Positions 1-64,000 of a stretch of DNA of 64,000 bases are shown one piece after another. The DNA lies in assembly GCF_017696015.1 (NCBI RefSeq), contig NZ_JAAORL010000001.1, positions 434,001 through 498,000 of the forward strand, written 5' to 3'. Position 1 is the first letter of the stretch. Each line of letters starts with the position of its first letter. The translations under genes and the position numbers were made by a program. Origin of the DNA: Prochlorococcus marinus CUG1415 (GTDB lineage Bacteria > Cyanobacteriota > Cyanobacteriia > PCC-6307 > Cyanobiaceae). The notes beneath the pieces are model-generated. The model was given only the letters and a program-made list of their open reading frames with translations, ran no database searches and was not told where the DNA came from.

Positions 1-60
1 TTTAAAAAATCATCTAATAGAAGTTTTTTAAAGGCCTCTTTAGAGAATAATTTTTCTTAA
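1..60 (+). CDS. possible C-terminal end of a gene entering from the left
   Basis: Frame 1 is open for 19 codons from the window edge and ends with TAA at 58-60; the other frames are mostly closed here. The peptide is basic and rich in Ser and Asn, with no motif to identify. The next rightward frame starts after a hairpin over this stop (56-79), which fits a gene end. With so few residues I cannot name a product, and it could be chance in AT-rich DNA. Confidence 0.25.
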   Translation, partial: FKKSSNRSFLKASLENNFS

Positions 61-79
61 AGAACATGTTGTTCTTAAG
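56..79. terminator. hairpin over the stop codon of the left-edge frame
   Basis: CTTAAAGAAC (56-65) pairs with GTTCTTAAG (71-79) across a 5-nt loop, with one bulged A. It overlaps the TAA at 58-60. No U-run follows on either strand, so it is a hairpin at a likely transcript end rather than a textbook intrinsic terminator. Confidence 0.3.
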
Positions 80-82
80 TAG

Positions 83-346
83 GTCCATCGATTTGGGATT
101 GATTTATTAAATGATTTATTACTCCATAGCCCAGTACTAAGGGGATATCAGCATGAAGAAGAAAATTAAGAACAAATTAAGCTTGAATTATTAAAAAAAT
201 CAGAAAATATAGAAGAAACAAAATGGGAATTGAATGGCTTAAAAAATTCCAGGAATAATGAAAAAATTAGCAAAAATCAAGATTCTAATAATATAAATCA
301 ATATATAAATTCACAAAAATCACTCCTGTCTTATATTAAAAATTGA
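83..346 (+). pseudogene. non-genic stretch with a stop-interrupted reading frame
   Basis: The stretch from 61 to 386 has no convincing gene. One plus-strand frame is open from 83 to 166 (it reads LLLHSPVLRGYQHEEEN just before the stop), meets TAA at 167-169, then stays open to TGA at 344-346 with a Lys/Asn/Glu-rich, coding-like peptide. There is no good start codon or ribosome binding site. This may be a decayed small gene or AT-rich chance; I have no homologue in mind. Confidence 0.2.
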
Positions 347-386
347 CGAAAGTGGATTAAAAACGATAAGAAAGCTAGTTAGCTTT

Positions 387-2132
387 TTACATCATACCTG
401 GCATACCCATGCCACCCATTCCTGGCATACCCATGCCACCCATTCCTGGCATACCCATGCCACCCATTCCTGGCATACCCATACCACCCATTCCTGGCAT
501 ACCCATACCTCCCATACCTCCCATCGGATCTCCACCTGGCCCTCCAGGCGCGGCAGCTTCAGGTTCTGGAATGTCAGCAATAGCAACTTCTGTTGTCAGA
601 AGCATAGCTGCAATAGATACTGAATCTTGAAGCGCTAATCTTATTACTTTAGTTGGGTCTAATATCCCTGACTCCTTTAAATTCTCATATTTTCCTGAAT
701 TAGCATTAAAGCCTTTGTTAAGCCTCTTAATTTCAGCGACAACTACATCGCCATTAAAACCAGCATTTTTTGCTATTTGTTTAGTAGGTTCTGAAAGGGC
801 TTCTTTTACTATATTTATGCCTGTTCTCAAATCATCGGAGGATTTTTGACTTAAATTTAAAAGTTCATCTGATATTTCAATTAAAGTTTGACCACCTCCA
901 GAAACAACACCTTCTTCAATAGCAGCTTTTGTAGCATTAAGGGAATCTTCTATTCTCAATTTTTTGAACTTCATCTCTGTTTCTGTTGCAGCTCCTACTT
1001 TTATAAGAGCCACACCTCCCGCAAGTTTGGCGATCCTTTCATTGATTTTATCCTGATCATATTCTGATTCTGTAATCTCGACTTCTCTCTTTAATTTCTC
1101 TACTCGCGCTTTAACTAAATCTTTAGTGTCTTCAAAGGCAACAATAGTAGTCTTATCCTTTGTTATGGTTATTTTTTTTGCTTTACCTAAATCATTAATC
1201 GATACTTGGTCTAGTGTCATTGATTTATCTTCGCTAATTAACTTAGCCCCTGTAAGAATTGCAATATCTTCAAGGGCAGCTTTTCTTCTCTCACCAAATA
1301 ATGGAGCCCTCACGGAAGCTACATTCAAAACTCCACTATTCTTATTCAAGACAAGAGTCGTTAATGCTTCTCCTTCTATATCTTCAGCGAGAATTAGAAA
1401 AGGTGATCCTGATTTCTGAATTTCTTCTAATATTGGAACTAAATTAGCTAACGTTGAAATCTTCTGGTCAGTTATTAATATTTTGGGGTTTTCAAGTTCA
1501 CAAACTTGCCTTTCTTGGTCTGTTACAAAATACGGAGAACTATATCCTCTATCAAAAGACATTCCTTCAGTTATATCTAATTCTGTATCTAATGATTGAG
1601 ATTCTTCAACAGTTATTACACCATCCGAAGTAACAATATCCATGGCCTTTGAAATTATAGATCCAATTTCTTCATCACCTCCCGCACTAACTGTTGCAAC
1701 TTTTTGGATATCAGAACCACTTAATGAAATACTTTTAGAACTTAATTTTTCTAGAACAAAAGCTAAGCCTACCTCCATACCTTTTTTTAACTCCATGGGA
1801 CTAGCACCTGAAGCAATATTTTTTAATCCTTCCTGAACCATCTTCTGAGTCAAAATGGTTGCTGTTGTTGTTCCATCACCAGCACTCTCTTTTGTTTTGG
1901 ATGCAACTTGCTCTATTAACTTCGCTCCTAAATTAGAAATAGGGTTTTCAATCTCAATCTCTTTAGCAACTGTAGATCCATCTCTTACTATATCTGGAGA
2001 ACCAAATTTTCTTTCTATGACTACGTTTTTTGCCTTCGGCCCAATAGTAACCTTTACTGCATTAGCTACGAAATTTACACCTTTCTCTAACGCTTCTCTT
2101 GATTCATTAGAAAAACTTAACTGTTTAGCCAT
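387..2132 (-). CDS. groL: chaperonin GroEL (stand-alone copy with long Gly/Met tail)
   Basis: This is a 60-kDa chaperonin subunit that would form the double-ring ATP-driven folding chamber in the cytoplasm. At 581 aa it is longer than a typical GroEL of about 545. The ATP-binding GDGTT motif sits at residues 85-89, and the equatorial, intermediate and apical regions are complete. The extra length is a C-terminal tail of about 45 residues made of repeated GGMGMPGM, encoded by a 24-bp tandem repeat at 397-516. No groES lies next to it (the neighbour is fabG), so I infer it is the second GroEL that cyanobacteria usually carry besides the groESL operon copy. Identity as a GroEL is certain; the copy assignment is inferred. 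Confidence 0.97.
397..516 (-). repeat. 24-bp tandem repeat coding the GroEL tail
   Basis: About five copies of a 24-bp unit beginning CCTGGCATACCCAT on the plus strand start at 397, 421, 445, 469 and 493. The first three are nearly identical and the last two vary at single positions. On the coding strand each unit gives GGMGMPGM. GroEL tails are normally a short GGM stretch that lies inside the cavity, so copy-number change here would alter cavity volume and chemistry. Confidence 0.9.
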
Positions 2133-2263
2133 GTTTACTCGTTCTTTATTCTTATTCTAATCTCCCATAGAATCATTTTTAAGGGATATTTAATTAAGTG
2201 GGGAAAGCCGAATTTCTTTTAATGAGACATACAAATTAATTCAAATAATAGTATCTTTAGAAT

Positions 2264-2443
2264 ATGGATGAAACAAATAATCTTATTTTTACTCTTACCG
2301 CGATCCTCGCGATTGCTATGACACTAATATACTTTCCTCTAAGATTTTTCTTGACATTAACGGCTAGAAGTCGAAGACTAAAACTATTACAAAAAATTAG
2401 AAGGTTAAGAGATGAATTGGGCCAGCCTTACGAAAGTACATAA
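2264..2443 (+). CDS. small single-pass membrane protein, 59 aa, unknown function
   Basis: ATG at 2264 opens a 59-codon frame ending TAA at 2441-2443. It encodes an acidic start, one hydrophobic segment at about residues 7-32 and a strongly basic, amphipathic C-terminal half ending ELGQPYEST. The coding strand faces groEL upstream, and its stop directly abuts the fabG stop at 2444. The ordered charge pattern (membrane helix then Arg/Lys-rich helix) suggests a real membrane microprotein. I do not recognise a family and assign no function. Confidence 0.65.
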   Translation: MDETNNLIFTLTAILAIAMTLIYFPLRFFLTLTARSRRLKLLQKIRRLRDELGQPYEST

Positions 2444-3193
2444 TTAAATACTCATACCTCCGTCAATACTAATTGTTTGTCCTGTAATGTAACTTCCTGC
2501 ATTACTTGAAACTAAGAATGAAACTAAGTTTGCAATTTGAGTACAACTTCCTAATTTCCCTAAAGGAATAACTTTAAGAATCTCTTCAGTATTAAGTTTT
2601 TCAGTCATCTCTGTTTCTATGAAACCTGGAGCTATTGCATTTACGTTTATACCTCTTGAAGCAAATTCTTTAGCGCAAGTTTTTGTGAATCCAATAACGC
2701 CAGCTTTGGCTGCAGAATAATTTGCTTGACCGGGATTACCAATTATTCCAACAACAGATGAAATATTTACGATACTACCACTTCTTTTTTTCATCATAAA
2801 TTTTGACGCATATTTTGTACAAAGAAAAACTCCTTTTAAGTTTGTATTTAGTACGTCATCCCATTGTTCCGATTTCATTCTCATCAATAGTCCATCTCTA
2901 GTAATACCAGCATTGTTAATGAGGATATCAATGGAGCCATTGATTTTTATGATGTCTTCAAAAGCTGAACTAACAGAATCCTCTTTTGAAACATCAAATT
3001 TTAATTTATGAGCTTTACCTCCCGAATTTTTTATTGAATTTACGACTTCTTCAGCTTTTTCATCGGAGGAAGAGTAATTAATAAAAACTTCTGCTCCCAA
3101 GCGGCTTAGTTCTAAAGCAATTTCTTTACCAATTCCTCTGCTAGCTCCAGTTATTAAAGCAACTTTGCCTGATAATAAATCTGTATTGGTCAT
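2444..3193 (-). CDS. fabG: 3-oxoacyl-[acyl-carrier-protein] reductase
   Basis: FabG carries out the first reduction in fatty acid elongation, turning 3-oxoacyl-ACP to 3-hydroxyacyl-ACP with NADPH in the cytoplasm. The 249-aa length is typical. It shows the SDR cofactor motif TGASRGIG at residues 15-22, NNAG at 94-97, the catalytic Ser in the SIVNISS strand near 146, and YSAAK with Tyr160 and Lys164. The C-terminal GQTISIDGGMSI is characteristic of FabG. It stands alone, stop-to-stop with the small membrane protein and divergent from ispD. Some FabG-like SDRs act on other substrates, but sequence and length fit FabG well. Confidence 0.95.
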   Translation of the reverse strand: MTNTDLLSGKVALITGASRGIGKEIALELSRLGAEVFINYSSSDEKAEEVVNSIKNSGGKAHKLKFDVSKEDSVSSAFEDIIKINGSIDILINNAGITRDGLLMRMKSEQWDDVLNTNLKGVFLCTKYASKFMMKKRSGSIVNISSVVGIIGNPGQANYSAAKAGVIGFTKTCAKEFASRGINVNAIAPGFIETEMTEKLNTEEILKVIPLGKLGSCTQIANLVSFLVSSNAGSYITGQTISIDGGMSI

Positions 3194-3285
3194 TGTAAAA
3201 TTTTATAATTTTCAATCGTAGTACTATTTGTGTAAAGATATTGTTTTTATTTATAATTGTCTAGAAAAAATTAAGACCTTTTATC

Positions 3286-3957
3286 GTGCACTTTTTAATA
3301 CCAGCTGCAGGCAGTGGTAGCAGAATGAAAGCTGGAAAAAATAAATTACTTATTGATTTAGAGGGAGAGTCCTTGATTTATTGGACACTTAAATCTGTAT
3401 TTTCTGCAAGCTCAACAAAATGGGTTGGAATAATTGGGCAACCAAAAGATAAAGAATTATTATTAAATTCAGCAAAGAACTTTGCCCATAAAGTTAATTG
3501 GATTAATGGTGGAGATACTCGACAAAAGTCAGTTTTTAATGGTTTAAATGCACTGCCAAAAGATGCTGAAAAAGTTTTAATTCATGATGGTGCTCGATGT
3601 CTAATTAATCCTGAATTGATAGACCAATGCGCAAACCAATTAGATGAAAATGAAGCTGTTATTTTGGCTACTAAGGTAACTGACACAATAAAGATTGTGA
3701 ATAATGAAGGTTTTATTAAAGAAACACCAGATAGAAATTACTTATGGGCAGCGCAAACTCCTCAGGGCTTTTTAGTAGATAGATTAAAAAAAGCTCATAA
3801 TATGGCAATTGATCAAAACTGGAAAGTCACAGATGATGCCTCACTATTCGAAATGCTTAATTGGAAAGTAAAGATTATTGAAGGAACTTATTCAAATATA
3901 AAAATTACATCCCCCATAGATTTGAAAATAGCAAAACTTTTTGTGAAGCACTCCTAG
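3286..3957 (+). CDS. ispD: 2-C-methyl-D-erythritol 4-phosphate cytidylyltransferase
   Basis: IspD joins CTP and MEP to make CDP-methylerythritol in the non-mevalonate isoprenoid pathway, which supplies phytol, carotenoid and quinone side chains. The 223-aa protein starts with the nucleotidyltransferase P-loop AAGSGSRM (residues 7-14) followed by KNK. It also has the conserved HDGARCL stretch and AAQTPQGF. Translation starts at GTG 3286 because the cofactor loop begins only six residues later. It is divergent from fabG, and its stop at 3957 abuts the convergent peptidase gene. Confidence 0.95.
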   Translation: MHFLIPAAGSGSRMKAGKNKLLIDLEGESLIYWTLKSVFSASSTKWVGIIGQPKDKELLLNSAKNFAHKVNWINGGDTRQKSVFNGLNALPKDAEKVLIHDGARCLINPELIDQCANQLDENEAVILATKVTDTIKIVNNEGFIKETPDRNYLWAAQTPQGFLVDRLKKAHNMAIDQNWKVTDDASLFEMLNWKVKIIEGTYSNIKITSPIDLKIAKLFVKHS

Positions 3958-4827
3958 TTAAAAAGATTTATTGATACTAAGAATGCCGTTATCACCATTT
4001 AAGGTTGCTTCATACCCTAACGGGATGCATGCATTCCCTGAGATGTGGCCTATGGGGAGGTCAAAAAGAATAGGAAAATTAAACTCTTGGAGTCTTTCAA
4101 TAATGCAGTTTTTTAGTAAATCTTTCCATTCAAGGTCGAAGGAATTATTAGAAAAACTTCCGAATCCAATACCCGCAATTTCAGTAAGTGTTTTAGTCAT
4201 CCTGAGGTAAGTCAACATGCGATCAATTTTATAAATATCTTCATTAATATCTTCAAAAATTATTATTTTCCCTCTGCAATCTGGAAAGTGATTAGTCCCA
4301 ATTAAAAAAGTAGCAATAGTTAAGTTAGAAACTATAATATTTCCTTTCGCTTTTCCACCTCTTAAAGGAATCCCTCTAATGTCCTCAACATATCCCTCAA
4401 AAAGTAAATTTCTTAATCTCTCAAGACTCCACTCTGGCTCTTTGTAAAGGCTTGTAACCATAGGCCCATGAATAGAACCCATAAATCCTTGAGAATATTT
4501 AGATAATAATAAAGAACATGTATCTGAGAATCCCAGCATTAACCCATGCTGCCAAGAAGGTTCTTTTTCTAATATTCTTGCTGAACCCCAGCCTCCTTTT
4601 GCAAAAATGATTAGCTTACTATTTTGTACTTTTTCCAGTTCTTCAAATCTAGTTAGATCATCGCCTGCAAAATAACCAAATTTTTTTGATAGAGAATTAT
4701 TTTCATTAATTTCCAAGCCCCAGTTTTTTAATATTTCTATGCCTTTTTGATAATTTTCTTCTTCATCAATAAAGGAGCCTGGAGTTACAATTTCGATTAG
4801 ATCACCTTTTTTTAATCTAAAAACCAT
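3958..4827 (-). CDS. S66-family LD-carboxypeptidase (LdcA/MccF-like)
   Basis: A 289-aa protein of peptidase family S66, whose members cut the terminal D-Ala from tetrapeptide muropeptides (LdcA) or inactivate microcin-type compounds (MccF). The nucleophile motif LGFSDTCSLL lies near residue 115. A Glu in the EDINEDIYKIDRML stretch and a His in IGHISGN complete the expected Ser-Glu-His triad. There is no signal peptide, so action in the cytoplasm on recycled cell-wall peptides is the simplest reading. It is followed within 10 bp by ubiA upstream on the same strand. The family is clear; the substrate is inferred. Confidence 0.88.
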   Translation of the reverse strand: MVFRLKKGDLIEIVTPGSFIDEEENYQKGIEILKNWGLEINENNSLSKKFGYFAGDDLTRFEELEKVQNSKLIIFAKGGWGSARILEKEPSWQHGLMLGFSDTCSLLLSKYSQGFMGSIHGPMVTSLYKEPEWSLERLRNLLFEGYVEDIRGIPLRGGKAKGNIIVSNLTIATFLIGTNHFPDCRGKIIIFEDINEDIYKIDRMLTYLRMTKTLTEIAGIGFGSFSNNSFDLEWKDLLKNCIIERLQEFNFPILFDLPIGHISGNACIPLGYEATLNGDNGILSINKSF

Positions 4828-4836
4828 ATTTAGAAT

Positions 4837-5724
4837 TTATGAGGCAATAATGATTCCAAATAAAAGTACTCCTCCATAAATTGATTGATTTTTGAAGTGA
4901 TTCCCAATATTTTTTATTGATTGCTTTTCCTCAGGAAATACCTTTAGTATATCTCTCTGCATTAAGATTGACGTTATAAGCCAAATTGGCCAAAAAATAA
5001 AATCCATTTGATTAATAAATCCGCATAATGCAAGAAAACTAGAAGTTAAAAAATAACAAATTTGAATAGTTATTCTTGTATTGTTCTGGAGGTTAACAGC
5101 GGAACTATTTATTCCAATTTTGATATCATATTTTTTATCTGCTAAAGCATAAATCGTGTCAAAACCAAAAGTCCAAAAAATGGTAGCTAGCCAGCAAAAC
5201 AATAAAACAATACTATTCAAATTGCCTTCATTTGCTGCCCAGGGAATTAAGACAGCAAAACCCCAGCAGATGGATAATATTAATTGAGGATATTTAAACC
5301 ATCTTTTGGCAGAAGGATAAATTAAAATAATAGGTAAAGCTAAAAAAGCAAGTAAAATGGAAAGGAGCCTTCCAGGTTGAGGTAGTGACAAAGTTAAAAA
5401 GAAACTAAATAAAATTAAAAAGAAAAGAATTGAATAAGCCGCTTTAAGACCGATTTTATTTGCAGCTAGAGGTCTATTTTTTGTCCTAAAAACTCTTTGA
5501 TCAATTTTTTTATCCCAAATATCATTAACCACGCAGCCTAATCCACTTACTACTAGTCCTCCCAGGATTATTCTTAACAACATTAAAAATGTTGGATTAG
5601 CATTTGGTGTTAAATATAAACTCCATCCAGCAGGAATAAGTAAGATTATTCTTCCAGTAGGCTTATTCCACCTTAATAATTCAAAAAAAGTACTTAATTT
5701 AAGTTCTCGATTTTTATTTTGCAT
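4837..5724 (-). CDS. ubiA: 4-hydroxybenzoate polyprenyltransferase (plastoquinone pathway)
   Basis: A membrane prenyltransferase attaching a polyprenyl chain to 4-hydroxybenzoate, the committed step of plastoquinone synthesis in cyanobacteria. The protein is mostly hydrophobic helices and carries the Mg-diphosphate motif NDIWDKKID near residue 70 and a second Asp-rich motif DTIYALADKKYD near 190. I start at ATG 5724 (295 aa) because an AGG lies just upstream. An in-frame ATG at 5745 would add seven residues. It probably forms a unit with the S66 peptidase. Specificity for 4-hydroxybenzoate rather than homogentisate is taken from family resemblance. Confidence 0.92.
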   Translation of the reverse strand: MQNKNRELKLSTFFELLRWNKPTGRIILLIPAGWSLYLTPNANPTFLMLLRIILGGLVVSGLGCVVNDIWDKKIDQRVFRTKNRPLAANKIGLKAAYSILFFLILFSFFLTLSLPQPGRLLSILLAFLALPIILIYPSAKRWFKYPQLILSICWGFAVLIPWAANEGNLNSIVLLFCWLATIFWTFGFDTIYALADKKYDIKIGINSSAVNLQNNTRITIQICYFLTSSFLALCGFINQMDFIFWPIWLITSILMQRDILKVFPEEKQSIKNIGNHFKNQSIYGGVLLFGIIIAS

Positions 5725-5849
5725 ATAACCTATTGTATATTTCATAACTTTAAATAATCTTACTAGGATTAAGTAATTTCTATTATTTAATAATCAATCT
5801 TGAGTATATTTATTAATGGATTAAAGATGTCTGCATCTTATAAAAAGAA

Positions 5850-7445
5850 ATGATACAGAAACAAGATTTAAGATATTTTCAAGAAAAGCAAATTTTAGTA
5901 GCTTCGATAGATATTGGAACTAACTCTACACATCTCTTGGTAGCAGAAATCAATCTAGAATTAAAATCATTTTCAATAAAATTTACTGATAAATCAACCA
6001 CTCGTCTTGGAGAAAGAGATGAGGAGGGTAATCTTACTGAAGAATCAATCCAAAGAGCATTAGTTACTCTTAAGCGATTTAAGGAATATTGTAAAAGTAA
6101 TGGAGTAAAACAAATAGTAACAGCAGCAACAAGTGCAGTTAGGGAAGCGCCAAACGGTCAAGATTTTATTAGAAGAGTTCTTGATGAAACTGAGATTCAA
6201 ATAGAATTGATAAGTGGTTCTGAGGAAGCCAGATTAATTTATCTTGGTGTTCTTTCTGGGATGGCTTTTGAAGACCAATCTTATGTAATCATAGATATTG
6301 GAGGAGGATCTACAGAATTAATACTTGCAGATAAAAAAGATGCAATAGCTCTTACCAGTTCTAGAGTTGGTGCGGTAAGACTTAAGAATGATTTTTTAAA
6401 TAAAGAACCTTTAAATTCAGAAAGATCGAAGTTTCTAACAACTTTTATTCAAGGCTCTTTGGAACCATCCGTTCGAAAAATAAAGAGTAGATCTAAGGGA
6501 GATAAGTCTTTATCTATGATTGCAACAAGTGGCACTGCAACTTCATTAGGAAATTTGATTTTAGATGATTTAGGAGAATCTAAACAAAAGTTGCATGGTT
6601 ATAAATTTAAAAGGGAAAATTTACAGAATGTATTGGAAAAACTAATTAATATGCCAGTTTCGGAAATCAAGAAAATACCTTCATTAAGTGAGAGAAGAGC
6701 AGAAATAATTATTCCAGGTGCATTGATATTAAATACTGCAATGGATATGTTGAACTTTAATGAATTAGCAATAAGTGAGAGGGCGCTTAGAGAGGGTTTA
6801 GTTGTTGATTGGATGCTTCGTAAAGGGATAATAAAAAATGAGTTAAATATTCAAAGCAATATTAGAAAAACAACGATAGTTCATCAGGCTAGAAAGTTTG
6901 GAGTAGATAGTAAAAGGGCTGAGAAAGTTATCGATATTGCCTTTCAAATCTATGATCAGACTAAAAATATTTTTCATAGCGATAATGATTCTAAAGCTAA
7001 AGAATTTCTTTGGGCAGCTTCTAATCTTTATAATTGTGGGAAATACGTGAATGTTGGTTCATATCACAAACACTCTTGGTACTTAATAAAAAATTGTGAG
7101 TTGTTGGGATATTCTGAAGCAGAAACAAATATTATTGCTTCGATAGCTAGATACCATAGAAAGACTCTACCCAAGAAAAGACATGAGTCTTGGCAAAATT
7201 TAATATCCAAAGAAGATAAAACATTAGTTCTTGAAATGTCATTAATTTTGAGACTAGCAGCATCTCTTGATCAAAGACCTGATAAGGTAATCTCCTCAGT
7301 TCAAATAAAATTGAAGGAAAATCTTCTTACCTTTGAACTTTTACCTTTAAATAGAAACAATGATCTTCTACTTGAAAAATGGAACTTAGGATTATGCCGT
7401 AATGTAATAAAAGAACTAAAGAATTTGTATTTAAAAGTTATTTAG
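5850..7445 (+). CDS. ppx: exopolyphosphatase of the Ppx/GppA family
   Basis: This 531-aa enzyme of the ASKHA fold removes terminal phosphates from polyphosphate, and relatives also hydrolyse pppGpp. The N-terminal phosphate-binding strand ASIDIGTNSTHLLV is near residue 18, and the second motif VIIDIGGGSTELI is near residue 148. A catalytic Glu is expected in ISGSEEARLIY. The C-terminal third is helical and has an HD-like hydrolase region containing YHKHSWYLIKN and ARYHRKTLPK. The last 4 bp overlap the convergent HTH gene. Polyphosphate turnover is the likely role in a phosphate-limited ocean cell. Confidence 0.93.
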   Translation: MIQKQDLRYFQEKQILVASIDIGTNSTHLLVAEINLELKSFSIKFTDKSTTRLGERDEEGNLTEESIQRALVTLKRFKEYCKSNGVKQIVTAATSAVREAPNGQDFIRRVLDETEIQIELISGSEEARLIYLGVLSGMAFEDQSYVIIDIGGGSTELILADKKDAIALTSSRVGAVRLKNDFLNKEPLNSERSKFLTTFIQGSLEPSVRKIKSRSKGDKSLSMIATSGTATSLGNLILDDLGESKQKLHGYKFKRENLQNVLEKLINMPVSEIKKIPSLSERRAEIIIPGALILNTAMDMLNFNELAISERALREGLVVDWMLRKGIIKNELNIQSNIRKTTIVHQARKFGVDSKRAEKVIDIAFQIYDQTKNIFHSDNDSKAKEFLWAASNLYNCGKYVNVGSYHKHSWYLIKNCELLGYSEAETNIIASIARYHRKTLPKKRHESWQNLISKEDKTLVLEMSLILRLAASLDQRPDKVISSVQIKLKENLLTFELLPLNRNNDLLLEKWNLGLCRNVIKELKNLYLKVI

Positions 7446-7942
7446 TTTTTTTTAATAAGTTCTTGTTTTGGAGTTTGATTCTGAAAAGACTCTGAAAATA
7501 AATTGAAAATTAAGGATGAGGCGACTAGTCCAAGAAAGCCTGAGATTAAAATAAATATCCAAAACCCTGGTGGACTTAGTTCATTAGATTGTACAGTTTT
7601 ATTAGTTTTTTTAGCCACTTTTTCAACTATTTGTTCTATTTTTATCTCTTGCCTCTCAGTCTTGAATTCATTCATTATAAATTCTGTATCAAGTTTCAGC
7701 TTCTGTGAAATTCTACGAATCATTGCTTTGATAAATACTTTTTCAGGTAGCTCTTCTTCATTGCCTTCTTCAATGGCTTTAAGTTGATGAGATCCAATTT
7801 TTAAATCAGAAGCCAATTCTTCAACAGATTGATCTCTACTTAACCTTGCCTCTTTAATAAAATTTCCAATTCTCTTTAAAGAGGATTGTTCTTTTTTATT
7901 ATTGCCTTCTGGATTAGATTTTATTTCTTTCAAAGCAAACAA
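7442..7942 (-). CDS. helix-turn-helix protein with a single membrane helix (RodZ-like N-terminus)
   Basis: A 166-aa protein with a Cro/CI-type HTH at about residues 26-85 (containing EARLSRDQSVEELASDLKI), a charged linker, and one membrane helix at about 127-148 followed by a short tail. This is the cytoplasmic HTH plus TM order of RodZ, but without the large periplasmic domain, so I name it only by architecture. The start is TTG at 7942. It is the last gene of the petC-petA-lgt-cobM run. A cytoskeletal adaptor or a membrane-tethered regulator are both possible. Confidence 0.75.
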   Translation of the reverse strand: MFALKEIKSNPEGNNKKEQSSLKRIGNFIKEARLSRDQSVEELASDLKIGSHQLKAIEEGNEEELPEKVFIKAMIRRISQKLKLDTEFIMNEFKTERQEIKIEQIVEKVAKKTNKTVQSNELSPPGFWIFILISGFLGLVASSLIFNLFSESFQNQTPKQELIKKN

Positions 7943-7988
7943 ATTTTTACTAATTATAGTGATTAATATTTTTCTATCAACTTTAAGA

Positions 7989-8744
7989 TTATTTATTTCT
8001 AAAGAGATGTCTATATGATGGATTGTATAGATTAGACCTGTTTTGAGAATTATTAATTGCTGGACTAATTATGTAAATAGTAGTTCTAATTAATTTTTTT
8101 TCAATAGAAAAATTTTCCATATCTTTTAATTCTATTAATGATGTCCAACCATCATCCCAAGATACTCTGAATCCAACAATAACTTTAGTTTCTGGGGGAT
8201 AAAACTCTAGTAAAGTTTCTTGAGACCTTTTTACATGCCTAGCACTTAGATAAAGGCATAAAGAGGAATTGTGTTTCGCAAGATCTTTCAGAGATTCTTT
8301 CTCGGGCATACCAGTTCTTCCTCCTGCTCTTGTTAAAATTATTGTTTGCGTTACGTCAGGGATAGTTAACTCAGCTTCATGATATGCTGCTGCGACTTGA
8401 AAAGCACTTACACCTGGAATAACTTCGATTTCAATTTTTTCTTTTTTTAAAATTTCTATTTGTTCTCTAATCGCGCCAAAAAGACAAGGATCTCCATCAT
8501 GCAATCTTATAACAGTTTTCCCTTCTTGAAATTTTTTTATCATAATTGAGGTGATTTGCTCTAAGTTGAGCGAACTCGTTTTTATATTTTCAGAACCTTC
8601 TTTTGAAAAATCTAAAATCTTTTCAGGAATTAGAGAATCAGTCCAAATAATGACATCTGCAATTTTTATCTTTTTTAAAGCTTTTAGTGTTAATAAATCG
8701 GGGTCGCCGGGACCAACGCCAATAAAGGATATTTTTTTATCCAT
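7989..8744 (-). CDS. cobM: precorrin-4 C11-methyltransferase
   Basis: An SAM-dependent tetrapyrrole methyltransferase that methylates C11 of the corrin precursor in cobalamin (in this group, pseudocobalamin) synthesis. It has the N-terminal [13 protein letters not shown] motif, the DGDPCLFG loop in the middle and the [14 protein letters not shown] strand that mark CobM/CbiF. I take ATG 8744 as start (252 aa), so it overlaps the end of lgt by 8 bp; a GTG at 8762 would extend it by six residues. The tight overlap indicates cotranscription with lgt. Two further cobalamin genes, cobK and cobO, lie elsewhere in the window. Confidence 0.92.
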
Positions 8745-9630
8745 TCTTTCTGTTTTTACCACTATATGTTCTTAATCTTAAAAAAAATATTCCAATTAAT
8801 CCAGAAGAAAATAGAAAAATACTTATAAATTGAGCCATTCTTATACCGCCACTACAGAAAGGCGGAAGCCCACCAATACATAGTGGGTCAGTTCTTAAAC
8901 CTTCAATCCAGAATCTTCCAAAGCTATAACTTATTAAATAAAGACAGCTAATAAAGCCAGGCCTAAAAAAATCAGTTTTATTCTGTTTATTAAAGATAAA
9001 AATAAGGAGGATGAATATTAAAAAATTCCACAATGACTCATAGAGAAAAGTAGGATGAAAAAATTCGTAATTAATAAATTCTAAAGGCCTATTTTGGATA
9101 GGTATAAATAATTTCCAAGGCAAATTCGTAGGCACCCCAAAGGCTTCATTATTGAAAAAATTCCCCCACCTTCCTATAGATTGTCCAAGAATAATTGAGG
9201 GTATTAATATATCTATAAAAGTTTTTAAATGAATGCTTTTCGACTTACAGAAATAAATAATAGATAATAATCCTCCAATTAGACCTCCATGGATTGCTAT
9301 GCCTCCTTCCCAAACTGCCAGAAAAGAAGGTATTTGAATGGTGTTATTGAATAGTTCTAAAGAAGTAAAAAAGTTCTCTCCGCTATATTGCCTCCACTCA
9401 AAAATTACGTAATAAGCTCTAGCTCCAATTATTGAAAAGATTATTAATGATGGAAGTATTTCACTAATGTACTGTGGGTTAATATTCCTTGCCTTGGCAA
9501 GTTTTTTAGAGACAAATAGGCCTATTAAAACTGAAACCGAAATTAGCAATCCATACCATCTAATTGTAAGAAATCCTAAATTTAAAAATGTTTCACCTGG
9601 AGATTGTATAAAAGCTTGAAATATAAGCAT
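8737..9630 (-). CDS. lgt: prolipoprotein diacylglyceryl transferase
   Basis: Lgt transfers a diacylglyceryl group from phosphatidylglycerol to the lipobox cysteine of prelipoproteins in the inner membrane. The 297-aa protein has about seven hydrophobic segments. It carries the family signature around residues 140-160 with HGGLIGG upstream and [17 protein letters not shown], and a C-terminal [12 protein letters not shown] stretch. It lies between petA (13 bp upstream) and cobM (overlapping) on the same strand. Confidence 0.96.
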
Positions 9631-9643
9631 TTAGAAAAGAAAG

Positions 9644-10597
9644 TTAGATACCCTCTGCTGCTTGCACTTTTTCTACTTGTTTTTTCTTTAATACTAAAAG
9701 TATTTGTGTTAGCCCTACACCAATAAAGAATGCAATTAATCCAATTACTCTGTAAGGGCTTTGAAGTACAACTTCAGCATCTAATTGCCCAAAGCCGCCA
9801 ACGTTAGGATCATTAGTAAGTGGATCTCCTGCATTAATTTTGTCTTGTTCTTTTACGATAAGTTGAGGACCAGCAGGAACTGCTTCAGTAGTTATCTCTC
9901 CTTCATCGTTTTCTATATTGACCTTATAGCTGCCATCTTCAATTGTTTCTATTGAATTAATAGTTCCTGAGGTGGAAGAGGTGAAAACTAAATTATTGCT
10001 TTTCTCTCCAGTTGGGTATACCTGACCTCTACCTCTATTACCTCCTATATGTAACGAGTATTTCCCATAGTGATATTCTTTATTAGTGGATGGATCAGGC
10101 GAAAGTACAGGGAAAACGATTTCTTTATTAGTATCCCCAGGCAAAGGACCAACGATGATGATATTATCTTTCTCTTCGCTGTAATTAGTGAAATAAACCC
10201 CTTCTGTTTCCTCTTTGATTTCTTCAGTCCATCTTTCTTGTGGGGCAAGTTTAAAGCCATCAGGCAGCATTACAACGGCGCCAACTTGTAATGGAACTTC
10301 AGAACCATCAGCTCCGATCTCTTTTAAGTCATTTTTGTAAGGTATTTTTACAACAGCTTTAAAAACACTATCAGCACCCACAGATTGCGGAACCTCTGCA
10401 ATAGTAGGCATTTGAGCTAGATGACAATTCGCACAGACTATCTTTCCTGTAGCTTCTCTTGGGGATTCATAGTTTTGCTGAGCCCAAAATGGATAAGCAA
10501 AAGTGGTCTTAGGATAAAGTACAATACTCGAAATGAAGAGCATTGTGAAGATGAATAAAGTTGTTTTTCTCATGATTTGATTTTTAAGATCTTTCAT
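9644..10597 (-). CDS. petA: apocytochrome f
   Basis: Cytochrome f passes electrons from the Rieske protein to plastocyanin or cytochrome c6 on the lumenal side of the thylakoid. A Sec signal peptide ends TTFA before YPFW, so the mature N-terminal Tyr35 supplies the second haem ligand. The covalent haem site CANCH is at residues 55-59. A single C-terminal membrane helix near 283-302 anchors it. I start at ATG 10597 (317 aa), 5 bp after the petC stop; an upstream in-frame start at 10615 would overlap petC. The petC-petA order is the standard cyanobacterial operon. Confidence 0.97.
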
Positions 10598-10602
10598 TTT
10601 TT

Positions 10603-11139
10603 TTATGCCCACCAAGGATTTTCATTGGTTCTAAAGTCTGTTTCTGACCATTGTTTGACAAGTACGGCATCATCTTCAATATCTACATGAGCCAGTGCTA
10701 AAGATAAAGGAGCAGGACCTCTGACTACCTTCCCATTTGTATCGTACTGACTACCATGACAAGGACATATAAATTTATTAGCTCCACTATCCCATGGGAC
10801 AACGCAACCTAAATGTGTACAAATTGCATTTAAACCAAATTCTCCTATTTCCCCACCCTCATTAACTATTAAATAAGTTGGATCACCTTTGAGACCCTGC
10901 ACTAGGCTTCTGTCACCTGCTTGATGGTTGGCCAACCAACCTGTCTTAGTTACTGGATTCCCTAATTCATCTTTAGCAGAAGTTCCACCACCGCCTCCTC
11001 CTGCTCTTAAAGGCATGAAATAATTAGCTACTGGGTAGAGGGCTCCTAAAGCTACACCAGTGGCAGTACCAAATGTAAGAAGATTCATAAATTGCCTTCG
11101 CCCCATTGAAGGGACATCATTGGAACTTAATTGAGTCAT
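10603..11139 (-). CDS. petC: cytochrome b6f Rieske iron-sulfur protein
   Basis: This subunit carries the 2Fe-2S cluster that takes electrons from plastoquinol. At 178 aa it has cluster motifs CTHLGC (107-112) and CPCHGS (125-130). The N-terminus has a twin-arginine motif, [14 protein letters not shown], leading into an uncleaved membrane helix at about 18-42, followed by a Gly-rich hinge AGGGGGGT that lets the head swing. The Tat-type signal fits tatC lying close by at 11549-12307. It leads the petC-petA-lgt-cobM run. Confidence 0.97.
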
Positions 11140-11262
11140 TCGCTACTTGGTTCAGTTATTTAATATTTATTATGGATCAAATTGCTCAATTTCTGTTGCA
11201 AATAGATAGGACTTTTAATAATTTAAAGTAAAAGTTTTGGAAGTCTTAATTAATTGATTCAA

Positions 11263-11580
11263 ATGAAACCATTACTAGTTGATGAAGTTATTCATTATTT
11301 GATTCATCGCTGGGGAAAAAAATATGACTTTAGACTCTTTAGAAGAGGAAAATTTGTCTATTTTCAAATGATGTGGGGATTCCTTGGACAGGAATCATTT
11401 CCTCTAAGTGAAGTTGAATATAAAAAATCGATAGCTGATAAAATCGAAATTTTAAATAGAGGTGGATACTCAGAAGAAGTAAGGGAATGGCTAAAGAAAG
11501 TCAATGCTAGGCCAAGGTTAGGTAGAGCTGTCAGCTTGCAATTAAATATTAATGAGAAGATGAAAGAGTTTTTGACTTGA
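11263..11580 (+). CDS. conserved cyanobacterial protein, DUF3067-like
   Basis: A 105-aa soluble protein rich in aromatic and basic residues, with motifs such as HRWGKKYDFRLFRRGK, FVYFQMMWGFLGQESFPL and RPRLGRAVSLQL. I recognise it as resembling the DUF3067 family of cyanobacteria and plastids, whose function I cannot state. ATG 11263 is the likely start; a TTG at 11254 would add three residues. It is divergent from petC, and its 3' end overlaps the convergent tatC by 32 bp. Position beside petC and tatC hints at a photosynthetic biogenesis role, which is inference. Confidence 0.75.
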   Translation: MKPLLVDEVIHYLIHRWGKKYDFRLFRRGKFVYFQMMWGFLGQESFPLSEVEYKKSIADKIEILNRGGYSEEVREWLKKVNARPRLGRAVSLQLNINEKMKEFLT

Positions 11581-12307
11581 GATTTTCTGATAAGTAAGTT
11601 AATCCAGTACCCACAAAAAATAAAAATACAATTGATATAGATAGCAATGACATTGTCAATGGGTCTGTTGAAGGGGTAATCACTGCAGATAAGATTGCGG
11701 AGGAGATTACAACTATTTTCCAATTCGAAATCATTTTCTCTGTAGTAATTATTCCAAGAGAACCAAGAATAAATTGTAATACTGGTAATTGAAAAGCTAA
11801 TGCAGTGCTAGACATTAATAAAAGAACGAAATCAAAATATCTCTCTATCGACCATGTTGGTTCAACAATGTCAGCACCAAAAGTAATAAAGAAATTTATG
11901 GCGGCAGGAACTAATATCCACCATGAAAAAATTAATCCCAAAAAAAATAGAAGACCTGAGCCAAAAACTGCGGGCAAAATAAGGCTTTTTTCTTGTTTTG
12001 TTAATCCAGGGGAAATGAACAATATTATTTGATAAAAAATATAAGGCATAGAAACTATTAATCCGCTGTAACCTGCAACTTTAATAGCTACAAATAAAAA
12101 CTCTCCTGGAGCAAGTTGTAGTAAATGAATATCACCAGCTGGGATTTCTAAAAAAGATATTAATGGCTTTATAGTTAAAAAACTAAAGAATATTGAAATA
12201 AGTATTGAGTAAATTGAGTTTAGTATTCTTTGACGAAGCTCTTCTAAATGATCACTAAAAGTGATCGAGTCTGATAGTTTATTTTCGCTCTGACTTTCAC
12301 CTTTCAT
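11549..12307 (-). CDS. tatC: Sec-independent protein translocase TatC
   Basis: TatC is the membrane receptor for folded proteins bearing twin-arginine signals. The 252-aa protein has six hydrophobic segments and the conserved N-terminal signature HLEELRQRI (about residues 20-28). FSWW, FFITFG and AVITPSTDP are also typical. In this organism the Rieske protein, encoded about 400 bp away, carries an RR motif and is a likely substrate. The 3' end overlaps the convergent DUF3067-like gene by 32 bp. Confidence 0.96.
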   Translation of the reverse strand: MKGESQSENKLSDSITFSDHLEELRQRILNSIYSILISIFFSFLTIKPLISFLEIPAGDIHLLQLAPGEFLFVAIKVAGYSGLIVSMPYIFYQIILFISPGLTKQEKSLILPAVFGSGLLFFLGLIFSWWILVPAAINFFITFGADIVEPTWSIERYFDFVLLLMSSTALAFQLPVLQFILGSLGIITTEKMISNWKIVVISSAILSAVITPSTDPLTMSLLSISIVFLFFVGTGLTYLSENLKSKTLSSSH

Positions 12308-12401
12308 TATTGATTAATAAAGATTTAGTAAGATAAAGTTTGGAAATTAATTTCGTTTAAAGTCCAATTTTATTTCTTGTTAAATTTATTTAATTATTTG
12401 T

Positions 12402-12656
12402 TTACTTATTAGGATTGGTTGGATCTGGTAATAAAAAAGGAGGGGCATCATTTAATGATGATTCGCCATAGGTTTCATATTCTCTATATCCACCCATTTT
12501 CCCATTTGTTTTCATTAGAGCGCTTACGAAAGCAAGTAATAAGAAAACAGTCGGAGCTCCAATTATCAATGCAGCTCCAAATAGATATCCCACAATAAAT
12601 TCTGGGAAACTATGATTTCCTAAAAATTCATGAGTACCCAAAAGAAAATCAAACAT
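12402..12656 (-). CDS. small conserved membrane protein, unknown function
   Basis: An 84-aa protein with one clear hydrophobic stretch at about residues 22-48 (FIVGYLFGAALIIGAPTV begins it) and a polar C-terminus with YREYETYGESS and a Pro-rich end PFLLPDPTNPNK. There is no lipobox or known motif. It lies between tatC and the NFACT gene on the same strand, with about 95 bp to tatC. The sequence is well ordered and non-repetitive, so it is probably a real gene, but I do not recognise its family. Confidence 0.7.
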   Translation of the reverse strand: MFDFLLGTHEFLGNHSFPEFIVGYLFGAALIIGAPTVFLLLAFVSALMKTNGKMGGYREYETYGESSLNDAPPFLLPDPTNPNK

Positions 12657-12685
12657 TTAGAATTAAAAATTTTTTTTATTATAAA

Positions 12686-14410
12686 CTAAATTACTCTTTT
12701 AAGGTTTTTTTTAATGTAATCTTCTCCTCTTGTAGGGTTTCCCCAAACAATCTCTACATTTTTAAATGAAACGCATCCTGGCCCACCTTTTTTTATTTTT
12801 TGCAAATCTTTAATCTTGACTAAACTAATTGGAACTTTAATGTTTCTTTTTGCCTTACTAAATAAAGCAGCTAAATCTGCAGCGATTTGAAGATCTTGTT
12901 CAGATGCTGCTTGAGATGAAGACTTTAAAACTACATGACTTCCTGGAGATTCCTGTGCATGAAACCATAGATCACCTTTTTTGGAAAACTTAAAACTTAT
13001 TAAATCATTTTGCCTCATATTTCTCCCTACCTGAAGCCTCAATCCTGTGGGGGTGTCAACTTCAATTGGGCAAGATTCTATATCAGATGTATTTTTCTTA
13101 TCTTCTCTTGGCTTCTTTAGATAAATATTAAACTCGTTACAAAGTTCGTCCATAATCTCTTCTAGTAATTTAATTTCCACAAAAATCTCTTCATTATTGA
13201 AAGAATTTAGATTTTCTAGAAGTGTAGTGAATTCATCTAATCTAGCTAAATTAGTTTTATAAATATTTAGCCTTTCTTTTATCAATTCTCTAGATCTTTT
13301 TAGTTTTTTTGATTTCTTATATAGTTTTTGTCCTCTAATAATATCTTGTTTTTTGATCTCATTAGTAGTGAATATATTATCAGCTTTTTCTTTATATACT
13401 TCGTGGTTTTCTGACTTTAACAGGAGATCATATTGAAAATTTAAATTCTTTTTCTCATTATTTGTTTGTTTCGAAATCATCCCTTCAATTTTTTTTACTA
13501 AGAATTCAAGTTTTTGTTGTTTTAAATGATAATCATAATAATTCTCTAAACTGGTGCATAAATCTATTTTATTTTCACAGTTAATTTCTTTATCTAAAAA
13601 CCAAACGCAATAAAAAAATTTATTAAATATGGAAAAGTTAAAGTTATTGTTTTTAAACCTATTTATCCATATCTTCCAACTTTTAAATATCTCCTTTAAG
13701 TTTGCATCGCTAATGAAATCAATATTTTTTTCCATTATTTCCGAATCGCTAGTATTACTTAAGATTTCTAATTGTTTTGTGAGGATAGGGCTTACTCCTT
13801 GGTAGGTATTTATTAAGCAGTATTTCAAAGACTCAGGCACTGTTGAAATTGATTCTTTCCATGATTGAAAAGACTCATCTTCTCTAGGTTGTTTTTTAAG
13901 ATTAGCTGGAGGGCCAGAATAAATTGATCCTGTTGAAATTGTTCTGAAACTAGATTGACTTGAATTAATTTGTTTACCTACTGCGATTATTTTATGTTTA
14001 TCATCCAAATAAAAAATATTACTATGTTTTCCCATTAACTCAAAAATTAAATACTTGCTAATTTCATCTCCAGGTTTTTTTGCAAAACCAAATTTTATAA
14101 CTCTCTCAAAATCATCTTGATTAATCGAAACTAAAGCCATATATTTTAAGCCGTATCTTATTTGTTTAGAAAGTGTGCTTTCTCTTCCAATCTTTTCTGG
14201 CTTATTTATCTTTAGTATTCTTGGAGAGTTACCATTCCATGAAACTTCTAACCAAGTTTGAGAATCAACTCCTCGAAAACATAATTGCATTGTATTAGGC
14301 TCTGGTTGTTGGGCAGTTTCAAACTTTGTAGGTAAAATATTCTTTGATAAATCATGCAAGACAGATTTAATCGTTGTAATATCCATTATCTGAGGAACAC
14401 CTTTTTGCAT
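12686..14410 (-). CDS. NFACT-family protein, RqcH-like ribosome quality control factor
   Basis: A 574-aa member of the NFACT/Rqc2 family. Bacterial RqcH binds the stalled 50S subunit with its peptidyl-tRNA and adds alanine tails to the stuck chain. The N-terminal NFACT-N region covers roughly residues 1-200, and a long charged coiled-coil runs from about 290 to 450. The C-terminal NFACT-R domain has DLWFHAQESPGSHVVLKSS and VEIVWGNPTRGEDYI. The old label 'fibronectin-binding protein' applies to the same family. It is divergent from gmk. Family membership is clear; the quality-control role is by homology. Confidence 0.88.
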   Translation of the reverse strand: MQKGVPQIMDITTIKSVLHDLSKNILPTKFETAQQPEPNTMQLCFRGVDSQTWLEVSWNGNSPRILKINKPEKIGRESTLSKQIRYGLKYMALVSINQDDFERVIKFGFAKKPGDEISKYLIFELMGKHSNIFYLDDKHKIIAVGKQINSSQSSFRTISTGSIYSGPPANLKKQPREDESFQSWKESISTVPESLKYCLINTYQGVSPILTKQLEILSNTSDSEIMEKNIDFISDANLKEIFKSWKIWINRFKNNNFNFSIFNKFFYCVWFLDKEINCENKIDLCTSLENYYDYHLKQQKLEFLVKKIEGMISKQTNNEKKNLNFQYDLLLKSENHEVYKEKADNIFTTNEIKKQDIIRGQKLYKKSKKLKRSRELIKERLNIYKTNLARLDEFTTLLENLNSFNNEEIFVEIKLLEEIMDELCNEFNIYLKKPREDKKNTSDIESCPIEVDTPTGLRLQVGRNMRQNDLISFKFSKKGDLWFHAQESPGSHVVLKSSSQAASEQDLQIAADLAALFSKAKRNIKVPISLVKIKDLQKIKKGGPGCVSFKNVEIVWGNPTRGEDYIKKNLKRVI

Positions 14411-14459
14411 TATTTCTATTTAATTCACAAGATGTTTATTTTACTGTAAAAATTTTAAT

Positions 14460-15014
14460 ATGAAAAACCTAAAAAAACTCATTATCCTTACTGGACCTAG
14501 CGGGGTGGGCAAAGGAACTGTTGTCAAAGAAATCTTAGGTAAAGATAAAGATATTTCGCTTTCAATATCTGCAACTACTAGAGAACCTAGAGTGGGAGAG
14601 AAGGAGGGAGAAAATTATTACTTTTTGAATCAAGAAAAATTTAAAAAAATGATTGAACAAAATCTTTTTCTTGAATGGGCTGAATTTGCTGGAAACTATT
14701 ATGGAACTCCTTTATCTTCTGTTAAGGAGAAAATTAATAATGGATTAACAGTATTACTTGAAATTGAAGTGGAGGGCGCAAAACAAATTAAAGAAAAGTT
14801 TCCTGAGTCTCTTTCATTATTTTTACTTCCTCCGGATAAAAAAGAGTTAGAGAGAAGAATAAGAAATAGGGGCACAGAAAAAGAAGAGGCAATTAAAAAA
14901 AGACTCTTCAGGGCTAATTATGAGATGTCGTTATCAAATCAATTTGATTTTGAATTAATAAATCACAATGTTGATGAAACAGCTGAGAGAATAATCAAGA
15001 TAATTAGGTCTTGA
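14460..15014 (+). CDS. gmk: guanylate kinase
   Basis: Guanylate kinase phosphorylates GMP to GDP with ATP. The 184-aa protein has the P-loop GPSGVGKGT near residues 12-20, the GMP-binding region SISATTREPRVGEKEGENYYF at about 36-56, and the lid region RRIRNRGTE. The length is slightly shorter than the usual 200-205 aa, but all key elements are there. It is divergent from the NFACT gene and convergent with psaJ, 16 bp away. Confidence 0.95.
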   Translation: MKNLKKLIILTGPSGVGKGTVVKEILGKDKDISLSISATTREPRVGEKEGENYYFLNQEKFKKMIEQNLFLEWAEFAGNYYGTPLSSVKEKINNGLTVLLEIEVEGAKQIKEKFPESLSLFLLPPDKKELERRIRNRGTEKEEAIKKRLFRANYEMSLSNQFDFELINHNVDETAERIIKIIRS

Positions 15015-15030
15015 TTATTCTTGTAAAATC

Positions 15031-15171
15031 TCAGCCCAAGCTCATTGGATGGAATAATAAATCAGGAAAATATCTATTAAATTCAATGATAATTCCTGCT
15101 GTTAAAGTCAACCAGATCGCTGATACTACAGGAGCTGATCTCATGTATTTAGTACTGAAAATTTTGAACAT
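15031..15171 (-). CDS. psaJ: photosystem I reaction centre subunit IX (PsaJ)
   Basis: A 46-aa single-helix PSI subunit beside PsaF that helps bind peripheral chlorophyll. Translation from ATG 15171 gives a start [20 protein letters not shown], one membrane helix and the typical ending [14 protein letters not shown]. The stop is at 15031. It follows psaF by 32 bp on the same strand, the usual psaF-psaJ operon. Its small size explains why it is easily missed. Confidence 0.95.
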
Positions 15172-15203
15172 TTTGTGTTTAAGATAAATATAAAAGTTAA
15201 GTT

Positions 15204-15767
15204 TTATCGTGGACCATTTAGAGTGATATTTTTATCTGATTCTCTAAGTTCTCCACTTCTTCCTTGTTGGTTTGCAAGTAATGGCCATTGAGCACCTTTT
15301 ACAAGACATTTTTGGGCCAGATCAAAGTCTATAAAGATTTCCATATCAGCTGGATTCTTAGTCTTTTTAGATTCAATTAAATACTCCCTTCCTGACCAAC
15401 CAATTATCCCGGCAATATAAATAAATATTGTACCTGGAATCAGAAGATCTCCTTCATGACCTCTATTTAATAGCGCTCCCCATGGTTCTAGTGGAGCTCC
15501 CAAAATTAAATGAGGTAAGCCATCGTCGCCGCAAGATGCTTTTCCATACCTTTCAAATCTTGCGATATCTTTTTGGGTAGTAGCAGCACTTGCTCTCTCA
15601 ATGAACTTAGGGTTTTCAGAACATTTTGTGAGTGCTGATGCAGTAAATTCTGTGCTTGCTCTGTCAGCATTTAAGGCTGGCCCATTTGCGGCTAGAGCAA
15701 TTGGAGTTATTCCTAAAAACAGAAAAACTGAGGTTATGATTGAAAAAAAGAATTTCATAAGTTGCAA
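15204..15767 (-). CDS. psaF: photosystem I subunit III (PsaF)
   Basis: PsaF is a PSI subunit with a lumenal N-terminal domain. A signal peptide ends near residue 26 (ALAANG). The lumenal part contains CSENPKF and the second Cys in [12 protein letters not shown], a disulfide pair typical of the family. Hydrophobic segments lie around 110-135, and the C-terminal part includes [14 protein letters not shown]. The 187-aa length fits cyanobacterial PsaF. psaJ follows; tsaD is divergent. Confidence 0.96.
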
Positions 15768-15832
15768 TCTTTAATTCCTTATAGTGTGTTGATTAAGAAA
15801 TTAATATTAAGATAGAACAAGTTGAATCAAAT

Positions 15833-16903
15833 ATGCGTAAAGTTTTAGCTATTGAAACAAGTTGTGATGAGACATCTGTCTCAATAGTTTCTAATATTGG
15901 CGATAATTTCAAAATTCATTCAAATATCATTGCATCTCAAATTGAAGATCATTCAAAATGGGGAGGAGTTGTCCCTGAACTTGCGGCTAGAAAGCACTTA
16001 GAATTATTACCTTTTGTTTTAGACAAGGCATTAAAAGAATCAAAAATTAAAATTGAGGAAATTGATTATATTGCCTCAACTGTAGCTCCTGGATTAGTTG
16101 GATGTTTACGTGTTGGCTCTATTACCGCAAGATCACTTTGTATGTTACATTCAAAGCCATTTTTGGGAATGCATCATTTGGAGGGACATTTATCTTCAAT
16201 TCTATTTTCTGAAAACTATCCAAAGAAATCATTTCTTACATTGCTTGTTAGTGGCGGACATACTGAATTAATTAAGGTTGATGAGAGAAGGAAAATGCAA
16301 AGACTTGGTAAGAGTTTTGATGATGCAGCTGGAGAGGCCTTTGATAAAGTTGGAAGATTATTAGGTCTTAGTTATCCAGGAGGACCGGCAATTGAAAAGA
16401 TTGCTAAAAATGGAGACCCTGGGAAATTCAATTTACCAAAATGTAGGATTTCTGATAAAAAAGGTGGATTTCTTAAATATGATTTCTCTTTTAGTGGTCT
16501 AAAAACTGCTGTATTAAGATTAGTTGAGAAAATAAATCTAGATGGGAAGCCTGTCCCAGTACCTGATATTGCTGCAAGTTTTGAGAGAGTAGTAGCGGAG
16601 GTATTAGTAGAGAGGACTATAAAATGTGCAGTAGATCATAGCTTGAATAATGTTGTTGTAGTTGGCGGTGTAGCCGCTAATAATACATTAAGAAAAATGA
16701 TGATTAGTGAAGCTAGTAAAAAATCTATTAAAGTTCATTTAGCTCCTCTTAATCTGTGTACAGATAATGCGGCGATGATTGGAGCAGCTGCGTTGTTCAG
16801 GATTAAATTTAAGGATCATTTAAGTTCCCTTAAATTAGGTGTCTCAGGAAGACTCTCAATTGAACAAGCAAATACCCTTTATGAAGAAAATCCTCCTTTT
16901 TAA
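15833..16903 (+). CDS. tsaD: tRNA threonylcarbamoyladenosine synthesis protein TsaD
   Basis: TsaD (formerly Gcp) transfers the threonylcarbamoyl group to A37 of ANN-reading tRNAs, with TsaB/TsaE. The 356-aa ASKHA-fold protein begins AIETSCDETSVSIV and has the metal-binding HHLEGH motif near residues 112-117. LVSGGHTELI, a KSFDDAAGEAFDK segment, and VVVGGVAANNTLR near residue 280 complete the family pattern. A high-light-inducible protein gene starts 5 bp after the stop, so the two are probably cotranscribed. Confidence 0.96.
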   Translation: MRKVLAIETSCDETSVSIVSNIGDNFKIHSNIIASQIEDHSKWGGVVPELAARKHLELLPFVLDKALKESKIKIEEIDYIASTVAPGLVGCLRVGSITARSLCMLHSKPFLGMHHLEGHLSSILFSENYPKKSFLTLLVSGGHTELIKVDERRKMQRLGKSFDDAAGEAFDKVGRLLGLSYPGGPAIEKIAKNGDPGKFNLPKCRISDKKGGFLKYDFSFSGLKTAVLRLVEKINLDGKPVPVPDIAASFERVVAEVLVERTIKCAVDHSLNNVVVVGGVAANNTLRKMMISEASKKSIKVHLAPLNLCTDNAAMIGAAALFRIKFKDHLSSLKLGVSGRLSIEQANTLYEENPPF

Positions 16904-16908
16904 CTCAA

Positions 16909-17085
16909 ATGAATAATCAACCCAAAATTGAGATTAAAGAAACAAAAAACTTAGTTGATAAAAATGAACTGAATTTATGGAAAAGAGGTTTTACCCCACA
17001 AGCTGAAATATGGAATGGAAGGATGGCAACTATTGGTATAGGAATTATTTTTATTGTTATTGCTTTAATAAGCCAATTTTCTTAA
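16909..17085 (+). CDS. hli: high-light-inducible protein (Hli/Scp family)
   Basis: A 58-aa single-helix relative of plant light-harvesting proteins. Hlips bind chlorophyll and carotenoid at photosystem assembly sites and protect against excess light. The polar N-terminus (about 26 residues) leads to the signature EIWNGRMATIGIGIIF (residues 33-48), in which Glu and Asn/Arg form the chlorophyll-binding motif, then a membrane helix. It lies 5 bp after tsaD. Prochlorococcus carries many hli genes; this one, paired with a core gene, looks like a vertically kept member rather than an island copy. Confidence 0.9.
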   Translation: MNNQPKIEIKETKNLVDKNELNLWKRGFTPQAEIWNGRMATIGIGIIFIVIALISQFS

Positions 17086-17247
17086 TAGAGATAATTTTTC
17101 TACTTAATCGTAATACTGACAAGATTACTAAAATTTGATTTAGTTCTGTTTATTAATTAGATTAAAAAGTATTCTATTTAATGGACTTGCGATTAGATTA
17201 TTGATTTAATCAAAATAATTAATATTTTTTATTATTTATAAGATTAT

Positions 17248-18453
17248 ATGACGCCTGAAAGGCTTGGATTACTTTGGGGTATAACTGTATTCGCAGGGGC
17301 TTGTGCTCGATTATTTGCTTCTTTTACGGGATTCCCTAGTGTTGTTATTTTATTGCTGTCTGGATTATTAATTGGAAGATCAGGTTTAGGAATAGTTGAA
17401 CCTTTAGATCTTGGACAAGGTCTTGAAACAATTGTTGGACTTTTAGTCTGCTTAGTTCTATTCGAAGGGGGACTAAATTTAAAACTGCCTGAGGGGAATA
17501 TAAGAAATACTGTTTTGAAAATATCATTGATAAGATTATTTATTTCATTATCAGCTGGAATCTTTATTGCTCATTGGCTGGCTGGACTTTCATGGCAAGT
17601 TGCAGGTATATATAGTGCCATAGTTCTAGCTACTGGACCAACTGTCGTCTCTCCATTAGTTGAACAAATAAAATTAGCTTCCCCTCTTTCGGAAGTTTTA
17701 AAAGCTGAGGGGTTGTTACTTGAACCAATTGGTGCAGTACTAGCTTTATTACTTTTAGAACTAACGTTAGGAGACCTACATGGGATTAACGATGTATTTA
17801 TTGCATTAATGCAAAGATTAGGAGGCGGAGTTTTAATCGGATTAAGTTCAGGATGGTTACTTTCCGAAATTTTAAAAAAAATTAAAAATGAAGCCTCATT
17901 TGGTATAGAGCTGCAAGTTACACTTGGGTTTATTTTCCTTGTGTATGGAATTTGTGAATATTTCCTACCAGAATCAGGTTTGCCTGCTTCTGTTTCGGCA
18001 GGTTTTATTGTGGGCAAAAGAGAAATAATAGATAAAGAGAGATTGGATAATCTAATAGGTGAATTGGCTCAATTAGCAATAACTGTTCTTTTCCCTCTGT
18101 TGGCAGCTGATGTTTCTTGGGGTGAATTAAGTCCCCTGGGTTGGGGAGGAGTTGTTTGCGTTTTTATGATGATGGTAATTGTTCGTCCTATCTCTATCTC
18201 GATAGCAACAATGGGAAAAGAATTAGAATCAAAGGAAAAGGTCTTTTTAGCCTGGTTAGCCCCAAGAGGTATTGTTACTGCAGCAGTAGCCTCTCTTTTT
18301 TCTATCAGATTAGAGCAGGCTGGTATACTTGGAGCTGGACGTCTTCAAGGCTTAGTGTTCCTTACAATATTAATGACAGTAGGGATCCAAGGTCTTACGG
18401 CCAAACCTTTGGCGAATAGGCTTGAATTAGCACGAAAAGAATCTAGTCCGTAA
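17248..18453 (+). CDS. CPA1-family cation/proton antiporter
   Basis: A 401-aa membrane protein with about 11-12 hydrophobic segments, of the NhaP/CPA1 type that exchanges Na+ (or K+) for H+. The segment with LATGPTVVSPLVEQ near residue 130 corresponds to the ion-binding helix. LAWLAPRGIVTAAVASL near residue 335 is the family's conserved Arg-Gly motif. It lacks the C-terminal cytoplasmic regulatory domain found in longer relatives. Its 3' end overlaps the convergent gltX by 11 bp. Na+ export in seawater is a reasonable inference; the ion specificity cannot be read from sequence. Confidence 0.9.
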   Translation: MTPERLGLLWGITVFAGACARLFASFTGFPSVVILLLSGLLIGRSGLGIVEPLDLGQGLETIVGLLVCLVLFEGGLNLKLPEGNIRNTVLKISLIRLFISLSAGIFIAHWLAGLSWQVAGIYSAIVLATGPTVVSPLVEQIKLASPLSEVLKAEGLLLEPIGAVLALLLLELTLGDLHGINDVFIALMQRLGGGVLIGLSSGWLLSEILKKIKNEASFGIELQVTLGFIFLVYGICEYFLPESGLPASVSAGFIVGKREIIDKERLDNLIGELAQLAITVLFPLLAADVSWGELSPLGWGGVVCVFMMMVIVRPISISIATMGKELESKEKVFLAWLAPRGIVTAAVASLFSIRLEQAGILGAGRLQGLVFLTILMTVGIQGLTAKPLANRLELARKESSP

Positions 18454-19882
18454 TCAGACATCTTTCAATCCGCGATATATCACTTTTACTCTCTGAGAAG
18501 AGTTCCCAACTTTGAACTAAATCTGGCCCACTGAGACAACCAAAAAAGGCCACTCTTAGTGATTTCATTAAAATCCCTTTTTTTACATTATGCCTTTTTG
18601 AGATTTCGTTTATTATTGCCTTTGCTTTCTCTTGGTCTAGTTTTACAGTATTTTGATGTATTAAATAATTTAAGATAAGTTTGAGAGATGCTTTACTATC
18701 CTTGTTTTCGAGAAAATCTTGACCCTCTTTTTCAATTGGAGGCAATAAAAAAAATGGTTTTGATTGATCAATGGCATCTTTTAAAACGGTCATTGAATCT
18801 CTAAGCAAAATTGCTAATTTTACAGCCCATTCTTGAGATGGTGGTTTCCAACTCATATCATCCCAATATCTCTGGATTATCTTACTTAACTTGATTAATT
18901 CCATTTTTTTTATGTATTGAGAATTAATCCAGTTGAGCTTTTCCCAATTAAATTTTGCTCCAGCTTTATTTATATCTGATAAGTCAAAAAATTTAGATAT
19001 CTCATCAAGTGAAAGTATTTCACCCTCTGAAGATTTTGGTGACCAACCTAAAAAGGCCATGTAGTTAGCTAACGCCTCAGGTAAATAGCCCATATCTCTA
19101 AATTCGTCGATTGAAGTAACACAATCTCTTTTAGATAATTTTTTCCCTTCGCTATTCAGTATTAGAGGTGTATGTGAGAAAATTGGCAATTTAAAATCTA
19201 ATGCTTTATAAATCAATATTTGTTTTGCAGTATTAGAGATGTGGTCTTCCCCCCTTACGACATGAGTAATATTCATAAAATTATCATCAACTACCACTGC
19301 AAGATTATATAGAGGATCTCCAATCTCATATCCCAAAGACCTTCTGGACAAAACTAAATCACCACCCAAGTCCTTTCCTTGCCATTTGATTTCACCTCTT
19401 ATTTGATCTACCCATGTGATTTTTATGTTTTCATCAATCTTAAACCTTATTACCGAAGTTTTGCCTTGGGATATAAATGTTTCTATATCTGCTTTTGAAA
19501 GATTTCTGTGTCTATTATCATGTTTAGGAGGTAATCCTTTCTTTTTTTGTTCTTCTCTTAGTTCGGAAATCTCATTTTCTGTAGTGAAGCATCTATATGC
19601 AGCTCCACATTCTAGTAGCTTTTTGATGTAGTTTTTGTGGATCGAAATTCTGTCACTTTGCTTTACAGGTTCTTCATCCCATTTAAGCCCAAGCCATTTC
19701 AAGCCTTCTAATATATTTGTTGTGTACTCAGACTTAGATCGAAGAAAATCTGTATCTTCTATTCTGATAAGAAATTTACCACCAATTTTTTGGGCATATA
19801 ACCAGTTGAATAATGCTGTCCTAGCTGTACCAATATGAAATAAACCTGTTGGACTTGGGGCTAATCTTAAACGTTTTTCCAA
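18443..19882 (-). CDS. gltX: glutamyl-tRNA synthetase
   Basis: GltX charges tRNA-Glu. In cyanobacteria the product also feeds the C5 pathway to haem and chlorophyll, where GSA aminomutase (hemL, here at 26527-27828) acts two steps later. The 479-aa class I synthetase has the HIGH-type motif FHIGTARTALFNW near residues 15-27 and the KMSKS-type loop KKLSKRD near 245. No GlnRS-like extension is seen, so it may charge tRNA-Gln too for amidation. It ends over the antiporter gene; tRNA-Asp lies 19 bp upstream on the same strand. Confidence 0.97.
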   Translation of the reverse strand: MEKRLRLAPSPTGLFHIGTARTALFNWLYAQKIGGKFLIRIEDTDFLRSKSEYTTNILEGLKWLGLKWDEEPVKQSDRISIHKNYIKKLLECGAAYRCFTTENEISELREEQKKKGLPPKHDNRHRNLSKADIETFISQGKTSVIRFKIDENIKITWVDQIRGEIKWQGKDLGGDLVLSRRSLGYEIGDPLYNLAVVVDDNFMNITHVVRGEDHISNTAKQILIYKALDFKLPIFSHTPLILNSEGKKLSKRDCVTSIDEFRDMGYLPEALANYMAFLGWSPKSSEGEILSLDEISKFFDLSDINKAGAKFNWEKLNWINSQYIKKMELIKLSKIIQRYWDDMSWKPPSQEWAVKLAILLRDSMTVLKDAIDQSKPFFLLPPIEKEGQDFLENKDSKASLKLILNYLIHQNTVKLDQEKAKAIINEISKRHNVKKGILMKSLRVAFFGCLSGPDLVQSWELFSESKSDISRIERCLITD

Positions 19883-19901
19883 ATTTTTTTAGAAAAAAAA
19901 A

Positions 19902-19975
19902 CGGGACCGACGGGATTCGAACCCGCAACTTCCGCCGTGACAGGGCGGTGCTCTAACCAGTTGAACTACGGTCCC
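19902..19975 (-). tRNA. trnD: tRNA-Asp (GTC)
   Basis: The minus strand folds as a 74-nt cloverleaf. The acceptor stem GGGACCG pairs with CGGTCCC, followed by discriminator G at 19902. The anticodon stem CCGCC/GGCGG encloses the loop CTGTCAC with anticodon GTC, and the T arm contains GGTTCGAACCC-type sequence. CCA is not encoded. It lies between gltX and the 64-aa hyper-conserved protein gene. Confidence 0.97.
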
Positions 19976-19983
19976 AGAGTTGT

Positions 19984-20005
19984 AGTTCTAAATTTAATTA
20001 GAACT
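19984..20005. repeat. 8-bp perfect inverted repeat upstream of tRNA-Asp
   Basis: AGTTCTAA (19984-19991) and TTAGAACT (19998-20005) flank a 6-nt loop. On the minus strand it follows the 20126-20320 gene and precedes the tRNA. There is no U-run, so it may be a processing or weak termination hairpin. Confidence 0.4.
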
Positions 20006-20125
20006 TCATTCTTAAAATTATCAGATCATAATACTTAATTAATATTGTTGTAATAAAAAAAATTTATTAATTTGAGAATTTAAAGAAATAGTTAGTTTAG
20101 TTCCATCTAAATATTAAAGAAATAT

Positions 20126-20320
20126 TTATTTTTGAGGTCGAAAGCCAGCAGGTTCTATCAATCTAACTTGATTGCCTCTGGCGGTAAATTCTCTGCCTTG
20201 GTCACTTTGTACAACAACTCTTCCACCAGATTTAACTCTGATGACTCTTGCACGAACCCATCCTAAAGCTGCTGATTCGAGGACTTTAACTACGTCCCCT
20301 GGTTGAAGATCTAACTCCAT
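20126..20320 (-). CDS. Prochlorococcus/Synechococcus hyper-conserved small protein (SH3-like)
   Basis: A 64-aa basic protein beginning MELDLQPGDVVKVLESAALG and rich in Val, Arg and Gly, with the alternating pattern of a small beta barrel. I recognise it from memory as the protein reported to be identical in amino-acid sequence across Prochlorococcus and marine Synechococcus, and proposed to associate with ribosomes or nucleic acid. The gene is about 45% G+C by hand count, far above its flanks, as expected if the protein resists AT drift. It sits between tRNA-Asp and tRNA-Trp and close to rplS, which supports a translation link. The exact biochemical role is not visible from sequence. Confidence 0.88.
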   Translation of the reverse strand: MELDLQPGDVVKVLESAALGWVRARVIRVKSGGRVVVQSDQGREFTARGNQVRLIEPAGFRPQK

Positions 20321-20355
20321 CTTATGAAAAAATGATTTACATAATGTTGATCAAA

Positions 20356-20428
20356 CGCGTCGTGGAGGACTTGAACCCCCGACATCAGGTTTTGGAGACC
20401 TGCGTTCTACCAACTGAACTAACGACGC
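20356..20428 (-). tRNA. trnW: tRNA-Trp (CCA)
   Basis: A 73-nt cloverleaf on the minus strand. The acceptor GCGTCGT pairs with ACGACGC and the discriminator is G at 20356. The anticodon stem CAGGT/ACCTG holds a loop with anticodon CCA. The D arm has AGTTCAGTTGGTAGAAC. The 3' CCA is not encoded. It lies between rplS and the hyper-conserved protein gene. Confidence 0.97.
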
Positions 20429-20481
20429 ATCTTAATGATTATAAGCGTCTTTGTGACCAATAAGATTGTTACTTTACAACT

Positions 20482-20952
20482 TTATCGATCAAAGCGTTGT
20501 TTTACGCGAGTAGCTTTTCCTACTCTATCTCTTAAATAGAATAACTTAGCTCTTCTTACTTTACCTCTACGTTCAACTTTTAGAGAGGCAACTTGTGGAC
20601 TATGTAGCATAAATACTCTCTCAACCCCTATGCCTTGGAAAATTCTTCTTACTGTAATTGTCTGGTTAAGGCCCCCATGCCTTTTTGCTATGACAACGCC
20701 TTCGTAAGGTTGAACTCTTTCTTTGTTACCTTCTGTAATTTTCACGCCAACCTTAACAGTGTCTCCAACATAAATTTCAGGTAATTCTTTTTTTAATTGT
20801 TCATTTTCAAATTCCTCAATAACATTGTAAAAGCTTATTTTTTTTGTAGTTTTAGAAACCACTTTTTTATCTTTAAGTTCAACTGCTACATCAATTGATT
20901 CATCATTTTTGATGGTGGTTTCTAACTCATTTTCTTTTTTCTCTTTAGCCAT
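20482..20952 (-). CDS. rplS: 50S ribosomal protein L19 with N-terminal extension
   Basis: L19 sits at the 30S-50S interface. The conserved core starts near residue 42 ([16 protein letters not shown]) and includes [15 protein letters not shown], the [19 protein letters not shown] region and the C-terminal [19 protein letters not shown]. Total length is 156 aa against about 115-120 in most bacteria. The extra 40 or so residues at the N-terminus are charged and low-complexity (Lys, Glu, Asp). It heads the leftward run with tRNA-Trp, the hyper-conserved protein gene and tRNA-Asp. Confidence 0.95.
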
Positions 20953-20984
20953 TTTGGTCTTTTTTATCCTACAAGTTTAATATC

Positions 20985-21293
20985 TTAACCCTTTGACTCG
21001 CCTTTAGTAACCTTTTTGCTAAATGAAATTGTTTTTGAAAACATTTGGAATCCCGTTATGAGCATCCATAAAACTCCGAGGGAATTTAACAATACATATA
21101 TTAATTCTCCATTATTTCCAAGCCATTCGCCCTCATGGAGGGACATTAACCAATGAACTTGGTCTCTAGAGTAACCTAATAAATCTTTTGAAACCCTGTA
21201 TAGTAGACCAGTGATGGAAGAAATAAATAATGGAAGAAACATCCAAGGCGCCAAAGCTTTATGAAATTGCCTAGAATTAGAGAAAAATTTCAT
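20985..21293 (-). CDS. small two-helix membrane protein, PepSY-TM-like
   Basis: A 102-aa protein with hydrophobic segments at about residues 16-34 and 63-83 joined by a polar loop holding HWLMSLHEGEWLG. The arrangement (a His before helix 1, HxxxxLHEG in the loop) recalls the PepSY-associated TM family, some of which bind haem or reduce iron, but it is too short for a confident call. It lies 32 bp upstream of rplS on the same strand and is divergent from map. Confidence 0.65.
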   Translation of the reverse strand: MKFFSNSRQFHKALAPWMFLPLFISSITGLLYRVSKDLLGYSRDQVHWLMSLHEGEWLGNNGELIYVLLNSLGVLWMLITGFQMFSKTISFSKKVTKGESKG

Positions 21294-21384
21294 TCCTGTT
21301 TCCCATTGTCATTGATAGATTTAAGATAGCCAAGTTCATAATGGCTATTTTGATGATATTTACTTATTAGCATTATTTATTCCA

Positions 21385-22224
21385 ATGAAACATTTTGCAG
21401 ATCTTTTATTAAATAAAAATAATTCCCAAACTAATGATCAAGTGCCCTTTATTCAGAGGAGCAGAGGAATTGAAATAAAGTCTGCTCGTGAAATAAATCT
21501 GATGAAAAAATCTAGCAGGATAGTGGCAACTGTTCTGAGGGAAATTAATGACTTAATTAAACCGGGAATGAGTACAAAAGATTTAGATGATTTTGCAGAG
21601 AAGAGGATAAAAAGTTTTGGAGCTGTGCCAAGTTTTAAAGGCTACCATGGTTTCCCCGCAAGTATTTGTTCTAGTATTAATAATGAGGTTGTTCATGGAA
21701 TACCAAGTAAAAAGAAAATAATTAAAAATGGTGATCTAGTGAAAATTGATACAGGAGCATATTTAGATGGCTTCCACGGTGATAGTTGTATATCAATATC
21801 TGTAGGAGAGGTTAGTTCAAAGGCTCAAAGTCTTAGTGATGTAGCATTTAAAGCTCTTTATGCCGGGCTTTCGAAAATTAAAGCAGGTAATAACTTGCTC
21901 GATGTCGCTGGAGCAATTGAAGACATTGTGAAAGAAAATGGGTTTAGTGTCGTTGAAGACTATACAGGCCATGGCGTTGGAAGAAATCTTCACGAAGAAC
22001 CCTCTGTATTTAATTTTCGGACTAAAGAATTACCCAATGTAGTATTACGTGAGGGAATGACATTAGCTGTAGAACCTATTGTTAACGAAGGAAGTAAATA
22101 TTGTAAAACATTAAATGATAGATGGACCGTCATAACAAAAGACGGAAAATTATCTGCGCAATGGGAACACACAATAGTTGTTTTAAAAGATGGGATTGAA
22201 ATATTGACAGATAGAGACTTTTAG
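21385..22224 (+). CDS. map: methionine aminopeptidase, type I
   Basis: Removes the initiator Met from nascent proteins. The 279-aa protein has an N-terminal extension of about 35 residues before the pita-bread fold that begins [14 protein letters not shown]. The metal ligands are present: Asp in [15 protein letters not shown] (two Asp), His in [17 protein letters not shown], Glu in [10 protein letters not shown] and Glu in [10 protein letters not shown]. It is divergent from the two-helix membrane gene. Its placement near rplS adds to the translation cluster. Confidence 0.96.
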
Positions 22225-22230
22225 CTACTC

Positions 22231-22947
22231 TTATTTGTATTTATAGATAATTTGGCAATATATAAAGTTAAAAAATTCTTTAATGGGGAAAAGTAGGTAA
22301 GATAATGGGTTTGGACTAATTATTATTAAATAACTTTTTGAATTAGCTAAATCATAAATCTTCTTAGAGATAAATTTTGGACTCATAATTCCAATAGGAT
22401 TTAGTTCTGATTTGAAAGGTCCTAGGATGATTTTCTTTATAATTAATTTTTTCTTAGTATCTTTGTTTAAAAGATTTTTTTTGAAAGAAACTAATTGACC
22501 AATCAGGGATTTACTAATCTCATATGATGGATTTAAGGCTGGTAAAATTTCTGCTTCAGATGTGTTTATCCAAATTTCTTTTTTTATTTGTGACTCATTT
22601 TTTAAAGCAATATCTTCAAATAAATTTAAAAATTTGAATTGGCTTAATGCATTTATTTCTATGGAGTTTTCATAATTGGCATTTTCTCTGCTTAAATCAT
22701 AGATACCGTGGTTCAAAATTAAAATATCTATTTTTTCTAAATGCTTTTGTAATATCGATTCATTCCCGCATTCCCATTTAATCCATTCATTAGGAGATTC
22801 AAGATTTATTACATAATCAGTTTTACTATGAGTAAATCCAATCACTTTATATCCTTTCTGTCGAAACAACTTTGTTAATTCTTTCCCAAGCGCGCCGGAA
22901 GCTCCAGTAATCCCAATAGTTTTTTTGTTTTTGATTGGATTTATCAT
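22231..22947 (-). CDS. short-chain dehydrogenase-like protein, degenerate SDR
   Basis: A 238-aa NAD(P)-binding protein with the Rossmann motif GITGASGALGKEL near residues 12-24 and LNHGIYDLS in the NNAG position. INTSEAEI replaces the usual SSVAG strand, and SYEISKSLIGQLV is in the YxxxK position (Tyr and Lys kept). It is more divergent than FabG and the C-terminal part is AT-driven (IYCQIIYKYK). Substrate unknown. It is convergent with map, 6 bp away, and divergent from the BioD-like gene. Confidence 0.75.
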   Translation of the reverse strand: MINPIKNKKTIGITGASGALGKELTKLFRQKGYKVIGFTHSKTDYVINLESPNEWIKWECGNESILQKHLEKIDILILNHGIYDLSRENANYENSIEINALSQFKFLNLFEDIALKNESQIKKEIWINTSEAEILPALNPSYEISKSLIGQLVSFKKNLLNKDTKKKLIIKKIILGPFKSELNPIGIMSPKFISKKIYDLANSKSYLIIISPNPLSYLLFPIKEFFNFIYCQIIYKYK

Positions 22948-22998
22948 TTTGTTTGATTTTGATTAAATACCAAAGAACTAAAATAAATTTACCTAAAA

Positions 22999-23048
22999 AA
23001 ATATTTGTTTACTTATTTGATTAAAACTCATAAATAAATATTTGTTTA
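22999..23048. repeat. 13-bp direct repeat in a divergent intergenic region
   Basis: AAATATTTGTTTA occurs at 22999-23011 and again at 23036-23048, 37 bp apart start to start, between the divergent SDR gene and the BioD-like gene. It may be a regulator site pair, but the sequence is AT-rich and could be chance. Confidence 0.3.
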
Positions 23049-23099
23049 GTTCGAAAAAAAATATTATCTTGAACCTATTGATAAACAATCTTACTAATT

Positions 23100-24209
23100 A
23101 TGAGTGATATATTATTAGTTGGTTCATGTGAGCCATTTAGTGGTAAGTCTGCATTGGTTCTTGGGATAGCAAAAAGACTCTTAAAGGAGGGAAAAAAAGT
23201 ACGTATAGGTAAACCTCTCGCAACATGTATAGAACTTACTAATGTACCTTCAATGTCTTATGAAGGATTAATAGATGATGATGTTAAGTTTATTGGATCA
23301 ACATTAAATATAGAAGAGGAGAATTTAATTTCTTCAGTAGGATTACTGGATAATATATCAGCTGAAAAAAGAATCTCAAATAAAGACTTGCTTCCAGGTA
23401 AAGGTTTTGATCAAATTGCGGAATTGGTTAACGATGATTTTGAAGGACTAAATATTTTAGAAGCGGCTGGAAGTCTTCATGAAGGAATGATTTATGGCTT
23501 AAGTCTCCCACAAATAGCTGAGAGTTTAGATGCGAAAGTCTTAATTGTGAATTTATGGGAAGATTGTAAAAGCGTAGATGCATTACTTGATGCAAAAAAA
23601 CAACTAGGAGATCATTTAGCTGGAGTGGTATTGAATGCAGTTTTGCCTCAAGAAGTAGAAAAAGTTAAAAATGAAATAATACCCTCTCTTAAAGATATGA
23701 ATATTGAAGTGTTTGGGGTAATGCCTAAATCACCACTGCTTAGAAGTGTCACCGTCGGTGAGCTTGTAAGAAGATTAGATGCTAAGGTAATTTGTTGCCC
23801 TGAAAAAGATCAATTACTTGTTGAGACATTAAGTATTGGTGCAATGGGTGTAAATTCTGCAATGGAATTCTTCAGAAGAAGACGAAATATGGCTGTAGTT
23901 ACTGGCGCTGACAGAACTGATATCCAACTTGCAGCCTTGGAAGCTTCGACTCAATGCCTTATTTTAACTGGTTTGGGAGAACCTTTGTCACAATTGATTC
24001 ATAGAGCGGAGGAATTGGAGGTGCCAATCTTAAAAGTCGAATTAGACACTCTTGCTTCCGTAGAAATTATTGAACAAGCTTTTGGTCATGTAAGAATACA
24101 TGAATCAATTAAAGCTTCTTATGCTTTTCAATTGGTTCGGGAGCACGTAAATCTAAAAAGAATTCTAGAAAAGATTGATTTTCCCTGCAATTTTTCAGAT
24201 AAATGCTAA
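23100..24209 (+). CDS. BioD-like P-loop ATPase fused to a DRTGG domain
   Basis: A 369-aa protein resembling the N-terminal part of phosphotransacetylase. Residues 1-210 form a dethiobiotin-synthetase-like P-loop domain with GSCEPFSGKSALVLGIAKRL near residue 8-27 and EAAGSLHEGMIYGLSLPQI near 120. Residues from about 215 form a DRTGG domain containing VTGADRTDIQLAAL. No acetyl-phosphate transferase catalytic domain follows, so it is probably regulatory or acts on an unknown carboxylate. A DprA-like gene follows closely. Called 'phosphotransacetylase family' by convention only. Confidence 0.8.
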   Translation: MSDILLVGSCEPFSGKSALVLGIAKRLLKEGKKVRIGKPLATCIELTNVPSMSYEGLIDDDVKFIGSTLNIEEENLISSVGLLDNISAEKRISNKDLLPGKGFDQIAELVNDDFEGLNILEAAGSLHEGMIYGLSLPQIAESLDAKVLIVNLWEDCKSVDALLDAKKQLGDHLAGVVLNAVLPQEVEKVKNEIIPSLKDMNIEVFGVMPKSPLLRSVTVGELVRRLDAKVICCPEKDQLLVETLSIGAMGVNSAMEFFRRRRNMAVVTGADRTDIQLAALEASTQCLILTGLGEPLSQLIHRAEELEVPILKVELDTLASVEIIEQAFGHVRIHESIKASYAFQLVREHVNLKRILEKIDFPCNFSDKC

Positions 24210-24234
24210 TTTCAAATATAGGAACAATTTTATT

Positions 24235-24747
24235 TTGAGTCGCTCTTTAGATCTACCAGCAACCCAAGGTGTTGATGCCTTGGCCCAAGAACTCGCAAAA
24301 CTCCAAGATAATGGTAAAAGGAGGATTGCTTTTTTGGGCAGTAGACATGTACCAGTTGTTGATATCCACTTGATAGAGTTAATAGCAAGGTCGTTAGCAG
24401 AGGAGGGCCATAATATACTTACGTCTGGATCTCAAGGGGTCAATGCTGCTGTTATTCGAGCTGTATTAGATATAAATCCATCATTATTAACTGTTTTGTT
24501 GCCACAAAGCCTTGATAGACAATTACCCGAAACTAAGGACCAACTTGAAAGGGTTATACATTTGGTAGAAAAAAGTGACAATGATGAACTGCCTTTGCCA
24601 CTCGCAAGCAGCCTTTGTAATCAAGAAATTATTACTAGGTGTGATCAATTAATATGTTTTGCATTTCATGATAGTGAAACCTTACTAAATAGTTGTAGAT
24701 GCGCGGAAGAAATGGGAAAAGTGGTTAGTTTGTTATTTTTTGATTAG
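24235..24747 (+). CDS. DprA/LOG-like Rossmann protein, unknown role
   Basis: From TTG 24235 the product is 170 aa, beginning MSRSLDLPATQGVDALA. A frame from 24175 would overlap the previous gene and begin with atypical residues, so I reject it. The core has RRIAFLGSRHVPVVD, then ILTSGSQGVNAAVIRAVL, a DprA-type nucleotide-binding pattern (GSR ... SGxxxGxxAA). It lacks the other DprA domains, so calling it a recombination mediator is doubtful. It follows the BioD-like/DRTGG gene by 25 bp and is probably in the same operon, suggesting a joint function. Confidence 0.75.
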   Translation: MSRSLDLPATQGVDALAQELAKLQDNGKRRIAFLGSRHVPVVDIHLIELIARSLAEEGHNILTSGSQGVNAAVIRAVLDINPSLLTVLLPQSLDRQLPETKDQLERVIHLVEKSDNDELPLPLASSLCNQEIITRCDQLICFAFHDSETLLNSCRCAEEMGKVVSLLFFD

Positions 24748-24814
24748 ATTAATCTATTTTCACTTTTAATAATCTAATTTATGTTAAAAATAATCTTGTG
24801 TTTAAAAATTTAAG

Positions 24815-25312
24815 ATGGCAGAAAGTTTTTCATTTGATGTAGTTTCTGATTTTGAGAGACAGGAACTGGTTAATACTTTGGATCAAGTAAAAAGGGAAAT
24901 TTCTCAGCGTTATGATCTGAAAGGGACAGATACGAAGGTTGATCTCGATAAAGAAAATATTTTTTTAACAACTAATAGTGAACTTACCTTAAATGCTGTA
25001 AATGACATAATTAGGCAAAAGGCTATAAAAAGAAACTTATCTTTAAAAATTTTTGACTACGGTGAAATTGAAATAGTTAGTGGTAATAAAGTGAGGCAGA
25101 CAATTCTATTGAAACAAGGTATTAAACAAGAAATAGCAAAAAAAATTAGTAAAAATATAAGAGATCAAATAAAAAAAATTAATGTTAGTATCAATGGAGA
25201 AACACTAAGAGTGTCGAGTAAGAGCAAAAATGATCTTCAATTAGCAATTAAACTTGTTAGAGACTTGGAAGAGTCTTTGAACATTCCTCTAAAAGCTAAT
25301 AACTTTAGATAA
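24815..25312 (+). CDS. YajQ-family nucleotide-binding protein
   Basis: A 165-aa protein of the UPF0234/YajQ family, made of two ferredoxin-like domains. Typical features are the opening ESFSFDVVSDFERQELVNTL, SQRYDLKGTDTKVDL near residue 31 and VRQTILLKQGIKQEIAKKI in the middle. The C-terminal part has DLQLAIKLVRDLE. Some homologues bind cyclic-di-GMP, but others bind nucleotides or RNA; there is no GGDEF or EAL gene in this window to support a c-di-GMP role. Confidence 0.9.
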   Translation: MAESFSFDVVSDFERQELVNTLDQVKREISQRYDLKGTDTKVDLDKENIFLTTNSELTLNAVNDIIRQKAIKRNLSLKIFDYGEIEIVSGNKVRQTILLKQGIKQEIAKKISKNIRDQIKKINVSINGETLRVSSKSKNDLQLAIKLVRDLEESLNIPLKANNFR

Positions 25313-25338
25313 GATCTTTAATAAGATTATTAAAAAAT

Positions 25339-25545
25339 ATGGCTGATTCACCCGAATCTCTTGTTAAGAAATTGGTTATAAAGGTAAAAGAATATCCTCG
25401 TTTCTCCAAGGAAGAAATAGATAAATTTTGTTGGATGGCAGTCCATGAGTATAAGCATGGTGTTTTACCATCTGAATATGACATTAGAGAAATAGATGAG
25501 GACCTTTATTTACAACTTTTGCAAGAATTTAAAGCCAACATTTAA
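25339..25545 (+). CDS. small conserved acidic protein, unknown function
   Basis: A 68-aa soluble protein, mixed acidic and basic, containing KKLVIKVKEYPRFSKEEID, FCWMAVHEYKHGVLPSEYD and an acidic helix ending LQLLQEFKANI. No membrane segment and no known motif. It starts 26 bp after the yajQ-like gene and may be cotranscribed. Composition and good start context make it a likely gene; the family is not one I can name. Confidence 0.65.
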   Translation: MADSPESLVKKLVIKVKEYPRFSKEEIDKFCWMAVHEYKHGVLPSEYDIREIDEDLYLQLLQEFKANI

Positions 25546-25659
25546 TAAAAATAATTTTTACATTTATTTTTACAATTATTAAAAAAATATTTTAATTAAA
25601 CGCCTTATTAATGCACTAATTAATTTGATTAAATATGATTAACTAAAAGAAAAGATTTA

Positions 25660-26463
25660 ATGTCAACATCCTTTAAAAATGTTACTCCAGCTGGCCCTGG
25701 TGGGACAGCAACACTATTGATCGTATTATCTTTTACCGGTTTTCTTTTACTCACTCAATCTCTCTTTGTTGTTCCTTCTGGACAGGTTGCAGTAGTAACA
25801 ACATTAGGTAAAGTTAGCGGCCCTTCGAGAAGAGCGGGTTTGAACTTTAAACTCCCATTTATACAGTCTGTTTATCCATTTGATATTAAAACTCAAGTTC
25901 AACCTGAGAAATTTGAAACTTTAACTAAGGACCTCCAGGTTATTAGGGCTACAGCCACTGTTAAGTATTCAGTGAAGCCTAATGAAGCTGGAAGAATTTT
26001 TGCCACAATTGCTAGTAGAAATAGTGATGTTTATCAAAAAATTGTTCAGCCATCTTTACTAAAAGCTCTTAAATCAGTTTTTTCTCAATACGAGCTAGAA
26101 ACAATAGCTACGGAATTCGCAGTCATCTCTGAAAAAGTAGGAGATACAGTTTCTCAAGAACTAAATTCATTCGATTATGTAGATGTTAAAAGTTTAGATT
26201 TGACTGGATTGGAGATTGCTGAAGAATATAGAGCTGCTATTGAACAAAAGCAAATAGCGGGTCAACAACTATTAAGAGCGAAAACAGAAGTGGAGATTGC
26301 GGAACAAGAAGCACTGAGGTACGAAACACTAAACAGAAGCCTTGATGATCAGGTACTTTTCAAATTATTTCTCGACAAATGGGATGGTAGAACCCAAGTC
26401 GTTCCTGGCTTGCCTGGTTCAGAAGGTGGAACTCCTCCAGTAATAGTTGGAGGTAGAAGATAG
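25660..26463 (+). CDS. SPFH/band 7 (prohibitin-like) membrane protein
   Basis: A 267-aa protein with one N-terminal membrane helix at about residues 20-42 followed by an SPFH domain. Diagnostic parts are VPSGQVAVVTTLGKVSG, RAGLNFKLPFIQSVYPFDIKTQ and a C-terminal coiled coil from IAEEYRAAIEQKQIAGQQLLRAKTE-type helices. Prohibitin-type proteins form large rings that shape membranes or control FtsH proteases; cyanobacterial ones are linked to thylakoid quality control. The tail ends Gly/Pro-rich. It is convergent with hemL. Confidence 0.9.
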   Translation: MSTSFKNVTPAGPGGTATLLIVLSFTGFLLLTQSLFVVPSGQVAVVTTLGKVSGPSRRAGLNFKLPFIQSVYPFDIKTQVQPEKFETLTKDLQVIRATATVKYSVKPNEAGRIFATIASRNSDVYQKIVQPSLLKALKSVFSQYELETIATEFAVISEKVGDTVSQELNSFDYVDVKSLDLTGLEIAEEYRAAIEQKQIAGQQLLRAKTEVEIAEQEALRYETLNRSLDDQVLFKLFLDKWDGRTQVVPGLPGSEGGTPPVIVGGRR

Positions 26464-26526
26464 TTTTTAAATTTATCTTTTCTCAAATTAATTTATTTCT
26501 TTTCTTTTTGTCTTTAAACAAATATA

Positions 26527-27828
26527 TTAATTTTTTATAGCATTAAATGATTGATCAAATGCCTCAATGGTTTTGTCAATTTCTTCTTCACTATGAGCTA
26601 AGGAGGTGAACCCTGCTTCAAAAGGACTTGGAGCTAAGTAAATACCTCTGCAGAGCATCTCTCTGTGCAACTTACCAAAAAGTTCGGCATCATTAGTTTT
26701 TGCTTCGTCAAAATTCCTAACTGGACCATCACATAAGAAAAATCCAAACATAGCACTTACATTGCCACCATTTATAGCGATACCATTATTTTCTGCAGAC
26801 TGTATTATCCCTTCAAATAATCTAGAAGTAATTGCATCAAGTTTTTCGTAAGTACCTTCTTGTTGGAGTAGCTCAAGAGTTTTTATCCCAGCAGTCATTG
26901 CAAGTGGGTTCCCACTCAAAGTCCCTGCCTGGTATACAGGTCCGGAAGGGGCAACCATTGACATTATTTCCTTCTTGCCGCCATAAGCTCCAACTGGTAG
27001 TCCTCCACCAATTACTTTCCCAAGTGTAGTTAAATCAGGAGTAACTCCAAATTTTTCTTGGGCTCCTCCATAACTGATTCTGAACCCGGTCATGACCTCA
27101 TCAAAAACTAATAAGGATCCATTCTCAGTGGTTAATTCTCTTAATCCTTCTAAGAATCCAGGCTCAGGAGTAATAAAGCCAGCATTACCAACAATAGGCT
27201 CAAGAATTACCCCCGAAATGGCATCAGGATTTTCAGAAAATAATTTTTTTACTGCCTCAAGATCATTGTAAGGGGCGGTTAGTGTATTAGCAGTTGTTGT
27301 TCTTGGAACCCCTGGAGAGTCTGGTAATCCTAAAGTCGCTACACCTGATCCAGCTTTCACCAAAAACATATCTGCATGACCGTGATAGCAACCGTCAAAT
27401 TTTATAACTTTATCTCTTCCAGTGAATGCTCGCATAAGCCTTAAAACAGCCATACATGCTTCAGTTCCACTATTGACAAATCTAACCATTTCTACAGATG
27501 GGACAGCATCTATAACCATCTCCGCAAGTTTATTCTCTAAAACGCATGGAGCTCCGAAGCTCGTACCTTTTTCAATTGCTTCCTGTAATGCCGTTGTAAC
27601 CTCAGGGTGAGCATGTCCACATATAGCAGGCCCCCAACTTCCTATGTAGTCAATATATCTATTGCCATCGATATCCCAAGCAAAAGGGCCTTTTACTCTA
27701 TCAAAAACAATTGGCTGTCCACCGACAGACTTAAAAGCTCTTACTGGAGAACTAACACCTCCAGGCATTAATTCTTGGGCAGCTGAGAAAACTTCTTCTG
27801 ATTTGGTGCAATTTAATATGTCAGTCAC
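26527..27828 (-). CDS. hemL: glutamate-1-semialdehyde 2,1-aminomutase
   Basis: HemL converts glutamate-1-semialdehyde to 5-aminolevulinate, the entry to haem, chlorophyll and corrin synthesis. The 433-aa PLP enzyme shows the PVRAF start region, a [15 protein letters not shown] stretch, the cofactor Asp in [12 protein letters not shown] and the PLP lysine in [15 protein letters not shown] near residue 272. All family blocks are intact. With gltX and hemC in the same window, much of the C5 pathway is represented, though the genes are dispersed. Confidence 0.98.
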
Positions 27829-28055
27829 AGTTTAAATAAATAAAGCTTTGAGAAAAAAATTTGTCATGTTCTAACTTAGAAATAAGTAAAAATTTTGTCA
27901 ATCAATTTGAAACTCTACATTATGATATTTTTATTGCGATAGTTTGTATTGTAAATTATTAATTTTTAGGAAATCATAATAGAAATTAATATTAACCTTT
28001 ATAACTCTTTATTAATAAGCGTTTTCAGGTATTAAAGAAATTCTATTTTCTTTAT

Positions 28056-28892
28056 TTATATTTCGAAAAAATTTTCCTCTTCATCAAAAAAATCTACATT
28101 TATGTCATTCAAATTAAGATTAATCATTACTGGAGCATGATCACTTGGGCGTAAATTTGCCCTAGGAAAGCTGTCTATCACACAACTTTTAAGTTTTGTT
28201 GATAGTTCTTTACTGATGTAGATATGGTCTATTCTCCAACCTTTGTTTAATTCATATGCGTTATTACGGTAATCCCACCAACTCCAATGACCAGTATTTT
28301 TTTCAAAAATTCTGAAAGAATCTATTAATCTTTCTTTAAGAACATTATTTAGTGCATTTCTCTCTATGTCAGAAGCCATGATTCCACCTTCATATTTTTC
28401 TGGATCATGAATATCTAAGTGAGATGGAGCAATATTAAAATCACCCATAAGACAAATTAGTTCTCCATTTTTTTCTTGTTCATCCAAAAAAGAAGATAAA
28501 CAGTTTAACCAATTGATTTTGTAAGCGAACTTATCAGATTCTAGTGAAGATCCATTAGGCACATAGACATTTATGATCTTAATGCCATTAATATCAGCAG
28601 AAATCAATCTTTTTTGATCTAGGGAAATTTCAATATTTTGATCAGAGTCTGTGAAACCTTTTTTAATATTTTTAGCTTTTATTTTAGAAATAATAGCAAC
28701 TCCATTGTAGGACTTTTGTCCGTAAACCTCTACTGAATATCCTAATTTTTCGAAAGGTTCCAATGGGAAACTATCATCCATCACTTTTGTTTCCTGCAAA
28801 CAAAGAATATCTGGATTAACTTGATTAATCCAATCTATTATTTGTGAAAGTCTGGTTCTTATAGAGTTAACATTCCAAGTTGCTATTAACAA
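28056..28892 (-). CDS. xth: exodeoxyribonuclease III (AP endonuclease)
   Basis: ExoIII repairs abasic sites and removes 3' blocks. The 278-aa protein starts (TTG 28892) with LIATWNVNSIRTRL, the Asn metal site. It has LCLQETKVMDDSFP with the catalytic Glu, the Asp/Asn pair in CLMGDFNIAPSHLD, and the active-site His in LRPSDHAPVMINL. A 227-bp gene-free stretch (27829-28055) separates it from hemL; I see nothing specific in it. Confidence 0.95.
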   Translation of the reverse strand: MLIATWNVNSIRTRLSQIIDWINQVNPDILCLQETKVMDDSFPLEPFEKLGYSVEVYGQKSYNGVAIISKIKAKNIKKGFTDSDQNIEISLDQKRLISADINGIKIINVYVPNGSSLESDKFAYKINWLNCLSSFLDEQEKNGELICLMGDFNIAPSHLDIHDPEKYEGGIMASDIERNALNNVLKERLIDSFRIFEKNTGHWSWWDYRNNAYELNKGWRIDHIYISKELSTKLKSCVIDSFPRANLRPSDHAPVMINLNLNDINVDFFDEEENFFEI

Positions 28893-28963
28893 ATTTCTAC
28901 TAATTTATGTAAAATTAAATTAGCAAATATTTTTAGTATTAAAGAATTTTGAAATTAAATAAA

Positions 28964-29248
28964 ATGAAAAATTACTTTTGTAAAAACCTCTCTAAAAAAT
29001 TATCTTTAGTTGTTTTTTTTCTTTCATTAATTTCCTTAAAAGGTGATTTTCTAAATGCTGAATATTTATCTGAAGAATTACAAATCGAAAGTTCAACTAA
29101 AACAGATGAGGATAGTTCAGTTATCCCAACAAATCCATTTGAAATTGTGGAAATGATTAGAAGATATAATAGTTTGAATGATGCCACTAATCCCTCTGAT
29201 GCTATAGACGATGCGCTAGAGTCTTTTAATAGTTTGGAGGAGAAATAA
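28964..29248 (+). CDS. small secreted protein, unknown function
   Basis: A 94-aa protein from ATG 28964 (a TTG at 28949 would add five residues). It has a basic N-terminus, a hydrophobic core SLVVFFLSLISL, and a probable signal-peptide cleavage near LNAEYL. The mature part is short, acidic and Ser/Asn-rich. The membrane or periplasm is the likely site. It is divergent from xth and precedes another unknown gene in the same direction. Confidence 0.6.
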   Translation: MKNYFCKNLSKKLSLVVFFLSLISLKGDFLNAEYLSEELQIESSTKTDEDSSVIPTNPFEIVEMIRRYNSLNDATNPSDAIDDALESFNSLEEK

Positions 29249-29287
29249 GAAATTTAATACGAGAAATTGTCATTTTAAATTTTTAAC

Positions 29288-29887
29288 ATGCTAAAAAATC
29301 CTATCCCCAAAGTTACTAATCAATTGCAGTACAGAGCAATTGGTATTATTGAAGGTAAATTTATTCCAAATGATATTCAACAATTAAATAGAGGCTTCTT
29401 AACTGATAATAAAGGTGAAAAAATTGAAACAGTAGTATTAGGTAAAGCATTATCTCTTTTAAAAAAGCATATTGATTTAAATAGGAGTTATTTTTGGGTT
29501 GTTTATCCAAAAAATAAAAATACTCAAAACTTGCATTTACAGGTTGCTGGCATCTGGGATCCTTATCAACTTAATGATTTTCCTAATGACTCTTTAAAAA
29601 CAAACTTTTCTAAATTATTAGAGGAATTAGGTTTAAAAGATAATTATTTTTCTGTTAGAGGAGAATTAGTTTTTGTAAACACTAAAAAGAAAGAAGTTGT
29701 TATTAAAATCTGCTCGGCTTCAAAGTTAAAGACTCTAAAAAATAAAAATTTTAAGCTAGTCATAAAAGGGGATCTTTCTCTCGAACTTCTAAATAGTTTT
29801 ATAAGTTTAGATGTCATCAGAGATGGAAATTCCTTGGAATTAATTAATTACGAAGTGATTGAAAAAAAATTTACTAAAAAAAATTAG
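29288..29887 (+). CDS. conserved cyanobacterial protein, unknown function
   Basis: A 199-aa soluble protein. The N-terminal half contains LQYRAIGIIEGKFIPNDIQQ, GKALSLLKKHIDLNRSYFWVVYPK and an internal VAGIWDPYQLND. The C-terminal half contains YFSVRGELVFVNTKKKEVVIKI and alternates beta-strand and Lys-rich stretches, like a nucleic-acid-binding OB-type fold. I have no family name I trust. It lies just upstream of larC in the same direction with a 53-bp gap. Confidence 0.7.
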   Translation: MLKNPIPKVTNQLQYRAIGIIEGKFIPNDIQQLNRGFLTDNKGEKIETVVLGKALSLLKKHIDLNRSYFWVVYPKNKNTQNLHLQVAGIWDPYQLNDFPNDSLKTNFSKLLEELGLKDNYFSVRGELVFVNTKKKEVVIKICSASKLKTLKNKNFKLVIKGDLSLELLNSFISLDVIRDGNSLELINYEVIEKKFTKKN

Positions 29888-29940
29888 AATTAATAGTTGA
29901 GCTTTATCGTGATTTTTACCAATCAAGAAATATACTTTGT

Positions 29941-31167
29941 ATGGAAGATATTTTAATTGAATGCTCTCCAGGCATCTCTGGAGATATGTTGTTAGGAGCT
30001 TTTTATGACTTAGGTGTGCCTAAAAAAGTAATTGAACAACCGCTTATTGATCTTGGATTAAATGATCGATATAGTCTGGATTTTCAAGAGTCTAAAAGTT
30101 GTTCAATCCGGGGGATCAAGGCTAAGGTTGAGAATATTGAGTGCGGTTCAATTAAAAGAGACTGGAGAAGTATTAAAGAACTCATTTTAAATGGGGATTT
30201 AGAAGATAAATTACAGCAAATAATTTATAAAGTATTTGAATCTTTAGCAATTGCAGAAGGGAAAGTTCATGGAATCAAATCAGAAGATGTTCATTTTCAT
30301 GAAATTGGGTCTATGGATTCATTAGTGGACATAATAGGAGTATGTGCTGCATTAAATTACTTAAATCCTAAAAAGGTTTATTGTAATGAACCAATGTTGG
30401 GAAAAGGCTATGTTCAAACAGAACACGGAAAATTATCTGTCCCGCCTCCTGCTGTAATAGAACTTATAAGACAAAAAAATATTAGGGTTATATCATCCTT
30501 TGAATCAATAGAGGGGGAACTATCTACCCCTACGGGCATTGCTTTACTTGCTAATTTTGCTGACTCTCTGCAACCCCCTTCAAAATATTCAATTAACTCC
30601 TACGGAGTAGGTATTGGTAACCTAGCATTTTCATTCCCCAATTTGGTTAGAGTTTATAAAATTACCTCATTTGTAGATCCATCTATTAATCAACAAATTA
30701 ATCCAAAGTGTGAAGAGATATGTGTTCAAGAAGCATGGATTGATGACCAAACACCTGAAGATATATCTAACTTTTTGGAGAAACTGAGGATTGAGGGTGC
30801 TTATGATGTTTCTTATCAAATTATTAATATGAAAAAAAATAGAATTGGATTTTCTATTCAAGTAATATTGCCAACAGAGAAAAAAGAATATTTTAGGCGA
30901 TTATGGTTTGATTATTCCAAGACTATTGGAGTACGTGAAAGGACTCAATCTAGATGGATACTTCTTAGAAGAAGAGGAGAATGTTCAACAGCTTTTGGCA
31001 ATATAAAAGTTAAACAGACTTTGAAACCTGATGGATCAATTAATATCAAACCAGAAAATGATGAAGTTTTAAGATTACAATTAGAGAAAAACAAATCAAC
31101 TGACGAAATAAGAAAAATAATAAATGAGTCAAGTAAACATTTTAAAGCGTTTGAAAACTGGAAATGA
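29941..31167 (+). CDS. larC: nickel-pincer cofactor biosynthesis protein LarC
   Basis: LarC (old DUF111) inserts nickel, using CTP, into the pyridinium thiocarboxylate made by LarB and LarE, giving the cofactor of lactate racemase-type enzymes. The 408-aa single frame has the opening ECSPGISGDMLLGAFYDLG and the metal-rich EDVHFHEIGSMDSLVDIIG near residue 118-136. GELSTPTGIALL follows, with the conserved WIDDQTPEDI and RRRGECSTAFG in the second half. Unlike lactobacilli, where LarC is split by a frameshift, here it is one uninterrupted gene. No larA, larB or larE is in the window. The stop overlaps the next start by ATGA. Confidence 0.9.
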   Translation: MEDILIECSPGISGDMLLGAFYDLGVPKKVIEQPLIDLGLNDRYSLDFQESKSCSIRGIKAKVENIECGSIKRDWRSIKELILNGDLEDKLQQIIYKVFESLAIAEGKVHGIKSEDVHFHEIGSMDSLVDIIGVCAALNYLNPKKVYCNEPMLGKGYVQTEHGKLSVPPPAVIELIRQKNIRVISSFESIEGELSTPTGIALLANFADSLQPPSKYSINSYGVGIGNLAFSFPNLVRVYKITSFVDPSINQQINPKCEEICVQEAWIDDQTPEDISNFLEKLRIEGAYDVSYQIINMKKNRIGFSIQVILPTEKKEYFRRLWFDYSKTIGVRERTQSRWILLRRRGECSTAFGNIKVKQTLKPDGSINIKPENDEVLRLQLEKNKSTDEIRKIINESSKHFKAFENWK

Positions 31168-32120
31168 GATTTAATAAAAGTAATCAATCATATTGGAAAT
31201 TTTTTACGAAAATTAATTTTGGTACTTTAAAGAGTATTTTCTTTGTATCAAGCTTGTTATATTTTTCCATCTATTTTTTTTATAATATTGACCAAATTTC
31301 TTTTGATATCAATTTAGAAAAAAATGGAATTAATCTTTCTTCATCATTTTTATTTTGTGTTTTAAGTATTTACCTTAACGCTTACGCATGGAAATATATA
31401 GTTAAATGGTTCGGCAAAGAATGTAGAAGTAATAGTCTCGTTTCTTTTTATGTTTTAACTAATATTCTTAAATACGTACCAGGAGGAATTTGGCATTTTG
31501 TTGAAAGATTTAATTTTATAAAAAAATTAAGTAATCCTCAGATTGCTTTGTATTCCACACTTATAGAACCTTACTTTATGTTGAGTGGATCTTTTCTGTT
31601 GGCATCGCTAGGAGTAATTTTTTCACCATTGTATTTTTTTTTAATTTTGCCTTTAGTATTTTTAAATAGGAGATTAATTTATTTTGTCTTAAAAAGCTTA
31701 GAGTCTCTCAAGAGAAATGCATTTGAGGTTTTGAGACTTTCAAATTCAAAGGGTCAATTTGAGAAGAGAATAAATATAATTTCTTTTTTCCCCACTGCAG
31801 CATTTTTACTTGAGATTGGTTTTGTTTTATCTAAATTTATTGGATTTTATATTTGCTTAAATACTTTTTATACAAATAATACTCTAAATATCATTTTTTT
31901 ATTAGTAATCTTTTCTTTGTCATGGTCTTTAGGTTTGATAGTCCCAGCAGCTCCAGGAGGCGTTGGCGTATTTGAAGCCTGTATACTTTTTTTTGTTGGC
32001 AGAAATATTCCTCAAAATATAATTTTTGTAAGCGTAATTTATTTTAGGGTTATATCTACGTCGGCAGATTTGTTGTTAAGCTTCCCTTTCTTAATTAGAA
32101 AATTGTTAAAAAGAATTTAG
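31164..32120 (+). CDS. flippase-like membrane protein (LPG synthase TM family)
   Basis: A 318-aa integral membrane protein with about 7-8 hydrophobic helices. It fits the lysylphosphatidylglycerol-synthase TM/flippase-like family (UPF0104) with NILKYVPGGIWHFVERF near residue 98 and the conserved PAAPGGVGVFEACILFF near residue 265. Members move or modify lipids or glycans. ATG at 31164 overlaps the end of larC by 4 bp (ATGA), so the two are translationally coupled. Its end touches the convergent iron permease gene. The link to LarC is positional only. Confidence 0.8.
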   Translation: MRFNKSNQSYWKFFTKINFGTLKSIFFVSSLLYFSIYFFYNIDQISFDINLEKNGINLSSSFLFCVLSIYLNAYAWKYIVKWFGKECRSNSLVSFYVLTNILKYVPGGIWHFVERFNFIKKLSNPQIALYSTLIEPYFMLSGSFLLASLGVIFSPLYFFLILPLVFLNRRLIYFVLKSLESLKRNAFEVLRLSNSKGQFEKRINIISFFPTAAFLLEIGFVLSKFIGFYICLNTFYTNNTLNIIFLLVIFSLSWSLGLIVPAAPGGVGVFEACILFFVGRNIPQNIIFVSVIYFRVISTSADLLLSFPFLIRKLLKRI

Positions 32121-33655
32121 TTTTTTTTCTCTAAACTTGGTATCAATTTAATTGATGCAATAAGTCCTAAAGTCATGATAAAAATAGCTGGTAATATTCC
32201 CTCTACCATTCTTTCATCTCCAGCATATTGATATATTCTCACAGATAATGTATCGAAATCGAATGGTCTTAAAATAAATGTTATGGGTAACTCTTTTATC
32301 GTGTCTACAAAAACTAAAAGTGAGCCAACTAATATTGGTCCTTGTAGTAAAGGGAGATGTATTCGTTTGATAATTCCTAGCCAGCGCTCTCCTAGTCCAA
32401 GTGCAGCTTCATCAAGACTAGGAGAAATCCTCTCAAGACTAGAATCAATAGAACCTTTTGAAATAGTTAGAAATCGTATAACATAACCCCAAATTAGTAA
32501 GCTAATAGCAATGAAATTAAATTTTGAAGAAGAAATGCTTATTAAAGATAAAGCTAGTACTGTTCCTGGGATTGCGTAACCTGTTCCAGCAAGGTTTGTA
32601 ATTAGTTTGAGTAATAAGCTTTTATTTGGCCGGCTAGCCAAGGAAAGTATTAAGGAGAAAAGCATCGTTATTAATGCAGTAAAAAGGCCTAGACAAATAG
32701 TCCTAAATGATAGTGTAAGTAATTCTATAGATAAGCCTTTTTGAATTTGATCAATATTTAGCAGAACCCAGAAGCATGGAATTCCAAAAGAGAAAATTGG
32801 AGGGAATAAGGATATGATTATCGCCAAAAAAGCTCTAGTTTTTTTTAATTCCCAGCCTTGTGAATCTTGTGATGCAGGATTTTCACTCCACCTCTTTGAT
32901 TTTCTTCGCGAAAATTTTTCAAAAATAATTAAAGTAAAAATTATAAATAAGGCTACCAAAGATAATCCAATAGCATTTTGGGGATTACCCTCTATTATCC
33001 AATTTTCAGCTATCCCAGAAGAAATACTTGGAATATTTAATAATTCAAATGTACCTAACTCATTCATTACTTCCATACACATTAAACTTATTCCTGTTAT
33101 TAGTGCTGGTAACGCCATTGGAAAAGCGATTTTAAAGAAGCTCCGCCAAGGCCCCACTCCTAATCCTCTGCTAGCATTGATTTGATTAACTCCAAATTTA
33201 TTAAAACTTTCATTAGCAAGAATGTATACATAAGGATAAGTAGAAATTGAAAGTATTAAAACCCCCCACCATAAACCAGTTACTTGATACCCAAAAATAC
33301 TTCCTAAATCCTGCAAAACAGCTGTGATTAGATATGCTGGAGCAGCAAGTGGAATTAGCTGACAAACACGGAGTACTTTTCTGAACTTAAAATCGCAATT
33401 TGAAAGTAACCAGCCATTCAAGGTACCTAAGCCTCCTCCAAATAAACTTGTAAGTGCTAAAACTTTTAAAGTACCTAGTACCTCTTCTCCTCCTGCAATT
33501 CCTAATGAAAAATTCCCACCTAAAACATATTGAACTCCTTCAAGAAGAAAATTGCAAATTGGAATGACTACTAAAATTGCAATAATAAACGAAGTGATAT
33601 AAAAAAGGTTTAATTCGTTTAATGCTTTTTTTAATCCTTTAATAAGTATTTTCAA
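32117..33655 (-). CDS. futB: iron(III) ABC transporter permease (FutB-type)
   Basis: A 512-aa fused permease with about 12 membrane helices in two homologous halves. Each half has an EAA loop for the ATPase: NASRGLGVGPWRSFFKIAFP near residue 165 and DEAALGLGERWLGIIKRIHLP near residue 420. This two-domain form is the FutB/SfuB/HitB family that imports ferric iron across the inner membrane. The partner FutA and FutC genes are not here. It lies 14 bp behind the COG0523 GTPase gene, so the two are probably cotranscribed, which ties that GTPase to iron or other metal import. Confidence 0.9.
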   Translation of the reverse strand: MKILIKGLKKALNELNLFYITSFIIAILVVIPICNFLLEGVQYVLGGNFSLGIAGGEEVLGTLKVLALTSLFGGGLGTLNGWLLSNCDFKFRKVLRVCQLIPLAAPAYLITAVLQDLGSIFGYQVTGLWWGVLILSISTYPYVYILANESFNKFGVNQINASRGLGVGPWRSFFKIAFPMALPALITGISLMCMEVMNELGTFELLNIPSISSGIAENWIIEGNPQNAIGLSLVALFIIFTLIIFEKFSRRKSKRWSENPASQDSQGWELKKTRAFLAIIISLFPPIFSFGIPCFWVLLNIDQIQKGLSIELLTLSFRTICLGLFTALITMLFSLILSLASRPNKSLLLKLITNLAGTGYAIPGTVLALSLISISSSKFNFIAISLLIWGYVIRFLTISKGSIDSSLERISPSLDEAALGLGERWLGIIKRIHLPLLQGPILVGSLLVFVDTIKELPITFILRPFDFDTLSVRIYQYAGDERMVEGILPAIFIMTLGLIASIKLIPSLEKKN

Positions 33656-33669
33656 AAATTAATAAAACC

Positions 33670-34821
33670 CTATTTTGAATTAAATCTACATGATGAAAGT
33701 TGATTCTTAATAGTTTGATGATCTAAGTTTTTCCCAATTAATACTATTTTGTTAGATTTTTCTTTTGCCCATTCTTCATCATCTAGAGAAAATCGTTTTC
33801 CAGATAGGTGAAAAATGTGTTTTCTTTCACTTTCCCTAAACCATAATATTCCTTTCGCCCTAAATACATTTTGTGAGATTTGATTATCTAAGAAATATTG
33901 AAACTTCCTTAAGGAAAATGGTTCAAATGTCTCATAAGAAACTGACGTAAATCCCTCTATATTATTGCTCAAATCGTGAGAATGAGAAGAGTGATCGTGA
34001 GAATGAGAAGAGTGATCGTGAGAATGAGAAGAGTGATCGTGAGAATGAGAAGAGTGATCGTGAGAATGAGAAGAGTGATCGTGAGAATGAGAAGAGTGAT
34101 CGTGAGAATGAGAAGAGTGATCGTGAGAATGAGAAGAGTGATCGTGAGAATGAGAAGAGTGATCGTGAGAATTTTCTTCTACATTTTTTTTATCCTTCTC
34201 GAATTGAAAAGTATCTGTCTCAAATAGACCTACGCTCATTATTGTATGTAATGCAACTTCACTATTAGTTGATCTCAAAATCCTTGGTTCTTTTTTTATT
34301 TTATTTATAAATTTTTCTACTTTTTTTAAGTGTTCTTCGTTAACTAAATCACATTTATTTAGAAGAAGGATATCTCCGTATAAAATTTGAGAATAGGCGA
34401 CACTTGTATTATTAATTTCAAAATCAAAATTTTCTCCATCAATAACAGTGATTATCGAATCTAATCTTACTTTTTCTCTAAGGTCACCAGCCGCAAATGT
34501 CATGGCTACTGGTAATGGATCTGCTAGCCCAGTTGTCTCCACAATCAAATAGTCTAATTTTTCAGCTCTTTCTAAAACTTTGGATACTGTATTTAATAAT
34601 TCGCCATTAATAGAGCAACATATACATCCATTATTTAATTCGATCATATCTTCTGAGCCTTCTATTATTAAGTCATTATCTATTCCGATCTCTCCGAATT
34701 CGTTAACTAAAACAGCTGTTTTAATGCCAACTTGATTTTTTAAAATATGATTAAGAAGTGTAGTTTTGCCAGAACCTAAAAATCCACTAATAATCGTAAC
34801 TGGCAATAAATTTTTAGACAT
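33670..34821 (-). CDS. COG0523 (CobW/ZNG1-like) GTPase with His-rich repeats
   Basis: A 383-aa G3E P-loop GTPase, a metallochaperone family that delivers Zn, Co or Fe. Domain order: Walker A GFLGSGKT (residues 13-20), the metal-binding NNGCICCSINGEL (CICC, 66-69), and VETTGLADP as Walker B region. Then comes a His-rich linker of HDHSSHS repeats at about 220-283, and the CobW C-terminal domain (FRAKGILWF, FSLDDEEW). The linker would hold many divalent ions. It is cotranscribed with an Fe permease, 14 bp downstream, and follows the pterin dehydratase gene. Which metal it handles cannot be decided from sequence. Confidence 0.92.
   Translation of the reverse strand: MSKNLLPVTIISGFLGSGKTTLLNHILKNQVGIKTAVLVNEFGEIGIDNDLIIEGSEDMIELNNGCICCSINGELLNTVSKVLERAEKLDYLIVETTGLADPLPVAMTFAAGDLREKVRLDSIITVIDGENFDFEINNTSVAYSQILYGDILLLNKCDLVNEEHLKKVEKFINKIKKEPRILRSTNSEVALHTIMSVGLFETDTFQFEKDKKNVEENSHDHSSHSHDHSSHSHDHSSHSHDHSSHSHDHSSHSHDHSSHSHDHSSHSHDHSSHSHDHSSHSHDLSNNIEGFTSVSYETFEPFSLRKFQYFLDNQISQNVFRAKGILWFRESERKHIFHLSGKRFSLDDEEWAKEKSNKIVLIGKNLDHQTIKNQLSSCRFNSK
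33974..34162 (-). repeat. nine perfect 21-bp tandem repeats coding HDHSSHS
   Basis: The plus strand reads TCGTGAGAATGAGAAGAGTGA nine times without a mismatch, then a tenth partial copy begins. On the coding strand each unit is HDHSSHS. Perfect identity over 189 bp in an otherwise drifting AT-rich genome indicates recent expansion or homogenisation. Confidence 0.97.
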
Positions 34822-34844
34822 TTTGATTAGTTAAAAAGATAATT

Positions 34845-35138
34845 TTATTGATCAAAAATTTTGTTGATTTCCGAAGCTAGTGTTTGATCCAGATTTGTAA
34901 TACCTCCCAGATCATGTGTATTTAATTTAATTATTACTTTTGCATAAACATTCTCCCAGTTAGGATGATGATTATATTTTTCACAGATTAAGGCAACCTT
35001 AGTCATAAAACCAAAGGCTTCAATAAAATTAGCGAAGTTAAATTCTCGTTGGATTTGTCCAGCCTTAATTTCCCAGTCAGGTATTTTGACAGCTAATTCA
35101 TTCAATTCTCCATCTTGCAAAAGGTAGGGTTCCATCAA
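34845..35138 (-). CDS. 4a-hydroxytetrahydrobiopterin dehydratase family
   Basis: A 97-aa pterin-4a-carbinolamine dehydratase (PhhB/DCoH family) with its diagnostic [20 protein letters not shown] around residue 53-72 and a distal [15 protein letters not shown] helix. PhhB recycles pterin for aromatic amino-acid hydroxylases, but cyanobacteria lacking those keep it, possibly for cofactor rescue or carboxysome-related roles described for relatives. It lies 23 bp upstream of the COG0523 GTPase gene on the same strand. Confidence 0.9.
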
Positions 35139-35171
35139 ATAACTAATCTAACTAATTTCATTATAAATATT

Positions 35172-35627
35172 TTACTTTTTCTCACCAATTGTGTGTACAT
35201 TTATAATTCTTTCCTTTTGATCAAATCGATGTTCCCATAAATAAACTGCTTGCCATGTGCCAAGCATAATTTTTCCGTCTTTAAAACTCAAAGATAAACA
35301 AGTGTTTGTCAATGATGTTTTAATATGTGCTGGCATATCGTCAGCACCCTCTTGATAATGTCTATAGGATATTTCTTCTCTATCTTTTGATAGGGTTAAG
35401 TAGGAATCATAAGGAACTATGGATTGCATATACTTTTTTAGGTCCCTTAGTACATTTGGATCTGCGTTCTCATTAATAGTTAAACTGCAACTGGTATGAA
35501 GTGAAGTTAAATTTAGAATTCCGGAATCAAAATTATATTTTTCAATATATAAATTTAAATCATTTGTGATGTCAATAAAACCCTCCCCATGGGTTATGAA
35601 TTTTAATTTTGAAAAAATTTGTTCCAT
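35172..35627 (-). CDS. YjbQ/UPF0047 family protein
   Basis: A 151-aa protein of the YjbQ (UPF0047) family, called a secondary thiamine-phosphate synthase because of activity seen in E. coli. Conserved blocks are FIDITNDL, LTSLHTSCSLTINENADPN with the metal-binding His, AHIKTSLTNTCLSLSF and LGTWQAVYLWEHR near the C-terminus. It leads a four-gene leftward run with the pterin dehydratase, COG0523 GTPase and Fe permease. True substrate remains uncertain. Confidence 0.88.
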   Translation of the reverse strand: MEQIFSKLKFITHGEGFIDITNDLNLYIEKYNFDSGILNLTSLHTSCSLTINENADPNVLRDLKKYMQSIVPYDSYLTLSKDREEISYRHYQEGADDMPAHIKTSLTNTCLSLSFKDGKIMLGTWQAVYLWEHRFDQKERIINVHTIGEKK

Positions 35628-35736
35628 ATCAGTTAAAACTTAATTAATCAATATCCTATTATGGATAAAAGATGTATGTTTTTATGCAGACATTAAAATT
35701 TTTATCTTAAAATAAATTTAATTTGCTTTTAAATTT

Positions 35737-37242
35737 TTGGCTGAAACACATTGGAATAAGCTGGGTGCTTATCTTAAAGAAACACAAATATTAGGTTCAA
35801 TCCAAAATATACTTTATTGGGATCAGAATACTGGGATGCCAAAAAAAGGGGCTTCTTGGAGGTCTGAACAACTTACTTATACTGCAAAAGTATTGCACAA
35901 AAGAAATTCTTCAGAGGAATTTTCTAATTTAATACAATCTGCTAAAACTGAGTTATTAGATATTGAACGAAATTCCGATAATCAACTATTTATAAAAGAT
36001 AAAGAAAGAAATATTAATCTTTTATTGAAGGAATTTAATAGGGAAAGAAATTTAGATCCTAAATTAGTTGAGTCTTTGGCAAAGGCAAAATCTAAAGGAT
36101 ATGAAAGCTGGCAGGAAGCTAAGAACAAATCAGATTTTAAAATTTTTCTCCCATTCTTTAAAGAATTAGTCAAATTGCGGATTGAAGAGGCAAAACAAAT
36201 ATCTGATCAATATTCACCCTGGGAGACATTAGCCCAACCCTTTGAGCCTGAATTAAATTTGAAATGGTTGAATAAAATGTTTCAACCATTGAAAGAAACA
36301 CTCCCAGACTTGATTAGAGGTATTAACAAGTCCCAAAAAAATCATTGGGATTTAAGTCCAGAATCCCAACAAAATTTATGTTCTAAATTACTTGACGAGT
36401 TTGGGAGAGATAAAAATCTCGTTGTTGTTGGTCAATCTCCCCATCCTTTCTCGATTACATTAGGACCTAAAGACTACAGGATCACTACAAGAATTGTTGA
36501 AGGGGAACCATTATCAAGTTTTTTAGCAACTGCGCATGAGTGGGGGCATTCAATTTATGAGCAGGGGTTGCCATCTCAAAGTCATCAATGGTTTGCTTGG
36601 CCTTTAGGTCAAGCAACTTCTATGGGTATTCATGAAAGTCAATCTTTATTTTGGGAAAATAGAATAGTCAAATCCAAATCTTTTTCAAAAAGATTTTTCA
36701 GAAAATTTGTTTCGGCTGGATGTTCTCTTAATAATTATTTAGAACTCTGGAAATCTATTAATCATTTGGAAGCAGGATTAAATAGGGTTGAAGCGGATGA
36801 ATTGACTTATGGCTTACACATATTAATAAGAACTGAACTTGAAATAGATTTGATTGAACGAGGTTTACCCGCTGAAGATATTCCAACAGAATGGAATAAA
36901 AGATACGATGACCTTCTAGGAATTAAGCCATCTAATGATTCAGAAGGTTGTCTTCAAGATGTTCATTGGAGTGAAGGAGCGTTTGGATATTTCCCCTCAT
37001 ATTTGTTAGGACATCTTATAAGTGCACAAATCTCAAATCAAATGGAAAGAGACATTGGTTTGATTAATAACTTAATTGAAAATGGTGAATATCAAAAGAT
37101 CATCTTTTGGTTAAAAAATAATATACATAAATATGGCAGATCAGTTAATTCTATGGAATTGGTAAGAGCTGTAACTAATGAAGAACTATCACCAAACTAT
37201 TTTATTAATCATTTAAGGTCTAAACTAAATGATTTTTGCTGA
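35737..37242 (+). CDS. M32 family metallocarboxypeptidase (Taq type)
   Basis: A 501-aa zinc carboxypeptidase. The HEXXH motif is in ATAHEWGHSIYEQG near residue 266, and the downstream metal ligand Glu is in GIHESQSLFWEN near 297. The strand before it (PHPFSITLGPKDYRITTR) and the ending helix with DVHWSEGAFGYFPSYLLG are characteristic. The start is a TTG at 35737. Cytosolic peptide recycling is the expected role. Inorganic pyrophosphatase follows by 63 bp in the same direction. Confidence 0.93.
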   Translation: MAETHWNKLGAYLKETQILGSIQNILYWDQNTGMPKKGASWRSEQLTYTAKVLHKRNSSEEFSNLIQSAKTELLDIERNSDNQLFIKDKERNINLLLKEFNRERNLDPKLVESLAKAKSKGYESWQEAKNKSDFKIFLPFFKELVKLRIEEAKQISDQYSPWETLAQPFEPELNLKWLNKMFQPLKETLPDLIRGINKSQKNHWDLSPESQQNLCSKLLDEFGRDKNLVVVGQSPHPFSITLGPKDYRITTRIVEGEPLSSFLATAHEWGHSIYEQGLPSQSHQWFAWPLGQATSMGIHESQSLFWENRIVKSKSFSKRFFRKFVSAGCSLNNYLELWKSINHLEAGLNRVEADELTYGLHILIRTELEIDLIERGLPAEDIPTEWNKRYDDLLGIKPSNDSEGCLQDVHWSEGAFGYFPSYLLGHLISAQISNQMERDIGLINNLIENGEYQKIIFWLKNNIHKYGRSVNSMELVRAVTNEELSPNYFINHLRSKLNDFC

Positions 37243-37305
37243 AACATTACTTTTAAAGAATTTGGTTGGGTATGAGGATGTAAGATAAACAAAAATAATT
37301 TCTAG

Positions 37306-37893
37306 ATGGCAAATCTTAATCAATCCCCAAGTAGGGTTACACCAAATCTATTACATATACTAAATGCTTTCACTGATAGCTCTAATTCAATAGTTAACAC
37401 TATTGTTGAATTGAATTCTAATACTATAAATAAATATGAATTAATTACAGAAACGGGTCACCTTAAACTTGATAGGGTGGGTTATTCTTCACTTGCTTAT
37501 CCCTTTGCTTATGGATGTATTCCAAGGACTTGGGATGAAGATGGAGATCCACTTGATATAGAAATTGTTGGAGTAACGGAGCCATTGATTCCTGGATCTA
37601 TTGTCGAGGCTAGGATTATTGGGGTGATGAAATTTGATGATGGTGGAGAGGTGGATGATAAGGTAATAGCAGTTTTGGCAGATGATAAAAGAATGGATCA
37701 TATCTCAAGTTTCAAAGACCTTGGAGAGCATTGGCTAAAAGAAACAAAGTATTATTGGGAACACTACAAAGATTTAAAAAAACCAGGAACATGCAATGTA
37801 AATGGTTTTTTTGGAACTGATGAGGCTGTTAAAGTGATTAAAGACTGTGAAGATAGATATAAAAAAGAAATTGATCCTAAATTAGTAGATTAA
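37306..37893 (+). CDS. ppa: family I inorganic pyrophosphatase, copy with intact active site
   Basis: Hydrolyses pyrophosphate to drive biosynthetic reactions. The 195-aa protein keeps all the E. coli PPase catalytic positions I can align: KYE, LDR, YPFAYG, DGDPLD, the Asp-Asp-Lys set in KFDDGGEVDDK and the HYKDL Tyr-Lys. It has an N-terminal extension of about 28 residues. It is sequence-divergent from the other PPase in this window (52641-53195), which resembles the common cyanobacterial type more but has lost active-site residues. This copy may be the main cytosolic PPase. Confidence 0.92.
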   Translation: MANLNQSPSRVTPNLLHILNAFTDSSNSIVNTIVELNSNTINKYELITETGHLKLDRVGYSSLAYPFAYGCIPRTWDEDGDPLDIEIVGVTEPLIPGSIVEARIIGVMKFDDGGEVDDKVIAVLADDKRMDHISSFKDLGEHWLKETKYYWEHYKDLKKPGTCNVNGFFGTDEAVKVIKDCEDRYKKEIDPKLVD

Positions 37894-37899
37894 AGAATT

Positions 37900-38850
37900 T
37901 TAGTTTTCTCTAAATTGTTCAAATATTTCGCTGAGTATTTCGTCAGCACCTTGAAGCTTTAGTTTTTTAGCTAGTTCTTCCCCTACTTGTTCAGGATCAT
38001 TGATATTGCCAGTATATTGATCTTTAATCAACCTTTCTCCATCCAGAGATGCAACCATACCAGTAAGGTAAAGTTTTTCACTATGAATACTACTATTCAC
38101 TCCTATTGGAACTTGACATCCACCTTCAAGCTCTCTTAGAAATGCTCTTTCTGCTAGACATCTTTGACTAGTGGGTTTATCTTCTAAGACATTGATAATT
38201 TCTAAAACTTTTGTATCATCAGATTTACATTCAATTCCCAGTGCACCCTGACCAACGGCATGAAGGGAAATTTCATTTGGAATAATCTGATGAATTCTTG
38301 ATTCAAATCCCAATCTTTTTAAACCAGCTGCAGCAAGAATTATGCAATCAAATTCCCCAGCATCTAATTTTTCTATTCTTGTAATAACATTCCCCCTTAT
38401 ATCCTTGAAATTAAGATGTGGGTACTTGTTTTTTAGTTGTGCAAGTCGTCTTAAAGAGCTTGTCCCAACTATCGAACCTGCAGGTAAGGTCTCTAATTTA
38501 TAACAATCATTTTTTTTGCTTACAACTAAAGCATCTGCAGGGTCTTCTCTTTTTGTGATACATCCTAATTGAAGCCCGCTAGGTAAATTTGTTGGTAAAT
38601 CTTTTAAAGAATGTACTGCTATATCAGCATGGCCTACAAGCATTTGGGCTTCAAGTTCTTTTGTAAATAAGCCTTTGTCACCTATTTTTGCTAAGGCTAC
38701 GTCAAGAATTTTGTCGCCTTGAGTGGCCATTGCCTCTATGGATACCTCTAAATTGGGAATATTTTTTTCTAGTTGATCTTTAACCCATAAAGTTTGAACC
38801 ATGGCTAGTTTACTTCTTCTACTAGCTATTTTCAGTTTAAAATTAGTCAT
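37900..38850 (-). CDS. hemC: porphobilinogen deaminase (hydroxymethylbilane synthase)
   Basis: HemC joins four porphobilinogens into hydroxymethylbilane, the precursor of haem, chlorophyll and corrin. The 316-aa protein has [16 protein letters not shown] at the N-terminus, [12 protein letters not shown] with the substrate-binding Arg residues, and the dipyrromethane cofactor Cys in [12 protein letters not shown] near residue 243. It is convergent with the pyrophosphatase gene (6 bp) and follows rpoD by 96 bp on the same strand. Confidence 0.97.
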
Positions 38851-38906
38851 TAAATATTATTTTGAGTTTGGATTAAAATTAAGTCGAAACTATTTTAGGC
38901 TATTAT

Positions 38907-38930
38907 TTTGCAACTTTTTAAAGCTGCAAA
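38907..38930 (-). terminator. 24-nt near-palindrome after rpoD
   Basis: TTTGCA (38907-38912) pairs with TGCAAA (38925-38930), with an inner CTTT/AAAG stem and a single A/C mismatch. It lies 17 bp beyond the rpoD stop and just ahead of hemC. No U-run follows in the rpoD direction, so termination or 3'-end protection is possible but not certain. Confidence 0.4.
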
Positions 38931-38946
38931 TTATATTTAACTTTTT

Positions 38947-40134
38947 TTATTTTATATATTCTTTTAAAACACCATTTCGATTTGGATGTCTTAGTTTTCG
39001 GAGTGCTTTTGCTTCTATTTGTCTAATTCTTTCTCTTGTCACATCAAAAATCTGTCCAATTTCTTCAAGAGTTTTCATTCTTCCATCATCAATTCCATAT
39101 CTCAACCTTAGAACATCTCTTTCCCTTGGACTTAGAGTTGCTAAGACTCCTTCTAAATCTTCTCTCAATAAAGTTTTAGAAACATCTTGCTCTGGATTTT
39201 CTATGTCAGCCTCTATAAAGTCTCCAAGTCTTGAGTCTTCTTCTTTACCTATTGGAGTTTCTAAAGAAATAGGTAACTGAGCGCTTTTAGCTATAAATCT
39301 TAATTTTTCAATTGTCATTTCCATACTCTCAGCTATTTCTTCTTCACTTGGTTTCCTTCCGAATTCTTGGCTAAGAACCTTTGTGGTTTTTTTTATTCTG
39401 GATATTGTCTCGTATAAATGAACTGGCAATCTAATAGTTCTACTTTGGTCTGCGATTGCTCTAGTTATGGCTTGGCGAATCCACCAAGTAGCATAAGTAG
39501 AGAATTTATAACCTTTTTCATGGTCAAATTTTTCGGCTGCCCTAATCAAACCTAAACTTCCTTCTTGTATTAAATCCTGAAATGATAAACCTCTATTCAT
39601 ATATTTTTTGGCAATGGAAACAACTAATCTTAAGTTTGATTGAACCATTTTTTCTTTAGCTCTTCTTCCTAAAAGAAGTCTTCTTCTGAATTTAGAAAGA
39701 GGCATATCTATTAATTCCGCCCATTCTCTAACAGATGGGAAATGACCTTTTTCTGACTCATATTGAGTTGCTAATTCTTCTAATTGGAGTAGGTCAGCAA
39801 TTTTTCTAGCAAGTTCAATTTCTTCATCTGGTCTTAAGAGTCTTATTCTTCCAATCTCTTGGAGGTAAACTCTTATTGAATCTTCAGTGTATATACCTTT
39901 GGGCCCAAGCTTTATGTTCCCAATCTCTTTATCTTCCTCTTCAGAATCTCTAAAATCATTATTATTTTCAGTACTAATTTCGTTTAAATCAGAAGATGTC
40001 TGTAAATTTTGACTATTGTTATCATTTCCATTTTTTTCTGCAACTACTGTTTCTAGGTTAGTATTGATTTTCTTATTAATCTTTTTTTTTGAACTAGGAT
40101 TAGAATTCTTTGATTCTGCTGCGACTGGGCACAT
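38947..40134 (-). CDS. rpoD: principal RNA polymerase sigma factor (RpoD/SigA)
   Basis: The 395-aa group 1 sigma factor directs RNA polymerase to housekeeping promoters. After a low-complexity Asn/Lys/Ser-rich N-terminus of about 75 residues, region 1.2 contains [16 protein letters not shown]. Region 2 contains [19 protein letters not shown] and [20 protein letters not shown]. Region 4 contains [15 protein letters not shown] and [19 protein letters not shown]. The full region set and RHPNR ending mark the essential sigma rather than the alternative ones. It is divergent from the candidate RNA gene and priA. Confidence 0.97.
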
Positions 40135-40268
40135 AATTTACTCCTTTCTACGGTGAATTTAACTAGATAAAATTTTATTTAGGGCTAATTTGTACATTTA
40201 GTAGTAAATCCCCCTTAATGTTTAAAAGAACTTTTTCACGAAAAGTGAATAAAAAAAGTTTTTCTAAA

Positions 40269-40298
40269 TTGTTGAAAAATTTAAATAGTGCTATAGAT
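40269..40298 (+). promoter_or_regulatory. candidate promoter for the rpoD-priA intergenic RNA
   Basis: TTGTTG at 40269-40274 and TATAGA at 40293-40298, spaced 18 bp, match sigma-70-type boxes. Transcription would begin near 40305, a few bases before the closing stem of the structured segment. The region is AT-rich, so the match alone is weak; position relative to the stem makes it worth noting. Confidence 0.4.
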
Positions 40299-40304
40299 TA
40301 CCTA

Positions 40305-40450
40305 AAGTAAAAAGTCTTGGGATTTCTCAGACAGGCAGATCAGTTTTTGAATTTTCACTCAATGATCCAAGCTTCATGTCTCCCTTAAGAGCAGGATACT
40401 TACAATGTGCAAAAAACACTTTGTGGAATGTTCAACAATCCAATACTAAG
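40305..40450 (+). ncRNA. candidate structured small RNA between rpoD and priA (6S-like position)
   Basis: The 324-bp gap 40135-40458 holds this element. AGTCTTGGGATT (40313-40324) pairs with AATCCAATACT (40437-40447) to close the structure. Inside, AGACA (40329-40333) pairs with TGTCT (40377-40381), continued by GGC/GCT, GATCA/TGATC and TTGA/TCAA to form a long irregular hairpin. A second hairpin, ACAA-T-GTG/CAC-T-TTGT, spans 40402-40424. A promoter-like pair precedes it. The closed, rod-like form and location beside the principal sigma gene recall 6S RNA, but I cannot confirm the family; the 3' side is longer than expected. A 5' leader of priA, or a 28-codon ORF (40376-40462), are alternatives. 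Confidence 0.4.
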
Positions 40451-40458
40451 AAAAAGTT

Positions 40459-42732
40459 TTGAAGCCGGCAAGTAATCAGTTATCAAATATCTCTTTTAGA
40501 TTCGAGGTTTTGCTTGATATAGGCAGTATTAGTGATGGCTTTTACTATTTAGATGGAAATAATCTTGGCGTAGAAGTGGGTGATATTGTAACTGTAAAGC
40601 TTAGAGGGAGGTTATTAAATGGGCTGGTGATCTCAAAAGAAGACTTTTCAAAAATAAATAATGATGAAACAAATATTACTGGAAGAAGAATAAAATATTT
40701 GTTTGTTGAAGGTATTTTGCAGAAAAAAATAATTGATGACTGGTGGAGAGAATGGATGGAGTCCTTAGCTTCTTTTTATATGGTTAGTAATTTAAAAATG
40801 TTTAAAACGGCATTCCCACCAGGTTGGATTGGTAAACATAAGCAAATTTCCCAAGGTTTAAAAGATCAAATATGGATTAAAACCAAGAAAGAATTAGATA
40901 TTAAAAAAAATCAATTTACCAAGAAAGAAGTCTTATTAATAAATACTTTGCCTAAACAAGGTAATTGGCAAATTGAATTAATCAAGTCTGGTTTTAATTA
41001 CAATCTCATAAAGTCAATGGTTAGTAAAAATTACCTTGTTAAATCTAAAAGAAAAAAAATAATAAATCCTAAAATAAATTACTTTTTAAATGATCATAGT
41101 GCAATAAAAAAACCAAATCTTACAAGTGAACAGAAAATTGCATTTCAAGAATTTCAAGCAATGAAACCTGGACATGTTTTAATGCTCTGGGGTGAAACTG
41201 GTTCAGGCAAAACAGAAGTTTATATGAGAATGTCTGAAGATCAATTAAATAATGAAAAAAGTTGTTTGATCCTTGCTCCTGAGATTGGCCTGATTCCTCA
41301 ACTGGTTGATAGATTTAGTAGCCGATTTAATAATGTTGTTTATGAATATCATAGTAACTGCTCTTCTAGTCATAGAACTTTAGTTTGGAAGCAAGTCATT
41401 AATACTAATGAACCCCTAATAGTTATAGGAACAAGGTCCGCAGTATTTCTTCCAATTAAAAATCTAGGATTAATAATAATGGATGAAGAACATGATATTT
41501 CATATAAACAAGATAGCCCTATGCCTTGTTATGACGCAAGAGAAGTTGCTATTGAAATAGTAAAAAGGAATTCTGCAAAGCTAATATTTGGAAGCGCAAC
41601 CCCATCAATGCAGACATGGAAAAAATGTATTTATGAAAAGAATTTTAAATTGGTACGAATGATTCAAAGGATATCTATGAATGAGGTGCCTGAAATAAGA
41701 ATTATTGATATGAGAGATGAATTTAAGAAAGGCAACATGAAAATTTTATCCAATGAATTATTAAACTTGCTTCCTCAGCTACCCTTAAAGAATGAACAAG
41801 CAATAATTTTGATTCCTAGAAGGGGACATAGTGGTTTTTTAAGTTGTAGATATTGTGGATATTTAATAAATTGTCCAAACTGTGACGTCCCTTTATCCGT
41901 ACATCTTGGTTCACAAGGAAAAAAATGGTTAAGTTGTCATTGGTGTGATCATAAATCGAGAATGATCAATCATTGTCCGGATTGTAATTCAATTGCCTTC
42001 AAGCCTTTTGGAATAGGGACTCAAAGAGTTATGGAGTTTTTAAATGAAGAATTTCCGGATTTAAGAGTTCTTAGATTTGATCGCGATACAACCTCAAGTA
42101 AGGATGGCCATAGAGATATTCTTGCAAAGTTTTCTAAAGGAGCAGCTGATATTCTTGTAGGAACTCAAATGTTGGCAAAAGGGATTGACATTCCTAATAT
42201 TACTCTTTCAGTAGTTATCGCGGCAGATGGATTGCTCCATCGTCCAGATATTTCAGCAGAAGAGAAATCATTACAATTATTTTTACAATTGGCTGGGAGA
42301 TCAGGAAGAGCTCAAAAAAAAGGAAAAGTTATTTTTCAAACATATAAACCGAACCATCCTGTTATTTCATACCTTCAGAAAAGAGATTATGAAAGATTTT
42401 TAACTGAAAATTCGAAATTGAGAAAAGATGCCAATTTATTCCCATTCTGTAAGGTTTGCCTAATAAAGTTATCTGGTGAAAATCATGAATTAACAGAATT
42501 AGTTGCAATTAAAGTGGCAAAATATCTGCTAAATTTTTGTGAGCAAAATAACTGGAAATTAATTGGTCCTGCTCCATGTTTAATTGCTAAAGTTGGGAAA
42601 AAATTTAGATGGCAGATATTAATACATGGTCCTGAAGGTTCAAAAATACCTTTGCCAGATAGGTCATTATTATGGAAACTTATTCCAAAAAATATTTTTT
42701 TAACAATTGACGTTAATCCAGTAGAGTTGTAA
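40459..42732 (+). CDS. priA: primosomal protein N' (replication restart helicase PriA)
   Basis: PriA reloads the replication machinery at stalled forks. The 757-aa protein has an N-terminal 3'-DNA-binding region, Walker A GETGSGKTEVYMR near residue 244, the DEEH box IMDEEHDISYKQ, and the helicase motifs through QLAGRSGRAQKKGKVIFQT. The zinc-binding insert CRYCGYLINCPNCD ... CHWCDHKSRMINHCPDCN carries all eight Cys. The start is TTG 40459, since the conserved N-terminal strand FRFEVLLDIGS begins soon after. The end abuts the convergent DUF3153 gene with no gap. Confidence 0.96.
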   Translation: MKPASNQLSNISFRFEVLLDIGSISDGFYYLDGNNLGVEVGDIVTVKLRGRLLNGLVISKEDFSKINNDETNITGRRIKYLFVEGILQKKIIDDWWREWMESLASFYMVSNLKMFKTAFPPGWIGKHKQISQGLKDQIWIKTKKELDIKKNQFTKKEVLLINTLPKQGNWQIELIKSGFNYNLIKSMVSKNYLVKSKRKKIINPKINYFLNDHSAIKKPNLTSEQKIAFQEFQAMKPGHVLMLWGETGSGKTEVYMRMSEDQLNNEKSCLILAPEIGLIPQLVDRFSSRFNNVVYEYHSNCSSSHRTLVWKQVINTNEPLIVIGTRSAVFLPIKNLGLIIMDEEHDISYKQDSPMPCYDAREVAIEIVKRNSAKLIFGSATPSMQTWKKCIYEKNFKLVRMIQRISMNEVPEIRIIDMRDEFKKGNMKILSNELLNLLPQLPLKNEQAIILIPRRGHSGFLSCRYCGYLINCPNCDVPLSVHLGSQGKKWLSCHWCDHKSRMINHCPDCNSIAFKPFGIGTQRVMEFLNEEFPDLRVLRFDRDTTSSKDGHRDILAKFSKGAADILVGTQMLAKGIDIPNITLSVVIAADGLLHRPDISAEEKSLQLFLQLAGRSGRAQKKGKVIFQTYKPNHPVISYLQKRDYERFLTENSKLRKDANLFPFCKVCLIKLSGENHELTELVAIKVAKYLLNFCEQNNWKLIGPAPCLIAKVGKKFRWQILIHGPEGSKIPLPDRSLLWKLIPKNIFLTIDVNPVEL

Positions 42733-43842
42733 TTATTTTGCTGGAAGTTGAGGCAAATCTGTACCTAACTTAAATCTATAGAATCTTAATGAATAAGCCA
42801 ATATTATTATTATTAAAATAATAGATATCCCAATCAACAATTTGTTCCAGCTCCAGAAAGAAAATTCGAGACTATTAATCTGCCCAAGATTTAAATTCCA
42901 AATTATCAGATTTCTTGTAATTTCTGAATTTGAATTTTTTTCACCAGTAAGGGTAGCTTTATTTGGGGGAATGATTTTGAAAATTAGTTCAAAATTATCA
43001 AAACTTTGAATCGACTTAAGATCCAAATCTAACCTGTAAAAGTATTTTTTAAAAAAAATGAAGTTTTTTTGAGTAGTATTAATTTCTATATTTGTTGAGC
43101 CTCCCGCTAACTCTCCAGCTATATTTTGGGAGATTTTAAGAACTTGCTTTGTATCTTCTAGATTGAGATTTTTATGTTTCAAAGAAAATGTCGATTCGTC
43201 TTGTTCAATTTCTGCGTCAGGAAAAATATCTTTCATCTTCTCTTCAAATTTTAATTGCCAGGGAAATTTCTTTATGTATTTACTTTCTATCACTAAATTA
43301 TTGGATATTGAATCAAGTTCTCTAAGATCAAGGTTGTCTTCAACTTTAACGCAGCCACTTAAAAGTGGAATTAATAATAATAGTATTAAAAAAATGATCA
43401 GTGAAAAGCCTTTCTGAAAGGGTTTTGTTTCACCAGTTGGAGTCTCAGTTACATTGATAAATTTCTTTTTCTCCAATACTGCTTTTTTTTTGCGCAGTGA
43501 GTTAAGAGATTTTTGATTTAGTGATGAGTCACTTTCAAACTGTACGTTCCAATTTTCTGGCTTTTTAATTTCAGGAGAGTCAATAACTTCCATCAAATAT
43601 TTTGCATTTTCTCTCGTCTTATTATCGTAAGATTTTAGAAGTTCTTTACAAAACCTTTTAGCCTCCTCCTTTTTATTGATGCCACAAAGAGCAGTAATTA
43701 AGATTGTTCTTAAATTCACTCCCTCTTTACTAGACAAAGGAAATGATTCGATTAAAGGTAAAAGAAATTCAATACAATAATGATACTCACCTCTAGCTAA
43801 AGCAAGTTCTACTGTTTCTAAAACTTGCTCATAAGTTTTCAT
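42733..43842 (-). CDS. DUF3153-like membrane protein with TPR-like N-terminus
   Basis: A 369-aa protein with three parts. Residues 1-125 are helical, with TPR-like repeats (YEQVLETVELALARGEYHYC). A hydrophobic segment at about 146-163 ends in LIPLLSGCVKVED, which looks like an internal lipobox. A beta-rich exported domain containing RELDSISNNLVIES runs to a second membrane helix near 340-360. The LSGC..VE..L pattern is that of DUF3153 proteins. The TPR part is probably cytoplasmic and the middle part outside, if the LSGC helix spans the membrane. Function unknown. It follows argB by 3 bp. Confidence 0.75.
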   Translation of the reverse strand: MKTYEQVLETVELALARGEYHYCIEFLLPLIESFPLSSKEGVNLRTILITALCGINKKEEAKRFCKELLKSYDNKTRENAKYLMEVIDSPEIKKPENWNVQFESDSSLNQKSLNSLRKKKAVLEKKKFINVTETPTGETKPFQKGFSLIIFLILLLLIPLLSGCVKVEDNLDLRELDSISNNLVIESKYIKKFPWQLKFEEKMKDIFPDAEIEQDESTFSLKHKNLNLEDTKQVLKISQNIAGELAGGSTNIEINTTQKNFIFFKKYFYRLDLDLKSIQSFDNFELIFKIIPPNKATLTGEKNSNSEITRNLIIWNLNLGQINSLEFSFWSWNKLLIGISIILIIIILAYSLRFYRFKLGTDLPQLPAK

Positions 43843-43845
43843 AGG

Positions 43846-44697
43846 TTAGGCTACTATCATTGTACCTATTCCTGAATTTGTAAAAATCTCAAGAAGTAAT
43901 GAATGTTCTATTCTTCCATCAATTATGTGAGCTGCTTTGACTCCTTGTGCTAAAGCTCTTATACAGCATTCTGTCTTTGGAATCATACCTTCAGTCACAA
44001 TTTCTTTATCAATAAAATCTCTTGCCTCTTTGAGATTAGTTTTTTCAACAAGACTATTTTTGTTATCTTTTTCTTTTAAAATCCCTTGAGTATCAGTAAG
44101 AAGAATAAGTTTTTCTGCATTTATTGCAGCAGCAATTTCTCCAGCAACAAAATCTGCATTAATGTTATGGGAAATACCCTCCAAGGTTGATCCAATACTA
44201 GAAATAATAGGGATATATCCTTTAGAAATAAGAGGATCTAATATTTCAGGATTGATTTTTGTAACCTCTCCCACCAAGCCATGGCTACCATCGCCTAGTT
44301 CTCTAGATTGAATTAAGTTGCCATCAAGACCTGATATGCCCACAGCTAAGGATCCATTTTTATTAATGCCTTTTACAATTTGTTTGTTAACTCTACCCAT
44401 TAGAACCATCTCAACAATTTCCATTGTTTTTTGATCAGTAATTCTTAATCCATTTTCGAATTTAGGAGATATTTCTAATTTCTTTAACCAATTATTAATC
44501 TCGGGTCCTCCTCCATGAATCACTATCGGACAAACCCCAACGGTTGATAGAAGTGCTATGTCTCTAAAAAAAGCATTTTTTAAATCATCCTCCTCCATAA
44601 CAGAACCACCATACTTGATAACAATTTTTTTACCTGAGAAACTTTGTATATATGGAAGTGCTTCGCTTAATATTGATACTCTTTGAGAATCATTCAT
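43846..44697 (-). CDS. argB: acetylglutamate kinase
   Basis: ArgB phosphorylates N-acetylglutamate in arginine synthesis. The 283-aa amino-acid kinase shows [12 protein letters not shown] near residue 19-30, [16 protein letters not shown] near 57-72, and [15 protein letters not shown] near 173. In cyanobacteria this enzyme is bound and relieved from arginine feedback by PII (GlnB). The N-terminal helix needed for arginine control ([16 protein letters not shown]) is present. The DUF3153-like gene follows by 3 bp. Confidence 0.96.
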
Positions 44698-44761
44698 TAT
44701 TATAATTAATTAAAAATTGATTGAATTGAGAAATTATGTTTTTACAAATATATCCCTATAT

Positions 44762-45292
44762 TCAATAAAAAAGAATAAAATCAAATTCCTTTTTATTATC
44801 GTCGATAATAAATTCTGATTCAAGACCTTTGACGAAAAACCTGTTTAATCTTTCTTGTTTTTCAATCCATTTTTCTAGAGGGACAGCGTTTAATTCGAAG
44901 CGCATTCTGAGACCATTTTTTTCTTCCTTTGTAATCTCTTCTATCTCTTTTAGTTGAGGGGGATTATCCTCGTCCCACAAATTTAAAGATTCTAATGACG
45001 ATTCAAGATGAGCTTTTATACCATACCTCCATCTTGTGACATCTTTAACTAGTGCGGTTAATTCTTTTGGTCTATTAAATTTATTTGTCGCAAAATTTGT
45101 CTTGTCAAGCAACTCTACAGGAGGTATTTCGGAAGTCTTTAAACCTAATCCAATTAGAAAAATAGGTACTCCATAAAAAAAAGTAGGTACACTTAAATTT
45201 ACTGAGTCTGTAAAATAAGCAGTCATTCCAACAAAAGCTAATATACCCCCAGCAGTTACGATTAAGTTTCCAGGCGATAAGTATTTCTTCAT
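44762..45292 (-). CDS. DUF2854-like two-helix membrane protein
   Basis: A 176-aa protein with two membrane helices at about residues 9-28 and 34-52 joined by a short turn, then a soluble domain of about 120 residues containing PPVELLDKTNFATNKFNR, DVTRWRYGIKAHLESSLESL and RMRFELNAVPLEKW. I place it in DUF2854, a cyanobacterial and plastid family of unknown function. The N-terminal hairpin without signal peptide puts the soluble domain in the cytoplasm. It is divergent from the 60-aa gene at 45335. Confidence 0.75.
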   Translation of the reverse strand: MKKYLSPGNLIVTAGGILAFVGMTAYFTDSVNLSVPTFFYGVPIFLIGLGLKTSEIPPVELLDKTNFATNKFNRPKELTALVKDVTRWRYGIKAHLESSLESLNLWDEDNPPQLKEIEEITKEEKNGLRMRFELNAVPLEKWIEKQERLNRFFVKGLESEFIIDDNKKEFDFILFY

Positions 45293-45334
45293 TTTGATTT
45301 AGTAGAATGAGTTTTAAATGGGCTAACAAGTATT

Positions 45335-45517
45335 ATGCAAGATCCTAATACTGCAAATCAAGGAGATTTAATTTTTAAACTTGATCAAGATAGAGCATGG
45401 CTATTAGAAAATCTTGATAAGGGTAAATGGCCAGAAATTAGAAGCGAACTTGCCGCGCTTGAAAGAAAAATAAGCAAATTAATTATAAGTGTTCAAGAAA
45501 ATAATGTTGATATTTGA
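45335..45517 (+). CDS. small conserved helical protein, unknown function
   Basis: A 60-aa protein, MQDPNTANQGDLIFKLDQDR at the start, then a continuous amphipathic helix region with EIRSELAALERKISKLIIS. It looks like a small coiled-coil protein. There is no membrane segment. It ends 1 bp before the convergent ssb stop. Good codon structure in a tight gap suggests a true gene; no family recognised. Confidence 0.65.
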   Translation: MQDPNTANQGDLIFKLDQDRAWLLENLDKGKWPEIRSELAALERKISKLIISVQENNVDI

Positions 45518-45518
45518 T

Positions 45519-45944
45519 TTAAAAAGGTATTTCGTCAACTTCAGGTACTAAAGGTGAACTATCCCAACTAGATTTTTTGGTGCTTTCTTTATTTTCAAAT
45601 GACTCATTATTTTCTTTTTGATCTGATTTAATAACGTCAATTGGCGATATTTGATGAATCTTTGAAGCTGTTAGTTCTGGTTGCTTTTCTTTGGTTCCGT
45701 CTTTTCTAGTGACAGAATTCATCTTTAGACGTCCCTCAATAACAATATTTTGTCCCTCCTTTAGTTCATCTACCATTTCCTGGGCAATATTTCCCCATCC
45801 TATGATCTTGAGATCTCTGGTTGGATCTTCACTACGTAATCCTTTAAAATTAACAATCATTTCTGCAATTGGAGTTTGGTTTTCTTTGGTATACCTCATT
45901 TGGGGAGCGCTATTAATTACCGCCTGAATTAAACAATGATTCAT
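45519..45944 (-). CDS. ssb: single-stranded DNA-binding protein
   Basis: A 141-aa SSB. The OB fold covers about residues 1-105 with LKIIGWGNIAQEMVDELKEG and IEGRLKMNSVTRKDG. A low-complexity linker leads to the acidic tip VDEIPF, the hook that binds partner proteins such as PriA (here at 40459-42732). The N-terminal strand (NHCLIQAVINSAPQMRY) differs from E. coli-type SSB, so it belongs to the cyanobacterial group. It is divergent from cobK, 28 bp away. Confidence 0.9.
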   Translation of the reverse strand: MNHCLIQAVINSAPQMRYTKENQTPIAEMIVNFKGLRSEDPTRDLKIIGWGNIAQEMVDELKEGQNIVIEGRLKMNSVTRKDGTKEKQPELTASKIHQISPIDVIKSDQKENNESFENKESTKKSSWDSSPLVPEVDEIPF

Positions 45945-45972
45945 TAGTTACTATTTAATTAAAGACATACTG

Positions 45973-46770
45973 ATGCAGAATCAAGAAAATTGCTATAAAA
46001 ATGTTTGGATCCTATCAGGAACTTCGGATGGACCTGTAATAGCTAATAGGCTTCTTGAACTTAATTATTCAGTTTTTGCAAGTGTTTTAACTTATAAAGC
46101 AGGGCAAGCTTATATTGAAAATCCAAAATTACATATCATTACGGGTAAATTAAATAATAAAGATGAAATAATTAATTTCATAAAAAGAAATCAAATCAAA
46201 TGCGTTTTAGATGCTACTCATCCGTTTGCAGTGATAATTTCTAAAAATCTTAATGATGCATGTAAAGAAATTAATACGCCTCTTCTAATATTTGAGAGAA
46301 AATCTCTAATAAATACCACTAATAATTTTTTTTATATTGATGATTTAAAGGATATAAATAACGTTGATCTGGAAAATAAGAATATTCTTCTGGCAATAGG
46401 ATCAAGATTCCTTAACGAGACAGCTAATTATTATATGAATTGTAAAGCAAATGTATTTACAAGGGTACTTCCAACTTATGAGAGTATAACTAAAGCTTTT
46501 GGATCATGTATTAAAAATTCAAATATAGCGATACTTGAACCGAGTAAAAATAATGAAAGTATTTTAGAAAAAAAACTTTGTGATTTTTGGGAGATAGATT
46601 ATGTTCTATGCAGAGACTCTGGAAGTTATTCTCAGAAAAACTGGGAGAGTATAGTTTCTGGAAGTAAAATGAAGTTATTTTTGGTTAAAAGGCCGAAAGT
46701 TAAAAATGTTTATTCTTGCTCTTTCAATCAATATGAGCATTTGATAGATCACATAATCACAAAAATTTGA
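45973..46770 (+). CDS. cobK: precorrin-6A reductase
   Basis: CobK reduces precorrin-6A to 6B with NADPH in cobalamin synthesis. The 265-aa protein has the family's WILSGTSDGPVIANRLLE at the N-terminus, the second-strand ASVLTYKAGQAY, LDATHPFAVIISKN near residue 80, and a late CRDSGSYSQKNW motif in which the conserved Ser/Gly substrate loop lies. cutA begins 13 bp after it. It is unlinked to cobM and cobO, as usual for dispersed cobalamin genes in this group. Confidence 0.9.
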   Translation: MQNQENCYKNVWILSGTSDGPVIANRLLELNYSVFASVLTYKAGQAYIENPKLHIITGKLNNKDEIINFIKRNQIKCVLDATHPFAVIISKNLNDACKEINTPLLIFERKSLINTTNNFFYIDDLKDINNVDLENKNILLAIGSRFLNETANYYMNCKANVFTRVLPTYESITKAFGSCIKNSNIAILEPSKNNESILEKKLCDFWEIDYVLCRDSGSYSQKNWESIVSGSKMKLFLVKRPKVKNVYSCSFNQYEHLIDHIITKI

Positions 46771-46783
46771 TTTTTAATGCATT

Positions 46784-47089
46784 ATGGAAATTTTAATTAT
46801 GCTTATAACTGAATCAAGTAAAACAAAAGCTTTGCGACTTGCTAAGTTACTGGTACAAAAAAAACTTGCGGCTTGTGTTTCGATAAAGCAAATTTTCTCC
46901 ATATATGAGTGGCAAGATCAAATTGAAGAAACTAAAGAGTTTGAAATCACAATAAAAAGTAAACCAGAATTAAAGGATGATTTAATTAATTTCCTTCACA
47001 AAAATTCCACATATGAAGTTCCTCAAATTATCTACAACAAATACAAGACTGAGAAGAAATATTTTGATTGGCTGAATAAGACTATTTGA
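46784..47089 (+). CDS. cutA: CutA-type divalent cation tolerance protein
   Basis: A 101-aa trimeric protein of ferredoxin-like fold. The family features are KALRLAKLLVQKKLAACVSI near residues 15-34, IFSIYEWQDQIEETKEFEI and the late YEVPQIIYNKYKTEKKYFDWL. Despite the name, a direct copper role in cyanobacteria is not established. It follows cobK closely and is convergent with the PfkB kinase, 6 bp apart. Confidence 0.93.
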   Translation: MEILIMLITESSKTKALRLAKLLVQKKLAACVSIKQIFSIYEWQDQIEETKEFEITIKSKPELKDDLINFLHKNSTYEVPQIIYNKYKTEKKYFDWLNKTI

Positions 47090-47095
47090 TTAAAC

Positions 47096-48100
47096 TTATT
47101 TTATTAACTCTTTTAGATCAATATTGGATCTAGATCCTAATTGTGTAATTATCTGACCTGCACAAATTGAACCTATCTCTCCACATTTTTTTAAGGAATA
47201 ATTATTTATTAATCCATGAATAAATCCTCCTGCATAAATATCTCCTGCTCCAGTAGTATCAATAACTTTCCCCTTTGAAATTGACTTAATTACTTCTACC
47301 TCATCTTTGTTAATTATAAGAGAACCATTGCTTCCAAGAGTTACCACAACTAATTCACATAAGGAGGAGAGGTCTCCTTGGCAGTCAGCTAATTTATTTT
47401 TTTTAAATAGGCTTAAAACCTCGGATTCGTTGCAAAAAACAACATCTACATATTTATCAATTAATTCCAAGAAACTTTCTCGATGTCTATCTACACAAAA
47501 TGAATCAGACAATGAGAGAATTATTTTTGTATTAGATAGTTTCGCAATTTGAGCAGCTTTGAGAAAAGCATTCTTAGCTAATTCTCCGTCCCATAAATAA
47601 CCTTCTAAATACAAGTATTTTGTTCTCTTTAGTACACTAAAATCAATGTCTTCGGGTTCAAACTCTATAGATGCCCCAAGGTAGGTGCACATAGTTCTCT
47701 GAGCATCAGGTGTAATCAAAATAATTGAATGAGCTGTTGAAGCTCCTTCATTAGTGGGGGGAGTATTAAATATAGTTTTACTTTTTTTTATATCGGAAGA
47801 AAAGAACTTACCAAATTGATCATTTTTCACCCTTCCAATAAACTGCACATCATTACCTAACTCTGCTAAACATACAACGGTATTTGCTGAGGACCCACCT
47901 GATATTTGTTTGATAACTTTGCAATTCTTTAACAATTTCTGGGATTCATCAGAATTAATGAGATTCATTGATCCTTTCTCTAAATTATTTATCTCAAGAA
48001 AATCATCTTCAATATTGACAATAATATCTACTATTGCGTTGCCCAGACCAATTAGGTCAACTATTTTATTTTGTTCAAGATGTCTAAAGGATTCCCTCAT
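47096..48100 (-). CDS. PfkB-family sugar/adenosine kinase
   Basis: A 334-aa ribokinase-fold protein. The N-terminal domain begins VDLIGLGNAIVDIIVNIED and has GGSSANTVVCLAELG. The catalytic anion hole and base lie in VIDTTGAGDIYAGGFIHGL near residue 283-301. The pattern is that of the adenosine-kinase-like subgroup. Alone it does not show whether adenosine or a sugar is the substrate; purA upstream (15 bp) hints at purine metabolism, which is inference. Confidence 0.88.
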   Translation of the reverse strand: MRESFRHLEQNKIVDLIGLGNAIVDIIVNIEDDFLEINNLEKGSMNLINSDESQKLLKNCKVIKQISGGSSANTVVCLAELGNDVQFIGRVKNDQFGKFFSSDIKKSKTIFNTPPTNEGASTAHSIILITPDAQRTMCTYLGASIEFEPEDIDFSVLKRTKYLYLEGYLWDGELAKNAFLKAAQIAKLSNTKIILSLSDSFCVDRHRESFLELIDKYVDVVFCNESEVLSLFKKNKLADCQGDLSSLCELVVVTLGSNGSLIINKDEVEVIKSISKGKVIDTTGAGDIYAGGFIHGLINNYSLKKCGEIGSICAGQIITQLGSRSNIDLKELIK

Positions 48101-48115
48101 TAATTTTTAAATAAA

Positions 48116-49480
<1,365 letters not shown>

Positions 49481-49507
49481 TTACTTTTAAAAAGTAAATG
49501 AATTGTA

Positions 49508-49945
49508 TCAACTTTCTCTGAGAACCATTTTTTCAGCAAGAGAAAATTCTTTGGTTAAACGCTCCTTCAGTTTATCTGGTAAAGGTCTACTTGCAAAGTT
49601 TTTGTAATGGCCTGCCATAGCATTTAATGCTGTTTGCATTGTGGTAAATGATTGAGTTTTGTTAACCATTCCTCTATTTCTATATCTAGAAATGTAGTCA
49701 GTAATGAGGGTAAGAGCTTCACTTCTTACTTCGTCTTTATTTGGAGAATCTTTTGGAGTATCAACAGCTGTTTGTAATGTTTGCACAACTGAAATTGTAT
49801 CTTTTGCATAGTCACCTGTCATTGAGGTTTTTACAGCTATGGAAGGGGAACTAAATAATGTAAAAATAACAGTCAAAGAAAGTGCGAAAGATATAGCTTT
49901 GGTAAGATTTTTTAAAATTAATTCTGATTTCAATTTCAGTAACAT
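49508..49945 (-). CDS. psb27: photosystem II assembly factor Psb27 (non-lipoprotein form)
   Basis: Psb27 binds the lumenal side of CP43 during PSII assembly and repair. The 145-aa protein has a basic start and a signal peptide with core FALSLTVIFTLF ending near SSPSIA. The four-helix domain contains DYAKDTISVVQTLQTAV, ALTLITDYISRYRNRG, AGHYKNFASRPLP and RLTKEFSLAEKMVL. The signal peptide contains no cysteine, so it cannot be lipidated, unlike the lipoprotein form known in freshwater strains. proS lies 26 bp upstream on the same strand. Confidence 0.93.
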   Translation of the reverse strand: MLLKLKSELILKNLTKAISFALSLTVIFTLFSSPSIAVKTSMTGDYAKDTISVVQTLQTAVDTPKDSPNKDEVRSEALTLITDYISRYRNRGMVNKTQSFTTMQTALNAMAGHYKNFASRPLPDKLKERLTKEFSLAEKMVLRES

Positions 49946-49971
49946 AACTTAGCTCCAAAAAAAAATTAGCC

Positions 49972-51774
49972 TTAAGAATTTTTATTGTACATTATTTCTG
50001 ATTCGGAAATAAATTTTTCCAACAATTTATCGACACTTATTTTAAAAAAGACATTATTTGCTCTGCATTTAAGTTCTACTTCTTTGTTAATAGAATCTTT
50101 ACCAATAATTATCTGGAAAGGAATACCAATTAATTCGGCATCTTTAAATTTTACGCCCGCCCTATCTTCTCTATCATCAAGGAGTACATCAATTTTATTA
50201 ATAATTAAATTATTATATATTTGCTCTGTAAGCTCTCTTTGAATAGGATCTTTTAGGTTCGTTGGAATAATAATAACTTCAAAAGGAGAAATCTGGATCG
50301 GCCAACAAATACCCTTTTGATCATGATTCTGTTCAATTGCAGCCTGGGCTATTCTGGTTACTCCAATTCCATAACAACCCATCCACAAATTCTTTAATTC
50401 ACCGTCCTTGTCAGAAAATTTAGCATTTAATTTTTCACTATATTTTTGACCTAGTTGGAAAATATGTCCAATTTCTATGCCTTTTTTTTCTTTAAGTTCC
50501 TCATTATCATCAATTTTGATTTTATCTCCTTTTTTAGCATTCCTGATATCCTCAATTAGATAATCTTTTGAGAAAAAAGAAAAATCCTGAAAAACCTTAT
50601 GGAGATCAACTTTATTTGCGCCACTTATAAATGTTGAGAGATTACTCGCAGAATGATCTATTATTCTGGTCCATGTTTTATCCCAATTAGAACTTGCTTT
50701 AATCGTTTCATTATCTAAGTCTGGCCCGATAAAGCCTAAAGGAAAATCAACTAGGTTTTCTTCGATAATGTTTTTGTCTTCAATTTTCAGAAGTTTAAGA
50801 AGGCTGGAACTATAAATTGTATTTATCAGGTTAAAAAGCTTTACTTCATTAATATGTTGGTCGCCTCTAATGCATGCAAGAACCGGGACTTCCGATTTGC
50901 CTTCGAACTTTGCAAGGAATACTACGACTTTAATAATCTGACTAGGGTCTAAATTATTATTTTTACAAACCTCGAGGATTGTTTTTTGTTGAGGTGTATC
51001 TATCCAGCCTGAAATATTCTCTTTTAATGGAATAGGTTGAGAGGGAATGGAAATAGCTTTTTCGATATTTGCAGCATAAGAACCGCTTTGCGTAAACAAG
51101 ATGGAATCTTCACCAGAATCTGCAGTGACCATGAATTCTTTGGAGGAAGCTCCGCCAATGGCCCCACTATCTGCCTCAACCCCTACGGTCTCTAGTCCAC
51201 AAGATTGAAAAATATTTTCATAAGCTTTGCCCACCTTTTTATAAAATAAAGCTAGATCGTTTTCTGAAGAATGGAAAGAATAACCATCTTTCATTATAAA
51301 TTCTCTACTTCTCATTAATCCAAACCTTGGCCTTATTTCATCTCTAAATTTTGTCTGAATTTGGTAAAAACATTGAGGTAATTGCTTATAGGAATTTATG
51401 ATCTCTGATGCAATACTGGTGATCACCTCTTCGTGCGTTGGGGCCAAACCAAATTCTTTCCCTTGTCTATCTTTGAGATTAAACATTATCCCTTCTCCTG
51501 CCGTATATCCTTCCCACCTTTCACTTCTCTTCCATAAATCTGCGGGATGAAGTTGGGGTAAAAGTAATTTTGTGCAACCAATACTATTAAGTTCCCTATC
51601 TATTATTGCGGATATTTTTTCAATAACTCTAAGCATTATAGGCATGTATGCATAAATGCCGCTGTTAATTCTGCGAATATAACCAGCTTTTAAAAGTAAT
51701 TGATGTGAAATAATCTCAGCTTCAGAAGGTGTGTCACGAAGTGTCCCCAGAGGAAATGAGGTGGTCACGCGCAT
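49972..51774 (-). CDS. proS: prolyl-tRNA synthetase (bacterial type with editing domain)
   Basis: Class II synthetase charging tRNA-Pro. The 600-aa protein has motif 1 around SGIYAYMPIMLRVIEKI, motif 2 in FRDEIRPRFGLMRSREFIMKD-type sequence near residue 140, and motif 3 with GIGVTRIAQAAIEQ near 450. The long insert between (about residues 225-410), containing the SSKEFMVTADSGED region at its edge, is the editing domain that clears Ala-tRNA-Pro. The anticodon-binding domain ends the protein. Confidence 0.96.
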   Translation of the reverse strand: MRVTTSFPLGTLRDTPSEAEIISHQLLLKAGYIRRINSGIYAYMPIMLRVIEKISAIIDRELNSIGCTKLLLPQLHPADLWKRSERWEGYTAGEGIMFNLKDRQGKEFGLAPTHEEVITSIASEIINSYKQLPQCFYQIQTKFRDEIRPRFGLMRSREFIMKDGYSFHSSENDLALFYKKVGKAYENIFQSCGLETVGVEADSGAIGGASSKEFMVTADSGEDSILFTQSGSYAANIEKAISIPSQPIPLKENISGWIDTPQQKTILEVCKNNNLDPSQIIKVVVFLAKFEGKSEVPVLACIRGDQHINEVKLFNLINTIYSSSLLKLLKIEDKNIIEENLVDFPLGFIGPDLDNETIKASSNWDKTWTRIIDHSASNLSTFISGANKVDLHKVFQDFSFFSKDYLIEDIRNAKKGDKIKIDDNEELKEKKGIEIGHIFQLGQKYSEKLNAKFSDKDGELKNLWMGCYGIGVTRIAQAAIEQNHDQKGICWPIQISPFEVIIIPTNLKDPIQRELTEQIYNNLIINKIDVLLDDREDRAGVKFKDAELIGIPFQIIIGKDSINKEVELKCRANNVFFKISVDKLLEKFISESEIMYNKNS

Positions 51775-51880
51775 ACAAAAAAATCCTTAATAATATTTAA
51801 TTTTATCAATTAAGATAAAAAAAAAAATTGAAGTGTCTTGAGTCCCTCAACGCTACTAGTCTAGAAATATTCTTTCTGCT

Positions 51881-51901
51881 AACTTCTTCAGTAATGAAGT
51901 T
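51881..51901. repeat. 6-bp perfect stem in the proS/51950 divergent region
   Basis: AACTTC (51881-51886) and GAAGTT (51896-51901) flank a 9-nt loop in the 175-bp intergenic space 51775-51949. No U-run follows. It might belong to a leader or small RNA; evidence is weak. Confidence 0.25.
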
Positions 51902-51949
51902 CAAATTCTTTTCAAAAGTTCATTATTTTTAAAACATTCTCTTAATATT

Positions 51950-52300
51950 ATGGAAAATATAGATTCCAATATTTCTAGCGAAGAAGAATTAGTAGGTATT
52001 GATGAAGTTCAAAAATTCCTAAATAGATCAAGAGCTTCTGTTTATAGATATACAAATACTGATTTAAGAAATTTAAACCCCAGTTTTAATCCAAGAAAAT
52101 TAAATCCCGAATTTAGAACTGATCAAAAAGATCCCTTAAAGTTCCACCCTAATGAAGTAGCAAGATTTGCTAAAGATATTTTAAGAATTAAGGAAGTTAC
52201 TGTAGAAGTATTCAATACACCTTCCTCAGCAGCTCAAAACATACTTGTACAAATTTTAGACGAATTAAAATTTATTAGGTCGTTATTAGAAAAAGAATAA
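51950..52300 (+). CDS. small HTH-like protein (resolvase-type N-terminus), unknown role
   Basis: A 116-aa soluble protein. Residues 14-40, with ELVGIDEVQKFLNRSRASVYRYTNTD, read like the excisionase or MerR-type helix-turn-helix used to bind DNA. A linker with Pro/Asn and basic residues follows. The C-terminal part, VFNTPSSAAQNILVQILDELKFIRSLLEKE-type, is a helix suited to dimerisation. It resembles the DNA-binding part of a resolvase but has no catalytic domain. Possible small transcription factor. Confidence 0.65.
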   Translation: MENIDSNISSEEELVGIDEVQKFLNRSRASVYRYTNTDLRNLNPSFNPRKLNPEFRTDQKDPLKFHPNEVARFAKDILRIKEVTVEVFNTPSSAAQNILVQILDELKFIRSLLEKE

Positions 52301-52331
52301 TTAAAAATTTGCTCGAGAATGTTTTGATTTA

Positions 52332-52369
52332 TTGACATTTAGAATGTAGGATAATTATGTTCAATTATC
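52332..52369 (+). promoter_or_regulatory. promoter with overlapping operator-like palindrome
   Basis: TTGACA (52332-52337) is a perfect -35 box. The -10 region falls inside a perfect inverted repeat, GATAATT (52350-52356) and AATTATC (52363-52369), spaced 6 bp. The half sites GATAAT/ATTATC are those of a Fur box but separated by 8 rather than 7 bases. It would control the small membrane protein and the second pyrophosphatase. Confidence 0.45.
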
Positions 52370-52396
52370 TCCTTAACATTTACCAATTAAGAGTTC

Positions 52397-52651
52397 TTGA
52401 GTTATACGAAATCAAAGCACTTTATAAAAAGTAAATTAAGCGAAGATTCTTCTCTTGGTTCTGCTCAAAGTGATTTTGAAAGAGATGATGATGATCCTTT
52501 AAGTATAAGGAGCTTATCTATAACATCTTTAGGTATTATTTTTGCCTTTCTGACATTTGTATTACCTTCAATCAGCATTTTAATTGGAAGACCTTTTTCT
52601 CAAGGAAAAGAGGTAATTCTTAATCACGAATTTAAAAAAGATGGATCTTAG
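52397..52651 (+). CDS. small membrane protein before the second pyrophosphatase
   Basis: An 84-aa protein from TTG 52397. A polar, acidic N-terminal half (SDFERDDDDPLSIRS) precedes a hydrophobic helix at about 44-64 (SLGIIFAFLTFVLPSISIL) and a short charged tail. No known family. Its last 11 bp overlap the following pyrophosphatase start, so the two are probably translationally coupled. A membrane partner for that diverged enzyme is a possibility. Confidence 0.6.
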   Translation: MSYTKSKHFIKSKLSEDSSLGSAQSDFERDDDDPLSIRSLSITSLGIIFAFLTFVLPSISILIGRPFSQGKEVILNHEFKKDGS

Positions 52652-53195
52652 CTCTATACCTCCATCTCCAATGAAGGGAATAGTAAATATAGTTGTTGAA
52701 ATACCTGCTGGCAGTAGGAATAAATACGAATATTGCTCTGAAGCAGGAATAATGGCATTAGATAGAGTATTGCATTCTTCCGTAAGATACCCTTTTGATT
52801 ATGGCTTTATCCCAAATACCCTTGCTGATGATGGGGCTCCTCTTGATGCGATGGTGATAATGGATGAGCCGACTTTTGCTGGTTGTCTAATAAAAGCTAG
52901 ACCTATTGGAGTTTTGGATATGCATGATTGTGGTGCATATGACGGAAAACTTTTATGTGTGCCGATGGCTAATCCTAGACAGGCCAATATAGTCAGTATT
53001 AATCAAATTGCTCCAAATCAGCTTGAAGATGTTGCTGAATTTTTTAGAACTAGTAAAGGACTTGATGGAAGAACAGTTCGAATTGATGGTTGGAGAGATT
53101 ATGACGTGATTGAAAATTTATTGAAAAATTGTACACCCATAAAAAAGAAAAACTTTAAAGTAGTTAAGAAATTAAAAAGTGGTCAATTAAATTGA
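52641..53195 (+). CDS. ppa: family I inorganic pyrophosphatase-like protein, active site altered
   Basis: This 184-aa protein has the usual cyanobacterial PPase order: VVEIPAGSRNKYEY, MALDRVLHSSVRYPFDYGF, and a second Asp cluster in DMHDCGAYDGK. Two catalytic positions differ. The family's DGDPLD reads DGAPLD (Ala66, codon 52836-52838; the Asp is position 67 in E. coli), and the Tyr-Lys of FFRTYK reads FFRTSK (Ser138, codon 53052-53054; Tyr141 in E. coli). Other key residues (E20, K28, E30, R42, D64, D69, D96, D101, K103, K139) remain. It may be weakly active, inactive or changed in specificity. Another PPase with an intact site lies at 37306-37893. Confidence 0.9.
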   Translation: MDLSSIPPSPMKGIVNIVVEIPAGSRNKYEYCSEAGIMALDRVLHSSVRYPFDYGFIPNTLADDGAPLDAMVIMDEPTFAGCLIKARPIGVLDMHDCGAYDGKLLCVPMANPRQANIVSINQIAPNQLEDVAEFFRTSKGLDGRTVRIDGWRDYDVIENLLKNCTPIKKKNFKVVKKLKSGQLN

Positions 53196-53548
53196 AAAAA
53201 ATAATTTTTTATAGTTATTTAAAATGCTCTACTTGCATAAAAGCTGCAAAGTGGCTTAAAAGCAAAGATTTCGAATTTAAACTAATTGATATTGTAAAAG
53301 AACCACCACTTGTTAATTATTTAAATCTTGCTTTAGAACAATACTCTGATGATAAGAAAAGGATTTTTAATACAAGAGGTAAAGCTTTTAAAACTCTCAA
53401 TCTTGATATTTATGGCTTATCAAGGGAAGAAATTATTAAACTTCTTTTAGGTGATGGCAAATTAATAAAAAGACCATTTTTGATTTACGAGGAAAAAAAA
53501 GTAATATTAGGTTTTAACGAAATTGAATATGCCAAACAAATTATATAA
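53192..53548 (+). CDS. ArsC/Spx-family thioredoxin-fold protein
   Basis: A 118-aa protein of the ArsC-like family (Spx/MgsR group). It starts with TTG 53192 overlapping the previous stop by 4 bp (TTGA). The redox motif is CSTC within SYLKCSTCIKAAKWLKSKDF, a CxxC like Spx rather than the single Cys of true arsenate reductase. FNTRGKAFKTL and the RPFLIYE cis-Pro region are typical. Probably a redox-regulated factor; arsenate reduction is not supported by the motif. Confidence 0.8.
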   Translation: MKKIIFYSYLKCSTCIKAAKWLKSKDFEFKLIDIVKEPPLVNYLNLALEQYSDDKKRIFNTRGKAFKTLNLDIYGLSREEIIKLLLGDGKLIKRPFLIYEEKKVILGFNEIEYAKQII

Positions 53549-53577
53549 GGTTAAAAAATCAAAACTTTATTAATTTT

Positions 53578-54237
53578 ATGCATGCTTCTATTAAAAGTTT
53601 TTTAAAAGAATGGGGTCTACTAATTCTATTAACTTTTTTTGTTTCTTCTTGTAGATCTTTTCTAGCAGAACCACGTTATATCCCTTCTGGTTCAATGCTT
53701 CCAGAATTACAAATAAATGATAGGCTAATTATTGAAAAATTTTCTTTAAGAAACTCTTTACCAAAAAGAGGAGATATTGTAGTTTTTAAATCTCCTTACT
53801 CATTTGATGAAAAACTAATTTCATCAAGATTTAAGCCTTTACCAAAAAAAAGCTATTGTTTTTTTATGAGTTTTCCTCCAGTTTCTTTTATTCCTGGTCT
53901 TAGGGATAAAGCTTGCGATGCTTATATTAAGAGAGTAGTCGCACTCCCAGGTGAAATTGTGAGTGTAAATAGTAAAGGTGAAGTAATGATAAATAATAAA
54001 TTAATTCCTGAACCTTATATTTCTTATAAGTGCTCAGCATACTTTTTTAATAAATGTGGTGAATTTGAAAATATAAAAGTGCCCAAAGATCATTTTTTAG
54101 TTTTAGGCGATAATAGATCAAATAGCTGGGATGGAAGATATTGGCCAGGAAGTAAATTTCTTCATAAAAAGGAGATCATAGGAAAAGCTTATGTAAGATT
54201 TTGGCCTCTTAGTAAGATTGGCTTTTTTAATAAATAA
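53578..54237 (+). CDS. lepB: signal peptidase I
   Basis: Cleaves Sec and Tat signal peptides on the outer face of the membrane. The 219-aa protein has an N-terminal membrane helix (LLILLTFFVSSC), the nucleophile Ser in IPSGSMLPELQINDR near residue 40, the base Lys in YIKRVVALPGE near 122 and box E GDNRSNSWDGRYW near 177. An insert of about 30 residues with FKPLPKKSYCFFMSF lies between boxes. It is convergent with the double phosphatase gene. Confidence 0.94.
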   Translation: MHASIKSFLKEWGLLILLTFFVSSCRSFLAEPRYIPSGSMLPELQINDRLIIEKFSLRNSLPKRGDIVVFKSPYSFDEKLISSRFKPLPKKSYCFFMSFPPVSFIPGLRDKACDAYIKRVVALPGEIVSVNSKGEVMINNKLIPEPYISYKCSAYFFNKCGEFENIKVPKDHFLVLGDNRSNSWDGRYWPGSKFLHKKEIIGKAYVRFWPLSKIGFFNK

Positions 54238-54290
54238 AGAATCACTTTCGAAGCAGATTTAAATAAAATATTTTTTTAAAGCGTTTTTGT

Positions 54291-55619
54291 TTAAAGAGCG
54301 CCAGAAGCCGTTGAATCAATTATCCCTCCCAGGTGTGTTGTAATATTAAGAGCACTAATCACAGGAATTTTACTGGGATCATTAAAGAGGTCAATTACCG
54401 TTATGCCGCCATTACCTTGTTTTATCATCCAGATATTGGAATAATTAATGCCTAGGAAATTGCAAATGAGAGTTTTATTTACTGCATCGTGAGCTACGAG
54501 AAGGGTGAGATCATTATCTTTTTGAGATAAACAAATATTGTCAAAAGCATCTATAGACCTTGCTGATACATCTTTTATAGATTCGCCTTCGGGCATTATT
54601 ACTTCTTCAGGTTTATCATGCCATTTTTTTAGTAAATCAGGCCACTGTTCTCTTATTTCTGCTTCCAGTTTACCCTCCCATAATCCGTGACTAATTTCTA
54701 CAAGTGAATCTATTCTTTCTATTTTTAAATCTTTGCTATTTTGAAGGATTATTTGTGCAGTCTCATAAGGCCTATGCATTGAACTTGAAAATGCCTTATT
54801 GAAAGAAATATTTCTCAAATATTCATAAGTCTTTCTAGCTTGATCTTTCCCGTTTTCATTTAAAGGGATATCAATTTGGCCTTGAAATCTACCTTCTTTG
54901 TTCCAGTTAGTTTCACCATGCCTTATTAGAAATATTCTGGAATCTCCAATTTTATTTGGAATATTTTTATTGAGATGGGAAGTTTGATTTAAGCATTCAA
55001 TTTGAGTCTTAAAAGAGTTATCTTTCCTTGAAATATTGATTATCGAGAAAGAAGCATTTTCTAATCTTATTTTTCTAAAACCTTGCTTAGGCTTTCCTAA
55101 TAACAAGAGTATTAAACATCTGAGAATTGCATTATGGCCAACAACTAAAATATTTACATCATCTTTGTCTAGATAAATTTTTAAAATATCTTCTACAAAA
55201 TTTGTTGCTTGAAAAAATAACTCTTGAATTGGTTTATAAGTTTTATTGTCATTTCTTTTTAAGATAAGGTTTTCTGGATCATTTTTCCATATAGGGTAAA
55301 TTTCTGGAAATTTCTTTTTTATTTCATCAATTTTTAAACCAGACCATTCACTAAGATCTACCTCAAGCAAATTATCGTCGAATACAATATTTTGTTCTTT
55401 ATTGAAGGTCTTTTTAATTGTTTTTGCAGTCTCTGCCGCTCTCACAAGTGGGGAGGAATAGATTTTATCGAAGTTTATTTTTGATAATGCTTTTCCTGCT
55501 TTTCGGGCTTGTTCGTATCCTTCATCAGTTAGTAATGAATCGTCTGTCCTACCTTGAATTAATCCTTTTGCATTGAAACTGCTTAGTCCATGCCTAACTA
55601 AAACTAATCTTATTGCCAT
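54291..55619 (-). CDS. two-domain histidine phosphatase
   Basis: A 442-aa protein with two complete phosphoglycerate-mutase-type domains. Domain 1 (about 1-200) has LVRHGLSSFNAKG and VVGHNAILRCL. Domain 2 (about 225-430) has LIRHGETNWNKEG, SHGLWEGKLEAEI and LVAHDAVNKTLIC. Both keep the phosphoryl-accepting His, the Arg residues and the second His, so both may be active. Tandem domains are seen in the plant 2-carboxyarabinitol-1-phosphate phosphatase; a sugar-phosphate substrate related to Rubisco is therefore one idea. CobC-type and other phosphatases are alternatives. Confidence 0.88.
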   Translation of the reverse strand: MAIRLVLVRHGLSSFNAKGLIQGRTDDSLLTDEGYEQARKAGKALSKINFDKIYSSPLVRAAETAKTIKKTFNKEQNIVFDDNLLEVDLSEWSGLKIDEIKKKFPEIYPIWKNDPENLILKRNDNKTYKPIQELFFQATNFVEDILKIYLDKDDVNILVVGHNAILRCLILLLLGKPKQGFRKIRLENASFSIINISRKDNSFKTQIECLNQTSHLNKNIPNKIGDSRIFLIRHGETNWNKEGRFQGQIDIPLNENGKDQARKTYEYLRNISFNKAFSSSMHRPYETAQIILQNSKDLKIERIDSLVEISHGLWEGKLEAEIREQWPDLLKKWHDKPEEVIMPEGESIKDVSARSIDAFDNICLSQKDNDLTLLVAHDAVNKTLICNFLGINYSNIWMIKQGNGGITVIDLFNDPSKIPVISALNITTHLGGIIDSTASGAL

Positions 55620-55735
55620 TATATAAATTTGAAAATTAAGATAATTTAATCATCTCATGACGTGATTAAAATAGATACATAAATATAAGGAAATTCAATG
55701 ATAACTAACTATAGTTTTCAAGAATATAATAAGTT

Positions 55736-57097
55736 ATGATCTTTAAAAATATTTCTAAATCAAAACTCACTTTAGCTTTTATTTCTATCGTCATAACTTT
55801 TTTTGTATGGCAACAAGGCTTAAGAGATAGTTTAAATAGACCATCTGTCTCATTTGATATTAGTCAAAAAGAGCAAGAAATTGCTGAATTATCTGTCCAA
55901 TCCATACCTGTAAATCTTAAAAAATTTTTTATCATTAATGATCCTCTTGATCAAATAAATAAATCACTCTCTAATGTCTCATTTGAAGAGCTAACAGAAA
56001 GAAATAAATTAATTCGAATAATTACTTCAGAATCAAATGATCCTATAATCTATAAAAATATTTCCAAAGATTTTGAAAATAAAAACTTTAAATTTCTGAT
56101 TGATGAGATAGAAAAAAAATCTAAGAATAATTCATACAAAGCAAATTCTGATAAATTTGATTTATTTAAAGATGATAGATTTTTATATCACCTTTTAAGC
56201 CGGAAATTTGATTTTGACGATAGTGAATTAATAACAAAATCATTTTCAAGCAAAATGTTTTTTAAAATATTAGCCATAAGACTAATACCGCTTTTAACAA
56301 TACTTATTGGATCTATTCTGGCTTTAAAAATATTATGGACAACCATATCTTTGAAAAAGTTTGGTTGGAAAGAAATTAAATCCTTAGATTTAGAATTAAT
56401 AGATATGGTTTTATTAATTGCAGGTGGATTTGTTGTTTTAGGAGAAGTGGTATCACCTTTGTTTTCTATCAGTTTGGTTGAACTTTTTTCTAAAAATATC
56501 TCTAATGAATTGTCTCAATCTTTAAAAATTTTCTTTGGATATCTTTTTATGGCTATTCCGCCATTATGGATAGTTTATTATCAAATTAAATCTTTGAATG
56601 GTCAATTTACTTTTAAAAAGGATTATTTACAGTTTAATTTCTTGCCAATAAAATATGCAGTTATTCAGGGAATTAAAGGTTGGTTAACAATTGTTCCTTT
56701 TGTTTTATTGATCTCTCTAATTATGAATAGTCTGATTGATAATCAGAATGGTAGTAACCCTTTGCTGGAAATTGTTCTTAACAATAATAATTACTTATCA
56801 TTTTTTCTATTATTTGTAACAACAACTCTATTAGCTCCTTTATTTGAAGAGATTATATTTCGCGGTATGTTACTAACAACTCTTTCAAGAGATTTTGGAG
56901 TAATTTCGGGCATCATAGTTTCAGCTTTTATCTTTGCATTAGCCCATTTAAGTTTGGCAGAAATGCCGCCATTATTTGTTCTAGGGATTGGATTAGCAAT
57001 TACAAGAATTGCTTCAGGGAGTTTGTTTTCCTCAGTGATTATGCATTCTTTATGGAATGGATTGACTTTCTTAAATTTGTTCTTATTGAGGACATAA
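55736..57097 (+). CDS. CPBP-family intramembrane metalloprotease
   Basis: A 453-aa membrane protein. An N-terminal helix is followed by a polar domain of about 130 residues, then about seven membrane helices. The CPBP (Abi/Rce1) catalytic motifs are LFEEIIFRGMLLTTL (EExxxR) near residue 378, IFALAHLSLAEMPP (His) near 400 and IMHSLWNGLTFL near the C-terminus. Cyanobacterial members are thought to cut membrane peptides or anchor complexes. The polar N-terminal domain is unusual and may sense a ligand outside the membrane. Confidence 0.88.
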   Translation: MIFKNISKSKLTLAFISIVITFFVWQQGLRDSLNRPSVSFDISQKEQEIAELSVQSIPVNLKKFFIINDPLDQINKSLSNVSFEELTERNKLIRIITSESNDPIIYKNISKDFENKNFKFLIDEIEKKSKNNSYKANSDKFDLFKDDRFLYHLLSRKFDFDDSELITKSFSSKMFFKILAIRLIPLLTILIGSILALKILWTTISLKKFGWKEIKSLDLELIDMVLLIAGGFVVLGEVVSPLFSISLVELFSKNISNELSQSLKIFFGYLFMAIPPLWIVYYQIKSLNGQFTFKKDYLQFNFLPIKYAVIQGIKGWLTIVPFVLLISLIMNSLIDNQNGSNPLLEIVLNNNNYLSFFLLFVTTTLLAPLFEEIIFRGMLLTTLSRDFGVISGIIVSAFIFALAHLSLAEMPPLFVLGIGLAITRIASGSLFSSVIMHSLWNGLTFLNLFLLRT

Positions 57098-57182
57098 AGA
57101 ATTTAATTTTTTACTTGCGAATTAAACAAAAAGATGTTTATTTAATTAATAAGACTTCTTTCATTTAAAAAATAAATCATAG

Positions 57183-57611
57183 ATGAAACCTTATGGGAAT
57201 CAACTTAATTTAAAAAAAAAAGTTTCATATGAAAGTAAAAAAAACTCTGAAAAAATATCCTTAATTAATATCAAATTAATACATCAAATTTTCGACACCA
57301 TTAATGTCTCTCTTTTGGTATTAATTTTCACCTTTTTTTTCTTGTCTTTTAATAGTCAAAGAAAATGGTCAAATACATATAAAAACTTATCTAAAACAAG
57401 AGCTATCAATAATAATCTGATTGATTTTATTTCTAAAATTGAGGAATTTTATATTAGTGAACTTGAGTCTATTAATACTTATAGAAAAACTAAACCTAAA
57501 GATTTAATCTATCTAGATAAACTTCCAGAAAAAAAAGAAAGTTTATTTAAGAAAAACTTAAGTAGTTTCCTTGAAGGTTTTAGTGATAGCAAATTTCAAA
57601 GGGGATATTGA
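57183..57611 (+). CDS. FtsL-like bitopic membrane protein upstream of ftsI
   Basis: A 142-aa protein with a basic cytoplasmic N-terminus (about 40 residues), one membrane helix at about 41-57 and an outer part predicted helical, with KTRAINNNLIDFISKIEEFY. This is the topology of FtsL: short cytoplasmic tail, single helix, periplasmic coiled coil. Its TGA shares one base with the ftsI ATG, an arrangement like ftsL-ftsI in many bacteria. Sequence alone would not reveal FtsL, which is poorly conserved, so this is an inference from topology and position. Confidence 0.6.
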   Translation: MKPYGNQLNLKKKVSYESKKNSEKISLINIKLIHQIFDTINVSLLVLIFTFFFLSFNSQRKWSNTYKNLSKTRAINNNLIDFISKIEEFYISELESINTYRKTKPKDLIYLDKLPEKKESLFKKNLSSFLEGFSDSKFQRGY

Positions 57612-59362
57612 TGAAAAAATACAAGAAAATTGTTCGTCTAGTACCTCTTGATCAAAGAAGATTTAAATTTCTCTATATTTTTAGCTTGCTCATAATACTT
57701 TGTTTGTTTGGTAGGTTAGTTAAATTGCAAGTCTTTAACGCCTCTGATTTGCAAAGGAAAGCTAGATTAATACAGTCTTCTAAAACTAATGCCTTAAAAA
57801 CAAGGAGAGCGATTGTTGATAGAAATAAAAGACTAATTGCTTACGATAAACCTCTCTATAAATTATGGGCCCATCCAAAATATTTTAATTTTCCTGGTGA
57901 TTCAATTAACAGAGTTCGCAGTATTGAAGAAGTTACAGAAAAATTGTCACCTATCTTGGATATAAATGGTGAAATACTCTTGAGTAAATTTAATAATAAA
58001 ATGAGTGGTATCAAGCTTGTGGATAAAATTTCCGAAGAAAAGGCAGAAAAGATTAAAAACCTCCAAATAAGCGGACTTGATTTGTTTAAATATTCGCAGA
58101 GATATTATCCACAAGGCGAGATTTACTCTAATCTTGTTGGTTTTGTTAATGATGAGAATATAGCTTCAGCAGGTTTAGAGCTTCATTTAGATAATCAAAT
58201 TAAAGTTTTTAATAAAAGTAATTTTGTAAAAATAGGAGGAGATGGAACACCTCTCCCGGATAATTCAGCCCCAGGAGATTTTATTTCTGATTACAAAAAA
58301 TTAGGCTTAACTATAGATTCAAAATTACAGAAAGCGTCATTCAATGCATTATCAAAGCAAGTAAGCAAATGGAAAGCAAAGAAGGGATTTGCCATAGTTA
58401 TGGATGTTAATAATGGTAGGATTCTCTCCTTGGTTACAGTCCCGTCGTACGATCCAAATAAATTTTGGCAGTATGATTCTGAACTTTTTAGGGGATGGTA
58501 TTCTCAAGATTTATTTGAGCCCGGTTCAACTTTTAAACCTATTAATCTTGCATTGGCTTTAGAAGAAAAAGTAATCCAGAAAGATGGAGTAGTTGAAGAT
58601 ATTGGGAGAATTAATGTTGGAGGATGGACACTTTCTAATTGGGATAAAAAAGGTAATGGATACATTGACTATCCAAAAGTTTTGCAGGTTTCAAGCAATG
58701 TTGGGATGGTAAAAATCATGCAAAATTTAGACCCCTCAATTTATTGGGATTGGCTAAAAAATTTAGGTATAAATAAAATTTTAGAGACTGACTTATTTGA
58801 ATCAACTGCTGGCCAACTTAAGAGAAAAGATTTATTTGTAAATCAATCAATTGAGCCTGCCGTAACTTCTTTTGGTAAAGGGTTCTCAATCTCGCCACTT
58901 AAATTACTTCAACTACATGCGGCTCTGGCAAATGGGGGGTTTGAAGTAACTCCTCATGTAACCTCAACTTTTAAAGAAAGATTTAATAAAAATCCAAAAA
59001 AACAATTTTTTTCTCAAGAGGTTTCTAAAACTGTTCTTGAATGGATGGAGAGCGTAGTTGATAAAGGTAGTGGATCTGGAGTAAAAATCGAGGGTTATAG
59101 GATTGCTGGGAAAACGGGCACTTCTCAAAAAGCCTTAAATGGTTCCTACACAAGCAAAAAAGTTTGTAGTTTTATCGCGACCTTACCAGTTAATGATCCA
59201 AAATATGCTGTCCTTGTAGTCGTTGATGAGCCATCTAAATCATATGCATATGGTTCAACTGTTGCAGTACCAGTTGCGAAAGAAATAATCGAGAGTTTGA
59301 TAGTAATTGAAAAAATACCTCCTAAGATTAAAGATCACGGAATGATTGTTAAAAAACCCTAA
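57611..59362 (+). CDS. ftsI: division transpeptidase FtsI (penicillin-binding protein)
   Basis: A class B PBP that crosslinks septal peptidoglycan. ATG 57611 gives 583 aa; a TTG three bases earlier is possible. A membrane helix lies at about 20-38. The dimerisation region contains [18 protein letters not shown]. The transpeptidase domain has SxxK in [13 protein letters not shown] (Ser near 304), SSN in [10 protein letters not shown] near 361 and KTG in [10 protein letters not shown] near 500. It shares one base with the upstream FtsL-like gene. The next gene is transaldolase. Confidence 0.94.
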
Positions 59363-59450
59363 AATTTTCCAATTTTATAAATATTTAGTTCATTATCTGA
59401 TGATTTCATTAGGAATAAAAGCTAGTTTATATATATACGATTATTTAGAT

Positions 59451-60452
59451 ATGAAATCAATTTTAGAACAATTGTCCTCAATGACTGTTGTTGTTGCAGA
59501 TACTGGAGATTTAGATTCGATAAAAAAATTTCAACCAAGGGACGCCACCACCAATCCATCCCTAATACTTGCTGCTGCTAAGAACCCTGATTATGTGAAA
59601 TTAATTGATAAAGCTTTAGAAAGTTCAGAAAATGCATTACCACAAGGATTCTCTGAACTTGAATTAATTAAAGAAACTGTTGACCAAGTTTCAGTATTTT
59701 TTGGGAAAGAAATATTGAAAATTATTTCAGGGCGCGTATCTACAGAAGTTGATGCAAGACTGAGCTTTGACACTGAATCTACGGTAAAAAAAGCGAGAAA
59801 ATTGATCAATCTTTACAAAAATTTTGGAATTGAAAAGGAAAGAATCTTGATTAAGATTGCTGCAACTTGGGAGGGAATTAAGGCAGCTGAAATTTTGGAA
59901 AAAGAAGGTATTAGGTGCAATTTAACTTTACTTTTTAACTTCTGCCAAGCGGTAACTTGTGCCAATGCAAAAATAACTCTAATTTCTCCGTTCGTTGGCC
60001 GTATATTGGATTGGCATAAAGCAAAAACTGGTAAAACTAGTTTTGTTGGTGCTGAAGACCCTGGTGTTATTTCGGTTACACAAATTTATAAGTACTTTAA
60101 AGAAAAGGGATTCAAGACAGAAGTAATGGGAGCGAGTTTTAGAAATCTTGATGAAATAAAAGAATTAGCAGGTTGCGATCTTTTAACAATCGCACCAAAA
60201 TTTCTTGAAGAACTGAAAAAAGAAAATGGAGAGTTAATTAGAAAATTAGATGTAAGTACCCAAATTAATAAATCTATTGATTACGAATTTGAAGAAAAAG
60301 ATTTCAGATTAAGTATGTTAGAAGATCAAATGGCGAGTGAGAAGCTTAGTGAAGGTATCACTGGATTCAGTAAGGCTATAGAAGAATTGGAAGAGCTGCT
60401 ACTACAGAGATATTCAGAGATTAAAAAACATAAATTGATTTCTGCTAACTAA
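59451..60452 (+). CDS. tal: transaldolase (TalB type)
   Basis: Transfers a dihydroxyacetone unit between sugar phosphates in the pentose phosphate pathway, important for dark carbon metabolism. Start ATG 59451 gives 333 aa, as [20 protein letters not shown] fits the family; an upstream frame from 59346 would run over the ftsI end and is rejected. [14 protein letters not shown], the Schiff-base Lys in [16 protein letters not shown], and [11 protein letters not shown] are present. There is no C-terminal EF-hand extension as found in some cyanobacterial transaldolases. Confidence 0.95.
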
Positions 60453-60476
60453 ATTTAAGTTTGAATTGAAAAAGAA

Positions 60477-61610
60477 TTAATCCCCACTTTTTGTTAAAAG
60501 TCTTCTGATAACCCTTTTTGCAATATCTTCATAACTCATTTCTCCTGATAATATTTGAGCGATACGTTTAGGTGCTGTTTTTCTTTTGACACCTAATTGA
60601 TATCCAGTTCTGGGAAATCTATAAAATACTTGAGCTATTCTCCTCCCCCAGGCCATTGATTGCCCCCAAATGTTGTTAATTTTTTTCGTATAAAGATTTA
60701 AATCATCTACTTTTCGTGATATGCACTGATCTATGTATTCTGCAGCATAAAAACTGCTAATTAAAGATGGTCTAATTCCTTCAGCTAAAAATGGATCACA
60801 TAGAGATGCTGCATCTCCAACCGCTAAAACTTTGTCACCATTAATTGAGTGGAAGCCATTCCATATTCTCAGTTTCTTACTAATTGTTTTATTCGGAAAA
60901 TCATCAAAACCTAAGCTTCTTATTACTTGTTTATTTATAGCCTGATTTTCTAGAAGACCATTATTTATAAAAGTACCTAAACCAATATTTAAGCTTTCTC
61001 TTAGGGGGAATGCCCATGCAAAACCATATTTTATAAATCCAAACTCAAATCTAACTGCATCTCTAGGTATTTCACCTAACCCTTTTAATCTTAATGAGAT
61101 TGTGTTAGCAAATTTCGGTTTTCTTGGCCCTAACTTGAAATAACTCGCCCATTTTGATTGAGACCCATCTGCAATTACAAGAAATTCTGCAATATATTTT
61201 ATTTTGTTATTGCAAGTAATTTCCCATTTATCATTTTTTTTTTTAATTTTTTCTATCAATAATGGTCTTATTATTTGAGATCCATTACTCAAGGATTCAT
61301 TAAGTAATAATTGATCTAGTTTTTCTCTTTTAACAATCCAAAATGGCGATTCACCAGTCAGATCAGCAGTTACATTATCTGCACCCTTCCATCTGAATTC
61401 AACATTCTTAATTTTTGATTCTATGCAATCTTCTATATTAAAAGGAAGAAATCTTTGCATTGAAGATGCCATCCCACCTGCACATGGTTTGTAATTTTGG
61501 GATTTTTCTTTTTCAATAATTAAAACTGAATATCCTCTCTTTGATAGGTTCAGAGCGGTGGAAGATCCTGATAAACCTCCACCAATTATTACAACGTCAA
61601 ATCCTATCAA
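60477..61610 (-). CDS. geranylgeranyl-reductase-family FAD oxidoreductase
   Basis: A 377-aa flavoprotein with the N-terminal FAD motif [21 protein letters not shown] and an inner strand [13 protein letters not shown]. The late FAD-binding block is [23 protein letters not shown] near residue 265, and PCAGGM near 42 is the family substrate loop. It resembles the geranylgeranyl/digeranylgeranyl reductase family but is shorter than ChlP, so a role in lipid or quinone side-chain reduction is possible. The start overlaps the end of frr by 4 bp. Confidence 0.8.
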
Positions 61611-62155
61611 ACTTTTAGAATTTCCTTCTCTTTCTCAGACAATTTAGTTTCTATTAAAGCAATATATTTATCAGTAATTTTCTGAATTTCAGATTGATTA
61701 TCTCTCGATTCGTCAATAGAAATAAGGCCTTCTTTTTCGTCTTTTTTTTCTTTATCAACAGCATCTCTTCTGATATTTCTCAAAGCTACTTTTCCTTCCT
61801 CTGCATATTTAGATGCTAATTTACAAAATTCTTTTCTTCTTTCTTCTGTTAAAGGAGGTACATTTATTCTTATTACTTTCCCATCATTATTTGGAGTAAT
61901 ACCTAAATCACTCATAGAAATAGATTTCTCTATCGCTTGTAAACATGAAATATCGAAAGGTTGTATTGAAATTGTTTGCGAATCAACAGTGCTTATGGTC
62001 GCAAGCGATTTGATTGGTGTTTCTGCTCCGTAGTACTCAACACTTACTCTGTCTAACAAGGAAGCATTAGCTCTGCCTGTCCTAATTGTATTAAAGTTTC
62101 TTTGTGTGGCTTCAATACTTTTATTCATATTTTCTTGAATTTCTTTTTCTTTCAT
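61607..62155 (-). CDS. frr: ribosome recycling factor
   Basis: Frr splits post-termination ribosomes together with EF-G. The 182-aa tRNA-shaped protein has [20 protein letters not shown] near residue 20-39, [14 protein letters not shown], and [19 protein letters not shown] near 105. It follows pyrH by 22 bp on the same strand, the arrangement found in most bacteria, and overlaps the geranylgeranyl-reductase-like gene by 4 bp, suggesting one transcript. Confidence 0.97.
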
Positions 62156-62177
62156 AATTAAAAAAATTAAATGATCT

Positions 62178-62882
62178 TTAACTAATTAAAGAGCCTATTG
62201 GCTCACCAGCAACAGCTTTAGAAATGTTCCCTTTTTTGAATATATCAAAAACCATAATTGGGATATTATTATCTTTGCAAAGTGCAATCGCAGTACTGTC
62301 CATTACTGCAATTTCATCACTAAGAACTTGTTGATAACTGAGAGAGGAATATTTTTTTGCATCTTTAAATTGATTAGGATCACGATCATATACTCCATCA
62401 ACTTTAGTAGCCTTCATAACAACTTCGGCGTTTATCTCTGCTGCCCTCAAAGCTGCCGTAGTGTCAGTTGTAAAAAATGGATTTCCGCATCCACCTCCGA
62501 AAACTACAACTCTACCTTTTTCTAGGTGCCTCATGGCTCTTCTTCTGATATATGGTTCGGCAATTTCCTGCATTTCAATTGCTGTTTGAACTCTAGTTGC
62601 TACTCCTACTCTTTCGAGACCATCTTGAAGTGAAATCGCATTCATTACTGTTGCCAGCATCCCCACATAATCAGCAGTCGCTCTATCCATGCCATCTGCA
62701 GACCCTTTAAGGCCCCTAAAAATATTCCCACCCCCAACAACTATTGCAAGTTCTACATTATTTTTGACTACTTTTGAAACATCTTCCGCAATTGACTGAA
62801 CTATAGCAGGATCGATACCATAAGGTTTTTCACCCATTAGTGCCTCACCACTAAGTTTTAAGAGAACTCTTTTGTAAGTCAT
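62178..62882 (-). CDS. pyrH: uridylate kinase
   Basis: PyrH phosphorylates UMP to UDP and is regulated by GTP and UTP. The 234-aa hexameric amino-acid-kinase-fold protein has [26 protein letters not shown] near residue 45, [17 protein letters not shown] and [13 protein letters not shown] near 155. A TATAAT on the minus strand lies only 6 bp upstream of its ATG, so a leaderless mRNA is conceivable. frr follows. Confidence 0.97.
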
Positions 62883-62897
62883 TCAATAATTATACTT

Positions 62898-62961
62898 TTA
62901 AGACATTAGCAAGTAATTGTACCGAATTTATTTTTTGTTCAGATATTGCTTGCGTCTTTAA
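62898..62961 (+). repeat. long inverted repeat between pyrH and cobO
   Basis: TTAAGAC (62898-62904) pairs with GTCTTTAA (62954-62961, one bulge), and GCAAGTAAT (62909-62917) with ATTGCTTGC (62945-62953), separated by a 27-nt loop. The pairing is complete on the plus strand if one U-G pair is allowed. Both flanking genes lie on the minus strand, where the same site would be a weaker hairpin. No intrinsic-terminator U-run. Confidence 0.4.
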
Positions 62962-63008
62962 ACATTTCTAAACCAGGATGAAGAAAATTAAATAAAAATT
63001 TGTTTTTA

Positions 63009-63701
63009 CTAAAATTCAATACACCTTTGTGCTTTTATTCCTTGTTCTTTGAAAGGATGACTTATTAGTTTCATTTCCGTAACTAGATCCGCGTAATTGA
63101 TAATTGAATCTGAGGCCCCCCTTCCGGTTAAAACAATATGATTTTTTCTATTATTTAAACTTTTAAAAAAAGTGATTATTTCTTCGGAAGCAAGATAGCC
63201 AAGTTTTGTAGCTATATTTATTTCATCAAGGATTATAAGTTTATAAGATTCATTCTTTATATACTTCTTTGCTAGTTGCCATGCTTCTCTAACTAATTTT
63301 TCATCCCTAATTCTATCTTGTGTTTCCCAAGTAAATCCTTCTCCTAATGAATGCCAAGATATGTTTGAAGACAAATTTTTAAGCGCTTTTTCTTCTCCAG
63401 TGGTCCAGCCACCTTTAATAAATTGAATAATTGCCACCTTATAACCGTGCCCTATTGTCCTTAAGGCCATCCCTAAAGATGCAGTTGTTTTGCCTTTACC
63501 ATTCCCTGTGAAAACGATACATAATCCTTTTTTTGTTTTTCTGATTTGTAGTCTTTCAGCCTGAATATCTTTTCTTTGCTGCATTCTTTTTTTATACAAG
63601 CTCTCATCTCTCTCTGGTGATAGTTTGCCTCCTATACCAATTTCTTTAGCTTGATTATCGAGGTTGAATATTTTCTCGGAAGATAAAGGTTCTTCTTTCA
63701 T
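63009..63701 (-). CDS. cobO: cob(I)yrinic acid a,c-diamide adenosyltransferase
   Basis: CobO (BtuR/CobA type) transfers the adenosyl group of ATP to the corrinoid cobalt. The 230-aa protein has a P-loop GNGKGKTTASLGMAL near residue 66-80, IQFIKGGWTTGEE, a LIILDEINIATKLG Walker B strand and VLTGRGASDSIINYADLVTEM near 190. It carries a longer charged N-terminus than E. coli BtuR. It is the third dispersed cobalamin gene here after cobM and cobK. Confidence 0.94.
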   Translation of the reverse strand: MKEEPLSSEKIFNLDNQAKEIGIGGKLSPERDESLYKKRMQQRKDIQAERLQIRKTKKGLCIVFTGNGKGKTTASLGMALRTIGHGYKVAIIQFIKGGWTTGEEKALKNLSSNISWHSLGEGFTWETQDRIRDEKLVREAWQLAKKYIKNESYKLIILDEINIATKLGYLASEEIITFFKSLNNRKNHIVLTGRGASDSIINYADLVTEMKLISHPFKEQGIKAQRCIEF

Positions 63702-63734
63702 ATAACTATAATTTTATTTAGTGATTATAAATCT

Positions 63735-64000
63735 TTAAATACTTTTAGCTCTCTTAATTTTTAAAAGTGCATTATTCACTGCCTGTTGTTGATCCCTTTT
63801 AGTAATCCAGTGGTGATAAGTTTGAGTATGTAGACTAACAGAATGTCCCATCATTCTGGCAGCAACAGTATCAGGTAAATTATAAAAAATTGTTCTTACT
63901 GCCCAAGCATGTCTGAGATCATAAGGTTTTATTTGTAAAGAGTAACGTTTAAACTGGTCAGTAATTGTCTTGCCAATATTTTGTAAGGTTGTAAATTTTA
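63735..64000 (-). CDS. tyrosine recombinase (integrase-type), C-terminal part
   Basis: The last 88 codons of a gene running in from the right edge, ending TAA at 63735-63737. It has the catalytic core of tyrosine recombinases: PYDLRHAWAVRTIFYN (the RHxxR box), RMMGHSVSLHTQTYHHW (the second His or Trp and the Tyr nucleophile). It is therefore a complete active-site end. Without the rest or its neighbours I cannot tell a phage integrase from a chromosomal recombinase. No att site or tRNA is visible nearby on this side. Confidence 0.88.
   Translation of the reverse strand, partial: KFTTLQNIGKTITDQFKRYSLQIKPYDLRHAWAVRTIFYNLPDTVAARMMGHSVSLHTQTYHHWITKRDQQQAVNNALLKIKRAKSI

Follow-up and report, generated by a model that had tools for sequence, protein, structure and literature searches.

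The soluble pyrophosphatases (PPases) of family I (PF00719), which include E. coli Ppa and the ppa products of cyanobacteria, are the closest described relatives of the proteins considered here. Active enzymes of this family carry an aspartate at position 67 and a tyrosine at position 141 in E. coli numbering, and we take Asp117 of mouse PPA1 and Asp117 of the yeast enzyme to be the equivalents of Asp67. According to the available text of a study of PPA1, the mutant D117A had no detectable PPase activity (PMC3633968), and a 2024 review, in the part at hand, describes Asp117 as helping to activate the attacking water (PMC11210485). The accessible portion of a structural paper on another bacterial PPase disputes a mechanism with metal-activated water (PMC6770254); if so, the consequence of losing Asp67 would be harder to predict.

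In a 2016 comparison, an inorganic pyrophosphatase is one of 46 orthologue groups exclusive to Prochlorococcus and marine Synechococcus (PMC4734447), and a 2022 study places one ppa cluster among the genes common to all picocyanobacteria (PMC9361551); the active site goes unmentioned alongside ppa in the available text of both. The word pyrophosphatase is absent from the main text of two proteome papers (PMC3865332, PMC10100731), and the accessible part of a further paper contains nothing on Asp67 (PMC8900733). Across the literature searched, in its available form mostly open main text, supplements aside, we found neither a published report of the loss of Asp67 described below nor a pseudo-pyrophosphatase of family I.

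Here we describe a real, lineage-wide loss of a catalytic residue in one copy of an essential enzyme, accompanied by a replacement paralog. The affected protein, for which we coin the name PpaA*, shares with family I PPases its family membership, the order of its motifs and most catalytic residues, and it groups with cyanobacterial ppa. It differs from them in that Asp67 is replaced in 137 of 138 PpaA-type sequences, with Tyr141 also replaced in the genus under study. Like pseudoenzymes in general, on which reviews exist (PMC5106787, PMC10211241), it is a conserved relative that lacks a catalytic residue and has a complete paralog in the same cell, here given the name PpaB.

Two pyrophosphatase genes in one window

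The window, a stretch of 64,000 nucleotides from Prochlorococcus marinus CUG1415, holds two family I PPase genes. These genes and the neighbors of ppaA* are listed with their positions in the window.

37306..37893, + strand: PpaB, 195 aa, the second family I PPase, with the full checked catalytic set (PF00719, 161.4 bits)
51950..52300, + strand: conserved small protein, 116 aa, a syntenic marker without a family match, present in 46 of 48 family loci at 67-96% identity
52397..52651, + strand: small ORF, 84 aa, containing a single hydrophobic stretch; neither Pfam nor NCBIfam gave a match, and an ORF like it persists elsewhere in the absence of PpaA*
52641..53195, + strand: PpaA*, 184 aa, cyanobacterial-type family I PPase paralog without the catalytic Asp (PF00719, 158.4 bits, and alignment)
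52836..52838, + strand: codon GCT, giving Ala where active PPases have Asp (E. coli position 67)
53052..53054, + strand: codon AGT, giving Ser where active PPases have Tyr (E. coli position 141)
53192..53548, + strand: ArsC/Spx-type protein (TIGR01617, 87.5 bits; cut-off 75.05)
53578..54237, + strand: signal peptidase I (TIGR02227, 127.9 bits; cut-off 47)

Membership in PF00719 is clear for both PPases, whose scores stand against a cut-off of 23.5 bits. The NCBIfam equivalog models do not discriminate between them because both proteins fall below the cut-offs (PpaA* 136.2 against 200; PpaB 127.2 against 200 and 142.3 against 246). Within the window's own genome (1,734,399 bases, 100% complete) there was no third PF00719 match and no match to PF03030 (membrane PPase) or to PF02833, which we take to be DHHA2, the C-terminal domain of family II PPases.

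The original prediction held that the copy at 52641 carries Ala in place of Asp67 and Ser in place of Tyr141, and that the copy at 37306 retains these residues. Alignment to E. coli K-12 ppa bears out both statements and places the substituted sites at positions 67 and 141. The motif stretch of PpaA* reads ...NTLADDGAPLDAMV..., in which GCT at 52836-52838 yields DDGAPLD where the PPase family has DGDPLD. The second site reads ...EFFRTSKGL..., with AGT at 53052-53054 and RTSK in place of the Tyr-Lys pair. PpaA* of the window, with Ala67 and Ser141, thus lacks the full catalytic set. PpaB carries EDGDPLD and EHYKD, with Asp67, Tyr141 and Lys142 all present, and all 14 of the catalytic residues that were checked are kept in 58 of 58 distinct PpaB sequences of the family. 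The list of residues, in E. coli numbering, is one that we take to represent the PPase family literature.

Loss of Asp67 across the family

Residue counts were made on 227 distinct aligned ORFs, which are a portion of all PPase genes found in the family genomes: 138 PpaA-type and 58 PpaB-type sequences from the window's family, 30 other cyanobacterial sequences and E. coli ppa. Position 67 of the PpaA-type sequences is Ala in 110, Ser in 26, Cys in one and Asp in one. Asp67 is present in all 58 distinct PpaB sequences, at additional PpaB loci (20 of 20 and 80 of 80), and in 30 of 30 other cyanobacterial PPases, these being the best-scoring 30 of 67. The latter came from a phylum sample of 146 genomes, 73 of which had no PPase match. 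A single match was found in 66 of the 67; the remaining genome has a second that is fragmentary and below the cut-off. One of the 30 sequences (L103) is closer to PpaB by score and has a very long branch; it was counted in the residue tallies and trees and omitted from the analyses of family-specific changes and entropy.

Because position 67 is something other than Asp in 137 of 138 distinct family sequences, the substitution is neither a sequencing error, which had been named as an outcome that would overturn the original prediction, nor a change peculiar to one strain. Among 17 PpaA-type loci from named strains (partly repeat genomes), 16 have Ala or Ser within an open motif frame, and the seventeenth (L416) is broken, yet has Ala at position 67.

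With column 67 removed, a tree was built from 74 rows of PpaA-type and other cyanobacterial sequences; a single change on it accounts for the loss of Asp67. In the best tree a single branch sets the 43 rows without Asp apart from the others, and its support is low (52/73) in a bootstrap that had not settled. This topology suggests, with low support, that Asp67 was lost once, near the base of the window's family, where PpaB also appears. The history of Tyr141 is different. In the 138 PpaA-type sequences, position 141 is Tyr in 96, Ser in 34, His in seven and Asn in one, and Lys142 is replaced by Arg in 20 and by Gln in one. Four changes at Tyr141 are needed on the same tree, with nine non-Tyr residues among its 74 rows. 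Judged from this tree, Tyr141 was lost later than Asp67 and more than once, in the window's genus and separately elsewhere; the four changes, against one at position 67, rule out simultaneous loss of the two residues. The original prediction had raised the question of whether the loss of these residues coincides with the appearance of the second copy. The loss of Asp67 and the second copy are indeed placed in one region of the tree, at the family base; Tyr141 was not lost along with Asp67. Since positions 141 and 142 are part of the pyrophosphate site, the changes there weaken the case for a strict retention of pyrophosphate binding.

The sole PpaA-type sequence with Asp67 intact (L188) belongs to a genome, G049, that also has an intact PpaB. 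In a 28-row tree of proline-tRNA ligase, G049 groups with G008, which has PpaB only, in an unresolved three-way split at the family's base. Should G049 be an early branch, then PpaB came first and Asp67 was lost afterwards. The PpaA gene of this genome lies outside the usual gene order (L188/L270, on contig C15), so it may have been transferred into G049 or binned in error. A transitional state, a transfer and a binning error are all possible explanations.

Presence and absence of the two genes

Matches to PF00719 were found in 381 of 400 family genomes, mostly two in each. Only one of the 19 genomes without a match, G301, is at least 90% complete with no more than 5% contamination. A repeat search of G301 and of 31 genomes with a single match again gave none in the former and one in each of the latter. 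Of 30 loci from this search, 29 were PpaB and one was PpaA* (L034, in G396, which is 94% complete and outside the sample of 200 described next).

When the PpaB protein was used as the query, a match was found in all 200 family genomes that are at least 95% complete, and this match was strong in 198. Two or more PPase matches were present in 148 of the 200 and, by hand count, a single match in 52. Two of these 52, the drafts G300 and G227, have a weak match at the level expected of the PpaA type, and they are the only genomes in the sample with a PpaA-type match and no strong PpaB match. The other 50 have PpaB alone, with no PpaA-type match and one PF00719 match each. Absences of PpaA* are spread over several genera, some of which also include genomes that bear it.

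The window's genus, which has reduced genomes, keeps the gene. At least two PPase matches occur in 37 of the 38 sampled genomes that are at least 95% complete, and in the 38th (G300) PpaA* is cut by a contig end. A second sample had PpaA* in 53 of 68 genomes overall and in 22 of 22 that are at least 90% complete; all 15 genomes without it are at most 85% complete. Of the 53 copies, two (in G566 and G581) are interrupted by a stop within the match, and two are truncated at contig ends.

Among 31 named strains, hand-picked from 80 of 454 PpaB relatives, a PpaA-type match is present in 17, while the other 14 show none or, in one case, fragments. One of the 17, Synechococcus sp. 1G10 (L416), has a ppaA* broken by an in-frame stop at an otherwise invariant position, and the strain with fragments only is Cyanobium sp. 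FGCU6 (G621 C16:86508-86818), one of the 14; PpaB is present in both strains. Nearly identical PpaB coordinates make FGCU6 probably the same genome as G243 of the 200. With 50 of 200 genomes lacking a match and the gene broken or fragmented in these two strains, whatever role PpaA* has is not essential everywhere. A difference between freshwater and marine habitats is unsupported as a simple cause of absence, given that these strains are mostly freshwater or coastal by name and are divided 17 to 14.

The original prediction had proposed that the 37306 copy is the likely working enzyme, and the distribution agrees with it. PpaB is very probably the housekeeping PPase because 198 of the 200 near-complete genomes match it strongly and 50 of these lack a PpaA-type match; moreover, Asp67 is present in every copy read. 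The two genes are often about 15-28 kb apart on one contig (among the exceptions, G024 has a gap of about 190 kb and G044 one of 91 kb), and this closeness holds although PpaB looks like an acquired gene. No recent donor of PpaB was found in a plasmid collection (129 records, all below 60% identity, the best listed at about 42%) or among solved structures, which were PPases of other organisms. A cyanophage carrier was considered and rejected: the phage collection gave 10 records, all below 60% identity and none named as a cyanophage.

The gene adjoining PpaB, on the opposite strand, is hemC (NCBIfam TIGR00212). Because of this neighbor, and on the assumption that hemC likewise lies beside PMM0494 in the MED4 gene order, we think that PMM0494 is PpaB. 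The available text of one study reports the MED4 ppa gene PMM0494 as a target of the sRNAs Yfr1 and Yfr10 (PMC6778093), and an earlier prediction paper, in the part accessible, counted it as a pseudo-target (PMC3142192). A pattern search for Yfr1 sites in the window gave two matches at two mismatches, below chance expectation and neither at ppaB. By eye, gtatgaggatg just upstream of ppaB (37270-37281) resembles what we take to be the Yfr1 target site; the search, at two or fewer mismatches, did not flag it.

What PpaA* has kept

Apart from position 67 and the sites at 141 and 142, the active site of PpaA* is well conserved. Positions 20, 29, 51, 55, 65, 70, 102 and 104 are unchanged in 138 of 138 PpaA-type sequences, and positions 43, 97 and 31 are kept slightly less strictly (in 137, 134 and 132). 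Over 75 non-redundant sequences, the 13 other active-site columns of PpaA* have a mean entropy of 0.17, compared with 0.75 for the remaining columns (permutation p ~0.003). The same columns are perfectly fixed in the PpaB and other cyanobacterial sets and are not so in PpaA*. Family-specific changes above our thresholds include no new acidic residue, and one such residue is lost, a Glu to Gly change at position 103.

The ppaA* gene is under purifying selection, with dN/dS of about 0.08. In comparisons between the window and its relatives, which all include the window sequence (and so are non-independent) and lie nearly all within its genus, the median was 0.084 for PpaA* (32 pairs) and 0.065 for PpaB (31 pairs). 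Values from three loci were 0.08-0.12 for PpaA*, 0.09-0.12 for proline-tRNA ligase, 0.03-0.06 for the 116-aa ORF and 0.28-0.46 for the small membrane ORF. By these figures the constraint on PpaA* is similar to that on proline-tRNA ligase, weaker than that on the 116-aa ORF and stronger than that on the small membrane ORF. PpaA* has the sequence features expected of a pseudoenzyme: a conserved catalytic residue is gone, and the gene is kept by selection.

The neighborhood and the small membrane ORF

Gene order around ppaA* is well kept. Among the 48 family loci that had longer flanks, 46 contain proS, 46 the 116-aa ORF, 44 signal peptidase I and 40 the ArsC/Spx-type gene; their order is constant, and they are not always direct neighbors. 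The ArsC/Spx-type gene and ppaA* share 4 bases at the ppaA* stop; where the former lies near ppaA* (40 of 48 family loci), its identity is much below that of ppaA*. A promoter and terminator scan around PpaA* gave 7 promoter-like sites, compared with 12.1 in shuffled sequence, and no terminator, and a search for an anti-phage role of the locus gave no PADLOC match.

On the other side, the small ORF at 52397-52651 overlaps the start of PpaA* by 11 bases, and a partnership between the two products had been suggested. This ORF diverges fast: a tblastn search started from the window's copy recovers it at 9 of 48 family loci, and likeness elsewhere was judged by eye from its position, a single hydrophobic stretch and an acidic motif before it. 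By this measure, genomes that have no PpaA-type match still carry a similar ORF at 18 of 19 readable loci (L249 has none and L264 is the least clear; L262, which is cut, L265, which is G049, L267, which is outside the family, and L268, which was unread, were excluded). A similar short ORF also precedes an intact ppa in 8 of 30 other cyanobacteria (L095, L098-L101, L109, L111 and L118). These observations count against the suggested partnership, and an obligate pairing, with joint gain and loss, is rejected because a similar ORF stays in 18 of those 19 loci.

Possible functions of PpaA*

We favor, with somewhat more confidence than doubt, the explanation that PpaA* is a catalytically disabled paralog and perhaps a pyrophosphate-binding regulator, as its pattern of lost and kept residues would suggest. 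An ancestor of the family would have acquired PpaB as a second family I PPase, and the essential hydrolysis of pyrophosphate would have passed to it; this gain presumably preceded the loss of Asp67. The original cyanobacterial enzyme would then have exchanged its catalytic Asp67, once, for a small neutral residue and become PpaA*. A loss of useful activity is likely by analogy with PPA1 D117A, in which the equivalent position was changed to Ala and whose activity was undetectable according to the available text (PMC3633968); that case is a laboratory mutation of a mammalian enzyme, whereas the change in PpaA* is natural and conserved across a bacterial family. Because nearly all other ligands are kept and the gene is under purifying selection, PpaA* is most likely able to bind Mg together with pyrophosphate or a related phosphate, and would do so without a useful rate of hydrolysis. 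Its most likely role is non-catalytic, either as a pyrophosphate-responsive regulatory protein or as a subunit that modulates another protein.

Some of the same observations could be explained if PpaA* were still an enzyme, namely a slow or differently tuned phosphohydrolase that uses a metal-bound hydroxide at the alkaline pH which the cyanobacterial cytoplasm has in the light, or accepts another phosphate substrate in an enlarged site. A high pH may bring activity to variants of this sort. Apart from Asp67, almost every metal ligand has been preserved, the gene is under purifying selection, and a small side chain at position 67 seems to be favored, since the 137 replacements are only Ala, Ser or Cys and never Asn or Glu. 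Set against this are the lack of a new acidic residue among the family-specific changes that passed our thresholds, the Glu to Gly change at 103, the loss of Tyr141 in the window's genus and the absence of detectable activity in the mouse mutant, as far as the available text goes (PMC3633968). We think an active PpaA* unlikely. It is also quite unlikely that PpaA* serves as a regulatory subunit in mixed hexamers with PpaB, in the manner of enzymes built from catalytic and non-catalytic subunits. Such an arrangement would fit the co-occurrence of at least two PPase matches in 148 of 200 genomes, the frequent spacing of the genes at about 15-28 kb on one contig and the restriction of PpaA-type matches without a strong PpaB match to two drafts, G300 and G227. 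However, at about 34% identity the two proteins would not be expected to form mixed hexamers; in 50 of the 200 genomes there is a PpaB and no PpaA-type match, and the distance between the genes is not fixed, as G024 (about 190 kb) and G044 (91 kb) illustrate.

Slow decay of a gene that has no role and lingers by chance is very improbable. The 50 near-complete genomes without a PpaA-type match, the broken copy in Synechococcus sp. 1G10, the fragments in Cyanobium sp. FGCU6 and the further active-site changes at 141 and 142 are what decay might produce. But a single change at Asp67 on the tree was followed by mostly intact reading frames with dN/dS of about 0.08, and the gene is kept in the small genomes of the window's genus. 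Under the favored explanation, that of a disabled paralog with a non-catalytic role, PpaA* may bind its ligand and act in regulation. A more specific proposal, which we offer tentatively and regard as doubtful, is that PpaA* is a dedicated, non-hydrolyzing sensor or effector of pyrophosphate that evolved out of the former housekeeping enzyme once a replacement PPase had been gained, and that it couples the biosynthetic or phosphate state of the cell to another process across the picocyanobacteria.

Implications for the picocyanobacteria

Few photosynthetic organisms are as abundant as Prochlorococcus and marine Synechococcus. Because PpaA* lacks the catalytic Asp across the family, models that treat it as a PPase are probably mistaken, and PpaB would be the genuine one. 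The locus also offers a natural experiment in which a replacement appears to have been acquired, a catalytic residue was lost once, and the altered gene has been retained for a long time in reduced genomes, with scattered later losses. That the original PPase gene was retained after losing a catalytic residue, and has mostly been kept since, suggests that it has taken on a new job. PpaA* is a candidate pyrophosphate-binding regulator in picocyanobacteria.
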